Notes under the pieces: model-generated | Database searches by the model: none | Told to the model about the DNA's origin: nothing | The model's input: the letters and a program-made list of their open reading frames with translations, nothing else | Assembly (NCBI RefSeq): GCF_004917065.1 | Contig: NZ_SSYA01000002.1 | Span: forward strand, 186,001-250,000 | Length of the DNA stretch: 64,000 nt | Reading direction: 5' to 3' | From: Geomonas ferrireducens | Lineage (GTDB): Bacteria; Desulfobacterota; Desulfuromonadia; Geobacterales; Geobacteraceae | Translations under genes and position numbers: made by a program | In this document: piece by piece, positions 1 to 64,000 of the stretch | Layout: each line of letters begins with the position of its first letter | How positions within the stretch are numbered: the first letter of the stretch is position 1

Positions 1-2312
1 GCCGGGTTCTCCTTGTCCTTCGCCGGGCAGTTGTGGGCGCAGGCGCCGCAGCCGGTGCAGTCCTCCGGGGCGACCTGGAAGGTGACCTTCATATCCTTCA
101 GGTCGGGCATCTTGGAGTCCGCCGACTTGAAGCCGTCCGGGGCTCCGGCGAGCGCGGAGGGGTCGTAGGCCTTCACACGAATCGCCGCGTGCGGGCAGAC
201 GAAGGAGCAGATGGCGCACTGGATGCAGAGCTTCTCGTCCCACACCGGGATGTCCACCGCGATGTTGCGCTTCTCGTACTGCGAGGTCGCGGTCGGGAAG
301 GTGCCGTCGATCGGCATGGCCGAAACGGGAAGCTCGTCGCCGAACCCGGCGATGATGCGGCCGGTCACCTCCTTCACGAAGTGCGGCGCGCAGGCCCCTA
401 CCGGCGCGGGCATCGTGATGCTGCTCGAGGGAGCGGCGGGGACGGCGACCTCGTGGATGTTCAAAAGTGCCTGGTCGACGGCGGCGTTGTTCATCGCCAC
501 CACCTTCTCCCCAGCCTTGCCGTAACTCTTCTTGATGGCCCCCTTGATCTCGGCGATCGCCGTCTCGAGCGGGATGATCCCGGAAATCCTGAAGAAGGCG
601 GTCTGCATGATCACGTTGATGCGTGCGCCAAGCCCCAGCTCCTCGGCAAGCTTGATGGCGTTGATGGTATATACACTGAGCTTTTTGTCGATGATCTGCT
701 TTTGCACCTCGACCGGCATCTTGTCCCACACCTCGTCGTGCGAAAACGGCGAGCAGAGGAGGAAGGTGCCGCCCGGCTTCGCCTTGCCGAGCATGTCGTA
801 CTTCTCGAGGAAGGTGAAGTTGTGGCACGCGACGAAGTCGGCGTTGTCGATCAGGTACGGCGCGTTGATCGGCTTCCTGCCGAAACGCAGGTGCGAGGTG
901 GTGATGGTCCCCGCCTTCTTCGAGTCGTAGACGAAGTAGGCCTGGGCGTAGTTGTCGGTCGCCTCGCCGATGATCTTGATGGAGTTCTTGTTCGCCCCCA
1001 CCGTGCCGTCCGAGCCAAGGCCGAAGAACATCGCCTCGTAGGTCCCGTCCATGGCGGTCCTAAAGGAGCTGTCGTAGTCGAGGCTCGCGCCGGTCACGTC
1101 GTCCCTGATCCCCACGGTGAAGTTACTGACCGGCTGGGCCGACTTCAGGTTGTCGAAAACCGCCTTGGCCATCGCCGGGGTGAACTCCTTGGAGCCCAGG
1201 CCGTAGCGCCCGCCGACCACCACCGGGTAGCCGACGAAACTCGTGAGCCCCGCCGCCATCCCCTCGCCGATCGCGGTCCGGACATCCAGGTAAAGCGGCT
1301 CCCCCAAGGCACCAGGCTCCTTGGTGCGGTCGAGCACCGCGATGCGGCGTACCGAGGCGGGAAGCGCCTTCACGAAGGCGTTCAGCGGGAAGGGACGGTA
1401 CAGGTGTATCTTGACTACCCCCACCTTCTCCCCCTGCGCGTTGAGGGCGGCCACCGTCTCCTGCACCGTGTCGGCCCCGGAGCCCATGATCACGACGACC
1501 CGCTCCGCGTCCGGCGCCCCGGCGTACTCCACCGTGGCGTACTTCCGCCCCGTGAGTGCGGCGAAGCGCTCCATCTCCTTCTCCACGATCTCGATGGCGG
1601 CCGGATAGAAGCCGTTAACCGTCTCGCGCCCCTGGAAGTACACGTCCGGGTTCTGCGCGCTGCCGCGCAGCACCGGGCGGTCCGGGGTGAGACAGCGGGC
1701 GCGGTGCGCGTTGACGAGGTCCCTGTCTATCATGGCGCGCATGTCATCGAAGGTGAGTTCCTCGACCTTCTGGACCTCGTGCGAGGTGCGGAAGCCGTCG
1801 AAGAAGTGCAGGAACGGGAGGCGGGAGCGCAGGGTAGCCGCCTGGGCGATCAGCGCGAAGTCCATCACCTCCTGCACGTTATTGGAGCAGAGCATGGCCC
1901 AGCCGGTGGAGCGGCAGGACATGACGTCGGAATGGTCACCGAAGATGGAGAGCGCCTGTGTCGCTATGGCGCGCGCCGAGACGTGGAAGACCGTGGAGGT
2001 GAGCTCGCCTGCGATCTTGTACATGTTGGGGATCATCAGCAAAAGCCCCTGGCTCGCCGTGAAGGTGGTGGTGAGCGCCCCCGCCTGCAGCGCGCCGTGC
2101 ACCGCACCCGCCGCCCCACCCTCGGACTGCAGCTCGGAGACGAGCGGTACCGTTCCCCAGATGTTCTTCTCCCCCACCGCGCTCTTCGCGTCGGAGATCT
2201 CTCCCATCACCGAGGAAGGGGTGATCGGGTAGATGGCGATGACCTCGTTCGTTGCGTGCGCCACGTGGGCCGCCGCCGTGTTGCCGTCTATGGTTACCAT
2301 TCTTCTCTTCAT
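1..2312 (-). CDS. nifJ: Pyruvate:ferredoxin (flavodoxin) oxidoreductase, 3' part cut off
   Basis: Homodimeric-type enzyme that interconverts pyruvate + CoA and acetyl-CoA + CO2 using ferredoxin or flavodoxin; in acetate-oxidising bacteria it typically makes pyruvate from acetyl-CoA. About 770 of the roughly 1,190 residues usual for the family are present; the C-terminal thiamine-diphosphate part lies beyond position 1. The N-terminus MKRRMVTIDGNTAAAHVAHA and the following ITPSSVMGE are typical of the pyrimidine-binding domain. Near residues 695-750 two ferredoxin motifs are visible (CIQCAICSFVCP and CTGCGACAHNCP). The start at 2312 is supported by AGGAG six bases upstream. It is the last gene of the apparent sucC-sucD-RHH-nifJ run, which fits a link between TCA-cycle reactions and pyruvate synthesis. 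Confidence 0.96.
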   Translation of the reverse strand, partial: MKRRMVTIDGNTAAAHVAHATNEVIAIYPITPSSVMGEISDAKSAVGEKNIWGTVPLVSELQSEGGAAGAVHGALQAGALTTTFTASQGLLLMIPNMYKIAGELTSTVFHVSARAIATQALSIFGDHSDVMSCRSTGWAMLCSNNVQEVMDFALIAQAATLRSRLPFLHFFDGFRTSHEVQKVEELTFDDMRAMIDRDLVNAHRARCLTPDRPVLRGSAQNPDVYFQGRETVNGFYPAAIEIVEKEMERFAALTGRKYATVEYAGAPDAERVVVIMGSGADTVQETVAALNAQGEKVGVVKIHLYRPFPLNAFVKALPASVRRIAVLDRTKEPGALGEPLYLDVRTAIGEGMAAGLTSFVGYPVVVGGRYGLGSKEFTPAMAKAVFDNLKSAQPVSNFTVGIRDDVTGASLDYDSSFRTAMDGTYEAMFFGLGSDGTVGANKNSIKIIGEATDNYAQAYFVYDSKKAGTITTSHLRFGRKPINAPYLIDNADFVACHNFTFLEKYDMLGKAKPGGTFLLCSPFSHDEVWDKMPVEVQKQIIDKKLSVYTINAIKLAEELGLGARINVIMQTAFFRISGIIPLETAIAEIKGAIKKSYGKAGEKVVAMNNAAVDQALLNIHEVAVPAAPSSSITMPAPVGACAPHFVKEVTGRIIAGFGDELPVSAMPIDGTFPTATSQYEKRNIAVDIPVWDEKLCIQCAICSFVCPHAAIRVKAYDPSALAGAPDGFKSADSKMPDLKDMKVTFQVAPEDCTGCGACAHNCPAKDKENP

Positions 2313-2355
2313 ACTATGCTCCTCTTGTAAATGCACTGCAGTCTCTTGTCTCGGA

Positions 2356-2517
2356 CTAGGAGGTGCTCTGCCAGGGAACCACGTCCTGCAGCGCCTCCCG
2401 CATCAGGTCCGACACCTTCATGTTCACCTCTTTGGAAAATTTCTCGATCGCTTCGCGGTCCTCGCGGCTCACCCGAACCGAGAGGACGTGATAGCGCGGG
2501 TTCTCTTTCTTCTTCAT
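2356..2517 (-). CDS. Small ribbon-helix-helix-like protein (53 aa)
   Basis: Short reading frame starting MKKKENPRYHVLSVRVSRED and ending PWQSTS. A beta-strand-like segment (residues 9-16, HVLSVRVS) followed by two predicted helices (REDREAIEKFSKEV and KVSDLMREALQDV) matches the plan of ribbon-helix-helix (Arc/MetJ/CopG) DNA-binding proteins. GGAG lies eight bases before the ATG. It fits neatly between sucD (36 bases upstream) and nifJ (43 bases downstream) in the same direction, so it is probably co-transcribed. A role as local regulator or partner is inference; the fold assignment comes from pattern only. The codon use resembles its neighbours. Confidence 0.75.
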   Translation of the reverse strand: MKKKENPRYHVLSVRVSREDREAIEKFSKEVNMKVSDLMREALQDVVPWQSTS

Positions 2518-2553
2518 GTCGTTCTCCGCCGCCGCACCTTGGTGCGGCCCTTG

Positions 2554-3426
<873 letters not shown>

Positions 3427-3436
3427 GACGCCCCTC

Positions 3437-4606
<1,170 letters not shown>

Positions 4607-4729
4607 CTTCCCTCCTCGCCCCCCGTTTCATTCTCCCAGCGAAGGGTGCAACATTAGAGTTTTTTTGTTTTATTTTAACGGAAAAACCGCCGTCGGCTCC
4701 GCTCCACACTCATATACTCCTCTGCGAAA

Positions 4730-4742
4730 TGTTTGGCAAACA
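4730..4742. promoter_or_regulatory. Inverted repeat TGTTTG-G-CAAACA upstream of sucC
   Basis: Perfect 6-bp inverted repeat with a one-base centre, about 125 bases before the sucC ATG. It sits next to an AT-rich stretch that on the minus strand contains TTTACA and TATAAAA, possible promoter elements. The shape suits a dimeric repressor or activator site, but the binding protein cannot be named from the sequence. Confidence 0.4.
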
Positions 4743-4767
4743 CTTTTATACTATTTTGTAAATAAAA

Positions 4768-4780
4768 TTGGTCTTACCAG
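4768..4780. promoter_or_regulatory. FadR/PdhR-type GntR operator candidate upstream of sucC
   Basis: The core TGGT-CTT-ACCA (4769-4779) is a perfect palindrome of the TGGTNNNACCA class bound by FadR-subfamily GntR regulators such as PdhR, FadR and LldR (known consensus), and it is flanked by ATT on one side. It lies 26 bases upstream of the TGTTTGGCAAACA repeat, within 175 bases of sucC. Assigning it to a GntR regulator is inference from the motif; no GntR gene is in this window. Confidence 0.4.
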
Positions 4781-4799
4781 ACTTGCACAAACAGACACC

Positions 4800-5037
4800 A
4801 CACCGACAGAGGCAGGCACCGTCCGTCTTACAAGGTGAGTTGTCACGTTAATACAGGATATTACCTCACACTGTGCGCACAGATCCAAAACTGATCGAAC
4901 GAGCGTTATGAAAATAAAACGCACCCAGATTCGTTTCCTGGTTACTTTGTAATACAGAGGAATACGGGGGTCACGAAGGAGAGGGAAGGGATGCCAACAA
5001 AATAGAACACGACGTAAACGAGGAGGAAGGGTTGGAC
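4800..5037. other. Intergenic stretch between the maeB terminator and the sucC control region
   Basis: AT-richer spacer with only short, unconvincing reading frames. Apart from possible promoter-like hexamers I see no gene, RNA or repeat in it. Together with 4607-4799 it forms the leader and control region of the sucCD-nifJ run. Confidence 0.6.
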
Positions 5038-5077
5038 AAAAAAATCCCCCGTTCCCTTGCATGGGGAACGGGGGATT
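5038..5077 (-). terminator. Rho-independent terminator of maeB
   Basis: On the minus strand a 13-bp perfect stem (ATCCCCCGTTCCC paired with its complement, 5044-5056 with 5064-5076) with a 7-base loop is followed by a run of T. It lies about 20 bases after the maeB stop and separates maeB from the sucC operon downstream. Confidence 0.9.
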
Positions 5078-5098
5078 CCGGCACTGCGAAGCTTAAAT

Positions 5099-7348
<2,250 letters not shown>

Positions 7349-7418
7349 GTACGTTCTCCTTTGACCCATTGGATGAGCGGATGCCCGCCATTGAAACGTT
7401 CTGCTTCCGGTTGTCCCT

Positions 7419-7982
7419 CTACTTGGTGACCACGACCAGCACCTTGACCTCCTTGCCGTCGTGGCTTAGAAGCCGGTGTCCCATGCTCGATTCGAAGTAG
7501 AGGGAATCCCCCTCGTGCAGGGTGATCTTGTTGTCGTCCAGGATGAAGTCGGCGTTCCCCCGCATGACGTAGATGAATTCCTCGCCGTCATGGCTGTAGG
7601 TGTTGGCCTCGGGCGCCTTTTCAGTCAGGGTGACCATGAAGGCGTCCATCTTCTTGTTCTGTTTGTAAAAGGAGAGCGATTCGTAGAAGTACCCCTGCTT
7701 GGTACCCTCCTTGGAAATGACGCGCGGCACGATGTGGCGTTCGCCGGCACGTACGACCTCGAACTTGCGGTCGTCCTCGTCTTCGCTGAACAGCTGCGCC
7801 AGCTTGATGTCGAAGAACTTGGCGATCTTGGAGAGCGTGGCGATCGGCGGGGAGACGTTATCGTTCTCGATCTGCGAGATGAGTGCCGGCGAGAACCCCG
7901 TCTCCGTGGCCACCGCCTGCAGGGTCAGTTTTCTCGCGAGGCGGAGTTTCTTAAGTCGCGGACCGATGTTGTATTCAGACAT
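7419..7982 (-). CDS. XRE-family regulator with C-terminal cupin domain
   Basis: 187 aa. Residues about 8-62 form a Cro/CI-type helix-turn-helix ([39 protein letters not shown]); residues about 110-185 form a cupin ([38 protein letters not shown]) that in this family can sense a small molecule. AGAGGAA precedes the ATG. It lies directly upstream of maeB in the same direction, so control of maeB or of its own transcription is plausible but inferred. Two near-direct repeats in its upstream region could be its own operator. Confidence 0.93.
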
Positions 7983-8031
7983 TCGCCGTTCCTCTTGCAG
8001 AATAATCCAGCGTTTTACTTCGGCTAAAATT

Positions 8032-8078
8032 ATTCAGTTTTGGTAAAAAGTCAATTCAATAATGAACTGGTAAAAAAA
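8032..8078 (-). promoter_or_regulatory. Promoter region of the XRE-cupin gene with paired repeats
   Basis: Read on the minus strand, TTGACT (8054-8049) is a good -35 hexamer and AT-rich sequence follows. Two similar boxes bracket it: TTTTTACCAAAACTGAAT (8049-8032) and TTTTTTACCAGTTCATT (8077-8061), about 28 bases apart. Such paired boxes overlapping a promoter suit autoregulation by the adjacent helix-turn-helix protein (inference). Confidence 0.4.
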
Positions 8079-8080
8079 TT

Positions 8081-8297
8081 TAATCTTTCGGCTAAGGTTG
8101 CGCCGATACTGGAGCGGGCGACATTATGGCATCACAATGTAGGTGGTGTCTAGGGGAGAAGTGGTGTTTACCGGGATTTAAAATGATGTTTATTGGCGGT
8201 GAACAGGGGAGGTGCGGAAGCGCCGGATACGGCGAGGCGGAGCTCCTCCGCCTCCTCTGGGGATGGCTGCGGTGCCCGTCGCGAAACGAGGCGGGAC
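8081..8297. other. Intergenic spacer with two adjacent hairpins
   Basis: No credible gene. Near its end are two back-to-back perfect inverted repeats, CGCCG-GATA-CGGCG (8221-8234) and GAGGCGGAG-CTC-CTCCGCCTC (8234-8254). They lie just past the DUF1858 gene on the minus strand and could act as an mRNA 3' structure; no T run follows, so a classical terminator call is not justified. Confidence 0.5.
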
Positions 8298-8489
8298 TTA
8301 GGATATGCAGCGGTTCAATTCGGCGACCAGCGCGTCCGGGTCCACCTTGTGCACCGTCGCACCGTGTTCGAGTTGCTCGAACTCGGCGATCTGGCAGTCG
8401 TAGCAGTCCAGGCCGTAGCGTTCGAAGACGGGAAGGGTCTGCGGGTAGCGTCTGAGGATGTCGCTGATGGTCATCTCCTTGCTGATCAT
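8298..8489 (-). CDS. DUF1858 domain protein (63 aa)
   Basis: Small protein with the DUF1858 pattern: MTISDILRRYPQTLPVFERY followed by GLDCYDCQIAEF, containing a CxxC pair. DUF1858 domains occur alone or attached to redox and iron-sulfur proteins; their biochemical role is not well defined. The start MISKEMT at 8489 is chosen because GGGAGG lies 6 bases upstream; a longer frame to 8552 would run through a terminator hairpin. It follows coaD on the same strand but with that terminator in between. A paralogue lies at 24839. Confidence 0.82.
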   Translation of the reverse strand: MISKEMTISDILRRYPQTLPVFERYGLDCYDCQIAEFEQLEHGATVHKVDPDALVAELNRCIS

Positions 8490-8533
8490 GTTTTCCTCCC
8501 GATTGATGCTTGGTTTGTTGCAGAGCCTGGTAA

Positions 8534-8566
8534 TAAAAAAGGCGCCGCTCAACGCAAACGCCTCTT
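8534..8566 (-). terminator. Terminator after coaD
   Basis: On the minus strand AGAGGCG pairs with CGCCTTTT across a GC-rich loop and is followed by T6. It lies between the coaD stop and the DUF1858 gene, so the latter may be read through or use another promoter. Confidence 0.65.
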
Positions 8567-8594
8567 TATCAGTGTATCAATCCCGCTCTTCCGA

Positions 8595-9086
8595 TCACCC
8601 CGCAGGCCTGAACTTCGCGTCCAGGGCGTTTTTCACCAGCGGCGGCACCAGCTTGTCCACCGGGCCGTTTAGGTGGCTCACCTCTTTCACGATGGAGGAG
8701 GAGAGGTAGCTGTAAGGGACCGAGGTCATCATGAAGAGGGTCTCCACCTCGCGGGTGATGTTGCGGTTCATCTGCGCCAGCTGGAACTCGAATTCGAAGT
8801 CGGAGACGGCGCGCAGACCGCGGATGACCACGGTGGCGCCTGCCTGGCGCACGTAGTCGACGAGCAGCCCCTCGAAGGTCTCCACCTTGGCCTGGGGGCG
8901 GTCCCTGAGGATCTCGGTGAGCATGTCGATCCGCTCCTGCACGGTGAAGAGCGCGTTCTTCTCGGAGTTACGGGCCACGGCGACGATGACGCCGTCGAAG
9001 ATCTTGAGGGCCCGGTCGATGATGTCCAGGTGCCCGTAGGTCACGGGATCGAAGGAGCCGGGATAGACAGCTACTCTCAGGGGCAC
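8595..9086 (-). CDS. coaD: Phosphopantetheine adenylyltransferase
   Basis: Transfers AMP from ATP to 4'-phosphopantetheine, the fourth step of coenzyme A synthesis. 163 aa, normal for CoaD. The nucleotidyltransferase motif VYPGSFDPVTYGHLDII (with the T/HxGH signature) is at residues 7-23, and the C-terminal YSYLSSSIVKEVSHLNG corresponds to the ISSTxVR region. Its start overlaps the end of rsmD by 10 bases, the rsmD-coaD arrangement common in bacteria, so the two are translated from one message. Confidence 0.97.
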   Translation of the reverse strand: MPLRVAVYPGSFDPVTYGHLDIIDRALKIFDGVIVAVARNSEKNALFTVQERIDMLTEILRDRPQAKVETFEGLLVDYVRQAGATVVIRGLRAVSDFEFEFQLAQMNRNITREVETLFMMTSVPYSYLSSSIVKEVSHLNGPVDKLVPPLVKNALDAKFRPAG

Positions 9087-9658
9087 GTTTCACCTCTGTC
9101 TGTAATGGTCAGGAAGGAGAGGGCGGTGTCGCCGTAGATGCGGCGCTCGCTTTCCTTTAGCCTGCCGAAGCGCGTGGGGACATCCTCTTTCACGGAGAAC
9201 TCGGCGATGACGGTGGTGCCGCCATCGACGACCGGCGATTGCGCGAGCAGCTCCAAAAGCCTCTGCGTGTGTCCCTCGCCGTATGGGGGATCGAGAAACA
9301 CGAGGTGGAACGGGGGCTCCCCGCGCGAGAGCCACTTGAGCGCGGCTGCGGCCTCCTGCACTACGACCCTCGCGTGCTCAGCGAGCCTCGTAAGCTCCAG
9401 GTTCTTGCGGACCAGCTCCGCCGACTCGCGGTGCGCGTCGACGAAAAGAGCGAACTCCGCGCCGCGGGAGAGCGCCTCGATGCCAAGGTTTCCGGTGCCT
9501 GCGAAGAGGTCGAGAACCCGCATGCCGGTAAGGTCGCCGAGTCGGCTTACGAGGATGCTGAAAAGCGCCTCCTTCACCCGGTCCGCGGTCGGCCGCACCC
9601 GCATGTTCTTGGGCGCTGTCAGCTGGCGCCCGCGCGCGCTCCCTGCGATCACCCGCAT
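9077..9658 (-). CDS. rsmD: 16S rRNA (guanine-966-N2)-methyltransferase
   Basis: SAM-dependent enzyme that methylates 16S rRNA. The start MRVIAGSARGRQLTAPKN is the conserved RsmD N-terminus; RVLDLFAGTGNLGIEALSRG is the SAM-binding motif and LVFLDPPYGEG carries the catalytic DPPY. About 193 aa, normal length. The ATG at 9658 gives the family-like N-terminus, but no clear Shine-Dalgarno precedes it; in-frame GTG codons at 9667 and 9670 are alternatives. A longer open frame to 9802 shows no family similarity. Overlaps coaD by 10 bases. Confidence 0.93.
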   Translation of the reverse strand: MRVIAGSARGRQLTAPKNMRVRPTADRVKEALFSILVSRLGDLTGMRVLDLFAGTGNLGIEALSRGAEFALFVDAHRESAELVRKNLELTRLAEHARVVVQEAAAALKWLSRGEPPFHLVFLDPPYGEGHTQRLLELLAQSPVVDGGTTVIAEFSVKEDVPTRFGRLKESERRIYGDTALSFLTITDRGETCP

Positions 9659-9814
9659 GAGGACCACCACTGGTCTTGATACATCATGGCCGCTCCTTCG
9701 GGCGTTTTCGTCGGTGCGGCTTACCTTTGATCCGGACGTTTCTTCCGGTTCTGACAGTATGTCGCACGCAGCTCTATTAGCACGATGCAACCACCACGTC
9801 AATCAACTTTGCTG

Positions 9815-9842
9815 TTGACACTGTCGGCGACCAGTATATAAA
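9815..9842 (+). promoter_or_regulatory. Sigma-70-type promoter for dgt
   Basis: TTGACA (9815-9820), 16-base spacer, TATAAA (9837-9842). A strong match to the housekeeping consensus, placing transcription start near 9850, about 25 bases before the dgt ATG. It lies between the divergent rsmD and dgt genes. Confidence 0.7.
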
Positions 9843-9876
9843 TTACGTACTTTTAGCTGATTCAGCAGGGGGGCGG

Positions 9877-11025
9877 ATGAAAGACGGCATTGCCATGGAG
9901 CGCACCGATCTGGCAGGTTACGCGGCCACGAGCGCCACATCCCGTGGGCGGCGCTACCAGGAGGAGTTCAGGGACAACCGTCCCGCCTTCGAGAGGGACC
10001 GCGACCGCATCATTCACTGCGCGGCGTTCCGTCGCTTGGAGTACAAGACCCAGGTCTTCGTGAACCACGAGGGGGACTATTACCGCACCCGGCTCACCCA
10101 TTCCCTCGAGGTGGCCCAGATAGGGAAGGGGATCGCCAGAAGGCTCGGTCTCAACGAGGAGCTGACCGAGACCCTGGCGCTTGCCCACGACCTCGGGCAC
10201 ACCCCCTTCGGCCATACCGGCGAGGAGGTGCTGAACCGGCTCATGGAAGGGTGCGGCGGCTTCGAGCACAACCTGCAGTCGCTCAGGGTGGTCGACGAAC
10301 TCGAGGAACGCTACCCCGGCTTCAACGGGCTGAACCTCTCTTGGGAGGTGCGCGAGGGGATCGTGAAACACTCCTCGCAGTACGACACTCCCAGCGCCAC
10401 CTATGCCGAGTTTCTCCCCGGCGTGGTACCCGCCATCGAGGCGCAGCTCATCAACTTCGCCGACGAAATCGCCTACAACAACCACGACATCGACGACGGC
10501 TTGAAGTCCGGTTACATCAACCTGAACCAGCTGAAGAAGGTCGATCTCTGGAACGAGGTGCACGAGCGGATCCTCGAGAAGTACCCCTCCATCGACGTCG
10601 AACGCGGTGTCTGCCAGACGGTGAGCGCGCTCATCGGCTTTCTCATCCTGGATCTCGTCGAGACCACTGCACAAAACATCGAAAAGCTCGGTATCAAAAC
10701 CCAGGAGGACCTGCGCCGCGTGAACCTCCAGGTGGTCTCCTTCAGCCCCGCCATGGCCGAAAGAAACGCGGCGCTCAAGCGCTTTTTGTTCCAGAACCTC
10801 TACCGCCACTACAAGGTGGAGCGGATGCGGGTGAAGGCTGAGCGTTACCTCGCCGAGCTGTTCGAGGTCTACCTGAAGCATCCGACGCTCCTCCCCCAGA
10901 AGCACCAGGTGAAGATGGAGCGGGAAGGGCGCGAGCGTGTCATCTGCGACTACATAGCCGGCATGACCGATCGCTTCGCCCTTGACGAGTTCAAAAGGCT
11001 CTTCGAACCCTACGAGCGAGTCTGA
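9877..11025 (+). CDS. dgt: Deoxyguanosinetriphosphate triphosphohydrolase-like HD protein
   Basis: 382 aa. The HD-domain metal ligands are visible in RTRLTHSLEVAQIGKGIAR and LAHDLGHTPFGHTGE, with the later INFADEIAYNNHDIDD completing the site. The N-terminal SRGRRYQEEFRDNRPAFERD and HCAAFRRLEYKTQVF match the dNTPase branch that hydrolyses dNTPs to deoxynucleosides plus triphosphate. The length fits the shorter dNTPase-like group rather than E. coli Dgt (505 aa). Own promoter at 9815. Likely role: dNTP pool control. A strong stem-loop follows the gene. Confidence 0.93.
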   Translation: MKDGIAMERTDLAGYAATSATSRGRRYQEEFRDNRPAFERDRDRIIHCAAFRRLEYKTQVFVNHEGDYYRTRLTHSLEVAQIGKGIARRLGLNEELTETLALAHDLGHTPFGHTGEEVLNRLMEGCGGFEHNLQSLRVVDELEERYPGFNGLNLSWEVREGIVKHSSQYDTPSATYAEFLPGVVPAIEAQLINFADEIAYNNHDIDDGLKSGYINLNQLKKVDLWNEVHERILEKYPSIDVERGVCQTVSALIGFLILDLVETTAQNIEKLGIKTQEDLRRVNLQVVSFSPAMAERNAALKRFLFQNLYRHYKVERMRVKAERYLAELFEVYLKHPTLLPQKHQVKMEREGRERVICDYIAGMTDRFALDEFKRLFEPYERV

Positions 11026-11044
11026 CTCTATACCTACGCTTACA

Positions 11045-11098
11045 GGCAGCGCTCCCCGTGTCAAAGGAAGCGCTGCCGCCTCTCTTGCCTCTCTTTTT
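11045..11098 (+). terminator. Stem-loop after dgt
   Basis: Perfect 9-bp stem GGCAGCGCT/AGCGCTGCC (11045-11053 with 11069-11077) about 20 bases after the dgt stop, followed by a pyrimidine-rich stretch ending in T5 only about 20 bases further on. Termination is likely but the U-tract is displaced. Confidence 0.5.
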
Positions 11099-11242
11099 AC
11101 ATGCGCGCATCCCTCTGTGACAGCAGAAAAATCACGTTCCTACAAAGACATAGCCTTGCAAACTGCAACGATTGTGTCACATTCTTTTCAAGATCCACAC
11201 TCTCCTTCACACTGTCCTCCCTTTTGAGCATGGAGGTGGCCG

Positions 11243-14056
11243 ATGGACTACTCTCTTAAGGAGTTGCTTGACGTCCCGAGGTTGCACGAACTGCTCCGTT
11301 CCTTCAACGAGATCTACCATATGCCTTCCGCGGTGGCCGACGCTGAAGGCAACATCCTCACCTCTATCGCCTGGCAGGACATCTGCCGCAGGTTTCACCG
11401 CATGAACCCCGAGCTGCGCAAGTTCTGTCTCGAGGAACAGCTGCGCAAGAGTGCTCCATGTAAAACGGGTGGGCATTTGATGCACCGCTGTCCGATGGGG
11501 CTCGTGGATGTCGCGGCCCCGATCGTCGTGGACGGACGTCACTTGGGTGACGTCTTCGTCGGGCAGCTTTTCACTTCCCCGCCGGACGAGTCCCGCTTCA
11601 TCCAACAGGCGAGGCACTACGGCTTTGACGAAGCGGACTACCTGGCGGCCATCCGGAAGGTTCCCCTGTTCAGCGAGGCGGACCTGCACAATAACCTGAA
11701 CTTCATCCACGCCCTGGCGCAGATGCTGGCCGAGCAAGGGGTGCAGAACAAGCGGAGGAAGGAGGTCCAGGACGCGCTGCATCGCAGTGACCTCATGTTC
11801 CGCTCCGTAATCGAGTCATCCCCCATTCCGATCGCCATGAACGACGGTAGCGGCAAGATCCTTTATCTGAACCGGTGCTTCAGCGACGTATTCGGCTATA
11901 CCGTCGAGGACGTTCCGACGCTTGAGAGTTGGTGGCCCCTTGCCTACCCCGACCCGGACTACCGGAGCAAAGTCGCCTGCGCCTGGAAGCAGAAACTGCA
12001 AGAAGCGCAGGTCTCCGGCCGTCCCTTCGCTCCTCTTGAGGCGGACATCGTCTGTAAGGACGGTTCTACCCGTACCACGCTTTGCAGCGCTGCCTCGCTT
12101 GTGGAAAGCTTCAACGGGACCCATGTTGTCTTTCTCTACGATGTCACCGAGCGCAAAAGAGCGGAGGAAAGGCTGGCCGAGAGCGAGGAAAATTATCGCT
12201 GTATTTCCCAGATCACCTCCGACTTCGTCTATAAGTGCTCACGGACCGGCGACAATCCGTACCGTGTGATCTGGGCCGGAGGCGGGCTCAAGTTCATCTC
12301 CGGCTACAGTGCCCAGGAGATCTGCGACATAGGGTGCTGGATGGGATCGGTGCATTCGGAAGATCGCGACCGGGTCATGTCGCACATGATGGCGATGCGC
12401 CCGGGAGAGCAGGACGTGATCGAGTTCAGGATGATCAGTAAAAATGGGGAGGTGCGCTGGGTCTCCGAGACGAGTAGCTGTACTGTCGGGCAGGCGGAAG
12501 GCGAGTTGGTGCGCTACGGCGCGTCGAGGGACGTGACCGAGATGAAGCAGGTCGAGGCGAAGCTCGAGATGATCCGGATCAGCGTCGACGCCGCCTCCGA
12601 CGCCATCTACTGGATTCGCGGGGACGGCCGTATCATAGACGTGAACCCCGCCGCCTGTCGCAGCGTCGGGTACACACGCGAAGAAATTATGGGGATGCGG
12701 GTATGGGATCTCGACATCCAGCACAAGGAGGACGCCTGGCTCAAGCACTTCGAGGAGTTGCGCAGCCGGGGCACCATGGTGTTCGAATCCATACATAAAA
12801 CCAAGGACGGCGGCACCGTACCCATCGAGGTCGTGGCCAACTACGTTCACTTCGATCACCAGGAACTAAACTGCGCCTTCGTCCGTGACATCGCCGAGCG
12901 CAAACAGGCGGAGCAGGAGCGGCAACGGCTTCAGGCACAGAAGCTCGAGAGCCTGGGCACCCTGGCCGGCGGCGTCGCCCATGATTTCAACAACATCCTG
13001 ACCTCCATCATCGGCAACGCCGACCTCGCTATGATGCAGCTTCCCCCTGAATCTCCCGTACTTGGAAACCTGCAACGCATCGAGAAATCGGCCGCGAAGG
13101 CTGCCGATCTGGCCAGGCAGATGCTGGCGTACTCGGGCAAGGGGAAGTTCCTCGTGCAGTCACTGGACCTCTCCAGGCTGATCGAAGAGATGGAGGGAGC
13201 CATCAGGGACGCCGTACCGGAGCCGGTGCAACTGCGTTATCAACTGGCTTCGTCGCTCCCCCCAGTCGACGCGGATCCCGGCCAGATCCGCCAGGTCATC
13301 GTGAACCTTGTGCGCAACGCCGCCGAAGCGATAGGGGACAGGGATGGGGTGATCGAACTCTCCACCGGGGCTCAGTACTGCGACGGCGGTTTCTTCCAGG
13401 ATGGCTGGCCCGTGCACCCCGGAGGTCAAGGGCGCTACGTATTCATCGGGGTCTCCGACAACGGCTGCGGCATGGACCAGGAGACTGCGGGACGGATATT
13501 CGATCCCTTCTTCAGCACCAAGTTCACCGGCAGGGGGTTGGGGATGGCTGCGGTGATGGGGATCGTCAGGGGGCACCGGGGCGGCATCAAGGTGCACAGC
13601 GAGCCGGGGGCGGGAACTACGATACGCGTCTTTCTTCCCGCCGCGCAGGAAGGCCCCAAGGTTGCAGACCCTGCCGGGGGGACCGGGCTTTGGCGGGGGC
13701 ACGGGAGAGTGCTGCTCGTGGACGACGAGGACGAGGTGCGCAGCGTGGGGGCGGAACTCCTGAAAGCGCTCGGCTTCACCGTCGTCACAGCTGCCGACGG
13801 GGAGGAGGCGGTACAGCGTTTCAGCGAGAGCCGTGACTTCAGCTTCGTCTTCCTCGACCTGACCATGCCGCGCATGGATGGGGAGCAGTGTTACCGCGCG
13901 TTGCGTTCCATCGAGCCCGAGGTGAAGGTGGTCATCGCCAGCGGTTACAGCGAACGGGAGGTGGCAAGGAAGTTTGCCGGCGAAGCGGTGACCGGGTTCA
14001 TGCAGAAGCCGTACAGCCTTGCATCGCTGCGCGACGCGGTGCGGAAACTTCAGTGA
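11243..14056 (+). CDS. Hybrid histidine kinase with PocR sensory domain and PAS repeats
   Basis: 937 aa, soluble by appearance (no membrane segment). Residues about 5-170 match the PocR ligand-binding domain (LLRSFNEIYHMPSAVADAEG, KTGGHLMHRCPMGLVDVAAP, with Cys/His residues). Three PAS modules follow (about 185-300, 310-440, 445-560). The dimerisation helix LAGGVAHDFNNILTSIIGN puts the phospho-accepting histidine at residue 580; the ATPase part has VIVNLVRNAAEAIG and GRGLGMAAVMGIV. A receiver domain from about 820 (RVLLVDDEDEVRS) has its phosphorylated Asp at 872 (FLDLTMPRMDG). PocR domains are thought to bind small hydrocarbon derivatives; the ligand here is unknown. No output regulator is adjacent; the receiver may pass phosphate on elsewhere. 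Confidence 0.93.
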   Translation: MDYSLKELLDVPRLHELLRSFNEIYHMPSAVADAEGNILTSIAWQDICRRFHRMNPELRKFCLEEQLRKSAPCKTGGHLMHRCPMGLVDVAAPIVVDGRHLGDVFVGQLFTSPPDESRFIQQARHYGFDEADYLAAIRKVPLFSEADLHNNLNFIHALAQMLAEQGVQNKRRKEVQDALHRSDLMFRSVIESSPIPIAMNDGSGKILYLNRCFSDVFGYTVEDVPTLESWWPLAYPDPDYRSKVACAWKQKLQEAQVSGRPFAPLEADIVCKDGSTRTTLCSAASLVESFNGTHVVFLYDVTERKRAEERLAESEENYRCISQITSDFVYKCSRTGDNPYRVIWAGGGLKFISGYSAQEICDIGCWMGSVHSEDRDRVMSHMMAMRPGEQDVIEFRMISKNGEVRWVSETSSCTVGQAEGELVRYGASRDVTEMKQVEAKLEMIRISVDAASDAIYWIRGDGRIIDVNPAACRSVGYTREEIMGMRVWDLDIQHKEDAWLKHFEELRSRGTMVFESIHKTKDGGTVPIEVVANYVHFDHQELNCAFVRDIAERKQAEQERQRLQAQKLESLGTLAGGVAHDFNNILTSIIGNADLAMMQLPPESPVLGNLQRIEKSAAKAADLARQMLAYSGKGKFLVQSLDLSRLIEEMEGAIRDAVPEPVQLRYQLASSLPPVDADPGQIRQVIVNLVRNAAEAIGDRDGVIELSTGAQYCDGGFFQDGWPVHPGGQGRYVFIGVSDNGCGMDQETAGRIFDPFFSTKFTGRGLGMAAVMGIVRGHRGGIKVHSEPGAGTTIRVFLPAAQEGPKVADPAGGTGLWRGHGRVLLVDDEDEVRSVGAELLKALGFTVVTAADGEEAVQRFSESRDFSFVFLDLTMPRMDGEQCYRALRSIEPEVKVVIASGYSEREVARKFAGEAVTGFMQKPYSLASLRDAVRKLQ

Positions 14057-14176
14057 GACTCAAACCTTGACGGGGCGCACTGTGTAAACGCTATAACGGT
14101 GATAGGTGCGCTTGAACCTCGTAGGAAATATGATATTTAATGCCATCTGAAAATCCTACCTACAGAGGTGATGGCA

Positions 14177-14584
14177 ATGGCGTATTTCGAGTGGACCGAC
14201 TCACTGAGTGTGAAAGTGAAGGAGATCGACGAACAGCACAAAAAACTTGTCGATATGTTGAACTCCCTGCATGACGCGCACATCGCGCGTATGGGGAAGG
14301 AGGCGCAGAAGGAGATCATCTCAAGCATGGTCAGCTACGCAAGAACTCACTTCGACGCCGAGGAGGAGTACATGCGCAGGCTGCAGTACCCGGCTCTCGC
14401 GGAGCACAAGGAAGAGCACGCCGCATTCGCGGAGAAGGCGCTCGAACTTCAGGAAAGGGTCGACAACGCAGGACTCATCTTTACCGTGGAAATTCTCGAA
14501 TTCCTCAAGCGCTGGCTGCAGGATCACATCCAGGGAACGGACATGAAGTACACCTCCCATTTCAACGCCTGCGGCGTCTGCTAG
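14177..14584 (+). CDS. Bacteriohemerythrin
   Basis: 135-aa oxygen-binding di-iron protein. The ligand pattern is complete: [12 protein letters not shown] (H), [10 protein letters not shown] (H...E), [10 protein letters not shown] (two H) and [12 protein letters not shown] (H...D). Start [12 protein letters not shown] is chosen because GAGGTG lies 6 bases upstream; codons at 14168 (GTG) and 14171 (ATG) are in frame but overlap that site. Roles known for such proteins include oxygen sensing, storage or protection of oxygen-sensitive enzymes. Not fused to a signalling domain. Ends just before a bidirectional terminator shared with yhbY. Confidence 0.94.
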
Positions 14585-14601
14585 CCTTTTTCCTTCCGAA
14601 C

Positions 14602-14637
14602 AAAAAAGCCTCCCTGCCGGAGCGGGGAGGCTTTTCT
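14602..14637. terminator. Bidirectional terminator between hemerythrin and yhbY
   Basis: Stem AAGCCTCCC...GGGAGGCTT with A-run on the left and T-run on the right, so it can stop transcription from both converging genes. Confidence 0.9.
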
Positions 14638-14658
14638 TGCCCTTGGTGGCTGCCTAAG

Positions 14659-14955
14659 CTACTTCACTTTGGGAAGTTCCAGCTTCGGCTCCTTTGCCGG
14701 CTTATAAAGGAGCATGGTGCGCCCGAGCACCTGGGCGAGCTCAGCCTCACAGGCGGTGCACAGCTCCTCCGCGACGCTATGGCGGTCCATGAGGCAGCTC
14801 TCCAGCACCTTCACCTTGATGAGCTCGTGAGCCGCCAGCGCCTCGCTCGTCTCGTGGATCAGCGCCTCGCTCACGTCGCTCTTGCCTACTTGTATCACCG
14901 GTTTCAGCCCGTGTCCGAGCGCACGGAGAAATCTCTTCTGTTTTCCTGTCAACAT
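14659..14955 (-). CDS. yhbY: YhbY/CRM-domain RNA-binding protein
   Basis: 98-aa protein with the CRS1/YhbY (CRM) fold: MLTGKQKRFLRALGHGLKPV, IQVGKSDVSEALIHETSEAL and the C-terminal VLGRTMLLYKPAKE. The family binds pre-50S ribosomal particles. AAGGAAG precedes the start; a GTG immediately upstream is an alternative. Alone on its strand, convergent with the hemerythrin gene. Confidence 0.92.
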   Translation of the reverse strand: MLTGKQKRFLRALGHGLKPVIQVGKSDVSEALIHETSEALAAHELIKVKVLESCLMDRHSVAEELCTACEAELAQVLGRTMLLYKPAKEPKLELPKVK

Positions 14956-14958
14956 CAC

Positions 14959-15248
14959 GTCTTCCTTTGTCCTCGATGCACTATGCCGCTCTCAGCGGTT
15001 GCCCGAGTCAATAAATTCCCTTACGGTCCGAGCCTTATAGCATTTTGCCGCGACTATGGCAAGGGCAGGGGAGGGGCACCCAAAAAGCATTGCCACAGAG
15101 GACACAGAGGCTCACAGAGTACAGGGAGTAAGTCACAGTCATCGACTTTCTCTTTGGCCACTCTATGACCTCCGCGGCCGTCGCTTTATCTTACCCTGTT
15201 TATTGTGAAATCTTAATCTAAATCTTTGTGTTTTACCTCCTCTTTTCC
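14959..15248. other. Intergenic region with a 'cacagagg'-type repeat
   Basis: No convincing gene. Around 15090-15175 a stretch built on CCACAGAGGACACAGAGG and CTCACAGAGTACAGGGAG resembles short repeats dispersed in intergenic DNA of related genomes (recalled, not searched). The rest is AT-richer spacer leading into the pyrR promoter. Confidence 0.45.
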
Positions 15249-15277
15249 TTGACTCTGCGGACCCTCGATGCTACCTT
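15249..15277 (+). promoter_or_regulatory. Candidate promoter of the pyr operon
   Basis: TTGACT (15249-15254), 17-base spacer, TACCTT (15272-15277). The -10 is weak, but its position would give a leader of about 180 nt that contains the PyrR element and attenuator described below. Confidence 0.45.
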
Positions 15278-15302
15278 GTCTCAAATTTATCGTTGCCTTT
15301 TA

Positions 15303-15402
15303 AATTAGCCCCGTGAGGTTAGCAAAGGTGAAGCATAAAGCACTCTTTTACTATTTAAAAGAAGAGCCTTTTCGCCCACCTGCGCGGAAAGGCTTTTTTA
15401 AT
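15303..15402 (+). promoter_or_regulatory. PyrR-binding leader with attenuator terminator
   Basis: The segment AGCCCCGTGAGGTTAGCAAA (15306-15325) fits the conserved PyrR RNA target (CC-NGNGAGG-loop followed by G/A-rich sequence). About 40 bases on, AGCCTTTTCGC pairs with GCGGAAAGGCT (11 bp with one G-T pair, 15366-15396) and is followed by T6: an intrinsic terminator placed before pyrR. In the known mechanism UMP-bound PyrR stabilises its target hairpin, which lets the terminator form and shuts the operon off when pyrimidines are plentiful. The first gene downstream is pyrR itself, which supports the call. Confidence 0.72.
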
Positions 15403-15449
15403 TACGCGCCCCGGCGCAACACTTTCACGACAGGCGCTTACGCCGATGA

Positions 15450-15995
<546 letters not shown>

Positions 15996-16099
15996 CTGCT
16001 TCCTCACCCGCAAAGGGGGGAGAGCTGTTTGTGATTGTCTGATCGTTTCAACGCGCCTCGCACGGTGCATGGCGTAAAACTTGTTTCTTGGGGGGGACC

Positions 16100-17032
16100 A
16101 TGGGTTTTCGGCACAAAGACATCATTGCCCTGAAGGATCTGAACAAAGAGGAGATTCAGCTGCTCCTCGACACGGCGGACAGTCTCAGCGAGATCAACCG
16201 TCGGGACATCAAGAAGGTGCCGACCTTGCGCGGCAAGACGGTGATCAACCTCTTCTACGAGGCTTCCACCAGGACCCGCACCTCCTTCGAGATCGCCGCG
16301 AAAAGGCTCTCCGCCGACGCCGTGAACATCACCGCGTCGACCAGTTCCGTCACCAAGGGTGAGACCCTTTCCGACACCGCAAACAACCTCCTCGCCATGA
16401 AACCCGACATCATCGTGATGCGCCACTCCATCTCCGGCGCGCACGAGTACCTCGCCAAAAGGGTCTCCTGCTCCGTGATCAACGCGGGTGACGGCGCCCA
16501 CGAGCACCCCTCCCAAGGGCTTTTGGACATGCTCACCATGCGTCAGAAGTTCGGCAAGCTCGAAGGGCTCAAAGTCGCCATCGTCGGCGACATCACCCAC
16601 AGCCGCGTTGCCCGCTCCGATATCTACGGGCTCACCACCATGGGCGCCCATGTTTTTCTCGCCGGTCCCCCGACCATGATGCCGATCGGCATCGAGCGTC
16701 TTGGTAACGTCACCGTCTGCAAGGACATGCGCGAAGCGGTGGACCAGGCCGACGTCGTGATGATGCTGAGGATCCAGCTTGAGCGTCAGGGGAAAACCCT
16801 GCTTCCCAGCATGCGGGAATACGCGCGCTATTTCGGTCTGAACCCCGCCGTGCTGGCTCTCGCGAAGAAGGATGCCATCGTCATGCATCCCGGCCCGATC
16901 AACCGCGGCGTGGAGCTCTCCTCCTTCGTTGCCGACTGTGACCAGTCGCACATCCTGAAGCAGGTGGAAAACGGCGTGGCGGTCCGTATGGCCATGCTGT
17001 ATCACGTCTGCGGCGGCGAGCCGGTGGAATAG
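16100..17032 (+). CDS. pyrB: Aspartate carbamoyltransferase catalytic chain
   Basis: Joins carbamoyl phosphate and aspartate, the committed step of pyrimidine synthesis. 310 aa. The carbamoyl-phosphate site [19 protein letters not shown] is present, as are [19 protein letters not shown] and [13 protein letters not shown]. The ATG at 16100 is preceded by GGGGGG. No pyrI regulatory chain is nearby, consistent with the pyrR-controlled class. About 105 bases after pyrR. Confidence 0.97.
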
Positions 17033-17042
17033 AACCGAGAGG

Positions 17043-17184
17043 ACGTTCAACGTTCAACGTTCGACGTTAGGCTTTAGTCGAACCGGATGTTGAATCTTAA
17101 CTTTCCTGGAGTGAAGCAGCCGTTCCTCATTCGATGCCACGGGCAGGTCGGCATCTTGAACGTTGAACGTTGAACCTTGAACGG
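17043..17184. repeat. Intergenic element with GTTCAAC/GTTGAAC terminal arrays, copy 1
   Basis: About 140 bp between pyrB and pyrC. The left end is a row of 7-bp units (GTTCAAC) and the right end a row of the complementary GTTGAAC units, so the ends form an imperfect inverted repeat around a roughly 75-bp centre. A related copy in the opposite orientation lies at 20741-20865. No coding capacity. Confidence 0.7.
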
Positions 17185-17202
17185 GTTTAGGAGGGTATAA
17201 AG

Positions 17203-18477
17203 ATGAATCTTCTGATAAAAGGCGGGCGGGTGATCGATCCTTCGCAGGGGATCGACGAGACCATGGACATCCTCATCGCGGACGGCGTCATCCTGGAGTT
17301 GGGAAAGGGGCTCGGCTCCCCGGAAGGGTTCCAGGTGATCGACGCTTCCGGCCTACTGGTGACCCCGGGACTCATCGACATGCACGTGCACCTGCGCGAT
17401 CCGGGCCTCGAGTACAAAGAGGACATCGCCACCGGTAGCCGCGCCGCTGCGGCGGGCGGGTTCACCTCGGTCGCCTGCATGCCGAACACCTCTCCGGTGA
17501 TCGACAACAAGGCGGTTGCAAGCTACGTGGTCAACAAGGCCATGAGTGAGGCACTGGTGAACGTCTTCCCGGTCGGTGCCATCACCAAGGGAAGCAAGGG
17601 TGAGAGCCTGGCCGAGATGGGCGACCTGAAAGAGGCCGGCTGCGTCGCGGTTTCCGACGACGGCAAGCCCGTTTGCAGCACCGAACTCATGCGCCGCGCC
17701 CTCGAGTACGCGAAAGGGGTCGGCATCACCGTGATCTCCCACTCCGAGGATCTCGCTCTGGTCGGCGAAGGGGTGATGAACGAAGGGTTCGTCTCCACCG
17801 AGCTCGGCCTCAAGGGGATCCCCTGGGCTGCCGAAGACATCGCCGTGGCCCGCGAGGTGTACCTGGCTGAGTTCGCCGGCGCACCGGTTCACATCGCCCA
17901 CATCTCAACCGTAGGCTCCGCGCGCATCATCAGAAATGCCAAGGCGCGCGGCGTGAAGGTCACCTGCGAGACGGCGCCGCACTACTTCACCCTGACCGAC
18001 GAGGCGGTGCGCGGCTACAATACCAACGCCAAGATGAACCCGCCCTTGAGAAGCGACGCCGACGTCGCCGCGATGAAGGCAGGTCTTGCCGACGGCACCA
18101 TCGATGCCATCGCCACCGACCACGCTCCGCATCACCTGGACGAGAAGGACGTCGAGTTCAACCTCGCGCTGAACGGCATCGTCGGCCTTGAGACCTCGCT
18201 GCCGCTCTCCCTGAAGCTCGTCGAGGAGGGGGTGCTGGACCTTAAAGGGCTCGTCTCGGTAATGTCGTGCAACCCAGCCAAAATCCTCGGTATCGACCGC
18301 GGCACCCTGAGGGCTGGCGCGGTGGCCGATGTCACCATCATCGATCCGGCGAAAGAGTGGGACGTCGATGCGGCGAAGCTTGAGAGCAAGTCGAAGAACT
18401 CCCCGTTCATCGGCTGGAAGGTGAAAGGGAAGGCGGTGTACACCGTCGTCAAGGGTCAGGTGGTGTACCAGGCGTAA
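17203..18477 (+). CDS. pyrC: Dihydroorotase
   Basis: 424 aa, type I dihydroorotase, which cyclises carbamoyl-aspartate. Metal ligands: [17 protein letters not shown] near the N-terminus, [23 protein letters not shown] and [18 protein letters not shown] lies ahead of the ATG. The third pyr gene in the cluster, separated from pyrB by a repeat element. Confidence 0.97.
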
Positions 18478-18489
18478 TACCTCTCCACA

Positions 18490-18597
18490 CTCCTCCCCTC
18501 GGAGGGGGGAGGTCGGGAGGGGGGAAGGGGTGAAGTTGGTTGGAAGGAGATGCTACGCATCCCCCCTCCCTGTCCCTCCCCCTCCGGGGGCGGGAAC
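18490..18597 (+). repeat. GC-rich dispersed repeat (CTCCTCCCC family), copy 1
   Basis: About 105 bp with ends CTCCTCCCCTCGGAGGGGGG and TCCCCCTCCGGGGGCGGG, each nearly self-complementary, around a variable middle. The same family occurs at 38286, 52690 and 61843. It sits between pyrC and carA. Confidence 0.75.
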
Positions 18598-18678
18598 CAA
18601 ATTTCACCGGAAGAGACCACAGAGAAGATACGCGCCTCTTGGCGCGGCAGAAATATAAACGGATTCGGGAGAAGATAC

Positions 18679-19803
18679 ATGAAAGCAGTACTGGCTCTGG
18701 CGGACGGCCGGATTTTCAAAGGGAAGGCCTTCGGCGCAACGGGCGAAACGAGCGGCGAGGTGGTGTTCAACACCGCCATGTCCGGCTATCAGGAAGTGCT
18801 CACCGACCCCTCGTACAGGGGGCAGATGGTCACCATGACCTATACCCAGATCGGCAACACCGGGATCAACCCCGAGGACATCGAGAGCAACCAGCTCTAC
18901 CTCTCCGGCTTCATCGTCCGCGAGTACCTCGACTGCTACTCGAACTACCGCGCCACCATGAGCCTTGATGCCTACCTGAAGGAAAACGGCGTGGTCGGCA
19001 TCCAGGGGATCGATACCCGCGCGCTCACCCGGCACCTGCGCGACAAGGGCGCCCAGAACGGCATCATCTCCACCGTCGACTTCGACCCGGAGAGCCTGGT
19101 AAAAAAGGCGCGCGCCATTCCGTCCATGTCCGGCCTCGATCTCGCCACCGGCGTTACCTGCGATAAGCCCTACCACTGGACCCAGGGACTGTGGGACCTG
19201 CAGACAGGATACCCCGAGGTGGACCGCAAGGATCTCCAGTACAAGGTGGTCGCCTATGACTTCGGCATCAAGCTGAACATCCTGCGCTGCCTGGTTTCCG
19301 CCGGCTGCGACGTGACCGTCGTTCCTGCCACCTTCCCGGCCGAGTCGGCACTCGCCATGAACCCGGACGGCATCTTCCTCTCCAACGGCCCGGGCGACCC
19401 GGAGCCGATGAAGGAAGTAATCGAGATCATCAAGAAGTTCGTGGGCAAGAAGCCGATCTTCGGCATCTGTCTCGGCCACCAGCTGCTCGGCCTGGCCCTT
19501 GGCGGGCGCACCATCAAGCTCAAGTTCGGCAACCACGGCTCCAACCTCCCGGTCATGGACATGGCGACCAAAAAGGTGGAGATCACCGCGCAGAACCACG
19601 GCTTCTCGGTCGACATCCTCTCGCTGCAGAACGTGGCAGGGCTCGCCCACGAGAACCTGAACGACCAGACCGTCGAAGGAATGGCGCATAAGACGCTCCC
19701 GATCTTCTCGGTGCAGCATCACCCCGAGGCGTCTCCCGGACCGCACGACTCCCACTACCTGTTCAACAGGTTCGTGGAGCTCATGGAGAAGCATAAGGCG
19801 TAG
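18679..19803 (+). CDS. carA: Carbamoyl-phosphate synthase, small (glutaminase) subunit
   Basis: 374 aa. N-terminal domain starts MKAVLALADGRIFKGKAFGA; the class-I glutamine amidotransferase has the nucleophile in PIFGICLGHQLLGLALGG and the His-Glu pair in SVQHHPEASPGPHDS. Supplies ammonia to CarB. The chosen ATG at 18679 gives the family N-terminus; the longer open frame upstream runs through a repeat. Followed 20 bases later by a radical SAM gene and then carB. Confidence 0.97.
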   Translation: MKAVLALADGRIFKGKAFGATGETSGEVVFNTAMSGYQEVLTDPSYRGQMVTMTYTQIGNTGINPEDIESNQLYLSGFIVREYLDCYSNYRATMSLDAYLKENGVVGIQGIDTRALTRHLRDKGAQNGIISTVDFDPESLVKKARAIPSMSGLDLATGVTCDKPYHWTQGLWDLQTGYPEVDRKDLQYKVVAYDFGIKLNILRCLVSAGCDVTVVPATFPAESALAMNPDGIFLSNGPGDPEPMKEVIEIIKKFVGKKPIFGICLGHQLLGLALGGRTIKLKFGNHGSNLPVMDMATKKVEITAQNHGFSVDILSLQNVAGLAHENLNDQTVEGMAHKTLPIFSVQHHPEASPGPHDSHYLFNRFVELMEKHKA

Positions 19804-19823
19804 AAGGACGCGTCCTCAGGTTC

Positions 19824-20735
19824 ATGAAATATCTGGAACTATATGAAAGCGGCGAGCTGACCCGGCGCATAAAGGCCGCCTACGCCCGCCTCGCAGCATG
19901 CGACATCTGCCCCCACGCCTGCGGCGTGAACCGCCTGGCGGGAGAAACGGGGCTTTGCGAAAGCGGCAAAGAGGTGCGTATCGCCTCCGCCAACGTGCAC
20001 CGGGGGGAGGAGCCGCCGATCTCCGGAACCCGGGGCTCCGGCACCATCTTCCTGTCGGGCTGCACCCTGAACTGCAAGTTCTGCCAGAACTTCCCGATCA
20101 GCCAGCTTAGAAACGGAACCGATCTGACGGTGGGGCAGTTGGCCGACAAGATGGTGGGGCTGCAGAAAAAGGGCGTGCACAACATAAACTTCGTCACGCC
20201 GACCCATTTCACGCCGCAGATCCTGGCCGCCCTCTACCTAGCCATCCGCAAGGGGTTCAGGATTCCCATCGTGTGGAATACGAGCGGTTACGAGAGCCTC
20301 GAGACCATTGAGCTTCTGGACGGCGTGGTGGATATCTACCTGCCGGACATGAAGTACTGCTCGAATGAAGTGGCGGTAAGGCTCTCCGGCGCCAAGGGGT
20401 ACACCGAGGTGAACCGGCGGGCGCTTCCGGAGATGTTGAGGCAGGTTGGGCATCTTCAGTGTGACGATGACGGTATCGCGGTGCGCGGCCTGATCGTGCG
20501 TCACCTGGTGCTGCCTAAGGGGCAGGCGGGGAGTCCGGAAACCCTCGCGTGGATCGCGGAGAACTTAGGGACCGAGACCCACATCGCACTGATGAGTCAG
20601 TACTTCCCGGCGCACGCCGCCGCGCAGACGCCGGGGATAGAGAGAAGGATCACCCGCGAAGAGTACGCCGAGGCGGTCGACGCCCTGGAAGAACTGGAGC
20701 TGGAAAACGGGTGGGTACAGGAAGAACCGGAGTGA
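19824..20735 (+). CDS. Radical SAM protein of the PflA-like group
   Basis: 303 aa. The iron-sulfur motif is CTLNCKFCQN (CxxxCxxC), with an N-terminal extra cysteine set (CDICPHACGVNR and GLCESG) seen in pyruvate-formate-lyase-activating-enzyme-like proteins (COG1313 type). FVTPTHFTPQILAAL and LPDMKYCSNEVA are typical. Substrate unknown. It sits between carA and carB with short spacing, so it is probably co-transcribed with pyrimidine genes; a role in that pathway is not established. Confidence 0.85.
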   Translation: MKYLELYESGELTRRIKAAYARLAACDICPHACGVNRLAGETGLCESGKEVRIASANVHRGEEPPISGTRGSGTIFLSGCTLNCKFCQNFPISQLRNGTDLTVGQLADKMVGLQKKGVHNINFVTPTHFTPQILAALYLAIRKGFRIPIVWNTSGYESLETIELLDGVVDIYLPDMKYCSNEVAVRLSGAKGYTEVNRRALPEMLRQVGHLQCDDDGIAVRGLIVRHLVLPKGQAGSPETLAWIAENLGTETHIALMSQYFPAHAAAQTPGIERRITREEYAEAVDALEELELENGWVQEEPE

Positions 20736-20740
20736 GCAGC

Positions 20741-20865
20741 CGTTCAACGTTCTACGTTCAACGTTGAAGCAAAGTCATTCGATTTCCTGGCAATGGAACC
20801 GTACGGCTTCCTTAGCAAGGAAAGCAATTTTAACGCAGAACGTTGAACGCTGAACGTTGAACGTT
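20741..20865. repeat. Intergenic element with GTTCAAC/GTTGAAC arrays, copy 2
   Basis: About 125 bp between the radical SAM gene and carB, bounded by GTTCAACGTT-type units on the left and GTTGAACGTT units on the right. The centre (GGCTTCC..AGGAAAGCAATTTTAAC) aligns to the reverse complement of copy 1 at 17043-17184, so the two copies are in opposite orientations. Confidence 0.7.
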
Positions 20866-20888
20866 TTTAGATTAAGAGGGAGATTTAA

Positions 20889-24137
<3,249 letters not shown>

Positions 24138-24143
24138 CTGACC

Positions 24144-24172
24144 GGGGAGCGTCGAGTTGACGCTCCCTTTGC
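24144..24172 (+). terminator. Terminator after carB
   Basis: Perfect 9-bp stem GGGAGCGTC/GACGCTCCC with a 5-base loop and a short T3 tail, 6 bases after the carB stop. A second GC hairpin (GGGGGGCC/GGCCCCCC, 24194-24216) follows before greA. The short tail may allow partial read-through into greA. Confidence 0.6.
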
Positions 24173-24239
24173 AAATCCAGCTAGCAGTGCAACGGGGGGG
24201 CCGCCAGGCCCCCCTATAAGTTCACAAGGAGCAGAAGCG

Positions 24240-24716
24240 ATGTCTCAGACCGTTCCATTGACCAAGGAGAGTTACGAGGCCCTCCAGGAGGACCTGAAAC
24301 GCCTTATTAAGGAAGAACGCCCGAAGGTGATCCAGGATATCGCCGAGGCGAGGGCGCACGGCGACCTTTCCGAGAATGCTGAGTACGATGCGGCCAAGAA
24401 CCGTCAGGGTTTCATCGAGGGGCGCATCCTGGAACTGCAGGACAAACTGGCGAGGGCATACGTCGTTGACCTCTCCAATCTGAAGCCGGACAAGGTCGTT
24501 TTCGGTGCCACGATCACCATGTACGACACCGCCACCGAGGAAGAAGTCACCTACAAGATCGTCGGCGAGGACGAGGCCGACATCAAGCTGGGCAAGATCT
24601 CCTGTACCTCCCCGGTAGGAAAGGCGCTCATCGGGCACAAGCTGGACGATACCGTCCGCGTCAGTGTTCCCTCCGGCATGAAGGAATACGAGATCATCGA
24701 GATCCGCTACGAGTAG
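24240..24716 (+). CDS. greA: Transcription elongation factor GreA
   Basis: 158 aa. The N-terminal coiled coil (YEALQEDLKRLIKEERPKVI, ARAHGDLSENAEYDAAKNRQ with the acidic tip) and the C-terminal FKBP-like domain (ISCTSPVGKALIGHKLDD) are complete. Rescues backtracked RNA polymerase by stimulating transcript cleavage. Downstream of carB, an order seen in several proteobacteria. AAGGAG lies upstream. Confidence 0.97.
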   Translation: MSQTVPLTKESYEALQEDLKRLIKEERPKVIQDIAEARAHGDLSENAEYDAAKNRQGFIEGRILELQDKLARAYVVDLSNLKPDKVVFGATITMYDTATEEEVTYKIVGEDEADIKLGKISCTSPVGKALIGHKLDDTVRVSVPSGMKEYEIIEIRYE

Positions 24717-24838
24717 ATATACCGATCGTCTCGCGCTGCGCAGCGTGGCGTCGCGCGGCAGACGGCTTGACCAAAAGGGCGGGACGCTCCCGTCGGGTAA
24801 CGCAAACCAAACGCTTCGCGCGTAACAGGAGGATTTAC

Positions 24839-25036
24839 ATGGCTCAGGTAACCAAGGATATGACTTTTGCCGCAGTGATGAGGATGCACCCGGACGTCGT
24901 CAAGGTGCTTGCCAAATACAACCTCGGCTGCATCGGCTGCATGGGCGCTCAGAACGAGTCCCTGGAGCAGGGATGCGCGGCCCACGGCATCAACGTGGAC
25001 GACATCGTCAACGACCTCAACAAGATCTTCGCTTAA
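24839..25036 (+). CDS. DUF1858 domain protein (65 aa)
   Basis: Paralogue of the 63-aa protein at 8298. MAQVTKDMTFAAVMRMHPDV is followed by KYNLGCIGCMGAQNESLEQG, containing a CxxC pair that could bind metal or be redox-active. AGGAGG lies 6 bases before the ATG. The gene has its own terminator. Function is unknown; in other genomes the domain is linked to hybrid-cluster-type and other redox proteins. Confidence 0.88.
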   Translation: MAQVTKDMTFAAVMRMHPDVVKVLAKYNLGCIGCMGAQNESLEQGCAAHGINVDDIVNDLNKIFA

Positions 25037-25044
25037 CAACAACG

Positions 25045-25083
25045 GCGCCCGGTGGAAGCAACCGCCGGGCGCTTTCCTTTTTC
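25045..25083 (+). terminator. Terminator after the DUF1858 gene
   Basis: 8-bp stem GCGCCCGG/CCGGGCGC (25045-25052 with 25065-25072) followed by TTTCCTTTTT. It ends five bases before the proposed recG start. Confidence 0.8.
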
Positions 25084-25087
25084 TCCC

Positions 25088-27427
25088 ATGCCGATCATAA
25101 CACTCGCGCCAGACGGGTCCCTCCAACTTCCGGAAGAGCTCAGGAATGCCCTGCAGCTGCGTCCGGGTGACCGGGTCAGCGTCGAGGTTGTCGACGGCGC
25201 CCTGCGCGTCAGCAGGCAGGTTCCAGCAAAAGACGCTGCAAAGCCCAAGGCAAGCGCCACCACTGCGCAGCCTCCCACGCCGTTGAAAGCCACTCCCGCA
25301 ACCTTGTCACTGCCGGAAGAGTTGAAAACCCCAATGACCGCCATCAAAGGGGTGGGGCCAAAGCTCGCCGATCTCTTTGCAAAGAAAGGGATCGTGACGG
25401 TCGAGGACGCCCTCTACCTGCTGCCGCATCGCTACGAGGACCGCCGCCAATTGAAGCGGATCGCGGAACTGCGCCCGGGGAACAGCGAGGCCTTCTTCGC
25501 CACCGTGGTATCCGCCGAGGCGCAGGTCACCAAGGGGGGGCGGCGTTACTTCGAGGCTATCGTCAGGGACGAGACCGGCAGCATGCCGCTCAAGTGGTTC
25601 AATTTCCAACCAAACTTCCTGAAAAAGCAGTTCACGCCGGGCCGACGCGGCATCTTCATCGGCGACGTGCACCAGTTCGGCTTTCAGCGCGAGATGCATC
25701 ACCCCGAGGTTGAATGGGCAGGGGAGGGGGAGGGTATCGAGCAGGTTATGGCGCGCGACCCCGAGAATTTCGGCCGCATCCTCCCCGTCTATCCGCTCAC
25801 CGAGGGGGTGAGCCAGAAGGTGATGCGCCGCATCATGCGAGAGGCGGTGCCGCGCTACAGCCGTTACGTGAAGGAAGCGCTGCCCGAGGCGATGCTGCAC
25901 CGGCATCACCTTTTGAGTCTTCCGGTGGCGCTGAGGGAGGCGCACCAGCCCGATCCCGCGGCCGCGATAGCCGAGATGAACAGCGGCCGCTCCAAAGCGC
26001 ACCGATCGCTCGCCTTCGACGAGCTTTTCTTCCTGCAACTTGGGCTCGCCATGAAAAAGCGGGGCATCGCGCTCGAGGACGGCATAAGCTTCCAGGTGAC
26101 GCACCGTTACACCAAGGAGCTTTTGAAGCTCCTTCCCTTCAGCCTTACCGGCGCACAGAAACGTGTCCTCTCCGAGATCAAGGAGGACATGATGGCGCCG
26201 CACCCGATGCACCGCCTTGTGCAGGGGGATGTCGGCTGCGGCAAAACGATCGTGGCCCTCATGGCAGCACTCGTCAGCGTCGAGAACGAGTATCAGGTGG
26301 CCATCATGGCCCCGACCGAGCTTCTAGCCGAACAGCACTACCTGAACATCCACCGCTTCTGCGAACAGCTCGGCATCACCGTTGCGCTTTTGACCGCCAG
26401 CATCAAGGGTAAGGGTGACACGCTGGACAAAATCGCCTCCGGCGAGACCCGGATCGTAGTCGGCACGCACGCCATGATCCAGGATAAGGTGGAGTTTCAC
26501 CGGCTGGGACTCGGCATCATCGACGAACAGCACCGCTTCGGCGTGGTGCAGCGCGCTCTCCTGAAGAAGAAGGGAGGGAATCCCGACATCCTCGTCATGA
26601 CCGCTACCCCAATCCCGCGTACCCTTTCCATGACTGTCTTCGGCGATCTCTCCCTCTCCGTAATCGACGAGCTTCCCCCGGGGCGTACTCCGATCGAGAC
26701 CCGGATGGTGCGCGAATCGCGTCGGCGGGAGGTTTACTCGTTGGTGCGCGAGGAGGTGCAGAAGGGACGACAGGCCTACGTTATTTATCCCCTCGTCGAG
26801 GAATCGGAAAAGATCGACCTGAAGGCTGCCGTTCAGATGGCCGATCACCTGGCGCAGGAGGTTTTCCCGGACCTGCGCGTCGCCGTTCTCCACGGCCGGA
26901 TGAGTGCCGCCGAGAAAGAGGCGGTGATGAAAGGATTCAAGGCGGGGGAAACCGACATCCTCGTCTCCACTACGGTAATCGAGGTAGGCATCGACGTCCC
27001 CAACGCGACGGTGATGGTGATCGAGCACGCCGAGCGTTTCGGCCTGTCGCAACTGCACCAGTTGCGCGGCAGGGTAGGGCGCGGCAGCGAGCGCTCGCGC
27101 TGCATCCTGCTCGCCGGGGACAGGCTCTCCGAAGACGGGCAGAAACGGCTCGAGGTGATGGTCAAGAGTTCGGACGGCTTCGTCATCGCCGAGGCGGACC
27201 TGCAGATCCGGGGGCCTGGAGATTTCCTTGGTACCCGTCAGGCGGGGCTTCCCGAGTTGCGCGTGGCGGACATCCTGCGCGACGGCGGTGTTCTAGAACA
27301 GGCAAGGAAAGAAGCCTTCGCACTGGTGGAGCATGATCCGGAGTTGAGCATGCCGGGGCACGAAAGGCTGCGTGGAGAGTTGATGCTGCGCTGGGGCGGC
27401 AGGCTGGAACTCGCTTCTATCGGGTAG
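25088..27427 (+). CDS. recG: ATP-dependent DNA helicase RecG with AbrB-like N-terminal extension
   Basis: Branch-migrating helicase that remodels stalled forks and Holliday junctions. 779 aa against 693 in E. coli. Residues 1 to about 45 (IITLAPDGSLQLPEELRNAL, LRPGDRVSVEVVDGALRV) look like a SpoVT/AbrB swapped-hairpin unit, followed by an Ala/Pro/Thr-rich linker to about residue 80. Then comes the canonical protein: IKGVGPKLADLFAKKGI, the wedge domain, Walker A LVQGDVGCGKTIVALMA, DEQH box IIDEQHRFGVVQ, and the C-terminal HQLRGRVGRGSERSRC. The ATG at 25088 is preferred because a GTG at 25052 lies inside a terminator hairpin; no good ribosome-binding site precedes 25088, so the exact start is uncertain. 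Confidence 0.93.
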   Translation: MPIITLAPDGSLQLPEELRNALQLRPGDRVSVEVVDGALRVSRQVPAKDAAKPKASATTAQPPTPLKATPATLSLPEELKTPMTAIKGVGPKLADLFAKKGIVTVEDALYLLPHRYEDRRQLKRIAELRPGNSEAFFATVVSAEAQVTKGGRRYFEAIVRDETGSMPLKWFNFQPNFLKKQFTPGRRGIFIGDVHQFGFQREMHHPEVEWAGEGEGIEQVMARDPENFGRILPVYPLTEGVSQKVMRRIMREAVPRYSRYVKEALPEAMLHRHHLLSLPVALREAHQPDPAAAIAEMNSGRSKAHRSLAFDELFFLQLGLAMKKRGIALEDGISFQVTHRYTKELLKLLPFSLTGAQKRVLSEIKEDMMAPHPMHRLVQGDVGCGKTIVALMAALVSVENEYQVAIMAPTELLAEQHYLNIHRFCEQLGITVALLTASIKGKGDTLDKIASGETRIVVGTHAMIQDKVEFHRLGLGIIDEQHRFGVVQRALLKKKGGNPDILVMTATPIPRTLSMTVFGDLSLSVIDELPPGRTPIETRMVRESRRREVYSLVREEVQKGRQAYVIYPLVEESEKIDLKAAVQMADHLAQEVFPDLRVAVLHGRMSAAEKEAVMKGFKAGETDILVSTTVIEVGIDVPNATVMVIEHAERFGLSQLHQLRGRVGRGSERSRCILLAGDRLSEDGQKRLEVMVKSSDGFVIAEADLQIRGPGDFLGTRQAGLPELRVADILRDGGVLEQARKEAFALVEHDPELSMPGHERLRGELMLRWGGRLELASIG

Positions 27428-27461
27428 TCTTTCCAAGAGGCAACTTTGACGATGATGTTCG

Positions 27462-27494
27462 AAAAGCACGGTGCGCCGCACTCCGTGCTTTTTC
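27462..27494 (+). terminator. Terminator after recG
   Basis: AAAAGCACGG pairs with CCGTGCTTTT across an 11-base loop and runs into T5. It separates recG from the following ABC exporter genes. Confidence 0.85.
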
Positions 27495-27513
27495 TGTAAG
27501 GAAGGAGAAAGCT

Positions 27514-28281
27514 GTGGACAGTTCCCCCGTCTGTTCGGTTCAACTGGCAAATGTGTCGTATTTCGGGCGGCGGTCCGATGGTGGACGCGTGCGTCTGCTC
27601 GATTCGGTTTCCTTTTGCGCGAAGTCCGGCGAAATTACCGCCATCATCGGCCCTTCCGGCGGCGGCAAGAGTACTCTCATCCGCCTGATCAACCGTCTGA
27701 CCGAGCCGGGCGAAGGTCGCATCGAACTTGACGGAAAGAATATAGCGACGCTTGACCCCCTTGAGCTTAGGCGCCTGGTGGCTCTCGTGCCGCAGAAGCC
27801 TTTCATGTTCGACGGGACGGTTCTGGACAACCTGCAGATGCCCTTCAAGTATAGGCAGGCGACTCCTCCCGAGGCGGGCAGCGCCGAGGTTCTGGATGTG
27901 TTGTCGTCCGCCAAACTGGACCCGGAACTGCTGGAGCGAGACGCCCGTTCCTTGAGTCTTGGTCAGCAGCAAAGGGTCGGTGTCGCGAGGGCTTTGATCA
28001 CCAGACCTCAAGTTATTCTTTTGGACGAGCCAACGAGTGCGCTTGATCGCAGGACGTCGGACGAACTGGCTTCTACCCTGCGAGAAATCAGCCACGGGAA
28101 GAGTATCACCATGATCATGGTGACGCATGATCTGCGCCTGACCCAAAAGGTAGCCGACTACTGTTTCTACCTTGAGGCGGGGCACATCCTGGAAGAGGGG
28201 AGGGCTGCGGAACTCCTGACTCACCCGAAGACGGCGGCATTGAGAGCCTTTCTCTCTGAACCGCTCGAACAGGAGGGGTAA
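27514..28281 (+). CDS. ABC transporter ATPase, FetA/YbbL type
   Basis: 255-aa nucleotide-binding subunit. Walker A IIGPSGGGKSTLIRLINRL, Q-loop ALVPQKPFMFDGTV, signature LSLGQQQRVGVARAL and Walker [13 protein letters not shown] are intact. GTG start preceded by AAGGAG. It is directly followed by a UPF0014-type permease, the pairing of E. coli FetAB (YbbLM), which is linked to iron export and peroxide resistance; the substrate here is inferred from that pairing. Confidence 0.88.
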   Translation: MDSSPVCSVQLANVSYFGRRSDGGRVRLLDSVSFCAKSGEITAIIGPSGGGKSTLIRLINRLTEPGEGRIELDGKNIATLDPLELRRLVALVPQKPFMFDGTVLDNLQMPFKYRQATPPEAGSAEVLDVLSSAKLDPELLERDARSLSLGQQQRVGVARALITRPQVILLDEPTSALDRRTSDELASTLREISHGKSITMIMVTHDLRLTQKVADYCFYLEAGHILEEGRAAELLTHPKTAALRAFLSEPLEQEG

Positions 28282-29079
28282 ATGGACAATCAGGGATTGG
28301 TGAATTTAAGCCTGCTGGACCTGCTCGTGGCTTATGGCTTGGTGCTTGTCGCGGTTGTGCTCGCCCGGTTGAAGAGGGTAGGGCAGGAAGGGCAGATGCT
28401 GTGGGCCTCGTTGCGCATGGTGTTCCAGCTTCTTGCCGTCGGGTATCTGCTGCACTTCATCTTCGCGGTGAAGAGTCCGCTGCCGGTGCTCGCCATACTG
28501 CTTCTGATGGGAGTCTTCTCCCTGCAGGTCATCGGCGGACGCATCAAGACGAAGGTCCCGCGCTTTTACCGCGTGGTCGGCATCTCGCTTCTCATCGGCT
28601 GCGGCAGCGTCACCTTTCTTTTTTGCACCCTCGTGGTGCATTACTCGCCTTGGTACGATCCGCGCTACCTGATTCCGCTTGCCGGGATGATCATCGGCAA
28701 CTCTATGAACGGGGCGAGCCTCGCTGCGGAGCGGCTCGGGTCCGAGATGCGGGAGCGACGTGAGGAGATCGAGACCGCCCTTTGTCTGGGGGCGAGCGCG
28801 CGCCAGGCGTCGAGGCCTGCGCTACGAAACGCGTTCAAAGCGGCTATCATGCCCACGGTCAACACCATGGCAGCCATGGGGATTGTCTCCCTGCCGGGAA
28901 TGATGACCGGGCAGATCCTCTCCGGGACGGAACCGATGGTAGCGGTGCGTTACCAGGTTGCCATTATGTGTGCCATCACAGGAGCCGTGGCCATAACTGC
29001 CTACCTCATCGTCCTCCAAGGCTACCGGCGTTATTTCACGAGAGCGCACCAGTTGGATTTCGACGAAGGGCGCACTTGA
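28282..29079 (+). CDS. UPF0014-family permease, FetB/YbbM type
   Basis: 265 aa with about seven hydrophobic segments. The family signatures are visible: GRIKTKVPRFYRVVGIS, PLAGMIIGNSMNGASLAAER, and ALCLGASARQASRPALRNAF. It starts at the base after the ATPase stop, with AGGAGG inside the end of that gene, so the two are translationally coupled. Probable iron (or other metal) exporter subunit. Confidence 0.88.
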   Translation: MDNQGLVNLSLLDLLVAYGLVLVAVVLARLKRVGQEGQMLWASLRMVFQLLAVGYLLHFIFAVKSPLPVLAILLLMGVFSLQVIGGRIKTKVPRFYRVVGISLLIGCGSVTFLFCTLVVHYSPWYDPRYLIPLAGMIIGNSMNGASLAAERLGSEMRERREEIETALCLGASARQASRPALRNAFKAAIMPTVNTMAAMGIVSLPGMMTGQILSGTEPMVAVRYQVAIMCAITGAVAITAYLIVLQGYRRYFTRAHQLDFDEGRT

Positions 29080-29146
29080 GCTGATGGAAGTCCGCGGGAG
29101 CGGATTTTTAAGCGGCTGTTTTTGTTGCGAATGCGCGTCGATTGAA

Positions 29147-29397
29147 AGATTTGGCTTCAAATCTGTCAAATGTTTTCAAAAGTTGAAAGATTTGGAGGCA
29201 AATTTGTTAGATTTGGACCTAAACTTGTTAAGTTTTGAGGCGAACTGATCAAGTTTTGAACAAAATCTGTCGGTTTTGGGGTCGAATCTGTGTGATTTCG
29301 GGTAAAACTTGTCAGATTCGGGTGCAAATCTGTCATATTTTGACCCAAATCTGACAAGTTTGGACCAAAATCTGACAAGTTTGGATCTGAATCTGAC
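29147..29397. repeat. Tandem 21-bp repeat, about 12 units
   Basis: Twelve degenerate units close to AAGTTTGGACCAAAATCTGAC; eleven are exactly 21 bases and one (29168-29187) is 20. Each unit has a near-palindromic core TTTGGNCCAAA. Because 21 is a multiple of three, several frames stay open: on the minus strand they read as a heptapeptide of the form NL(S/T)(D/S)xxP, and the plus strand gives SLDxNLT. A minus-strand frame with ATG at 29423 (85 codons, MLPLLRGKLSDSDP...) spans the block but has only a weak ribosome-binding site. I cannot say whether it is translated. The block is AT-richer than its surroundings. Confidence 0.8.
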
Positions 29398-29417
29398 AAC
29401 TTCCCCCGAAGCAGGGG

Positions 29418-29453
29418 CAGCATCTCGTAATTCCGGTGCGTTACGAGATGCTG
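29418..29453. repeat. Perfect 13-bp inverted repeat next to the tandem repeat
   Basis: CAGCATCTCGTAA and TTACGAGATGCTG (29418-29430 and 29441-29453) with a 10-base loop. No T run follows on either strand. It borders the 21-bp repeat block and contains the ATG of the minus-strand repeat frame in its left arm. Confidence 0.75.
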
Positions 29454-29491
29454 GGGGGGGCGGACGCTGGAGTTGGGAACAGTTCGGAGTT

Positions 29492-29526
29492 GAAAAGAGA
29501 GGGGGCGCCGGAATCACGGCGTCCCC
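29492..29526 (-). terminator. Terminator after the threonine aldolase gene
   Basis: On the minus strand GGGGACGCCG pairs with CGGCGCCCC (one bulge) and is followed by a T-rich tail. It lies just past the ltaE stop. Confidence 0.7.
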
Positions 29527-29534
29527 TTTGTTAT

Positions 29535-30590
29535 TCAGGCGACCGAGGCCTTGATGTCGGCGACGAGCCGGGCGACTTCTTCCACCTTGGTGTCCCAGGA
29601 GCACATGAACCGTGCGCCTCCGGAGCCGATGAAGGTGTAGAAGTGCCACCCCTTGGCGCGCAAAGCCTCCAGCGCCTCCGGTGCCATTTCGAGGAAGACC
29701 GAGTTCGCCTGGCTTTCGAACATGATGCGCACCTGGGGGATTTTCTTGATCTCGTTGGCTAGGAGCCTCGCGCAGCTGTTGGCGTGAGCCGCGTTCCTGA
29801 GCCACGCTCCGCTGTCGAGCATGCCGATCCAGGGGGCGGTGAGGAAGCGCATCTTCGAGGCGAGTTGGCCGGCCTGCTTGCAGCGGTAATCAAACTCGTG
29901 GGCGAGCTCCTTGTTGAAGAAGACCACCGCTTCACCAACGGCAAAGCCGTTCTTGGTTCCACCGAAGGTAAGGACGTCGACGCCTGCCTGCCAGCTGATC
30001 TCCTTGGGGGCGACGTTCATGGAGGCGACCGCGTTCGCGAACCGTGCGCCGTCCATGTGCACTCTCAGGTTGTACTTCCTTGCTAGCTCGGCGATTCCCT
30101 GCAGCTCGTCGAGAGAGTAGAGCGTCCCAAGTTCAGTCGCCTGGGTGATGCTCAGGGCACGGGCCTTAGGGTAGTGGATGTCGCTGCGCTTCGTAATGGT
30201 ATGCTCGACGGCGTCGAGGTTGATCTTGCCGTTTTCACCGGGAACCAGCAGCACCTTGGTACCGTTTGAGAAGAACTCGGTGGCGCCGCACTCGTCGGTT
30301 TCTATGTGCGCCATCTCGTGGCAGACGATGGAGTGGTATGACTGGCACAGCGAGGCGAGGGCAAGAGAGTTGGCCGCGGTGCCGTTGAAAACGAAAAAGA
30401 CCTCGCAGTCCTTCTCGAACACTTCGCGGATCTTTTCGCACGCTTGTGCGGTCCAGCGGTCATCCCCGTAGGAGCTGGCGAGTCCGCTGTTCGCCTCGGC
30501 CATCGCCTGCCACGCCTCGCTGCAGATCCCTGCGTAGTTGTCGCTGGCAAAATGATGCTTGAGCTCGCTGTGGTCTCCCGAGTTGATCAT
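29535..30590 (-). CDS. ltaE: Low-specificity L-threonine aldolase
   Basis: PLP enzyme (351 aa) that splits threonine or allo-threonine to glycine and acetaldehyde. Family features: FASDNYAGICSEAWQAM, VFFVFNGTAANSLALASL, LRVHMDGARFANAVASM and the PLP lysine in VDVLTFGGTKNGFAVGEAVV. Preceded by AAGGGG. Some members accept beta-hydroxy amino acids broadly, so the exact in vivo substrate is open. Followed by a terminator, with a DMT transporter 105 bases upstream on the same strand. Confidence 0.92.
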   Translation of the reverse strand: MINSGDHSELKHHFASDNYAGICSEAWQAMAEANSGLASSYGDDRWTAQACEKIREVFEKDCEVFFVFNGTAANSLALASLCQSYHSIVCHEMAHIETDECGATEFFSNGTKVLLVPGENGKINLDAVEHTITKRSDIHYPKARALSITQATELGTLYSLDELQGIAELARKYNLRVHMDGARFANAVASMNVAPKEISWQAGVDVLTFGGTKNGFAVGEAVVFFNKELAHEFDYRCKQAGQLASKMRFLTAPWIGMLDSGAWLRNAAHANSCARLLANEIKKIPQVRIMFESQANSVFLEMAPEALEALRAKGWHFYTFIGSGGARFMCSWDTKVEEVARLVADIKASVA

Positions 30591-30695
30591 AGTTTCCCCT
30601 TCTTACGCGGCATGAGCCGCACGTGCGTTTGATGGAGTCTGGCCGGACTGAAAGAATTATTACAACCACGAAACTCTGTCAACAGCCAAGTGAGG

Positions 30696-31652
30696 TCAAC
30701 CTTCCACGGCGACCGTGACGGCGTCATCGCTTTGGGTGCCGTCAGGGAGCAGTTCAGAAACGATCATCCCCGCGAGGATGAGGGCCGCTCCGACCAGGCC
30801 GAAGACGCCGAGCCGTTCTCCGGCGGCGTAATACGCATAGGCCGCGGCGAAGACCGGTTCGGTACAGAAAATGAGCGCGGTGTGGGCAGGGCTGATGAAC
30901 TTCTGCATGGTGGTCTGCACCAGGAAGGCGAAGATGGTGGCGATCAGCACGCAGACCACCAAGGTCCAGAGAAGTTCCGGGTGCCAGATGAAGACCTCCT
31001 TGCCGCGAAATGACGCGGAGGCCAGACTCAGCAGGCCGACCACGGTAAGCTGCAAGGTGGTGAGGAGGTAGACGTCGTTACCGTCATGCCGGGCGAAGTG
31101 GCTCGTGTAAAGAAGGTGCAGCGCAACACAGGCGCCACATATGGCACCAAGGATGTCGCCCCGGTTGAAGCTGAGGCTGCCGTCGCTGCAGAGAAGGAAG
31201 AGGCCGGGGGTGGCGAGACCTACACCCCACCTGATGCCGTTGCCGATGGGATGCCTGAAAATCGCTGCGCCGAACAGCGGCACGAGCAACACGCTGAGGC
31301 CGGTAAGAAAGCCGGTATTCGAGGCGCTTGTGTACTTCAAAGCAACGGTCTGAAAGGCGTAGGAAGCAAACAGCAGGACTCCGAGGATAGCGCCATGGCT
31401 TAAGGTTCTGGAGGTGATCTTATTGACTCGAATCAAGGCTAGAGGGAGCATGATCGCAGTAGCCAGAAGGAAACGCTGAGCCAGAAAAACGAATACGTCT
31501 ACTTGGCTGATTGCGTCCTTCACCACCGTGAAGGTGACACCCCAAAAGAACGTCGTTATCAAAAGCAGTATACCAGCGCGAATTTTTTTGACAGATCCCA
31601 AAGTAATTTTGACCCCATAAAACCTTGAATTCACTAAATTGTGGTATGACAA
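30696..31652 (-). CDS. EamA/DMT-family transporter
   Basis: 318 aa with about ten membrane segments and two EamA repeats; ILLLITTFFWGVTFTVVKDA opens the first and the second starts near GDILGAICGACVALHL. Late motif ALIFCTEPVFAAAYAYY is typical of drug/metabolite exporters. Substrate unknown; export of amino acids or related metabolites is common in the family. The start is uncertain: the first ATG (31652) gives a 25-residue hydrophilic lead with no clear ribosome-binding site, and internal GTG/TTG codons closer to VKKIRAGILLL are possible. Confidence 0.85.
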   Translation of the reverse strand: MSYHNLVNSRFYGVKITLGSVKKIRAGILLLITTFFWGVTFTVVKDAISQVDVFVFLAQRFLLATAIMLPLALIRVNKITSRTLSHGAILGVLLFASYAFQTVALKYTSASNTGFLTGLSVLLVPLFGAAIFRHPIGNGIRWGVGLATPGLFLLCSDGSLSFNRGDILGAICGACVALHLLYTSHFARHDGNDVYLLTTLQLTVVGLLSLASASFRGKEVFIWHPELLWTLVVCVLIATIFAFLVQTTMQKFISPAHTALIFCTEPVFAAAYAYYAAGERLGVFGLVGAALILAGMIVSELLPDGTQSDDAVTVAVEG

Positions 31653-31697
31653 GTTAACATGAGCTTAAAACTAGCGCAATCCCTAATTAATAAGTGG

Positions 31698-31726
31698 TTG
31701 ACAAGAGGGTGGAATACCTTTAAAAG
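31698..31726 (+). promoter_or_regulatory. Promoter of the amino-acid ABC transporter genes
   Basis: TTGACA (31698-31703), 17-base spacer, TAAAAG (31721-31726), about 60 bases before the start codon of the binding-protein gene. Confidence 0.6.
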
Positions 31727-31788
31727 TATGCGGCGATAAAGCTCAATGGTGTACTCCGCCTAATATTAAACCCGATTAAGGAGGAAAC

Positions 31789-32535
31789 ATGAAATCACTT
31801 CGTATTATGACTGCAGTACTGGCTCTCGGGCTCTGCGTTGTGTCCGCGGCATTCGCCGCTCCGAAGAAGGCGATCACCGTCGCGTCCGACGCGACCTGGC
31901 CGCCGATGGAGTTCGTGGATGCCAACAAGAAGGTCGTTGGTTTCGACATCGACTTCATCAACGCCGTAGCCAAAGAGGCTGGTCTTCAGGTTACCGTAAA
32001 GAACACTGCTTGGGACGGCATCTTCGCCGGTGTTGAAGCCGGCCAGTACGACGCCATCATTTCCTCGGTTACCATCACCCCGGAGCGTCAGGCGAAGTAC
32101 GATTTCACCATTCCTTACGTACAGATCGGTCAGATCCTCGTTGTTCCCAAGGCCGAGAAAGGGACCAAGATCGCTGACCTGAAGGGCAAGAAGCTCGGCG
32201 CCCAGATCGGCACCACCGGCGCAATGGAGATCAAGAAGGTTGCCGGCGTTGAGCTGAAGACTTATGACGAAGTGGGTCTGGCTTTTGAGGACATGGCTGC
32301 CGGCCGCATCGCCGGTGTCGTCTGCGACGAGCCTACCGCCATCACCTACGCGCTGCAGAAGAAAGAGTACAGCAGCAAGTTCAAGATCGTCGGCAAGTCC
32401 TTCACCAAGGAAGCCTACGGCATCGTCGTGAAGAAAGGAAACAAGGACCTGGTCGCACAGCTCAACAAGGGCATCGCAGCCGTCCAGAAGAAGAAAATAG
32501 ACGCACAGCTCAAGAAGAAGTGGCAGCTTAAATAA
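31789..32535 (+). CDS. Polar amino-acid ABC transporter, periplasmic binding protein
   Basis: 248 aa. A signal peptide (MKSLRIMTAVLALGLCVVSA, cleavage after AAFA) precedes a type-3 solute-binding fold: ITVASDATWPPMEFVD, VVGFDIDFINAVAKEAGL, and TPERQAKYDFTIPYV with the substrate-contacting Arg. The family binds glutamine, arginine, histidine and similar amino acids; which one cannot be told. AGGAGG before the ATG and T-ending codons suggest strong expression. A terminator separates it from the permease. Confidence 0.92.
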   Translation: MKSLRIMTAVLALGLCVVSAAFAAPKKAITVASDATWPPMEFVDANKKVVGFDIDFINAVAKEAGLQVTVKNTAWDGIFAGVEAGQYDAIISSVTITPERQAKYDFTIPYVQIGQILVVPKAEKGTKIADLKGKKLGAQIGTTGAMEIKKVAGVELKTYDEVGLAFEDMAAGRIAGVVCDEPTAITYALQKKEYSSKFKIVGKSFTKEAYGIVVKKGNKDLVAQLNKGIAAVQKKKIDAQLKKKWQLK

Positions 32536-32545
32536 CACCTAAAAA

Positions 32546-32599
32546 AAGCTCCTGCGGAATGAATGGTCTCATATTGGCCGCTTCTGCAGGAGCTTTCTT
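32546..32599 (+). terminator. Stem-loop between binding protein and permease genes
   Basis: AGCTCCTGC (32547-32555) pairs with GCAGGAGCT (32586-32594), followed by TTCTTC. Such intra-operon structures often lower expression of the membrane genes relative to the binding protein, either by partial termination or by protecting upstream mRNA. Confidence 0.65.
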
Positions 32600-32677
32600 C
32601 GATTTAGGGCAGCAGGGTCCGAGCAGCAAATACACAAGCCGACAAGAAATGCCGGCGCAGGACGGTCAGAAGAAAGC

Positions 32678-33463
32678 ATGAGTATCGAAGCAAAAAAGCA
32701 AATCATTGATGTAGGGGACGGCGCGGCCATCCCCCGTAAGAGCGACCGCGGCCTATTCACCGCGTGGCGCATCGCGTTTTTCGGCGCCATCGGCACCATC
32801 TCTTACCTGGCTTACTCCAAACCCGACCCGTACCTCGAGATTCTCAAGTTCGTTCCCGACGGCATCGCAGTTACCTTCAAGGTGACCCTCGGGGCGATCC
32901 TTCTGGCCATCGTCATCGGCCTCATCACCGGTTTGGGCCGTATCTCCAAAAATCGCTTATTCAACGGCATCGCTTCACTCTACGTCGAGATCATCCGCGG
33001 TATCCCGCTGTTGGTGCAGATCTTCTATATCTACTATGCACTCGGCAATATCGTGAAGGTCCCCGCCATCCTTTCCGCCATCATCGCCATGGCCGTTTGC
33101 TATGGCGCATACATGGGTGAGGTGGTCCGTGCGGGGATCGAATCGATCGCCAAGGGGCAGCGCGAGGCGGCTCTCTCTCTCGGGATGAACGGCCGTCAGG
33201 CCATGGTCCACGTTATTCTGCCGCAGGCGGTCAAGGTCATCCTGCCGCCGGTAGGCAACGAGTTCATCGCACTTTTGAAGGACTCCTCGCTCGTCTCCAT
33301 CATCGCCGTCGCTGACCTTCTGCGTCGGGGCCGCGAGTACGCCTCCGAATCCTTCACCTATTTTGAGACCTACACGGTCATCGCGCTGATTTACCTGATC
33401 ATCACCTTGTTCTTCTCGAAGATCATCGGCGTTATGGAGGAGCGTGTCAGTGTCAACAAATAA
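32678..33463 (+). CDS. Polar amino-acid ABC transporter, permease
   Basis: 261 aa, HisM/GlnP-type permease. Hydrophobic helices start near residue 25; the conserved [19 protein letters not shown] and the coupling-loop [20 protein letters not shown] (EAA motif) are clear. Makes the membrane channel for the binding protein upstream and the ATPase downstream, with which it overlaps by 20 bases. Confidence 0.93.
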
Positions 33464-34196
33464 CCGCAGGAAAATGGTAGAGGCAAAGGAGATCATCAAG
33501 GTCTACGGTTCTTTCCGTGCCCTTGATCGGGTCTCTCTGGATGTGTACGACGGCGAAAAGGTGGTCATCATCGGTCCTTCCGGGTCCGGAAAGTCCACGC
33601 TGCTTCGTTCCATTAACCGTCTCGAGGAAATCGATCGCGGCACCATCGTCGTCGACGGCATGGACCTTTACGACCCGAAAACGGACATCACCAAGGTGCG
33701 CGAAGAGGTGGGGATGGTGTTCCAGTCCTTCAACCTGTTCCCGCACAAGACCGTGCTCGACAACCTGACCCTCGCCCAGATCGTGGTACGCAAGCGTTCC
33801 AGGCAGGAGGCTGAGGAGAAGGCTATGGTGCTTCTCGAGCGCGTAGGCCTCGCTTCCAAGGCAAAATCGTACCCGGGCAAGCTCTCCGGCGGGCAGCAGC
33901 AGCGTGTTGCCATTGCGCGCTCGCTCGCCATGGAACCGAAACTCATGCTCTTCGACGAGCCGACCTCTGCGCTCGACCCGGAGATGATCGGTGAGGTTCT
34001 CGACGTCATGAAGGATCTTGCCAAGGAAGGCATGACCATGGCCGTTGTAACGCACGAGATGGGTTTCGCGCGCGAGGTGGCGGACCGCGTCATATTCATG
34101 GACGCTGGTCGCATCGTGGAGGAGGGGACGCCAGAGCACTTCTTCACGCAGCCAACGCACGAGCGCGCCAAGTTGTTCCTGAGCCAGATTTTGTAA
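33444..34196 (+). CDS. Polar amino-acid ABC transporter, ATPase
   Basis: 250 aa, GlnQ/HisP type. Walker [20 protein letters not shown], signature [17 protein letters not shown], Walker [17 protein letters not shown]-loop [15 protein letters not shown]. The GTG at 33444 follows GGAGGAG closely; a GTG at 33450 has better spacing, and ATG at 33474 (MVEAKEII) gives the usual family length, so the start may be shorter. Overlaps the permease gene and ends before a clear terminator. Confidence 0.93.
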
Positions 34197-34200
34197 TTTA

Positions 34201-34233
34201 GCTGGCCCCTGCGTCAGTAGGGGCCAGTTTTTG
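34201..34233 (+). terminator. Terminator of the amino-acid transporter operon
   Basis: CTGGCCCCT pairs with AGGGGCCAG across an 8-10 base loop and is followed by T5, right after the ATPase stop. Confidence 0.9.
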
Positions 34234-34349
34234 TATCCGGTGTAATTTACTTCAGCAACAGGAAAGGGGTGATAGGTCTTTTTCTGACTTACCGTAGTAC
34301 CGTTTCACAAGCTGGAATTGCAATTCACTAAAACAACGAGGAGGCAGTA

Positions 34350-35645
34350 ATGAAGAACAAGAAGCTTGTAGTTGCAGTAGCAGCAGCTCTCACCGCAGCA
34401 TCCGCAGTCCCCGCTCTCGCTCTGGAGAACCAGTTCACCGGCTCGTTCACCACCTTCTTCGACACCGGCAACTTCGCAGGCACCGGTGTCGTCACGGACG
34501 ACGCTCCGACCTCCAACTATTTTGTGCAGCGTCTCCGTCTCGGCTACACCGCCAAGGCTGACGACCATGTCAAACTGGTCACCAAGTTCGAGTTCGACTA
34601 CAACTTCTGGGGCAACAGCTCCTATGAAAACGCTCGTGGCGGCGGCGGGGCTCTCGGTGCCGATACCGTCAATATGGAAACGAAACACATCTATCTCGAC
34701 CTGAACTACCCGACCATCAACGCGAAGATCGGTATGCAGCCTGTTTCCGACGCCTTCAAGGGAGTCGTGTTCGATGCCGACATGGCCGGTATCGTGCTTT
34801 CTCACGAGTACTCCAACGCGACCGTAACTGCTGGCTACTCCCGCTTCCATGATTCCGCTGATGGCAAAGAAGCCGCTCCCGGCGTCAATGCTCTCGGCAG
34901 CAAGACCTACGACATGTACCTCCTCGACGGCAAGTACACCGTCTCGAAGGAATTCACCGTGGGCGCAGCATACTACTACATCAACGACAACCACACCCCC
35001 GGAACATACACCCTCTACACCGACTCCAAGGTGCACACCCTCGGTCTTAACGCCGCAGGCGTAATCGGTCCAGTCTCCCTCGACGGCTTCGCAGTGAAGC
35101 AGTTCGGCGATCTGACCACCGGCGTAGATGCCAAAGGTTATGCCCTCAACGTTGGAGCCAAGATGGCCCTTGCCGGCGGCACCGCTCGTACCGAGTTCCT
35201 ATACGTTTCCGGCGGCAAGAACGCCTTCTACGTTCCCTCTTCCGATCAAGGCTTCACCGAAGGCGGTCAGTTCTACAACTCCGAAATGACCATGCTCGGC
35301 CGCGACAAGTGGGCTACCACCATCGACAACGCCATCATCTACGACGTGAACAACAACGGCGAAGGCGTAATTATGGGTACCGTTGGTTACGACTACAACT
35401 TCACCGACAAGATCTCCGGTGCTGCTAACCTTGGCTTTGCTGCTGTTGCCAAAGATGCTGGTGTTGCTAGGCATGCAGGCGACAGCGACTATCTTGGTAC
35501 CGAAATCAACGCCGAGTGCTACTACAAGCTTTCCCCGAACGTTACTCTTGGCGCACGCGGTGGCTACGTAGTTGTGGGTGATTACTTCGCTAAAGACGCA
35601 GACAACCTCTGGGACATGAAAGCCCTCGTAAACTACAGCTTCTAA
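34350..35645 (+). CDS. Outer-membrane porin
   Basis: 431 aa. A signal peptide (MKNKKLVVAVAAALTAASAV, cleavage after PALA) is followed by a beta-barrel-like sequence of alternating aromatic and polar strands and a C-terminal Phe (ALVNYSF), the hallmark for barrel assembly. Segments such as KTYDMYLLDGKYTVSKEF and NVTLGARGGYVVVGDYF are strand-like. It resembles the abundant porins of Geobacter (OmpJ-like) by general pattern; this is not confirmed. GAGGAGG and codon choice suggest high expression. Possibly the pore for substrates of the neighbouring transport systems. Confidence 0.85.
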   Translation: MKNKKLVVAVAAALTAASAVPALALENQFTGSFTTFFDTGNFAGTGVVTDDAPTSNYFVQRLRLGYTAKADDHVKLVTKFEFDYNFWGNSSYENARGGGGALGADTVNMETKHIYLDLNYPTINAKIGMQPVSDAFKGVVFDADMAGIVLSHEYSNATVTAGYSRFHDSADGKEAAPGVNALGSKTYDMYLLDGKYTVSKEFTVGAAYYYINDNHTPGTYTLYTDSKVHTLGLNAAGVIGPVSLDGFAVKQFGDLTTGVDAKGYALNVGAKMALAGGTARTEFLYVSGGKNAFYVPSSDQGFTEGGQFYNSEMTMLGRDKWATTIDNAIIYDVNNNGEGVIMGTVGYDYNFTDKISGAANLGFAAVAKDAGVARHAGDSDYLGTEINAECYYKLSPNVTLGARGGYVVVGDYFAKDADNLWDMKALVNYSF

Positions 35646-35653
35646 TTCATGAT

Positions 35654-35690
35654 CTCTCCCCGGTACATTCTGGACCGGGGAGAGAATCTT
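35654..35690 (+). terminator. Stem-loop after the porin gene
   Basis: 11-bp perfect stem CTCTCCCCGGT/ACCGGGGAGAG (35654-35664 with 35674-35684), about 8 bases after the stop, with only AATCTT behind it. Strong structure, weak U-tract. Confidence 0.6.
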
Positions 35691-35789
35691 CAGTGTCACT
35701 GTCTTGACAAAGGTATAGTGACCACTAGACTCTGTTGACGTACTGTAACTTGGCGACAATGTAATCAATCAAACTAAGGAGGTACCTGC

Positions 35790-36977
35790 ATGAGCTTTAA
35801 GAAGATGAGCGCATTGCTTCTCGTGGCAATGCTCGCAGTCGGCGCGTTCGGCTGCAAGAAGAAAGAAGAGGCCGCTGCACCCGAGGCCGCCAAATCGGCC
35901 GGCAACACCGTGAAGATCGGCTTCCTCGGCGCCCTCACCGGCGACGTCGCCATGTTCGGCAAGCCGACCCTCGAAGGCATGAAGATGGCTGCCGACGAGG
36001 TCAACGCTGCCGGCGGCGTGCTCGGCAAGAAGATCGAGATCGTCGAGGCTGATAACCGCGGCGACAAGCAGGAAGGCGCTTCGGTTACCCAGAAGTTCAT
36101 CTCCCGCGACAACGTCACCGCCATCGTCGGCGACCCGACCACCGGCATCACCAAGGTTGCCGCTCCGATCGCACAGAAGGCAGGCGTAGTCCTCCTCTCC
36201 GCCGGCGCCACCGGCCCGGGCGTAGTTGAGGTAGGCGACTACATCTTCCGCGACACCCTGCTCGACTCCATCGCCATCCCGGCCTGCATCGAGTACTTCG
36301 CGAAAGACCTCGGCTTCAAGAAGGTTGCCATCGTAACCTCCGACAACAACGACTACTCCGTTGGTCTCTCCCAGACCTTCCGCGACGCGGCCGCCAAGGT
36401 TTCGTCCATCAAGATCGTAGCCGACGAGAAAGTGAAGGACGGCGACAAGGACTTCTCCGCCCAGATCACCAACATCAAGGCTAAGAAACCGGACGTCATC
36501 CTGTTCTCCGGCTACTACACCGAAGGCGCCCTCATCATGAAGGAAGCGCGCAAGCAGGGCCTCAAGGCTCCGATGTTCGGCGGCGACGGCCTGTTCTCCC
36601 CGAAATTCATCGAGTTGGGCGGCCCGGCCGTCGAGGGCTCCATGTCCGCTCTTGGCTTCTCCACCGAGCAGGCATCCCCGGCTACCGCCAAGTTCATCGA
36701 GGCGTTCAAGGCCAAGCACAACGGCGAGCTCCCGGGCCTCTTCGACGCCCAGGGCTACGACGCTGTGATGCTCCTCGTCGACTCCATGAAGCGTGCTAAC
36801 AGCGTTGACGCGAAAACCTTCAAGACCGCTCTGGCACAGACCAAGAAGTTCGAAGGCGTTTCCGGCACCATCAGCATGCAGGCAAACCGCGAGCCGATCA
36901 AGAGCCCGCTCAGCCTTCTGTACGTCAAGGACGGCAAGTTCGTCCTCAAGGCAAAAGTCCCCGTCAAGATGGACTAA
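35790..36977 (+). CDS. LivK-like branched-chain amino-acid binding lipoprotein
   Basis: 395 aa. Lipoprotein signal: MSFKKMSALLLVAMLAVGAF ends at a lipobox with the acylated Cys at residue 22, then a KKKEEAAAPEAAK linker. The type-I periplasmic binding fold follows: VKIGFLGALTGDVAMFGKPT, GMKMAADEVNAAGGVLGKKI, VVLLSAGATGPGV. The family binds Leu/Ile/Val or related compounds. It stands alone with its own terminator, while livHMGF lies at 46335-49625, so it is probably the binding subunit of that system, or of a relative elsewhere (inference). Confidence 0.92.
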   Translation: MSFKKMSALLLVAMLAVGAFGCKKKEEAAAPEAAKSAGNTVKIGFLGALTGDVAMFGKPTLEGMKMAADEVNAAGGVLGKKIEIVEADNRGDKQEGASVTQKFISRDNVTAIVGDPTTGITKVAAPIAQKAGVVLLSAGATGPGVVEVGDYIFRDTLLDSIAIPACIEYFAKDLGFKKVAIVTSDNNDYSVGLSQTFRDAAAKVSSIKIVADEKVKDGDKDFSAQITNIKAKKPDVILFSGYYTEGALIMKEARKQGLKAPMFGGDGLFSPKFIELGGPAVEGSMSALGFSTEQASPATAKFIEAFKAKHNGELPGLFDAQGYDAVMLLVDSMKRANSVDAKTFKTALAQTKKFEGVSGTISMQANREPIKSPLSLLYVKDGKFVLKAKVPVKMD

Positions 36978-36997
36978 TGCCTGACATTGCAGTACTA

Positions 36998-37029
36998 AGC
37001 GGCCCCGTTTCGGCGGGGCCGCTTTTTTT
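36998..37029 (+). terminator. Terminator after the LivK-like gene
   Basis: AAGCGGCCCCG pairs with CGGGGCCGCTT, followed by T7, 20 bases after the stop. Confidence 0.95.
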
Positions 37030-37049
37030 GTGCAAACCGTATAGGCTTC

Positions 37050-37147
37050 AACGCAAAGACGCAAAGCCGCGGAGGCGCAAAGGTAAACCTTCAAGCAAAC
37101 CGTTTAACAGCTTGCCTTCTCTTTGCGGCTCCGCGTCTTTGCGTTGT
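37050..37147. repeat. Imperfect inverted repeat built on CGCAAAGACGCAAAG
   Basis: Left arm 37050-37082 (CAACGCAAAGACGCAAAG, then CCGCGGAGGCGCAAAGG) and right arm 37119-37147 (CTCTTTGCGGCTCC, then GCGTCTTTGCGTTG) can pair over about 25 bases. It resembles a dispersed intergenic repeat type found in many bacterial genomes (recalled, not searched). It separates the LivK-like gene from the riboswitch promoter. Confidence 0.65.
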
Positions 37148-37191
37148 GGTTTTAGTGTCTTTGCCTTAGTCTTTGCCGTTACCGATTACCC

Positions 37192-37220
37192 TTGACAACT
37201 GGCATAGGAAAAATTATATT
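37192..37220 (+). promoter_or_regulatory. Promoter of the riboswitch-htpX-terC transcript
   Basis: TTGACA (37192-37197), exactly 17 bases, TATATT (37215-37220). Close to consensus; start predicted near 37227, the first bases of the riboswitch. Confidence 0.8.
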
Positions 37221-37228
37221 TCGTACCA

Positions 37229-37369
37229 TTAAAGGGGAGTAGTTATCGGCCGGAGACATGGCCGACCCGAGTTTCGTCAATACGGTCGCAAGACCCGGAA
37301 CCGGGGCAGACATCCTGTCAACAAGACCTTTATCCTGGTAATTATGCCGAGGGTAAAGGTCTTTTTATT
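37229..37369 (+). ncRNA. yybP-ykoY (manganese) riboswitch with overlapping terminator
   Basis: The aptamer spans about 37229-37333. P1 pairs TAAAGG (37230-37235) with CCTTTA (37327-37332); the family-specific GGGGAGTAG follows the 5' strand and CAACAAGACC precedes the 3' strand. P2 is TCGGCC/GGCCGA (37246-37251 with 37260-37265), and CGTCAATACGG is the expected internal segment. AAGACCTTTA (37323-37332) can instead pair with TAAAGGTCTT (37354-37363) followed by a T-rich tail, forming a terminator. Terminator and P1 are therefore mutually exclusive: ligand-stabilised P1 should allow read-through (ON switch). Known members sense Mn2+ and control efflux proteins such as MntP, P-type ATPases and TerC/YkoY, which fits terC being in this operon. 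Confidence 0.85.
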
Positions 37370-37424
37370 TGCCCTCAGCCGAAACAAGTCCTTCGGGACA
37401 TCTTCAATCGTAGAGGTAAATACT

Positions 37425-38285
37425 ATGCAAAGACTCAAAACGACATTTCTGCTGGCTCTTCTCACCGTTCTCATGGTGACCATGGGTAACGCCATGGGCG
37501 GGCGGTCCGGCATGGTCACCGCCTTCGTCATCGCCCTTGGCATGAACTTCTTCTCCTACTGGTTCTCGGACAAGATCGTGCTGCGCATGTACGGCGCCCA
37601 GGAGATCGGCGAGCACGACCACCCGACCTTCTACAACCTAGTGCGTAACCTCGCCATGCGCGCAGGGCTCCCCATGCCGAAGGTGTACATCATACCTTCC
37701 GACAGTCCCAACGCCTTCGCGACCGGCCGTAACCCGCAGAACGCTGCCGTTGCCGCTACGGAAGGGATCCTGCGCATCCTTTCACCGGAGGAACTTGAAG
37801 GGGTAATGGCGCACGAACTCGCCCACGTGCAAAACCGGGACATCCTGGTCGGCACCATCGCCGCCACCTTCGCAGGCGCCATTTCCATGATCGGCAACAT
37901 GTTGCAGTGGGGCGCCATGTTCGGAGCAGGCCGCGGCGATGAAGAGGACGGCGGCGGTATCGCCGGACTGGTCGGGTCGCTCGCGATGGCGATCATCGCC
38001 CCGATCGCCGCGATGCTCATTCAGATGGCCGTCTCGAGGTCGCGCGAGTATCTTGCCGACGCCACCGGCGCCGAGATCTGCGGCCGTCCTCTTGTGCTCG
38101 CCTCGGCCTTGAGGAAACTGCATATGGCTTCGCACCAGCTCCCGATGCAGGAGGCGAGTCCCGCGACGGCGCACATGTTCATAGTGAACCCGCTTACCGG
38201 CGGCGGCTTGATGGAACTCTTCTCCACGCATCCTCCGATGGAGGAGCGCATCGCGCGCCTCGAGCAGATGGCGGTAAGGCGTTAA
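37425..38285 (+). CDS. htpX: HtpX-type membrane zinc metalloprotease
   Basis: 286 aa. Two N-terminal membrane helices ([20 protein letters not shown] and a second from about residue 25), catalytic HELAH in [18 protein letters not shown], two further helices, and the third zinc ligand in [16 protein letters not shown]. Removes damaged membrane proteins in known bacteria. Start at 37425 is preceded by GAGGT and gives the standard length; the open frame to 37344 would start within the riboswitch terminator. First gene after the riboswitch. Confidence 0.95.
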
Positions 38286-38383
38286 AGGCTCCTCCCCCCG
38301 GAGGGGGGAGGTCGGGTGGGGGGAAGAGCCTGAACGAGACGCTGTGCGCCCCCTCCCTGTCCCTCCCCCTCCGGGGGGGGTGA
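38286..38383 (+). repeat. GC-rich dispersed repeat (CTCCTCCCC family), copy 2
   Basis: About 98 bp between htpX and terC. Starts CTCCTCCCCCCGGAGGGGGG and ends CCCCCTCCGGGGGGGG; the middle contains CCCCCTCCCTGTCCCTCCCC, shared with copies 1 and 4. Same orientation as copy 1. Confidence 0.75.
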
Positions 38384-38420
38384 CCCCCTTGAATAAGATT
38401 TCACATAAGGAGAACTCTTA

Positions 38421-39173
38421 ATGGATTGGTTCACCGACCCGCAGGTCTGGTTGGCTCTCATTACGCTGACCGCGCTGGAGATCGTGCTCGGCATCGACAA
38501 CATCATCTTCATCTCCATCCAGGCCAGCAAGCTCCCTGCGGCACAGCAGGAGAAGGCGAGGCTGACCGGCCTCGGCCTCGCCATGTTCATTCGCGTGGCA
38601 CTTCTCTTCTCGCTTACCTGGCTCATGGGGCTTACTACGCCGCTTTTCAGTCTCTTCGGAAACGAGATCTCCGGCCGTGATCTGATCCTCCTAAGCGGCG
38701 GTCTCTTCCTCATCTGGAAGAGCACGATGGAAATTCACGAGAAGCTCGAAGGCGAAGAGGTCGTGCACGCCTCCAGGGTGGGTGCAACTTTTGGCGCCGT
38801 CATCGTGCAGATCCTGCTGCTAGACATCGTTTTCTCGCTCGATTCCATCATCACCGCCATCGGCATGGCGAGCCAGCTCTTCATAATGGTGGCTGCTGTA
38901 GTCATCGCAGTCGGATTCATGATGCTATTTTCCGGCAAGATCAGCGCCTTCGTGGAAAGGCACCCGACCATCAAGATGCTCGCCCTTAGCTTCCTTCTTT
39001 TGATCGGCGTTTCGCTCATAGGCGAGGGCTTCGGGATGCACATCCCCAAGGGGTACATCTATTTCGCGATGGCTTTCTCGGTCATGGTCGAGATGCTCAA
39101 CCTGCGGGTGCGGCGGGGTAAACCTGTTAAACTGCATGAGCCGCATCTTGATACGGACAGGGCAGGGGAGTAG
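38421..39173 (+). CDS. TerC-family membrane protein (probable metal exporter)
   Basis: 250 aa with about seven membrane segments. The family motifs are the acidic in-membrane pairs: LEIVLGIDNIIFISIQASKL near the start and LLDIVFSLDSIITAIGMA after the cytoplasmic loop. Members such as YkoY and Alx are under yybP-ykoY riboswitches and export Mn2+ in characterised bacteria. Here the matching riboswitch lies upstream of htpX, one gene earlier. AAGGAG precedes the ATG. Confidence 0.92.
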   Translation: MDWFTDPQVWLALITLTALEIVLGIDNIIFISIQASKLPAAQQEKARLTGLGLAMFIRVALLFSLTWLMGLTTPLFSLFGNEISGRDLILLSGGLFLIWKSTMEIHEKLEGEEVVHASRVGATFGAVIVQILLLDIVFSLDSIITAIGMASQLFIMVAAVVIAVGFMMLFSGKISAFVERHPTIKMLALSFLLLIGVSLIGEGFGMHIPKGYIYFAMAFSVMVEMLNLRVRRGKPVKLHEPHLDTDRAGE

Positions 39174-39226
39174 CCTGCCGCCAACCCTCTCGCACCTGGC
39201 GGGAGGCAAAGACAAAGGAGGATGCT

Positions 39227-39511
39227 ATGAAGTGCCCCGTATGCAACGACGCAAACCTTGTCATGTCTGAACGTCAGGGGATTGAAATCGACTACTGTCC
39301 ACAGTGCCGCGGCATTTGGCTTGATCGCGGGGAGCTCGACAAGATCATAGAGCGCTCTGCAATCCAGCCGCAGCAGCCCCAGCCCCAGCCCCAGCAGCAA
39401 CAGCAACAGCAACAGCAACAGTACGCGCCACAACCCGATTATCACCATGCGCAGCACCACGGGCATAAGCCGTACCGTAAGAAATCATTTTTCGAAGAGC
39501 TCTTCGACTAA
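39227..39511 (+). CDS. Zinc-ribbon (TFIIB-type) small protein with poly-Gln stretch
   Basis: 94 aa. Residues 1-45 are the zf-TFIIB pattern: MKCPVCNDANLVMS and IDYCPQCRGIWLDRGELDKI with two CxxC pairs. Then a PQQPQPQPQ segment runs into a Gln tract encoded by alternating CAG/CAA, followed by a His-rich part (YHHAQHHGHKPY) and a basic/aromatic tail KKSFFEELFD. AGGAGG before the ATG. Function not known; the zinc-ribbon and His-rich tail suggest metal binding. It lies after terC and may share the riboswitch-controlled transcript. Confidence 0.88.
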   Translation: MKCPVCNDANLVMSERQGIEIDYCPQCRGIWLDRGELDKIIERSAIQPQQPQPQPQQQQQQQQQQYAPQPDYHHAQHHGHKPYRKKSFFEELFD

Positions 39512-39593
39512 TCGATGCCGGCAGGGGGAAGCTTTCCTCCTGCCAGCTTTTTCCTTGACACCTTTGCCTTTCCTTAGCTATCTTTCCGGCGTG

Positions 39594-39956
39594 ATGCGAT
39601 ACTTGCCACTTAAATCGATCTCTACCCTGCTGCTCGTGGTGCTGTTTTGCTTCATCCTGGGTGGCACGTGTGAAAGCGCCCATGCCAAGCAACTTGGCGT
39701 AAGCGCTGCGAGCTGCGACCAAACCGTCTCCCACGAGGGCGCCGAGTGCGATCTCCCCGGTTGTCCGGCGGACGGGGAGAGCGGACATACCGACTGCGAT
39801 TTCTGCTGCGATTGCGCTTGCCATCTCTCCTTGAGCCTCGGTTCTTTCTCTTTCAACTACCTTCCCCTTCTTTCAGACATCAAAAGCTTCGATCGTTTCA
39901 CCTTCCTGCCGGAAGTTTTTCTCTCCAAGTTCGTTCCCCCTCAGTTGCGCGCCTAA
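39594..39956 (+). CDS. Secreted Cys/His-containing small protein upstream of an RND metal pump
   Basis: 120 aa. Signal peptide: MRYLPLKSISTLLLVVLFCF, cleavage near ESAHA. The mature part has a Cys cluster (SCDQTVSHEGAECDLPGC, HTDCDFCCDCACH), then a hydrophobic/aromatic C-terminus. I do not recognise the family. Its position, 110 bases before a TolC-MFP-RND set, resembles small periplasmic metal-response proteins such as CzcI that precede heavy-metal efflux operons; this is inference. The start at 39594 is chosen for the signal peptide; ribosome-binding site is weak and a GTG directly precedes it. Confidence 0.65.
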   Translation: MRYLPLKSISTLLLVVLFCFILGGTCESAHAKQLGVSAASCDQTVSHEGAECDLPGCPADGESGHTDCDFCCDCACHLSLSLGSFSFNYLPLLSDIKSFDRFTFLPEVFLSKFVPPQLRA

Positions 39957-40069
39957 ATTCCCCTTTACGGCTGTAGTGCGTCTAACGCATAGGCTTGCCC
40001 TCTCGGGACAGTCATGCCGTGTTACGTCCATTTTCGTATTTTTCATCATCTGATCAGGAGGTTTTCCCA

Positions 40070-41365
40070 TTGGGAACAACTGCATTCAGGGGAGCGCGGC
40101 TTCTTCTGCCCGTGGCCCTTTGCCTTTTGGCAGCTTCACCCGTAACGGCTGAAACGCAGGCCCTTTCTCTGCGCCAGGCCGTTGAAACTGCGCTCAGTAA
40201 CAACCCCGATATCGACTCTTTGCGCAAGGAGGCGGGCATTTTCGACGCCGCATCCTTGCGCGCCGGACTGCTTCCCAATCCGACCCTCGAGGTGGAGGGC
40301 GCAACTGGAGCCTTAACCGGCAGCAGTGCCGACAACACCCTCTCCCTCGGTATTTCCCAGGAACTTCTGCTTGGAGACAAGCGGAACAAGCGCAGTCTCG
40401 TCGCCGAGCGTGACATGGCCGCGTACCGCTGGCAGGTGCTCGACCGCGAGCGCACCCTAAAGGAGCAGGTGCAGGGTGCCTACTACGACGCGCTTCTCGC
40501 CCGACAGAGGCTCGCTCTGGCGTACCGTTCCATCGATCTGAACAAACAGTTGCTCCAGGTGGCGGAGGACCGTCTCAACGCAGGGGATATCCCGGAGCTT
40601 GAGATGTACCTGGTCCAGGTGGAACTTGCCCGCAGTGAGGGCGCCCGCATCGATATCGACCGTGCTTACCTCGAGTTCAGTTCAAGACTCTTCTCCCTGC
40701 TCGCTCTCCCTCACGGCGAAGCGCCTTTGCTGAACGGGAGCCTCGATGCCGGGACTTTCAAGATCGCGAACCTGACCGACCTGAAGCGCCTGGCCCTCAA
40801 CCGTCGTCCTGACCTTAAGGCGGTCGATGCCGCAGCTAGTAAAGGTGATGCGGAGGTGGCACTCGCTGAAGCCGAGGCGATTCCCAACCTGACCGCAGGG
40901 GTCGCACTGTCTCGCGAGGCGAGTTCCATGGAAATTGGCGGCGTTGAGGGGAGAGAGACTGCCTACACGGTGGGCCTTAAGTTTTCCATGCCGATCCCGT
41001 TGTTCGACCGAAATCGCGCCGGGGTGCAGGAGGCGCGGGCGAAGCGCAGCAGTGCGGAGATCCGCGCGAAGGCCGCAGCCGTCACTGTCGAGCGTGAGGT
41101 GGAGAGCGCCTGGGCGAGCCTCGCCAACGCGGAAAAGGTCGTTTCGCTCTACAAGTCAAGCATCCTGCGTCAGCTTGAAGAGAACCTGAAGCTCACCCAG
41201 GAGGCCTACCGGCTGGGCGAGGTCGGCATCCTCGCGGTGATCGAGGAACAAAAGAAGTTTTTCGAGGTAAGCGACAGTTACCTGACCGCCCTGCATGCAC
41301 GGCAGATGGCCATGGCGAAATTAGAATCGGCGGTAGCCGCTGACATGAACGGAGGTGAGCAGTGA
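40070..41365 (+). CDS. TolC-family outer-membrane channel of an RND efflux system
   Basis: 431 aa, CusC/CzcC-like outer-membrane factor. TTG start at 40070 with AGGAGG eight bases upstream; an N-terminal signal peptide (RLLLPVALCLLAASPVTAET) follows at once. Two TolC repeats are visible: LSLRQAVETALSNNPDIDSL and LKRLALNRRPDLKAVDAA, with long helical segments. Its stop overlaps the next GTG by four bases (GTGA). Confidence 0.92.
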   Translation: MGTTAFRGARLLLPVALCLLAASPVTAETQALSLRQAVETALSNNPDIDSLRKEAGIFDAASLRAGLLPNPTLEVEGATGALTGSSADNTLSLGISQELLLGDKRNKRSLVAERDMAAYRWQVLDRERTLKEQVQGAYYDALLARQRLALAYRSIDLNKQLLQVAEDRLNAGDIPELEMYLVQVELARSEGARIDIDRAYLEFSSRLFSLLALPHGEAPLLNGSLDAGTFKIANLTDLKRLALNRRPDLKAVDAAASKGDAEVALAEAEAIPNLTAGVALSREASSMEIGGVEGRETAYTVGLKFSMPIPLFDRNRAGVQEARAKRSSAEIRAKAAAVTVEREVESAWASLANAEKVVSLYKSSILRQLEENLKLTQEAYRLGEVGILAVIEEQKKFFEVSDSYLTALHARQMAMAKLESAVAADMNGGEQ

Positions 41366-42603
41366 ACAAGAAGGGAATCATCATAGGACTCATTCTGGCT
41401 GTCGCTCTTGGCGGCGGCGTTGCATACCGGCTGGCCAACTCCTCCACGGCAGCAGAGCACGCGGAACATGCGGAGGCAGGGCACGGCGAGGAAAAAGGCG
41501 AGCACGCCGAAGGGAAAGAGGAAAAGGGGCACGAAGGCCACGACGAGCACGGAGCAAAGCTCGTCAAGATGAGCGCAGAGGTGCAAAAGCAAAGCGGCGT
41601 GGTCGTCGCAGCCGCGAAAAAACAGCAGATGGCCGGCATGATCAGCGCGACCGGCAAGGTGGAGGCTAACGCCGACCGCATCGCCCACGTCTCTCCGCGC
41701 ATCTCCGGAAAGGTCGTCGCGGTTCGCGCGTCCTTGGGAGACAGCGTGGGAGCTGGGCAGGTGCTTGCCACGCTCGACAGCGTCGAGCTCGGGGAGGCTT
41801 TAAGCCGCTACCACCAGTCGAAGACGCGGCTTTCACTGGCCCAGTCCAACATGGACCGGGTGAAGGTGCTGGTGGACAAGAAGATCGCGGCGCGCAAGGA
41901 GATCCTGCAGGCCGAGACCGACTACAAGACGGCACAGACGGAACTGCACACCGACCAGGAACGCCTGGAGCTGTACGGCGTCTCCGCGGGTGATCTCAAG
42001 GCAGGCAGAAAGCCGCTTCTACCGGTCCGTTCGCCGATTTCCGGCGTGATCACGGAAAAGCACGCCATCGTCGGCGAACTCGCCGATCCAGCCAAGAGTC
42101 TCTACACGGTCGCCGACCTCTCCTCGGTTTGGGTGATGGTGGATATCCACGAAAAAGATCTCGCCAAGGTGCGGCGCGGCCAGACGGCGACAGTGATGGT
42201 GAACGCCTTCCCCGATGCCAAGTTCCGGGGGCGTGTCACTTACCTCGCCGACGTCGTCGACGAAGCGACCCGAACCATAAAGGCCCGGGTGGAGGTGGCG
42301 AACCCGGGGCGCAAACTCAAGCCGGAGATGTTCGCCACCGTCGAGCTCGCCATAGCGGCTGACGCGGCAGCGGTGCTTGCGGTTCCCGAGGAGGCGGTCC
42401 AGGAACTGGAAGGTAAGAAGCTCGTTTTCGTCGCCGAGGGGGAAGGGGCGTTCGAGTCGCGCCGGGTTGAGCTTGGCCGCGCTTCCGGCGGCATGGTAGA
42501 GGTGCTCTACGGTCTCAAGGAAGGGGAACGCCTGGCGGTGAAGGGGGGCTTTGTCCTCAAGTCGGAATTGCAGAAAGGTGAAATCGAGGGACACGATCAC
42601 TAA
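41362..42603 (+). CDS. Periplasmic adaptor (membrane fusion) protein, heavy-metal RND type
   Basis: 413 aa. One N-terminal membrane anchor (GIIIGLILAVALGGGVAYRL), a His/Glu-rich stretch (HAEHAEAGHGEEKGEHAE, EEKGHEGHDEHGAK) likely to bind metal, then the lipoyl-type GKVEANADRIAHVSPRISGK, a hairpin and beta-barrel domains (VDIHEKDLAKVRRGQTATVM). Bridges the channel and the RND pump. The metal-binding N-terminus places it with CusB/CzcB/CnrB. GTG start overlaps the preceding stop. Confidence 0.92.
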   Translation: MNKKGIIIGLILAVALGGGVAYRLANSSTAAEHAEHAEAGHGEEKGEHAEGKEEKGHEGHDEHGAKLVKMSAEVQKQSGVVVAAAKKQQMAGMISATGKVEANADRIAHVSPRISGKVVAVRASLGDSVGAGQVLATLDSVELGEALSRYHQSKTRLSLAQSNMDRVKVLVDKKIAARKEILQAETDYKTAQTELHTDQERLELYGVSAGDLKAGRKPLLPVRSPISGVITEKHAIVGELADPAKSLYTVADLSSVWVMVDIHEKDLAKVRRGQTATVMVNAFPDAKFRGRVTYLADVVDEATRTIKARVEVANPGRKLKPEMFATVELAIAADAAAVLAVPEEAVQELEGKKLVFVAEGEGAFESRRVELGRASGGMVEVLYGLKEGERLAVKGGFVLKSELQKGEIEGHDH

Positions 42604-42617
42604 GGAGACCAGCACCC

Positions 42618-45600
42618 ATGCTTGAAAGAACAGTCGCATTCATGCTGAAGCAAAAGGGTATGGTCATCTTCCTCGCGTTGGTGATCGTCGTCTTCGGCTT
42701 CTATTCCTATCTGAAACTACCCGTAGATGCCTTCCCGGATGTCACCAACATCCAGGTGGAAGTGGTGAGCCACGCCGACGGGCTTTCGGCGGAGGAGATC
42801 GAGAGAAACGTAACCTATCCCATCGAGACGGCGATGCGGGGGCTTCCCGACATAGAACAGCTCCGCTCGGTAACCAAGTTCGGACTTTCCATCGTCACCG
42901 TCGTCTTCAAAGACAACGTCGACATCTATTTCGCCAGACAGCTGGTTTTTGAGCGGCTGGCCGAGGCCCGCGAAAAGGTACCCAAGGGAGTCGAGGTTTC
43001 CATGGGGCCGATCGGCACCGCGATGGGGGAGATCTACCAGTACACCCTCGAAGGTAAGATGCCCAAGGACCCCGAGGGGCAGCGCGCTTACCTTACCAAC
43101 CTGCGCACCATCCAGGAATGGGTCCTCGCCCCGCAGCTAAAGGGGGTTCCCGGCGTCAACGAGATCAACTCGTTCGGCGGGTACTTCAAGCAGTACCAGG
43201 TGGAGGTCTCGCCCGAGAAGCTTTTGAAGTTCGGCGTGACGGTGGACGACGTCTACGGCGCGATCGGCAGCAACAACAGTAACGTGGGAGGCAACGTCCT
43301 CGAGCGCGGCACCGACCAGTACATCGTGCGCGGCGTCGGCCTCATCCAGACCACTGCAGACATCGAGAACATCGTCCTCAAATCTCAGGGGGGAACCCCG
43401 GTCTACCTGCGCGACGTGGCCCAGGTGAAAATCGGCGAGGCGGTCCGCATGGGTGCCGCGATAAAGGACGCACAGGGCGAGGCGGTCGGGGGCATCGTGA
43501 TGATGCTCAGGGGCGAGAACAGCCGCGACGTCGTGGCGCGGGTCGCGGCCAAGGTAAAGGAGATCAACGAAAGCAACATGCTTCCCGACGGCATCAAGAT
43601 AGTGCCGTACTACGACAGAAGCGACATCGTGAAGTCGAGCGTCGGCACCGTGAACAAGGCCCTCGTCGAGGGAGCGCTCCTCGTCCTCGTCGTGTTGTAC
43701 CTCCTTTTGAACAGCATCCGGGGCAGCATCGTCGTGCTGCTCGCGCTGCCGCTGTCGCTTCTGGTCACCTTCATCGTGATGAAGCTTACCGGCATCACGG
43801 CGAACCTCATGTCACTGGGCGGCCTTGCCATCTCCATCGGCATGATCATCGACACCACCATCATCCAGGTTGAGAACGTGCAGCGCCACCTGAGCGAGGA
43901 GGGGGAGCGTCAGCCGAAACTCGTTACCGTTCTGAAGGCGGTCATGGAGGTGCGCAAGCCGAGCATCTTCGGGGAGCTCATCATCGCGCTCACCTTCATC
44001 CCGATTCTCACCCTGGAGGGGATCGAGGGGAAGATGTTCGGCCCCCTGGCCATCACCGTCGCCATCGCGCTCTTGTCCTCGCTGCTTTTGTCGATCTTTA
44101 TCATCCCGGTGCTTTGCAGCCTGTTCCTCAAGCCGCAGCTCGAGAAGGAAAGCCGCATCATGGTGTACGCCAAGGAGCAGTATCTCCCGCTTCTGGAGTA
44201 CGCGCTCAACCGCAGGAAGGTTGTGCTAGGCATCGCGGGGGGACTTCTCGTCTTCTCCCTCTTCCTCGTGACACGGCTTGGCACCGAGTTCATGCCGATC
44301 ATGGACGAGGGCTCCTTCGACATGGACATCGCCATGCTGCCGGGCGTCTCCCTTGCTAAGGCGCTCGACGTGAATCAGCAGGCGACGCAGAAACTCAAGA
44401 AGTTCGAGGAGCTCGATGTGGTGGTCGGTCGCATCGGGCAGACCGGCGTGGCGCTCGATACCCGTGGCCCCGATAAGACCGGATACGTCGGGGTTTTCAA
44501 GCCGAAGGAGCTGTGGAAGCGCGACATTTCGAAGGAGGAGCTGACCAACGAGATGCGTGAAGAGCTGGAAAAGATCCCCGGGATCAGCTTCGGGTTCAGC
44601 CAGCCGATCCAGTGCCGCATAGATGAACTGGTTGCGGGAACGCGCGCGCAGCTCATCGTGAAGCTCTTCGGCGACGATCTGAACGTCTTACGCGACAAGT
44701 CTGCCGAGATCGCCAGGGTGCTCGCCAAGGTGCGCGGCGGCACCGACCTCAACACCGAAAAAGTCTCGGGACAGCCGTACCTGACCGCGACCATCGACCG
44801 GGCGAAGATCGCGCGCTACGGTCTCAACATAAGCGACGTGCAGAACGTGATCGAGATCGCGGTGGCAGGCAAGGCTGCCTCCACCTTCTACGAGGCGAAC
44901 CGCAGCTTCGATATCACCGTGCGTCTCCCGGAGGAAAAGCGGAACTCGCTCGAAGCGATCCGGAACCTCCTCGTCACCACCAAGTCCGGGTTGAACGTGC
45001 CGCTGGAGCAACTCGCTGAAGTGAAGATGGTGGAAGGACCGGTGCAGATAAGCCGCCAGGACGGTGTCCGGCGCATCGGTATCGAGATGAACGTAAGCGG
45101 AAGAGATATCGGAAGTTTCGTTGCCGAAGCCAAAGAGAAGATCCGGTCGCAGGTAAAGCTGCCGCCGGGGTACTACCTCACCTGGGGCGGTCAGTTCGAG
45201 AACCAGCAACGGGCGATGAACCGGCTCATGATCATCGGACCGGTCGCGGTGGCGCTCATACTGCTTCTGCTCTACGTGACCTTTAGATCCATTCGTCTCG
45301 CCTTCCTCGTGATCGCTAACCTGCCGTTCGCCCTGATAGGCGGAATCTTCTCGCTGTTCCTCTCGGGGCAGTATCTATCAGTCCCGGCATCGGTCGGTTT
45401 CATCGTCCTTTTCGGCGTGGCGGTGCTGAACGGCCTAGTACTGGTCTCCCGGATCGTACAGTTGCGGGAGGAGGGGCTTTCGGTCGACGAGGCGGTGCGC
45501 AAGGGTGCCCTCGATCGTCTGCGGCCGGTGCTGATGACGGCTTCGATCGCTATTTTCAGTCTGGTGCCGATGCTCCTTGCCGGTGGAACCGGCTCAGAGA

Positions 45601-45716
45601 TCCAGAAGCCGCTGGCAACGGTCGTCGTGGGCGGACTGATTACTTCGACGCTGCTCACTTTGTTGATAATCCCTGCTGTGTACGGGTGGTTTGAAAGGAA
45701 AACGCAGGCCGAATAG
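42618..45716 (+). CDS. Heavy-metal RND efflux pump (CusA/CzcA family)
   Basis: 1,032 aa inner-membrane proton antiporter. Twelve membrane segments in the RND layout: first at FLALVIVVFGFYSYLKLPVD, then the large periplasmic loop, a block of five from VEGALLVLVVLYLLLNSIRG, the proton-relay segment SLGGLAISIGMIIDTTIIQV with Asp, and the second half from RLMIIGPVAVALILLLLYVT. That segment differs from the CzcA form (DFGIIVDGAVV); it is nearer to CusA but not identical, so the metal (Cu/Ag versus Zn/Co/Cd) is not decided. Confidence 0.92.
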   Translation: MLERTVAFMLKQKGMVIFLALVIVVFGFYSYLKLPVDAFPDVTNIQVEVVSHADGLSAEEIERNVTYPIETAMRGLPDIEQLRSVTKFGLSIVTVVFKDNVDIYFARQLVFERLAEAREKVPKGVEVSMGPIGTAMGEIYQYTLEGKMPKDPEGQRAYLTNLRTIQEWVLAPQLKGVPGVNEINSFGGYFKQYQVEVSPEKLLKFGVTVDDVYGAIGSNNSNVGGNVLERGTDQYIVRGVGLIQTTADIENIVLKSQGGTPVYLRDVAQVKIGEAVRMGAAIKDAQGEAVGGIVMMLRGENSRDVVARVAAKVKEINESNMLPDGIKIVPYYDRSDIVKSSVGTVNKALVEGALLVLVVLYLLLNSIRGSIVVLLALPLSLLVTFIVMKLTGITANLMSLGGLAISIGMIIDTTIIQVENVQRHLSEEGERQPKLVTVLKAVMEVRKPSIFGELIIALTFIPILTLEGIEGKMFGPLAITVAIALLSSLLLSIFIIPVLCSLFLKPQLEKESRIMVYAKEQYLPLLEYALNRRKVVLGIAGGLLVFSLFLVTRLGTEFMPIMDEGSFDMDIAMLPGVSLAKALDVNQQATQKLKKFEELDVVVGRIGQTGVALDTRGPDKTGYVGVFKPKELWKRDISKEELTNEMREELEKIPGISFGFSQPIQCRIDELVAGTRAQLIVKLFGDDLNVLRDKSAEIARVLAKVRGGTDLNTEKVSGQPYLTATIDRAKIARYGLNISDVQNVIEIAVAGKAASTFYEANRSFDITVRLPEEKRNSLEAIRNLLVTTKSGLNVPLEQLAEVKMVEGPVQISRQDGVRRIGIEMNVSGRDIGSFVAEAKEKIRSQVKLPPGYYLTWGGQFENQQRAMNRLMIIGPVAVALILLLLYVTFRSIRLAFLVIANLPFALIGGIFSLFLSGQYLSVPASVGFIVLFGVAVLNGLVLVSRIVQLREEGLSVDEAVRKGALDRLRPVLMTASIAIFSLVPMLLAGGTGSEIQKPLATVVVGGLITSTLLTLLIIPAVYGWFERKTQAE

Positions 45717-45751
45717 TAAAACGAGCAAACTCTTACGTTTTCAATGCAATT

Positions 45752-45788
45752 AGCGCCGTGGCAACTCCTCGTGTCACGGCGTTTTTTT
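45752..45788 (+). terminator. Terminator of the RND efflux operon
   Basis: CGCCGTG pairs with CACGGCG (45754-45760 with 45775-45781) and T7 follows, 35 bases after the pump gene. Confidence 0.85.
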
Positions 45789-46188
45789 ATGTGGTGGGTA
45801 TCAAAGGCAAATCCCCCCTGGCCCCCTTCGCAAAGGGGGGGACGTTGGGGCAAATGCGGTGCTTCGTGGACAGCCTGTTGTACTCTATTCTCCCCGTCTT
45901 CCTGACTGTAACCATCCTTTGGGTGCAGTTGGCACAGAGTGGGCAGAAAACGGGTGCAAACAGGGATGTCAAGATACAGATGCAAACAATTTTCGATTCA
46001 ATCAAAAGTTTGCCTTTACTAAACAGGGGGAGCTGTTGTACAGTGTCGCGCTGTCGAGCCGCGATGCTCATTAAAGCTAGCGGTTGCGCTCGCCGCGGCA
46101 TGTTGCCTGACCAGTAGAAGTGCGGGGCGTCTTGTTTTATTTTAAGCAGACGCTCATCAACTGTACCGGATCTAAGATCAGCAATGCC
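45789..46188. other. Intergenic region upstream of liv genes with a GC hairpin
   Basis: At 45811-45842 a C-rich/G-rich hairpin (CCCCCTT-CGC-AAGGGGG core) resembles a mobile intergenic repeat. The rest carries open frames on both strands (about 119 and 135 codons) without family features or good ribosome-binding sites, so I treat it as non-coding. Confidence 0.5.
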
Positions 46189-46218
46189 TTGCACAATTCA
46201 AGAACTTTGTGGTATACG
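46189..46218 (+). promoter_or_regulatory. Candidate promoter of livHMGF
   Basis: TTGCAC (46189-46194), 18 bases, TATACG (46213-46218) with a preceding TGG that could act as an extended -10. Leader of about 110 bases to livH. Confidence 0.4.
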
Positions 46219-46334
46219 TTCTTGGCATTCCGCTGTTCTATTTTTGTGAATCGCCGGTGATGAACGCGGATTTTCCCGCTTTGGTCATACCGCAGAAAAG
46301 CTCTCCAAACAATCCCAGTCGGAAGGAAGTCGAC

Positions 46335-47210
<876 letters not shown>

Positions 47211-47215
47211 ATTCG

Positions 47216-48118
47216 ATGGCAGACTTCCTGAACAGCCTGGTCGGCTCAATCGACCCGTACATGTTGCAGATCCTCGTCAACGTCGGCATCGCTATCGTGC
47301 TGGCGCTGGGGCTCAACGTCATCACCGGCCTTACCGGGCAGCTGTCCCTGGGGCACGCCGCCTTCATGAGCATTGGTGCCTTCACGAGCGCCATGGTCAC
47401 CATCAAGACCGGCCTTCCCTTCTTCGCCAACCTGGCCGTCACCGGTGTGGTGACCGCGATCGTCGCCGCCATTATCGGCTTCCCGATCCTGAGGCTTACC
47501 GGCGATTACCTTGCCATCTGCACCTTGGGCTTCGCCGAGATCGTCAAGGTTTTCTTCCTGAACTTCGAGCCGACCAACAAGGCGCTCGGTCTCACCGTTC
47601 CTCCCGCCAAGACCGCCATCCCGATGCCGATCTACGTCTGGGTCGTCGCGATTCTCGCCATCGTCCTGGTGACCTTCGTGCAGAGTTCTCGCTTCGGACG
47701 CGCGCTGAAGGCTATCCGCGAGGACGAGATCGCCGCCGACGCCATGGGCATCAATACGGCACGTTACAAGATCCAGGCTTTCGCCCTCGGCTCCTTCATG
47801 GCCGGTATCGGCGGCGGCCTTTACGCCCACTTCCTGAGCTACATCAACCCCTCGGACTTCGGCTTCCTCAAGTCCGTCGACATCCTGTCCATGGTCGTTC
47901 TGGGCGGGCTCGGGTCGGTCCCCGGCTCGGTGATCGGTGCCTCGGTTCTCGCCTCGGCGCCTGAATTCCTCCGCTTCATGTCGCAGTACCGCATGCTGGT
48001 CTACGGCGCGCTTCTCGTGTTCCTCATGGTTTTCCGTCCCAACGGGCTTCTGGGCGGCGTGAACCTGACCGACCTTTTACTGCGCGCCATCGGAAAGAAG
48101 CCGGCCAGCAAGGGCTAG
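47216..48118 (+). CDS. livM: Branched-chain amino-acid ABC permease LivM
   Basis: 300 aa. LALGLNVITGLTGQLSLGHA and FMSIGAFTSAMV are diagnostic; the cytoplasmic loop FGRALKAIREDEIAADAMGI couples to the ATPases. It partners LivH. Five bases after the livH stop. Confidence 0.95.
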   Translation: MADFLNSLVGSIDPYMLQILVNVGIAIVLALGLNVITGLTGQLSLGHAAFMSIGAFTSAMVTIKTGLPFFANLAVTGVVTAIVAAIIGFPILRLTGDYLAICTLGFAEIVKVFFLNFEPTNKALGLTVPPAKTAIPMPIYVWVVAILAIVLVTFVQSSRFGRALKAIREDEIAADAMGINTARYKIQAFALGSFMAGIGGGLYAHFLSYINPSDFGFLKSVDILSMVVLGGLGSVPGSVIGASVLASAPEFLRFMSQYRMLVYGALLVFLMVFRPNGLLGGVNLTDLLLRAIGKKPASKG

Positions 48119-48157
48119 CAGAAACAAGACAAATAACTCACGAAACGAGAGTAAAGC

Positions 48158-48931
48158 ATGTCCATTCTTAAACTCGATAACGTCACCATCCGCTTCGGCG
48201 GCCTGGTCGCCGTAGACAAGGTAAACCTCGAGGTCGAGAAGGGGAGCATCATGGCCCTGATCGGACCGAACGGTGCCGGCAAGAGCACCATGTTCAACCT
48301 GATCACCGGCATCTACACCCCGACCGAAGGGCAGATCTCCTTCATGGGCGAGAGCATCTCGGGAAAGCCACCTTTCAAGATCGCCGGTTCCGGCATCGGC
48401 AGGACCTTCCAGAACATCAGGCTCTTCACCCAGCTCACCGTGCTGGAGAACGTCCTGATCGGCGCCCACACCCAGGGTACCTTCGACCTGACCGGCGCCA
48501 CGCTTAAGTTCCTGCCTTGGGTCCGCCGCCAGGAGGCTGAGCTGAAGGAACTAGCGATGGCCTGCCTGAAGCAGGTGGATCTGACCCACAAGGCGTACGA
48601 ACTGGCCGGCAACCTGCCGTACGGCGAGCAGCGCCGTCTCGAGATCGCCCGCGCACTCGCCATCAAGCCGCAGATCATCCTCCTGGACGAGCCGGCCGCC
48701 GGCATGAACCCGCAGGAGAAACTGGTCCTTGCCGAGATGGTGAAGGCCATCAGCAAGACCGGCGTCACCGTCTTCCTGGTCGAGCACGACATGAAGTTCG
48801 TCATGGGGATCTCGGACCGCATCGCCGTCCTTGACTACGGGGTTAAGATCGCCGAGGGGACTCCGGAGGAAATCCGGAAGAATCCGAAGGTCATCGAGGC
48901 GTATCTCGGCAAAGGAGCAGCGGATGCTTAA
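48158..48931 (+). CDS. livG: Branched-chain amino-acid ABC ATPase LivG
   Basis: 257 aa. Walker A LIGPNGAGKSTMFNLITGI, signature region LPYGEQRRLEIARALAI, Walker B IILLDEPAAGMNP, with the long LivG insert. One of two ATPases energising the transporter. Overlaps livF by eight bases. Confidence 0.95.
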   Translation: MSILKLDNVTIRFGGLVAVDKVNLEVEKGSIMALIGPNGAGKSTMFNLITGIYTPTEGQISFMGESISGKPPFKIAGSGIGRTFQNIRLFTQLTVLENVLIGAHTQGTFDLTGATLKFLPWVRRQEAELKELAMACLKQVDLTHKAYELAGNLPYGEQRRLEIARALAIKPQIILLDEPAAGMNPQEKLVLAEMVKAISKTGVTVFLVEHDMKFVMGISDRIAVLDYGVKIAEGTPEEIRKNPKVIEAYLGKGAADA

Positions 48932-49625
48932 GGTAGAGAACATCAGCGTGAATTACGGCGCCATCAAGGCGCTGCAAAATGTTTCCTTCCAGATCAACCA
49001 GGGCGAGATCGTCGCGCTTATCGGTGCCAACGGCGCGGGCAAGACGACCATCCTGAACACCATCTCCAACATCGTTCCGTCGGTGGCTGGGAAGATCACC
49101 TATCTCGATAAGGAGATCACCAAGCTTCCGCCGCACGAGATTGTGAAACTCGGCATCTCGCAGGTACCTGAGGGACGCCGCGTCTTCGCCAAGATGAGCG
49201 TGCTCGAGAACCTCGAGATGGGCGCTTACACGAGAAGCGACAACGAGGTCGCCTCTGACATGGAGAAGATCTTCCAGCGTTTCCCGCGTTTGAACGAGCG
49301 TAAGAAGCAGCCGGCTAAGACGCTTTCCGGCGGCGAGCAGCAGATGCTGGCCATGGGCAGGGCGCTCATGTCCCGCCCGAAACTGCTCCTTCTCGACGAG
49401 CCCTCCATGGGTCTCGCGCCGATGCTCGTCGAGCAGATCTTCCAGATCATCCAGGAGATCAACGCGAGCGGCACTACCATCCTCCTGGTCGAGCAGAACG
49501 CCAATATGGCACTCTCCATCGCCCACCGCGCTTACGTCCTCGAGACCGGCGAGGTGGTGCTGCAGGGTGACGCCAAGGAACTCGCGTCCAACCCCGAAGT
49601 GAGAAAGGCTTACCTGGGAGAGTAG
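48924..49625 (+). CDS. livF: Branched-chain amino-acid ABC ATPase LivF
   Basis: 233 aa. MLKVENISVNYGAIKALQNV is the typical LivF start; Walker A LIGANGAGKTTILNTISNI, signature LSGGEQQMLAMGRALM, Walker B LLLLDEPSMGLAPM. GGAG lies upstream within livG. Ends one base before an EamA gene, so that transporter may be co-transcribed. Confidence 0.95.
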   Translation: MLKVENISVNYGAIKALQNVSFQINQGEIVALIGANGAGKTTILNTISNIVPSVAGKITYLDKEITKLPPHEIVKLGISQVPEGRRVFAKMSVLENLEMGAYTRSDNEVASDMEKIFQRFPRLNERKKQPAKTLSGGEQQMLAMGRALMSRPKLLLLDEPSMGLAPMLVEQIFQIIQEINASGTTILLVEQNANMALSIAHRAYVLETGEVVLQGDAKELASNPEVRKAYLGE

Positions 49626-49626
49626 G

Positions 49627-50544
49627 GTGTCACCATCCGCCACAACCAAGCCTTGGATCAACCCCTACCTGGCCATCCTGGTAGGGGTTTTTGCTGTCTC
49701 CTTCTCCTCCATCCTGGTGAGGGTCTGCACGGCTCCCCCCCTGGTGATAGCGGCCTACCGGCTCATCTTCACCTTCTGCTTCCTTGCGCCCTTCACCCTG
49801 TGGGGCGGCGCGCCGGCCCTGCGCGGCATGTCCGCGCGCCAGATCAGTCTTTCGGCCGGGAGCGGCGTTTTTCTCGCACTGCACTTCGTCACCTGGTTCA
49901 TCTCGCTCAAGTACACCTCCATCGCCAGTTCCGTGGTGCTAGTGACCACGCAGCCGCTCTTCGTCGTGTTCGGCTCCTGGATCTTCTTCCGGGAGAGCGT
50001 GCCTCGCAAGGCGCTTTACGGCTGCTTTCTCGCTTTCGTGGGGAGCGTGGTCATCGGCGCCACCGATTTCCAGATCGGGCGGCAGGCGTTCATCGGAGAT
50101 CTGCTCGCGCTGTTCGCTGCGGTCATGGTGTCCGGTTACCTGTTGATCGGTCGCAGGCTGCGTCACGGCGTACCGCTTACCGGATACACCTTCGTGACCT
50201 ACGGCGCGAGCGCGCTCACCCTGAGCGGTGCGGCGGTTGTCGGCGGTGTCGCTTTCTATCCTTATCCCGCGCAAGACTGGCTCATCTTCGTGGCGCTGGC
50301 GCTGGTCTGCACCATCCTCGGGCACACCGTTTTCAACTGGGTGCTTCGCTATGTGCAGGCCTCGGTGGTCTCGGTGAGCATCCTTGGGGAGCCGTTAGGA
50401 GCGATCCTTTGGGCCGCCGTATTCCTGGGTGAGAACCCGACGCCGCGCCAGGCCGTGGGCGGATCGATCATCTTTGCCGGGCTGTACCTTTTCACCAGGG
50501 TGACGGCAGGTCACTCATCCCCTCGCCCTTTGGGAGAGGGGTAG
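49627..50544 (+). CDS. EamA-family transporter
   Basis: 305 aa, ten membrane helices in two EamA repeats (YLAILVGVFAVSFSSILVRV; FVTYGASALTLSGAAVVGGV). Start is a GTG two bases after the livF stop, with GGGAGAGTAGG as a possible ribosome-binding site. The last dozen residues (HSSPRPLGEG) are encoded by the left end of a GC-rich repeat, so the original stop has probably been replaced. Substrate unknown. Confidence 0.88.
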   Translation: MSPSATTKPWINPYLAILVGVFAVSFSSILVRVCTAPPLVIAAYRLIFTFCFLAPFTLWGGAPALRGMSARQISLSAGSGVFLALHFVTWFISLKYTSIASSVVLVTTQPLFVVFGSWIFFRESVPRKALYGCFLAFVGSVVIGATDFQIGRQAFIGDLLALFAAVMVSGYLLIGRRLRHGVPLTGYTFVTYGASALTLSGAAVVGGVAFYPYPAQDWLIFVALALVCTILGHTVFNWVLRYVQASVVSVSILGEPLGAILWAAVFLGENPTPRQAVGGSIIFAGLYLFTRVTAGHSSPRPLGEG

Positions 50545-50625
50545 GGGTGAGGGCGTAGCCACGAAGAGAGATGATGCCGGTTGCGCCGCCCTCACCCTAT
50601 CCCTCTCCCGGAAGGAGAGGGGGCA
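50519..50625. repeat. GC-rich intergenic repeat of the CCCTCTCCC class
   Basis: Two arms, CCCCTCGCCCTTTGGGAGAG with GGGTAGGGGTGAGGGCG, and CGCCCTCACCCTATCCCTCTC with GGAAGGAGAGGGG, can fold into a long hairpin over a roughly 35-base loop. It overlaps the end of the EamA gene. Its sequence differs from the CTCCTCCCC family. Confidence 0.7.
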
Positions 50626-50722
50626 TGGACCTTCAGTGTTCCACACGGTCTCTTACGGGAGAGGGTGTGTGAACCATATAGGCACAGACGTTCAATACAC
50701 TGACAGCACAGGAGGAACGAGT

Positions 50723-51205
50723 ATGGATACCAATCTGAGTGCGAGCGCGAAGAGGGTGCAGGATGCGCTCAACAGCTTCGGCGTGGACTGCCGTGTCAAG
50801 GAACTGGGCGAGAGCACCCGCACCGCGGTTGATGCGGCAAACGCCGTCGGCTGCGAGGTGGGGCAGATCGTGAAGTCGCTTGTTTTCCGCGGCAAGGAAA
50901 GCGGCAAGGCCGTCTTCGTGGTGGCCAGCGGCGCCAACATGGTGAACGAGAAGGCGCTCGCGGTACTGATCGGGGAAAAGATCGAACGGGCTACGCCGGA
51001 CTTCGTGCGCGAGCAGACCGGTTACGCCATCGGCGGCGTCTCGCCGGTTGGTCATCCGACGCCGCTTACCACCTTCATCGACGAAGATCTGCTCGGTTAT
51101 CAGGAGCTTTGGGCTGCAGCCGGGACTCCTAATGCGGTCTTTGCACTGACTCCGGAGCAACTCTGCCACATCACCTCCGGCCAGGTTGCCCACGTGAAAA
51201 AATAG
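50723..51205 (+). CDS. YbaK/prolyl-tRNA-deacylase-type protein
   Basis: 160 aa. The fold that hydrolyses misacylated tRNA (Cys- or Ala-tRNA-Pro class): SAKRVQDALNSFGVDCRVKE, GQIVKSLVFRGKESGKAVFV (with the conserved Lys), YAIGGVSPVGHPTPLTTFID (the GGxxPxG loop). AGGAGG before the ATG at 50723. A free-standing trans-editing role is known for related proteins; the tRNA target here is undetermined. Confidence 0.88.
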   Translation: MDTNLSASAKRVQDALNSFGVDCRVKELGESTRTAVDAANAVGCEVGQIVKSLVFRGKESGKAVFVVASGANMVNEKALAVLIGEKIERATPDFVREQTGYAIGGVSPVGHPTPLTTFIDEDLLGYQELWAAAGTPNAVFALTPEQLCHITSGQVAHVKK

Positions 51206-51258
51206 GGGCGATAATCATTCGTCCGCCGGTCCTTGCTAATACAGCAGTTCAACACAAC

Positions 51259-51280
51259 GCGGCAATGCTGCCGCTATTTT
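51259..51280 (+). terminator. Small terminator after the YbaK-type gene
   Basis: GCGGCA-ATGC-TGCCGC followed by TATTTT. Short but perfect stem. Confidence 0.6.
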
Positions 51281-51315
51281 AAAGGGAGCAGCCCTAAGTA
51301 TTCGGGCACGAACTC

Positions 51316-52683
51316 ATGCAAAACGTAACAGTAACGAAGGCACGGGACAGTTTTACCACCGGTTTGGGTGTAATCGCCGCAACGCTCGGCTCCGCGGTGG
51401 GGTTGGGGAACATCTGGAAGTTCCCTGCGCTGACCGGCCTTAACGGCGGGGCTGCGTTCATCATCGTCTATCTTCTCTCGACCCTCATGGCGGGCCTCGT
51501 GGTCATGGTAGCCGAGCTCATGCTGGGGCGCCGTTCCAAGTCTGACGCGCTCACCACCTTCAAGGTGCTGCATCCCAAGAACGAATCGTGGGCGCTCATC
51601 GGCGCTGCGGGTGTCCTCTCCGCCTTCCTGATCCTTGCCTTCTACACCGAGGTGGCGGGGTGGGTTTTCGCCTATATATTCAAGGCGGCCTCCGGGGCTG
51701 TGCTCTCGTCCGATCCCAAGGTGACCTCTGCCGGGTTTGAGAAACTGATCACCGACCCGGTGCAGTCGGTCTTCTGGCAGTGCCTGGTGCTGGTCTTCGT
51801 CGGCGCCATCATCGTTGCCGGAGTTTCCAAGGGGATCGAGAAGACCACGAAGCGCCTCATGCCGGTGCTCTTCCTCATCCTGGTGATGATTGGTGTCAGA
51901 AGCCTCATGCTCCCTGGTGCCGCCGCCGGCCTCGAGTTCCTGTTCCGCCCCGATTTCTCCAAGGTAACCGGCGGCGTCGTCTTGACCGCGATGGGCCTTG
52001 CCTTCTTCAAGCTCTCCGTCGGCATGGGGACCATGATTACCTACGGCAGCTATTTCCGTGACGACCAGAACATTCCGATGACCGCGCTACGCGTCATGCT
52101 TGCCGACCTGACCGTTTCCATCCTGGCGGGCATCGCGATCTTCCCGGCCGTCTTCACCTACGGCTTCAAGCCGGAGGCTGGTCCGTCGCTGCTCTTCATC
52201 ACCATCCCGGCGGTCTTCTCGCAGATGCCCTTCGGTAACGTCTTCGTGGTGCTCTTCTTCGTCCTGGGCGCCATCGCCGCCACCGGCGCCATGCTCTCGA
52301 TCCTCGAGGTACCGGTTGCGTACCTGCACCAGCGTTTCGGCGTGTCCCGCTTCAACTCGACGGCAATCACCGTCATCCTGCTGGCTCTGATCGGTTCCAC
52401 CGCAGCGCTTTCCAACAGCACCATGGCGAACTTCAAGTTCTTCGGCATGACCATGTTCGACTTCTACGACTTCCTCACTTCGAACGTCCTTATGCCGGTC
52501 GGCGGTCTCTTCATCTGCATCTTTGTCGGCTGGGTCTGGGGTGAGGAGAAGGTGAGGGCGGCGCTTTCCAACGACGGGCAACTGCATAACGGGCCGATCA
52601 TCAGCATCTTCCTGTTCCTTGTGAAATACGTGGCGCCGATTACCATTACCGTCATTCTGCTGCGCGGCTTGAAGATCATCTAA
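51316..52683 (+). CDS. Sodium:neurotransmitter symporter (NSS) family transporter
   Basis: 455 aa with eleven or so membrane helices. The N-terminal VIAATLGSAVGLGNIWKFPA holds the Na+/substrate-binding unwound region of LeuT-like proteins; FKLSVGMGTMITYGSYF is helix 6. Bacterial members usually import amino acids such as tryptophan, tyrosine or leucine with Na+. The specific substrate cannot be read. Followed by a GC-rich repeat. Confidence 0.92.
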   Translation: MQNVTVTKARDSFTTGLGVIAATLGSAVGLGNIWKFPALTGLNGGAAFIIVYLLSTLMAGLVVMVAELMLGRRSKSDALTTFKVLHPKNESWALIGAAGVLSAFLILAFYTEVAGWVFAYIFKAASGAVLSSDPKVTSAGFEKLITDPVQSVFWQCLVLVFVGAIIVAGVSKGIEKTTKRLMPVLFLILVMIGVRSLMLPGAAAGLEFLFRPDFSKVTGGVVLTAMGLAFFKLSVGMGTMITYGSYFRDDQNIPMTALRVMLADLTVSILAGIAIFPAVFTYGFKPEAGPSLLFITIPAVFSQMPFGNVFVVLFFVLGAIAATGAMLSILEVPVAYLHQRFGVSRFNSTAITVILLALIGSTAALSNSTMANFKFFGMTMFDFYDFLTSNVLMPVGGLFICIFVGWVWGEEKVRAALSNDGQLHNGPIISIFLFLVKYVAPITITVILLRGLKII

Positions 52684-52689
52684 GCAATT

Positions 52690-52786
52690 CCCTCACCCGG
52701 AGGGGGAGGGCCAGGGAGGGGGAAGGGGACTTTCTTTGCCCAGGCTTCCCCCCTCCCAGCCTCCCCCCTCCGGGGGGAGGAGCATG
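52690..52786 (-). repeat. GC-rich dispersed repeat (CTCCTCCCC family), copy 3
   Basis: About 97 bp between the NSS gene and rarD. Its reverse complement begins CTCCTCCCCCCGGAGGGGGG and ends CCCCTCCGGGTGAGGG, so it is inverted relative to copies 1 and 2. Confidence 0.72.
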
Positions 52787-52796
52787 GACCAATTAC

Positions 52797-53708
52797 ATGA
52801 GCGATAAAACCGAACATACCGAGCTCACTGCTGCACAAAAAAGCCGCCAGGGCGTTATCTACGGCCTGGCGGCTTATCTTTGCTGGGGCTTCTTCCCGGT
52901 CTACTTCAAATCAGTCAAGGTCGTCCCCCCCCTGGAGATGGTCTCGCACCGGATCGTCTGGTCGCTCGCCTTTTTGCTGCTGCTCATCACCTGGAAGGGC
53001 GCCTGGCCCGGCACCATAGCGGTGCTCAAGCGCCCCAAGTCGCTGGTCGTCCTTACCATCACCACGATCCTCATCGCCACCAACTGGCTGGTCTTCATCT
53101 ACGCCATCAGCATCGGCGAGGTGCTGCAGTCGAGCCTCGGCTATTTCATCAACCCGCTGGTGAACGTACTGCTCGGTTTTCTGTTCCTGCACGAGCGGCT
53201 TGAGCGCCCGCAATGGATCAGCCTCGGCCTTGCCACCACCGGTGTCTTGTACCTGGCCATCCAGCACGGGGCCATTCCCTGGCTCTCCCTGCTGCTTGCG
53301 CTCTCCTTCGGTCTCTACGGGCTGATCCGGAAAATGCTGCACGTCGAGCCGCTGGTCGGGCTCACCGTGGAGACGCTGCTTCTCATGCCGGTTGCGCTCT
53401 TCTACCTGGTGCATTTGAACCAGAAGGGAACCGGCATCTTCCTAACCCATGGATCCACTCTGGACATCCTGATCCCGATGTCCGGTGTGGTAACCGCCAT
53501 CCCCTTGCTGCTTTTTGCCGCGGCCGGAAAGAAGCTGCGTCTGGCAACGATCGGTTTCCTGCAGTACATCACACCCACGATGCACTTCCTGCTCGCCATA
53601 ACCCTCTTCGGCGAGACGTTCACCCACACCCACCTGATCAGCTTCATGTTCATCTGGGCAGGCCTTGTGCTCTACTCGGTGCATGCGTACCGTACTGTCA
53701 GGGGCTGA
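52797..53708 (+). CDS. rarD: RarD-type EamA transporter
   Basis: 303 aa, ten membrane segments. RarD features: GLAAYLCWGFFPVYFKSVK, EMVSHRIVWSLAFLLLL, NWLVFIYAISIGEVLQSSLG and YFINPLVNVLLGFLFL. The transported compound is unknown even in well-studied bacteria. Starts about ten bases after the repeat; no strong ribosome-binding site is visible apart from a GGAGGAG at 52777-52783. Confidence 0.9.
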   Translation: MSDKTEHTELTAAQKSRQGVIYGLAAYLCWGFFPVYFKSVKVVPPLEMVSHRIVWSLAFLLLLITWKGAWPGTIAVLKRPKSLVVLTITTILIATNWLVFIYAISIGEVLQSSLGYFINPLVNVLLGFLFLHERLERPQWISLGLATTGVLYLAIQHGAIPWLSLLLALSFGLYGLIRKMLHVEPLVGLTVETLLLMPVALFYLVHLNQKGTGIFLTHGSTLDILIPMSGVVTAIPLLLFAAAGKKLRLATIGFLQYITPTMHFLLAITLFGETFTHTHLISFMFIWAGLVLYSVHAYRTVRG

Positions 53709-53726
53709 TGTAGTCCTGAAGTATTC

Positions 53727-53760
53727 CCTGTTGCATATTGGAATGCATTTTAGCATAATG
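53727..53760. promoter_or_regulatory. Overlapping ATGC/GCAT inverted repeats upstream of the sigma-54 activator gene
   Basis: TTGCATATTGGAATGCATTT (53731-53750) holds TGCAT-6-ATGCA, and GCATTTTAGCATAATGC (53744-53760) holds GCATT-7-AATGC. They end about 32 bases before the start codon. A similar palindrome (TATGC-6-GCATA, 55268-55283) lies upstream of putA. Possible binding sites of the activator itself, acting as autoregulatory operator and upstream activating site. Confidence 0.4.
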
Positions 53761-53791
53761 CCTGTCGGCGTTACTTTTGCCGGAGGTTTTT

Positions 53792-55237
53792 ATGACTGAA
53801 GCAGTAACTGGATCTGTCACGGCACTCGATCTGGAAGAGATGGCGCGACAGATGCTCGCGTTCCAGGATCTCACTCGGGAACTGGACGCGATCATCGACT
53901 CCTCCTCGGACGGACTATGGATTTGCGACGCGGATGCCGTGGTAATCCGCATCAACCCGGCGTCCGAGCGCATCAACAATATCCAGGCTTCGGAGGTCGT
54001 CGGAAAGAACATGCGCGACCTGCTGGATCAGGGCTTTATTGACCGTTCGGCGGCGCTGGAGGCACTGACTACCGGCAAGGTGGTGAGCCAGCTGCAAAAC
54101 CGCCAGGGGCGCAAGCTCATCTCGACCGGCACCCCGGTCTTGGACGGCAATGGCCGGGTCATACGGGTCGTGGTAAGTGAGCGTGACGTCACTGAGATTG
54201 ACAACCTGCAGCGTGAACTCGAGGAGCAGGAGGCGCTGCGCGACCAGTTCCGCAGCCACATGCTCGAGATGCAGCAGGCGGATCTCGCCTCACGGAGCGT
54301 CATCGCGCGCAGCCCGCTCATGGTGAACGCGCTGAAGCAGGCGCTCAAGGTGAGTGCGGTCAATTCCACCGTTCTCATCCTCGGTGAGTCGGGCGTAGGC
54401 AAGGGGCTCATCGCCGAACTGATACACAAGAATTCCAGCCGCGCGGACAAGCCGCTCATCGAGATCAACTGCGGCGCAATCCCGGAATCCCTCATAGAAT
54501 CGGAACTGTTCGGCTACGAGAAGGGGGCTTTCACCGGCGCTCAGACCGCCGGGAAGCCGGGGTATCTTGAGCTTGCCGATGGGGGGATACTCTTCCTCGA
54601 CGAGATCGCCGAACTGCCGCAGGCGGCACAGGTGAAGCTTCTTCGCTTCCTGGAGAACGGCCGCGTGGTGAGGCTTGGCGGCACCAAGGCGAGGACGCTG
54701 GACGTCAGGATCCTCGCGGCAACGCACCGCAACCTCGATCAGATGGTCAAGGACGGCACCTTCCGCCTCGACCTTTACTACCGTTTGAACGTGATCCCGA
54801 TCCACGTGCCCGCTCTTCGGGAGAGGCGGGACTGCATACTTCCGCTCGTTCGGCATTACATAGATCTTTTCGGCGCCCGCGATTCGATCCGCAAGCGTCT
54901 TACCCGCGCCGCCTCCGACGCGCTTCTTGCCTATGATTACCCCGGCAACGTTCGGCAGTTGATGAACATCTGCGAGCGTCTCGTCGTCATGACGGAAACG
55001 GATCTCATCGACGTGAAGGATCTGCCTGCCGAAATCGCCGTAGGAGGCAACCAACCGACGATGGGAGGGGGCGTCTGGCACGACGAGGTGACACTGCAGG
55101 AAACGCTGGACAAGGTGGAGAAGGCGGTTCTCGTAAAGGCGCTGGAGACGCACGGTAACCAAGTACGCATGGCCGAGGCACTCGGGGTGAACCAGTCGAC
55201 CATCGCCAGGAAGTTGAAAAAGCACGGGATCGCATAG
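53792..55237 (+). CDS. PAS-domain sigma-54-dependent transcriptional activator
   Basis: 481 aa. A PAS sensor (about residues 25-145; IIDSSSDGLWICDADAVVIR) is followed by a short coiled coil and the AAA+ domain: Walker A LILGESGVGKGLIAELIHKN, the sigma-54-contacting GAFTGA in YEKGAFTGAQTAGKPG, Walker B GGILFLDEIAELP, arginine finger region FRLDLYYRLNVIPI. The C-terminus is a Fis-type helix-turn-helix (ETHGNQVRMAEALGVNQSTI). GGAGG before the ATG. It lies 330 bases upstream of putA, which has a matching -24/-12 promoter, so it most likely switches on proline use in response to a small-molecule signal read by the PAS domain. Confidence 0.93.
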   Translation: MTEAVTGSVTALDLEEMARQMLAFQDLTRELDAIIDSSSDGLWICDADAVVIRINPASERINNIQASEVVGKNMRDLLDQGFIDRSAALEALTTGKVVSQLQNRQGRKLISTGTPVLDGNGRVIRVVVSERDVTEIDNLQRELEEQEALRDQFRSHMLEMQQADLASRSVIARSPLMVNALKQALKVSAVNSTVLILGESGVGKGLIAELIHKNSSRADKPLIEINCGAIPESLIESELFGYEKGAFTGAQTAGKPGYLELADGGILFLDEIAELPQAAQVKLLRFLENGRVVRLGGTKARTLDVRILAATHRNLDQMVKDGTFRLDLYYRLNVIPIHVPALRERRDCILPLVRHYIDLFGARDSIRKRLTRAASDALLAYDYPGNVRQLMNICERLVVMTETDLIDVKDLPAEIAVGGNQPTMGGGVWHDEVTLQETLDKVEKAVLVKALETHGNQVRMAEALGVNQSTIARKLKKHGIA

Positions 55238-55267
55238 CGCTCCTCCCCCTTCAGGGGGGGGATGTGT

Positions 55268-55283
55268 TATGCGATATTGCATA
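55268..55283. promoter_or_regulatory. Candidate upstream activating site for putA
   Basis: TATGC-GATATT-GCATA is a perfect 5-bp inverted repeat about 215 bases upstream of the sigma-54 promoter, a normal distance for enhancer binding by a Fis-type activator. It shares the TTGCATATT core with the repeats ahead of the activator gene. The intervening 55284-55492 is AT-rich with nothing else recognisable. Confidence 0.35.
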
Positions 55284-55492
55284 TTACTCCTCTCTTCTTC
55301 TGGTCCAATCTTCCCTCTATCAGCGCCTCTCACTTACTCTGCTCTATTTAATCATCCATCCAACATTACCTTTCTCAATATCGCTGCTATAATACTTCCG
55401 GCACTTTAACCGAGCGAAGCGCCGTTTTGACGCTTGTTGTGTTCCTGACAAATACTTCCGTGTCTCCACCTGGAGCGAAATCGTATACCGGA

Positions 55493-55508
55493 TGGCACAG
55501 CTTGTGCT
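55493..55508 (+). promoter_or_regulatory. Sigma-54 (-24/-12) promoter of putA
   Basis: TGGCAC-AGCTT-GTGCT: the -24 box is perfect and the -12 box keeps the invariant GC at the right distance (consensus TGGCAC-N5-TTGCW). Start would be near 55520, about 47 bases before the putA ATG. Confidence 0.75.
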
Positions 55509-55566
55509 CTAGCTTTACACGTTTATGATTTCCTCTTGGAACAACCTGTAATAAAGGAGCCTTTGG

Positions 55567-58500
55567 ATGAACAACACCGAACTGAACAACAAAGTCATTG
55601 CACGGGGCAAGGAGTTCTTCTCCACCATCTCCGGCGAAAAGCCGTCCCTCTTCAACAAGGGTGCCTGGATGGGCAAGGTGATGGACTGGTCCATGCAGAA
55701 CGAAACCTTCAAGATCCAGATGTTCCGCTTTGTCGACGTCTTCCCGTCTCTCACCACCGGCAAGCTCCTTACCGATCACATCCGTGAGTACTTCGGCGAG
55801 GAGAAGGACATGCCGCCGGTCCTCTCCACCGGCGCCAAGGTCGCAGGCATGCTCGGCTCCTTCGGCGGGGCGATGCTCAACAAGTTCCTCACCACCAACA
55901 TCCAGGAGATGGCGCGCCAGTTCATCGTCGGCGAGAACACCAAAGAAGCCATCAAGAACATGGAGCGCCTGAGAAAGGATGGCTTCGCGTTCGTCGTGGA
56001 CGTGCTCGGCGAGGCAACCCTTTCTGAGAAGGAAGCCGACATCTACATGAACACCTACCTTGAGCTCCTCGATTCGCTCAAGAAGGAATACAAGGACTGG
56101 AAGCCGCTGCCGGGCAAGGGTGGTAACCCGAACCTCGATTGGGGGCATGCCCCGAAGGTCAACGTCGCCGTCAAGCCGACCGCGCTCTTCTGCCTCGCCA
56201 ACCCGCAGGACTTCGAAGGCTCGGTGGTCGCCATCCTCGACCGCGTCAGAAAGATCGCCAAGAAGGTCATGGAACTGGAAGGCTTCCTCTGCATCGACAT
56301 GGAGTCCTACCGTCACAAAGACATCATCATCGAGGTGTACAAGCGGCTGAAGCTCGAGTTCCCGACCTACGACCAGTTCGGTATCGTGCTCCAGGCCTAC
56401 CTGGTCGACACGGACAAGGACCTCCCGGCGCTCCTTAGCTGGGCGCGCCAGAACAAGGTGAACATCTCGATCCGCCTCGTTAAGGGCGCCTACTGGGATA
56501 TGGAAACCGTCAAGGCCAAGCAGAACGACTGGGCGATTCCGGTCTGGACCATCAAGGCCGAGTCGGACGCCGCTTACGAGCGCCAGGCAAGGATGATCCT
56601 GGAGAGCTCCGACATCTGCCACTTCGCCTGCGCTTCCCACAACATCAGGACCATTTCGGCCGTGATGGAAATGGCCAAAGAGCTGAACGTTCCCGACGAG
56701 CGCTACGAGTTCCAGGTGCTTTACGGTATGGCCGAACCGGTCAGAAGGGGCATCCTGAAGGTTGCCGGCCGCATCCGTCTTTACTGCCCGTACGGCGACA
56801 TGGTGCCGGGGATGGGCTACCTGGTGCGCCGTCTGCTGGAGAATACCGCGAACGAGTCCTTCCTGCGTCAGAGCTTCGCCGAGGACGCGCAGATCGAGCG
56901 CCTGCTCGAAGATCCGGAGGTCACGGCGCAACGCGAGCGTGCGGCACGCGCCGCCAACAAGAAGGCGGAAGCGAAGGGCCCTGGCGGCCTGAAGCCGTTC
57001 TACAACGAGGCGATGGTCGACTTCACCCGTGCCGACCACCGCGCCGCGTTCCCGAAGGAAATTGCCGAGGTAAGAAAGCAGCTCGGCAAGACCTACCCGC
57101 TCTTCATCAACGGCAAGGAAGTGAAGACCGCCGACACCATCCCGTCGGTGAACCCGAACAAGCCGTCGGAAACCATCGGCGTGATCTGCCAGGCGGGGAC
57201 CGCGGAAGTGGGCGACGCCATCGCTGCCGCCAAGAAGGCCTTCCCGGCGTGGCGCGACACCGACCCGAAGGATCGTGCCCAGTACCTGATCAAGGCCGCC
57301 GCCGTGGCGCGCCGCCGCATCTTCGAGCTCTCCGCATGGCAGGTGCTCGAAGTCGGCAAGCAGTGGGACCAGGCTTACGCCGACGTCTGCGAGGCGATCG
57401 ACTTCCTCGAATACTACGCCCGCGAGATGATCACCCTCGGCACGCCGAAGCGCGTCGGCAACGCACCGGGCGAGCTGAACCACTACTTCTACGAACCGAA
57501 AGGCGTCGCCGCGGTGATCGCGCCGTGGAACTTCCCGCTCGCCATCAGCCTCGGCATGACCTCCGCCGCCATCGTGGCCGGTAACTGCGTCGTGTTCAAG
57601 CCCTCCGGCCTCACCTCGGTGATCGGCTACCACATCGTGGAACTGTTCCGCGAGGCAGGGCTCCCCGAAGGGGTCTTCAACTACACGCCGGGCCGCGGCT
57701 CCGTCATGGGCGACTACCTTGTCGACAGCCCGGACGTCTCCCTCATCGCCTTCACCGGCTCCATGGAGGTAGGCCTGAGGATCATCGAGCGCGCCGCCAA
57801 GGTCCACCCGGGACAGGAGAACGTCAAGAAGATCGTCTGCGAGATGGGTGGCAAGAACGCCATCATCATCGACGACGACGCCGACCTCGACGAGGCGGTA
57901 CCGCATGTCCTCTACTCGGCCTTCGGCTTCCAGGGGCAGAAGTGCTCGGCTTGCTCCCGCGTAATCGTGCTCGACGCGGTCTATGACAAGTTCGTCGAGC
58001 GTCTGGTCTCCATGGCGCAGGCGACCCTGGTCGGTCCCTCCGAGGACCCGGCCAACTACATGGGCGCCGTTGCCGACGACAAGGCGATGAAGACCATCAA
58101 GGAGTACGCCGAGATCGGCAAGAAGGAAGGGCACGTGCTCTACGAGAGCAAGGTCCCGAGCGACGGCGGCTACTACGTCCCGATGACCATCATCGGCGGC
58201 ATCAAGCCCGAGCACAGGATCGCCCAGGAGGAGATCTTCGGACCGGTTCTCGCCGTCATGCGCGCGAAGGACTTCGACCAGGCGATCGCTTGGGCAAACT
58301 CCACCAAGTTCGCCTTGACCGGCGGCGTCTTCTCCAGAAGCCCGGAGCACCTGGCACAGGCGCGCCGCGAATTCAGGGTCGGCAACCTGTACCTGAACCG
58401 CAACAACACCGGCGCCCTGGTCGGCCGTCAGCCTTTCGGCGGCTCCAAGATGTCCGGCGTCGGCACCAAGGCGGGGGGGCACGACTACCTGCTGCACTTC

Positions 58501-58581
58501 ATGGATCCGAGGGTGGTCACCGAGAACACCATGCGCCGCGGGTTCGCACCGGTCGAGGAGGACGACGACTGGGTCGCGTAA
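55567..58581 (+). CDS. putA: Bifunctional proline dehydrogenase / P5C dehydrogenase
   Basis: 1,004 aa. Oxidises proline to glutamate in two steps. Residues about 80-430 are the FAD-linked proline dehydrogenase barrel (FVVDVLGEATLSEKEADIYM, VNISIRLVKGAYWDMETVKA, FQVLYGMAEPVRRGILK); residues about 500-995 are the aldehyde dehydrogenase (VIAPWNFPLAISLGMTSA, LIAFTGSMEVGLRI, VCEMGGKNAIIIDDDADLD) with catalytic Cys 793 in GQKCSACSR. The DNA-binding N-terminus of E. coli PutA is absent, so regulation must be external; the neighbouring sigma-54 activator is the obvious candidate. Confidence 0.95.
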   Translation: MNNTELNNKVIARGKEFFSTISGEKPSLFNKGAWMGKVMDWSMQNETFKIQMFRFVDVFPSLTTGKLLTDHIREYFGEEKDMPPVLSTGAKVAGMLGSFGGAMLNKFLTTNIQEMARQFIVGENTKEAIKNMERLRKDGFAFVVDVLGEATLSEKEADIYMNTYLELLDSLKKEYKDWKPLPGKGGNPNLDWGHAPKVNVAVKPTALFCLANPQDFEGSVVAILDRVRKIAKKVMELEGFLCIDMESYRHKDIIIEVYKRLKLEFPTYDQFGIVLQAYLVDTDKDLPALLSWARQNKVNISIRLVKGAYWDMETVKAKQNDWAIPVWTIKAESDAAYERQARMILESSDICHFACASHNIRTISAVMEMAKELNVPDERYEFQVLYGMAEPVRRGILKVAGRIRLYCPYGDMVPGMGYLVRRLLENTANESFLRQSFAEDAQIERLLEDPEVTAQRERAARAANKKAEAKGPGGLKPFYNEAMVDFTRADHRAAFPKEIAEVRKQLGKTYPLFINGKEVKTADTIPSVNPNKPSETIGVICQAGTAEVGDAIAAAKKAFPAWRDTDPKDRAQYLIKAAAVARRRIFELSAWQVLEVGKQWDQAYADVCEAIDFLEYYAREMITLGTPKRVGNAPGELNHYFYEPKGVAAVIAPWNFPLAISLGMTSAAIVAGNCVVFKPSGLTSVIGYHIVELFREAGLPEGVFNYTPGRGSVMGDYLVDSPDVSLIAFTGSMEVGLRIIERAAKVHPGQENVKKIVCEMGGKNAIIIDDDADLDEAVPHVLYSAFGFQGQKCSACSRVIVLDAVYDKFVERLVSMAQATLVGPSEDPANYMGAVADDKAMKTIKEYAEIGKKEGHVLYESKVPSDGGYYVPMTIIGGIKPEHRIAQEEIFGPVLAVMRAKDFDQAIAWANSTKFALTGGVFSRSPEHLAQARREFRVGNLYLNRNNTGALVGRQPFGGSKMSGVGTKAGGHDYLLHFMDPRVVTENTMRRGFAPVEEDDDWVA

Positions 58582-58623
58582 GGGTATGGGGAATGATCCA
58601 TCGCCCCCAAAGGTAATATGAGA

Positions 58624-58661
58624 GAGCGCCTGCACTTGTCACGAGTGTAGGCGCTTTTTTT
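58624..58661 (+). terminator. Terminator of putA
   Basis: AGCGCCTGCACT (58625-58636) pairs with AGTGTAGGCGCT (58644-58655, one G-T pair) and is followed by T7. Confidence 0.95.
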
Positions 58662-58770
58662 ATGGAGATCTCATAACCTATTGCTCTCACTATGTGGTCA
58701 ATTTCGTTTACCAACTTCCTCTTCAGGTTTACCGATTCAGCGCCCTTTTTTGCTTGATTTGTGGCTCTTT

Positions 58771-58800
58771 TTGACTTACTCTACCGGGTCGTAAAATAAT
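58771..58800 (+). promoter_or_regulatory. Promoter of fbp
   Basis: TTGACT (58771-58776), 18-base spacer, AATAAT (58795-58800). Start would be near 58807, 18 bases before the ATG. Confidence 0.6.
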
Positions 58801-58824
58801 TTTAATTTAATCTTGGAGGGAGCT

Positions 58825-59802
58825 ATGCCAGCTGCACCGGGAACTTCGAAATTCCAGATAGATCTGCGCCGCCACCTGCGCGGGCAGAACATCAGTGACA
58901 ACCTGGTTCACCTGATTTGTGAGATCGCCGAGGCGAGCAAGTACGTCATCAACGCCGTGCGCACCGGCGACCTCGGCGTCGCAGGTACCTCTAACCTCTA
59001 CGGCGAAGAGCAACTCGCCCTCGACGTCCTCTCCGACCGCATCATGAGGAAACGTCTGATCCACTCCGGCGTGGTGTGCAACATCGCCTCCGAAGAGATG
59101 GACGAGATCTACCAGGCGCAGGCCTCGGCCGACGGGCTCTACTCGGTTGCCTACGATCCCCTCGACGGCTCTTCGCTCGTCGACGTGAACCTTGCCGTCG
59201 GCACCATCGTCGGCATCTACGCCGGCTGCGACCTGCTGCAGCCCGGCCGCAACCAGGTTGCCGCGATGTACATCCTGTACGGACCGCGCGTCTCTCTGGT
59301 CTACACCGTGGGGGACGGGGTGCACGAGTTCACCATGAACAACCTGATGGAGTTCACGCTCACCCGCGAGAACGTCACCATGCAGGAAGAGGGGAACATC
59401 TACGCACCGGGCGGCCTCAGGAACAAGTACAACGACGGCGACGAGAAGTTCATCCGTCACCTTGAGGCGAAAGGGTGCAAGCTGCGCTACTCCGGCGGCT
59501 TCGTTCCCGATATCAACCAGGTGCTGATGAAAGGGAAGGGGCTCTTCATGTACCCCGCCCTCAAGGGCTCGCCCAACGGCAAACTGCGCGTGCTGTTCGA
59601 ACTGAACCCGATGGCCTTCATCATCGAGCACGCCGGCGGCGCCGCCAGCAACGGCCATATCCCGATCCTCGACATCGTCCCCGAGTCCCTGGATCAGAGG
59701 GCGCCGATCTACATCGGCTGCAAGAAGGACGTCAAGGTCGCCACCGACTTCCTCGAAGAGGGGAAAGTGGCGTCCGGCGCCGCTACATTTGTCAACGCCT
59801 AG
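58825..59802 (+). CDS. fbp: Fructose-1,6-bisphosphatase, class 1
   Basis: 325 aa; gluconeogenic enzyme hydrolysing fructose-1,6-bisphosphate. Metal-site motif VAYDPLDGSSLVDVNLAVGT, the preceding NIASEEMDEIYQ and the substrate-site RYSGGFVPDINQVLMKGKG are complete. The start MPAAPGTSKF at 58825 has GGAGGG upstream. In an acetate user this enzyme supports sugar-phosphate synthesis. Confidence 0.95.
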   Translation: MPAAPGTSKFQIDLRRHLRGQNISDNLVHLICEIAEASKYVINAVRTGDLGVAGTSNLYGEEQLALDVLSDRIMRKRLIHSGVVCNIASEEMDEIYQAQASADGLYSVAYDPLDGSSLVDVNLAVGTIVGIYAGCDLLQPGRNQVAAMYILYGPRVSLVYTVGDGVHEFTMNNLMEFTLTRENVTMQEEGNIYAPGGLRNKYNDGDEKFIRHLEAKGCKLRYSGGFVPDINQVLMKGKGLFMYPALKGSPNGKLRVLFELNPMAFIIEHAGGAASNGHIPILDIVPESLDQRAPIYIGCKKDVKVATDFLEEGKVASGAATFVNA

Positions 59803-59902
59803 CAATTTGTTGTACTATTGCCCGTCCGGCGGTGATTTTCTCTAAAGTTGCCGGGGCCGTATGGCGATAACTGTATTAACGAGTAATTTTCAGAGGTAAG
59901 GA

Positions 59903-60148
59903 ATGGATACTGGTACCAAACGGTTGTGCAGCGAAATTCAGCTTTTCGATCTGTGCGACCTCGACACCTGCACCTGCAAGGACGGGCGTTTCTGCACCAA
60001 CCCCGCAATACTGGCGCGCTTCGAGGCGATCAAAGAGGAAGACGACCGCCCGCAGTACCTGGCCGATGAGTATGACGAGGAAGGCGAGGAGGATGCCGAC
60101 GATCTTGATGCATTCGGTGACGATGATTACGAAGACGACGAGCAGTAA
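59903..60148 (+). CDS. Small acidic Cys-containing protein (81 aa)
   Basis: The first 32 residues hold five cysteines (CSEIQLFDLCDLDTCTCKDG, then GRFC), then NPAILARFEAIKEEDDRPQY, and the last 30 residues are almost all Asp/Glu. I do not recognise the family. The Cys pattern suggests metal or cluster binding; the acidic tail suggests interaction with a basic partner. AGAGGTAAGG before the ATG and a terminator after it support a real gene. Confidence 0.8.
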   Translation: MDTGTKRLCSEIQLFDLCDLDTCTCKDGRFCTNPAILARFEAIKEEDDRPQYLADEYDEEGEEDADDLDAFGDDDYEDDEQ

Positions 60149-60172
60149 CAGCTTCGATCTTTAGATGCAACC

Positions 60173-60207
60173 AAGAGAACCGCTTCTCCAAAAAAGGGCG
60201 GTTCTTT
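60173..60207 (+). terminator. Terminator after the small acidic protein gene
   Basis: GAACCGC (60177-60183) pairs with GCGGTTC (60198-60204), followed by TTTT. Confidence 0.75.
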
Positions 60208-60299
60208 TACTATCAACCGGCGCAACATCCGACTTGTTCCTGCTACGCCCGCCCCGGCCCCGGGGCCCGGCGATTTTAATAGCCATCGGGGGACTGGCC

Positions 60300-61754
<1,455 letters not shown>

Positions 61755-61782
61755 GGCCGCTGCAGGCATTAACGGTAACGAT

Positions 61783-61820
61783 AAAGAGCCGGGGACCCAT
61801 GGTCCACCGGCTCTTTTCTT
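61783..61820 (+). terminator. Terminator after the NtrC-type regulator
   Basis: AAGAGCCGG (61784-61792) pairs with CCGGCTCTT (61807-61815), then a T-rich tail. Confidence 0.88.
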
Positions 61821-61842
61821 TGTTTCAAAGGAGTTCTTAAAC

Positions 61843-61932
61843 GTCCCCTCCCCTGGAGGAGGGACAGGGAGGGGGCGCGTTGCGCCTAGCTCAAGCTTTT
61901 CCCCCCACCCGACCTCCCCCCTCCGGGAGGAG
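61843..61932 (-). repeat. GC-rich dispersed repeat (CTCCTCCCC family), copy 4
   Basis: About 90 bp between convergent genes. Its reverse complement reads CTCCTCCCGGAGGGGGGAGG then TCGGGTGGGGGGAA and CGCCCCCTCCCTGTCCCTCC, matching copy 2 almost throughout. Opposite orientation to copies 1 and 2. Confidence 0.78.
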
Positions 61933-61938
61933 TGGACC

Positions 61939-62982
61939 CTACAGTTTCTTGCCTGCCGCCTTTTCCCAATCCTCCTTGGGGATGGAGAGGAAGACATCGA
62001 CCAGCTTGGGATCGAACTGCTGACCCGAGCAGCGGATCACTTCGTCGAGCACCGCCTGGAAGGAGAGCGCTTTGCGGTACGGACGGTCCGAGGTCATGGC
62101 GTCCAGGGTGTCCACGAGGGCGAAGATACGGGCGCTGATCGGTATCTGGTCTCCGGCGCTGCGGTGCGGATACCCTGCGCCGTCGTAGCGCTCATGATGG
62201 TACAAAACGAGCTCCGCCGCGCCGGTGAAGTACTTGATCCCGGCCAGGATGTCGTAGCCGATCTTCGGGTGCTGGCGCATCACCTTCCACTCCTCGTCGT
62301 CCAGCTTCGCCGGTTTCAGAAGGATGTTGTCGGAAACGCCGATCTTGCCTATGTCGTGCAGAAGCGCCCCCTTGCTCATGATGATCCGTTCTTCTTCCGA
62401 GATCCCCGCCTTCTCGGCCAAAAGGCAGGTGTAGGCCATCACCCTTTCCGAGTGGGAACCCACCTCCTTCTCACGTGCGTCCAGCGCCCGGATCAGCGCC
62501 GCTAGGGTGTGTTCGTAGGCGAGGTTGATTTCGCCCATCACGGTCCTGATCACCTCGGTCTGCTCACGCACCTTCAACTCGAGGTGTGCCTGGTACTCCT
62601 TGTTCTCCATGATCAGGCGGCGCTTCTCCAGCGTGTTCTTGACGGTGAGGAGCACCCGGTCCAGGTTGAAGGGTTTGGTGATGTAGTCCTCGGCCCCGTT
62701 GTGGATGCAGGAGAGGGCGGTATCCATGTCGTTCATGGCGGTGATCATGAGGACCGTGGTGTCGGGGGTGACCTGCTTTATGTCCTTCAGAAGGTCGATC
62801 CCGGAACGACCGGGCATCATGATGTCGAGCAGGGCGAGGTCGAGTTGCTGGTTATTGATTATCTCCATACCTTCTTCCGCGCTTGCCGCCTGGAAGCAGG
62901 TGAATCCTTCCTTCGACAGAGTGATGTTGATCAGTTCTCTGATCATATCCTCGTCATCGGCTATCAGTATGTTCCCTTTCAA
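61939..62982 (-). CDS. Response regulator with HD-GYP domain
   Basis: 347 aa. Receiver domain at residues 1-120 (ILIADDEDMIRELINITLSK; phospho-Asp in LALLDIMMPGRSGID), a coiled linker (MENKEYQAHLELKVREQTE), then HD-GYP with HSERVMAYTCLLAEK, GALLHDIGKIGVSD and HHERYDGAGYPH. HD-GYP proteins degrade cyclic di-GMP; the HD and GYP-equivalent (GYP) residues are present, so it is probably active. The TTG start (62982) has AGGAGG six bases upstream and overlaps the stop of the kinase gene (TTGA), indicating translational coupling. Confidence 0.94.
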   Translation of the reverse strand: MKGNILIADDEDMIRELINITLSKEGFTCFQAASAEEGMEIINNQQLDLALLDIMMPGRSGIDLLKDIKQVTPDTTVLMITAMNDMDTALSCIHNGAEDYITKPFNLDRVLLTVKNTLEKRRLIMENKEYQAHLELKVREQTEVIRTVMGEINLAYEHTLAALIRALDAREKEVGSHSERVMAYTCLLAEKAGISEEERIIMSKGALLHDIGKIGVSDNILLKPAKLDDEEWKVMRQHPKIGYDILAGIKYFTGAAELVLYHHERYDGAGYPHRSAGDQIPISARIFALVDTLDAMTSDRPYRKALSFQAVLDEVIRCSGQQFDPKLVDVFLSIPKEDWEKAAGKKL

Positions 62983-64000
62983 TTGCTACCTCCTAGAATC
63001 GCCCTTGACGCTTCTTGCGTCGCGGTTCCCTGCAGCGTATCCCGCACCTTTCTGATGAGGGCATCGCCTGCAAAGGGCTTGGGCAGGAACTGCATTCCTT
63101 TTTCCAGTGTTTTCTCAAAGCCGGCCCGGTTCTCCATGTGTCCAGACATAAAGAGTACCTTGAGGTCGTGCTTTTTGCCTAGAAGTATATCAGCGAGCGT
63201 GGGGCCGCTCATAAACGGCATCACCACGTCGGTCAAAAGCATGTCTATATCACCTTCGTGTTTGTCGAACAAGGCGATTCCCTGTTCCGGATCGGTGCTC
63301 TCCAGCACCTTGAAGCCACGCATCCTGAGCGTGTGCACCACCAAATTCAGTACCCCGGGCTCGTCTTCGACCACGAGGATGGTGTAATTGGTGTCGATAG
63401 CCTCGTCAAGCTGCTGCCTTGACTGCGCCTCGGAGCTCTCAAGGGTACGAGGCAGGTAGATGTCGAAGCGCGCCCCCTCTCCAGGCTCGCTGGTCACCTG
63501 GATGTACCCGCCGCACTGCTTGACGATACCGTACACGGTGGCAAGTCCCAAGCCGGTGCCCCGGCCCATCTCCTTGGTGGTGAAAAACGGCTCGAAGAGC
63601 CGCTGCTTGACCTCCTCGGTCATCCCCTGGCCGCGGTCGGTAACGCTCAGTCGCACGTAGCTTCCGGCCTGCGATCCCGGATGCGTGCCGGTGAAGGCAT
63701 CGTCCAGTTCGCAGTTGGCCGTCTCCACCGTGATTACCCCGCCGGTGTCCGAGGCGTCCCGCGCGTTCACGATGAGGTTCATCACGATCTGCTCGAGCTG
63801 CCCGGGGTCCATCTTGATGAGACCCGCGTCGGGGGCGAGGTTCGTGGCGAGACGTATGTTCTCGCCGATCAGCCGCTCCAGCATCTTCTGCACCGACTTC
63901 ACCTGTTTGTTGACGTCCAGTACCCGCGGCTCCATGATCTGGCGCCGGCTGAAGCCGAGCAGCTGTCTGGTGAGGTCAGCGGCGCGCTCACCGGCCCTGA
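62979..64000 (-). CDS. Hybrid histidine kinase, N-terminal part outside the window
   Basis: About 340 residues are visible. At the window edge is the second half of the dimerisation helices (AADLTRQLLGFSRRQ), then the ATPase domain (DPGQLEQIVMNLIVNARDAS, VTDRGQGMTEEVKQRLFEPF, GRGTGLGLATVYGIVKQCGG) and a C-terminal receiver (ILVVEDEPGVLNLVVHTLRM, LLTDVVMPFMSGPT). The phospho-accepting histidine and sensor region lie beyond 64000. Overlap with the HD-GYP regulator downstream suggests the pair forms one pathway that lowers cyclic di-GMP. Confidence 0.93.
   Translation of the reverse strand, partial: RAGERAADLTRQLLGFSRRQIMEPRVLDVNKQVKSVQKMLERLIGENIRLATNLAPDAGLIKMDPGQLEQIVMNLIVNARDASDTGGVITVETANCELDDAFTGTHPGSQAGSYVRLSVTDRGQGMTEEVKQRLFEPFFTTKEMGRGTGLGLATVYGIVKQCGGYIQVTSEPGEGARFDIYLPRTLESSEAQSRQQLDEAIDTNYTILVVEDEPGVLNLVVHTLRMRGFKVLESTDPEQGIALFDKHEGDIDMLLTDVVMPFMSGPTLADILLGKKHDLKVLFMSGHMENRAGFEKTLEKGMQFLPKPFAGDALIRKVRDTLQGTATQEASRAILGGSN

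Follow-up and report, generated by a model that had tools for sequence, protein, structure and literature searches.

The region of interest lies on the forward strand of the window, by which we mean the whole 64-kb stretch of DNA that was analysed, and consists of a leader followed by htpX, terC and a gene for a small zinc-ribbon protein. The leader, whose existence at nucleotides 37192-37369 was confirmed, begins with a sigma-70-type promoter (37192-37220, + strand) in which a -35 element (TTGACA) and a -10 element (TATATT) are separated by 17 nt. These elements match 11 of the 12 consensus positions, and an earlier note on this DNA was right to describe the promoter as near-consensus. Just 5' of it, at 37049-37146, there is an inverted repeat (CAACGCAAAGACGCAAAG...); since its core is present at 157 places in the genome when at most one mismatch is allowed, this repeat represents a dispersed family.

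The genes behind the leader follow one another in the order that the earlier note had given. The first, htpX (37425-38285, + strand), codes for a membrane zinc metalloprotease of the M48 family (PF01435, 122.3 bits) that scores 412.8 bits with the HtpX model NF002826 (cut-off, 369) and carries the HExxH motif as HELAH at residue 130. The second, terC (38421-39173, + strand), codes for a predicted TerC-family membrane metal transporter (PF03741, 160.6 bits), which lies outside the YkoY subfamily as delimited by the NCBIfam model for YkoY-type TerC, TIGR03716 (68.8 bits against a curated cut-off of 138.5). The small zinc-ribbon protein (PF13453) is encoded at 39227-39511 on the same strand, and its gene is possibly the third of the operon. 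Between htpX and terC lies the GC-rich repeat that had been noticed earlier (38294-38378, + strand), an inverted repeat whose core is found at 22 places in the genome with at most two mismatches, whereas a control with the reversed pattern gave none. The repeat was considered as a regulator and rejected, being a dispersed element. A simple scan detected no terminator-like site in the htpX-terC gap, and the two genes are probably co-transcribed. Farther downstream, at 39995-45716, there are ORFs for TolC-type, membrane-fusion-like and RND-type efflux proteins, separated from the operon by a terminator-like hairpin (39520-39544) and a promoter-like site at 39555; the outer-membrane efflux gene is met again at 11 of the 160 leader loci described below.

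The portion of the leader at 37230-37332 (+ strand) has the structure of an aptamer of the Mn2+ riboswitch, with helix P1, loop L1, an inner P1 helix, P2, P3 with its loop L3, and P4. It shows covariation and scores 112.8 bits with R1, a covariance model that we built from 32 aligned aptamers of relatives, the window sequence itself being one of the 32. The 5' strand of P1 (37230-37235), the switch helix that is called P1.1 in the literature, pairs with CCUUUA (CCTTTA in the DNA) at 37327-37332; the segment GGGGAGTAG overlaps this 5' strand and extends 3' of it. L1 is formed by GGAGUA (37236-37241) on its 5' side and AAGA (37323-37326) on its 3' side, and L3 is UCAAUAC (37277-37283), all on the + strand. 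The hallmarks of the yybP-ykoY type that had been pointed out in the leader are thus present, with the motifs at the places indicated. The fold predicted for the leader and its terminator has an energy of -59.2 kcal/mol (z = -5.33), which none of 200 shuffled sequences reached, while the first 110 bases of the leader alone fold into P1 and three hairpins with a z value of -2.72.

Of 147 related genomes, 122 gave a blastn match to the leader, which is conserved from P1 through the terminator, and R1 matched 119 of the 147 at an E value of 0.01. Among 395 genomes drawn across the phylum, a sample containing the own genome and overlapping with the 147 relatives, 30 had R1 matches at an E value of 0.001. 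In the alignment of the 32 aptamers, 33 base pairs are supported and 96.1% of the cells are paired, as against at most 53.5% when the structure was slid along the alignment. Changes on both sides of a pair occur at 20 of the 33 pairs and are spread over six of the seven helices, P1 being the one without such a change in these 32 sequences; they amount to 99 cells compared with a mean of 28.1 in shuffled alignments, and none of 500 shuffles gave as many. Further pair types stand out less, numbering 38 versus 33.7 in the shuffles, with 15 of 500 as high. In the larger set P1 also covaries: TAAAAG faces CTTTTA in four copies, and a variant in which TGAAGG faces CCTTTA through a G-U pair is found in 11.

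The residues of the core were compared in 161 aligned matches, which correspond to 160 places and 150 distinct sequences. GGAGUA of L1 and the opposite AGA are invariant (161/161), and L3 starts with UCA and ends with AC in every one of them. In the published structures the Mn-specific N7 contact is made by an adenosine of L3, A41 in Lactococcus lactis, where the loop reads UCAAUUC, and A48 in Xanthomonas oryzae, and the cross-helix contact by A10 of L1 (PMC6754395). When the loop letters are aligned by eye, A37279 would correspond to the Mn-contacting adenosine.

The promoter is a regular companion of these structures. Scores of at least 9 of 12 were found in 151 of 157 distinct stretches upstream of leader copies, the mean being 10.1 as compared with 7.4 in base-shuffled stretches, and in most of those 151 the distance from the end of the -10 element to P1 is 8-13 nt, a nearly fixed spacing.

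The leader ends in an intrinsic terminator (37323-37369, + strand) composed of arms at 37323-37340 and 37345-37363 and a U tract, which competes with P1. The proposal that the 3' strand of P1 doubles as part of the left arm of the terminator held at 37327-37332, and also in 158 of 160 copies of the leader; of the remaining two, one was too short and the other (L213) was not scored in this way. Terminator energies among the copies range from -16.3 to -29.5 kcal/mol. For the window leader in the absence of ligand, the predicted fold with the terminator has an energy of -59.2 kcal/mol versus -44.6 kcal/mol when P1 is forced; as the terminator fold is so much more stable without ligand, switching must be kinetic. 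Because the same strand is common to P1 and to the terminator, the leader would act as an ON switch. The same competition operates in the L. lactis switch, in which Mn2+ favours P1.1 and read-through, as summarized in the portion of PMC11087558 that deals with it.

One check named in the earlier note was a search with the Rfam model RF00080 (gathering score 45 bits in the Rfam 15 version), and absence of a match above threshold had been given there as grounds for abandoning the assignment. Taken literally, this is the result that was obtained: RF00080 had no match over threshold in the 64-kb window and none at 37180-37420 even at E values up to 10, and a search of the leader against Rfam at an E value of 10 returned only two chance families. 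Among the 147 related genomes, searched with stricter filters, none had an RF00080 match over the cut-off, the best reaching 23.7 bits, and 13 had any match at an E value of 0.1. In the own genome, the match that scores highest with RF00080 at an E value of 10 (21.3 bits) is a sister copy of the leader (L031).

The power of RF00080 was assessed with controls. The Escherichia coli alx leader, which we take to be an accepted and validated member of the manganese riboswitch class, was missed by RF00080 at an E value of 10, and that of E. coli mntP scored 44.9 bits, 0.1 bit short of the threshold. From Bacillus, Burkholderiales and other groups, 18 loci were picked by the core pattern out of 80 listed, and 3 of them passed the cut-off. 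The model works for some members of the class, since the cut-off was passed in 2 of 14 control genomes. As alx, mntP and most of the core-pattern loci fail too, the miss is weak evidence against the leader, and RF00080 seems to be too narrow a model.

By comparison R1, which does not include alx, matched the alx leader over its entire length (1-104 of 104) with 34 bits and an E value of 1.8e-8, and found nothing besides it in the 15 kb searched. Homology to alx over the whole aptamer was therefore found with R1, while E. coli mntP was not recovered by this model at an E value of 10. R1 also recovered, with 35-61 bits, all 18 of the loci that represent the core pattern in other groups, a result that is not independent of the core because the loci had been chosen by that same pattern. 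The assignment of the leader to the manganese (yybP-ykoY) class, with Mn2+ as the probable ligand, is supported by the homology to alx together with the invariant metal-binding core and the covarying helices.

To define the genes behind the leader we used the first 150 listed R1 matches and 10 hand-added ones, all strong matches, which make up 160 loci in 103 genomes (sample A). Plain ORF calling was dropped after it had yielded numerous spurious ORFs in reverse orientation in this GC-rich DNA, and the downstream genes were identified by searching six-frame translations with profiles made from clusters of ORFs. The first recognised gene was htpX at 93 loci, the small TerC at 28 and a CopG-type gene at 21; other first genes were rarer than the latter, and two loci had no recognised gene. 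A recount removed eight short or weak htpX matches (L104, L105, L116, L131, L161, L174, L206 and L236) and L098, whose htpX is the same gene as that of L093, leaving a clear and separate htpX in first place at 84 of the 160 loci, in 71 of the 103 genomes. At 60 of these 84 loci, in 58 genomes, a TerC-family gene is found within the 3.3 kb fetched, so that htpX and terC behind the leader, whose recurrence had been suggested as worth checking, are found together in many relatives; at the other 24 no terC was recognised in the fetched stretch, although some of these stretches end early.

A second sample of 58 genomes (sample B) was searched for both htpX and the leader, leaving aside 11 of the 104 htpX rows, the weakest ones. 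A leader lies 62-270 nt upstream of 62 of the remaining 93 htpX genes, where about 0.008 would be expected by chance, and conversely 62 of 108 leaders precede htpX. Such an htpX is present in 41 of the 57 genomes that have the gene, and 21 genomes have two of them. The 31 htpX genes without a leader include 28 whose products are 65-71% identical to the window HtpX. In the own genome there are four leaders, standing before the htpX-terC pair of the window, a second htpX with a longer TerC, a TerC protein of 395 residues, and a pair of CopG-type and Tim44-like genes; a fifth R1 match has an E value of 0.065. Up to four copies of the leader per genome are found within the genus. In the wider phylum, with positions judged by eye, htpX adjoins the leader at 6 of 20 loci (L380, L383, L386, L387, L391 and L396), and on a Desulfobacula contig the order is leader, TerC, Tim44-like protein, M48 protease. 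The comparison supports the view that an htpX gene coming first behind the leader is nothing unusual and that its control by the leader is probably conserved among relatives.

Taken together, these data lead us to propose, with a probability of about 0.88, that htpX-terC is driven by a riboswitch of the Mn2+ (yybP-ykoY) class that acts at the level of transcription and is of the ON type. The RNA family, the core residues, the helices, the shared strand and the conserved gene order are what the data show, whereas the ligand, the direction of switching, the co-transcription and the roles of HtpX and TerC are what we infer. Transcription would start just 5' of P1. When Mn2+ is low, the 3' strand of P1 would pair with the sequence downstream, the terminator would form and transcription would end before htpX. 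With Mn2+ bound between L1 and L3, P1 would stay closed and deprive the terminator of its left arm, and htpX-terC, possibly also the zinc-ribbon gene, would be transcribed. TerC would then export Mn2+ or load it into exported proteins, and HtpX would remove damaged or wrongly metalated membrane proteins.

The ligand could be another one. The hosts are known as iron and manganese reducers, and a variant of the class that keeps the fold and responds to a different divalent metal, e.g. Cd2+, Co2+ or Fe2+, would agree with a sequence that escapes RF00080 outside the core. Cd2+ likewise supports docking in this class (PMC6754395). Nevertheless the compared core, including the adenosine of the N7 contact, is unchanged in all 161 aligned matches, and metal transporters of the TerC and GDT1 families are among the downstream genes; a changed ligand therefore seems improbable to us. 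That the leader is a ligand-free attenuator or a constitutive terminator, conserved by descent only, would accord with the strong terminator seen in 158 of the 160 copies, but compensatory changes in six of the seven helices exceed those of both the slid and the shuffled controls, the tertiary core is invariant, the RNA is homologous to a known switch and it precedes many different genes, all of which makes this explanation hardly credible.

A different question is whether htpX is the target at all or an accidental passenger in an operon whose real target is terC or some other metal gene. TerC-family genes are present at 103 of the 160 loci of sample A, at 28 of which the small TerC comes first; at eight loci only the short or weak piece of htpX precedes other, intact genes; and tellurium-resistance-type transporters are the main targets of the class in the survey of PMC3766115, as far as its available text goes. 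We nonetheless consider it unlikely that htpX is a passenger, given that it stands clearly first at more than half of the loci, that 24 of those 84 loci have no recognised terC (some stretches ending early), and that the two htpX paralogues of the own genome each have a separate leader. As to the short matches, those at L104, L116, L131, L161, L174, L206 and L236 are scraps located 5' of Tim44-like, CopG-type or TerC genes, and the short matches are perhaps remnants of lost htpX genes.

The proposed Mn2+ switch before htpX-terC shares with the RF00080 class, as known from E. coli alx and mntP, Bacillus subtilis meeY and L. lactis yybP, the layout of the helices, GGAGUA with AGA and UCA, a switch helix P1 common to the terminator, and the control of TerC-type genes. 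It differs in that the window leader falls below the Rfam threshold, the protease gene htpX is often first, up to four copies occur per genome, and Tim44-like, UPF0182, CopG-type and GDT1 genes are also found behind it. The leaders that precede terC in Bacillus and Burkholderiales have the same core pattern, with R1 finding all 18; there, a TerC-type gene lies 50-200 nt downstream in nearly all those checked and no htpX adjoins.

For B. subtilis, the available portions of PMC10550928 report that MeeF, a TerC protein, is co-purified with HtpX and further proteins of quality control, and that loss of both MeeF and MeeY makes FtsH essential. A Mn riboswitch is described in the same text for meeY only, unlike the window, where a single leader precedes both htpX and terC. 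An operon that places htpX and terC together behind a single Mn-type switch agrees with the co-purification of MeeF with HtpX, and it turns the link suggested by the Bacillus pull-down into a testable genetic prediction. The regulon survey of PMC3766115, in the text available, did not analyse the delta-proteobacterial lineage, and the words yybP, htpX and terC do not appear in a study, dated 2004, of regulons in metal-reducing delta-proteobacteria. Our search of the open-access literature found no paper describing a riboswitch-led htpX-terC operon or a protease-led regulon: the RNA class is already known, and the protease-led regulon was not found in the literature searched.

Many of these bacteria produce Mn2+ by respiring Mn oxides. 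The distribution of the leader suggests that the level of Mn may control membrane protein quality control in many related bacteria; in many genomes a membrane protease, and not exporters alone, would then probably be controlled by Mn directly. The survey also yields a large set of Mn-type riboswitches that go undetected by the present Rfam model. A broader reading, which we offer tentatively and hold to be somewhat less than an even chance, is that the Mn2+ riboswitch of Geobacter-like bacteria, and of certain others in the phylum, governs a module devoted to exported and membrane proteins (HtpX, TerC, Tim44-like and UPF0182 proteins, sometimes with LemA, VTT/DedA-type or GDT1 proteins) that couples metal export or loading to the destruction of wrongly metalated membrane proteins, with TerC and HtpX as partners. 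If so, a rise in Mn2+, e.g. from Mn(IV) respiration, would trigger both responses together.

The composition of the loci is varied. Within the fetched stretches of the 160 loci of sample A, Tim44-like genes are present at 76, the small TerC at 74, CopG-type genes at 67, UPF0182 at 48, the longer TerC at 33, the zinc ribbon at 27, GDT1 at 10, FmdE and VTT at 8 each, a histidine kinase at 5 and LemA at 3. The names are those of Pfam matches of cluster members and presence means anywhere in the stretch, so that genes near the 3-kb edge may fall outside the operon and small ORFs are possibly false, as may be the case within the small clusters RHH, c8 and ZnRib. To our knowledge the bacterial roles of Tim44-like and UPF0182 proteins are poorly known, and their position behind the leader flags them as candidates for Mn-linked envelope functions. 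Behind the leader, genes for a small CopG-type protein and, after it, a Tim44-like protein form a recurrent pair (e.g. L242, 372-1663) with no obvious link to metals. At L098 two leaders on the same strand (G044:C82:24747-24849 and 25728-25830) are about 980 nt apart, with no recognised gene between them and with htpX, VTT and GDT1 genes after the second. One htpX copy behind a leader (G049:C1:1305998-1306846) contains an in-frame TAG and is perhaps a decaying paralogue or the product of a sequencing error.
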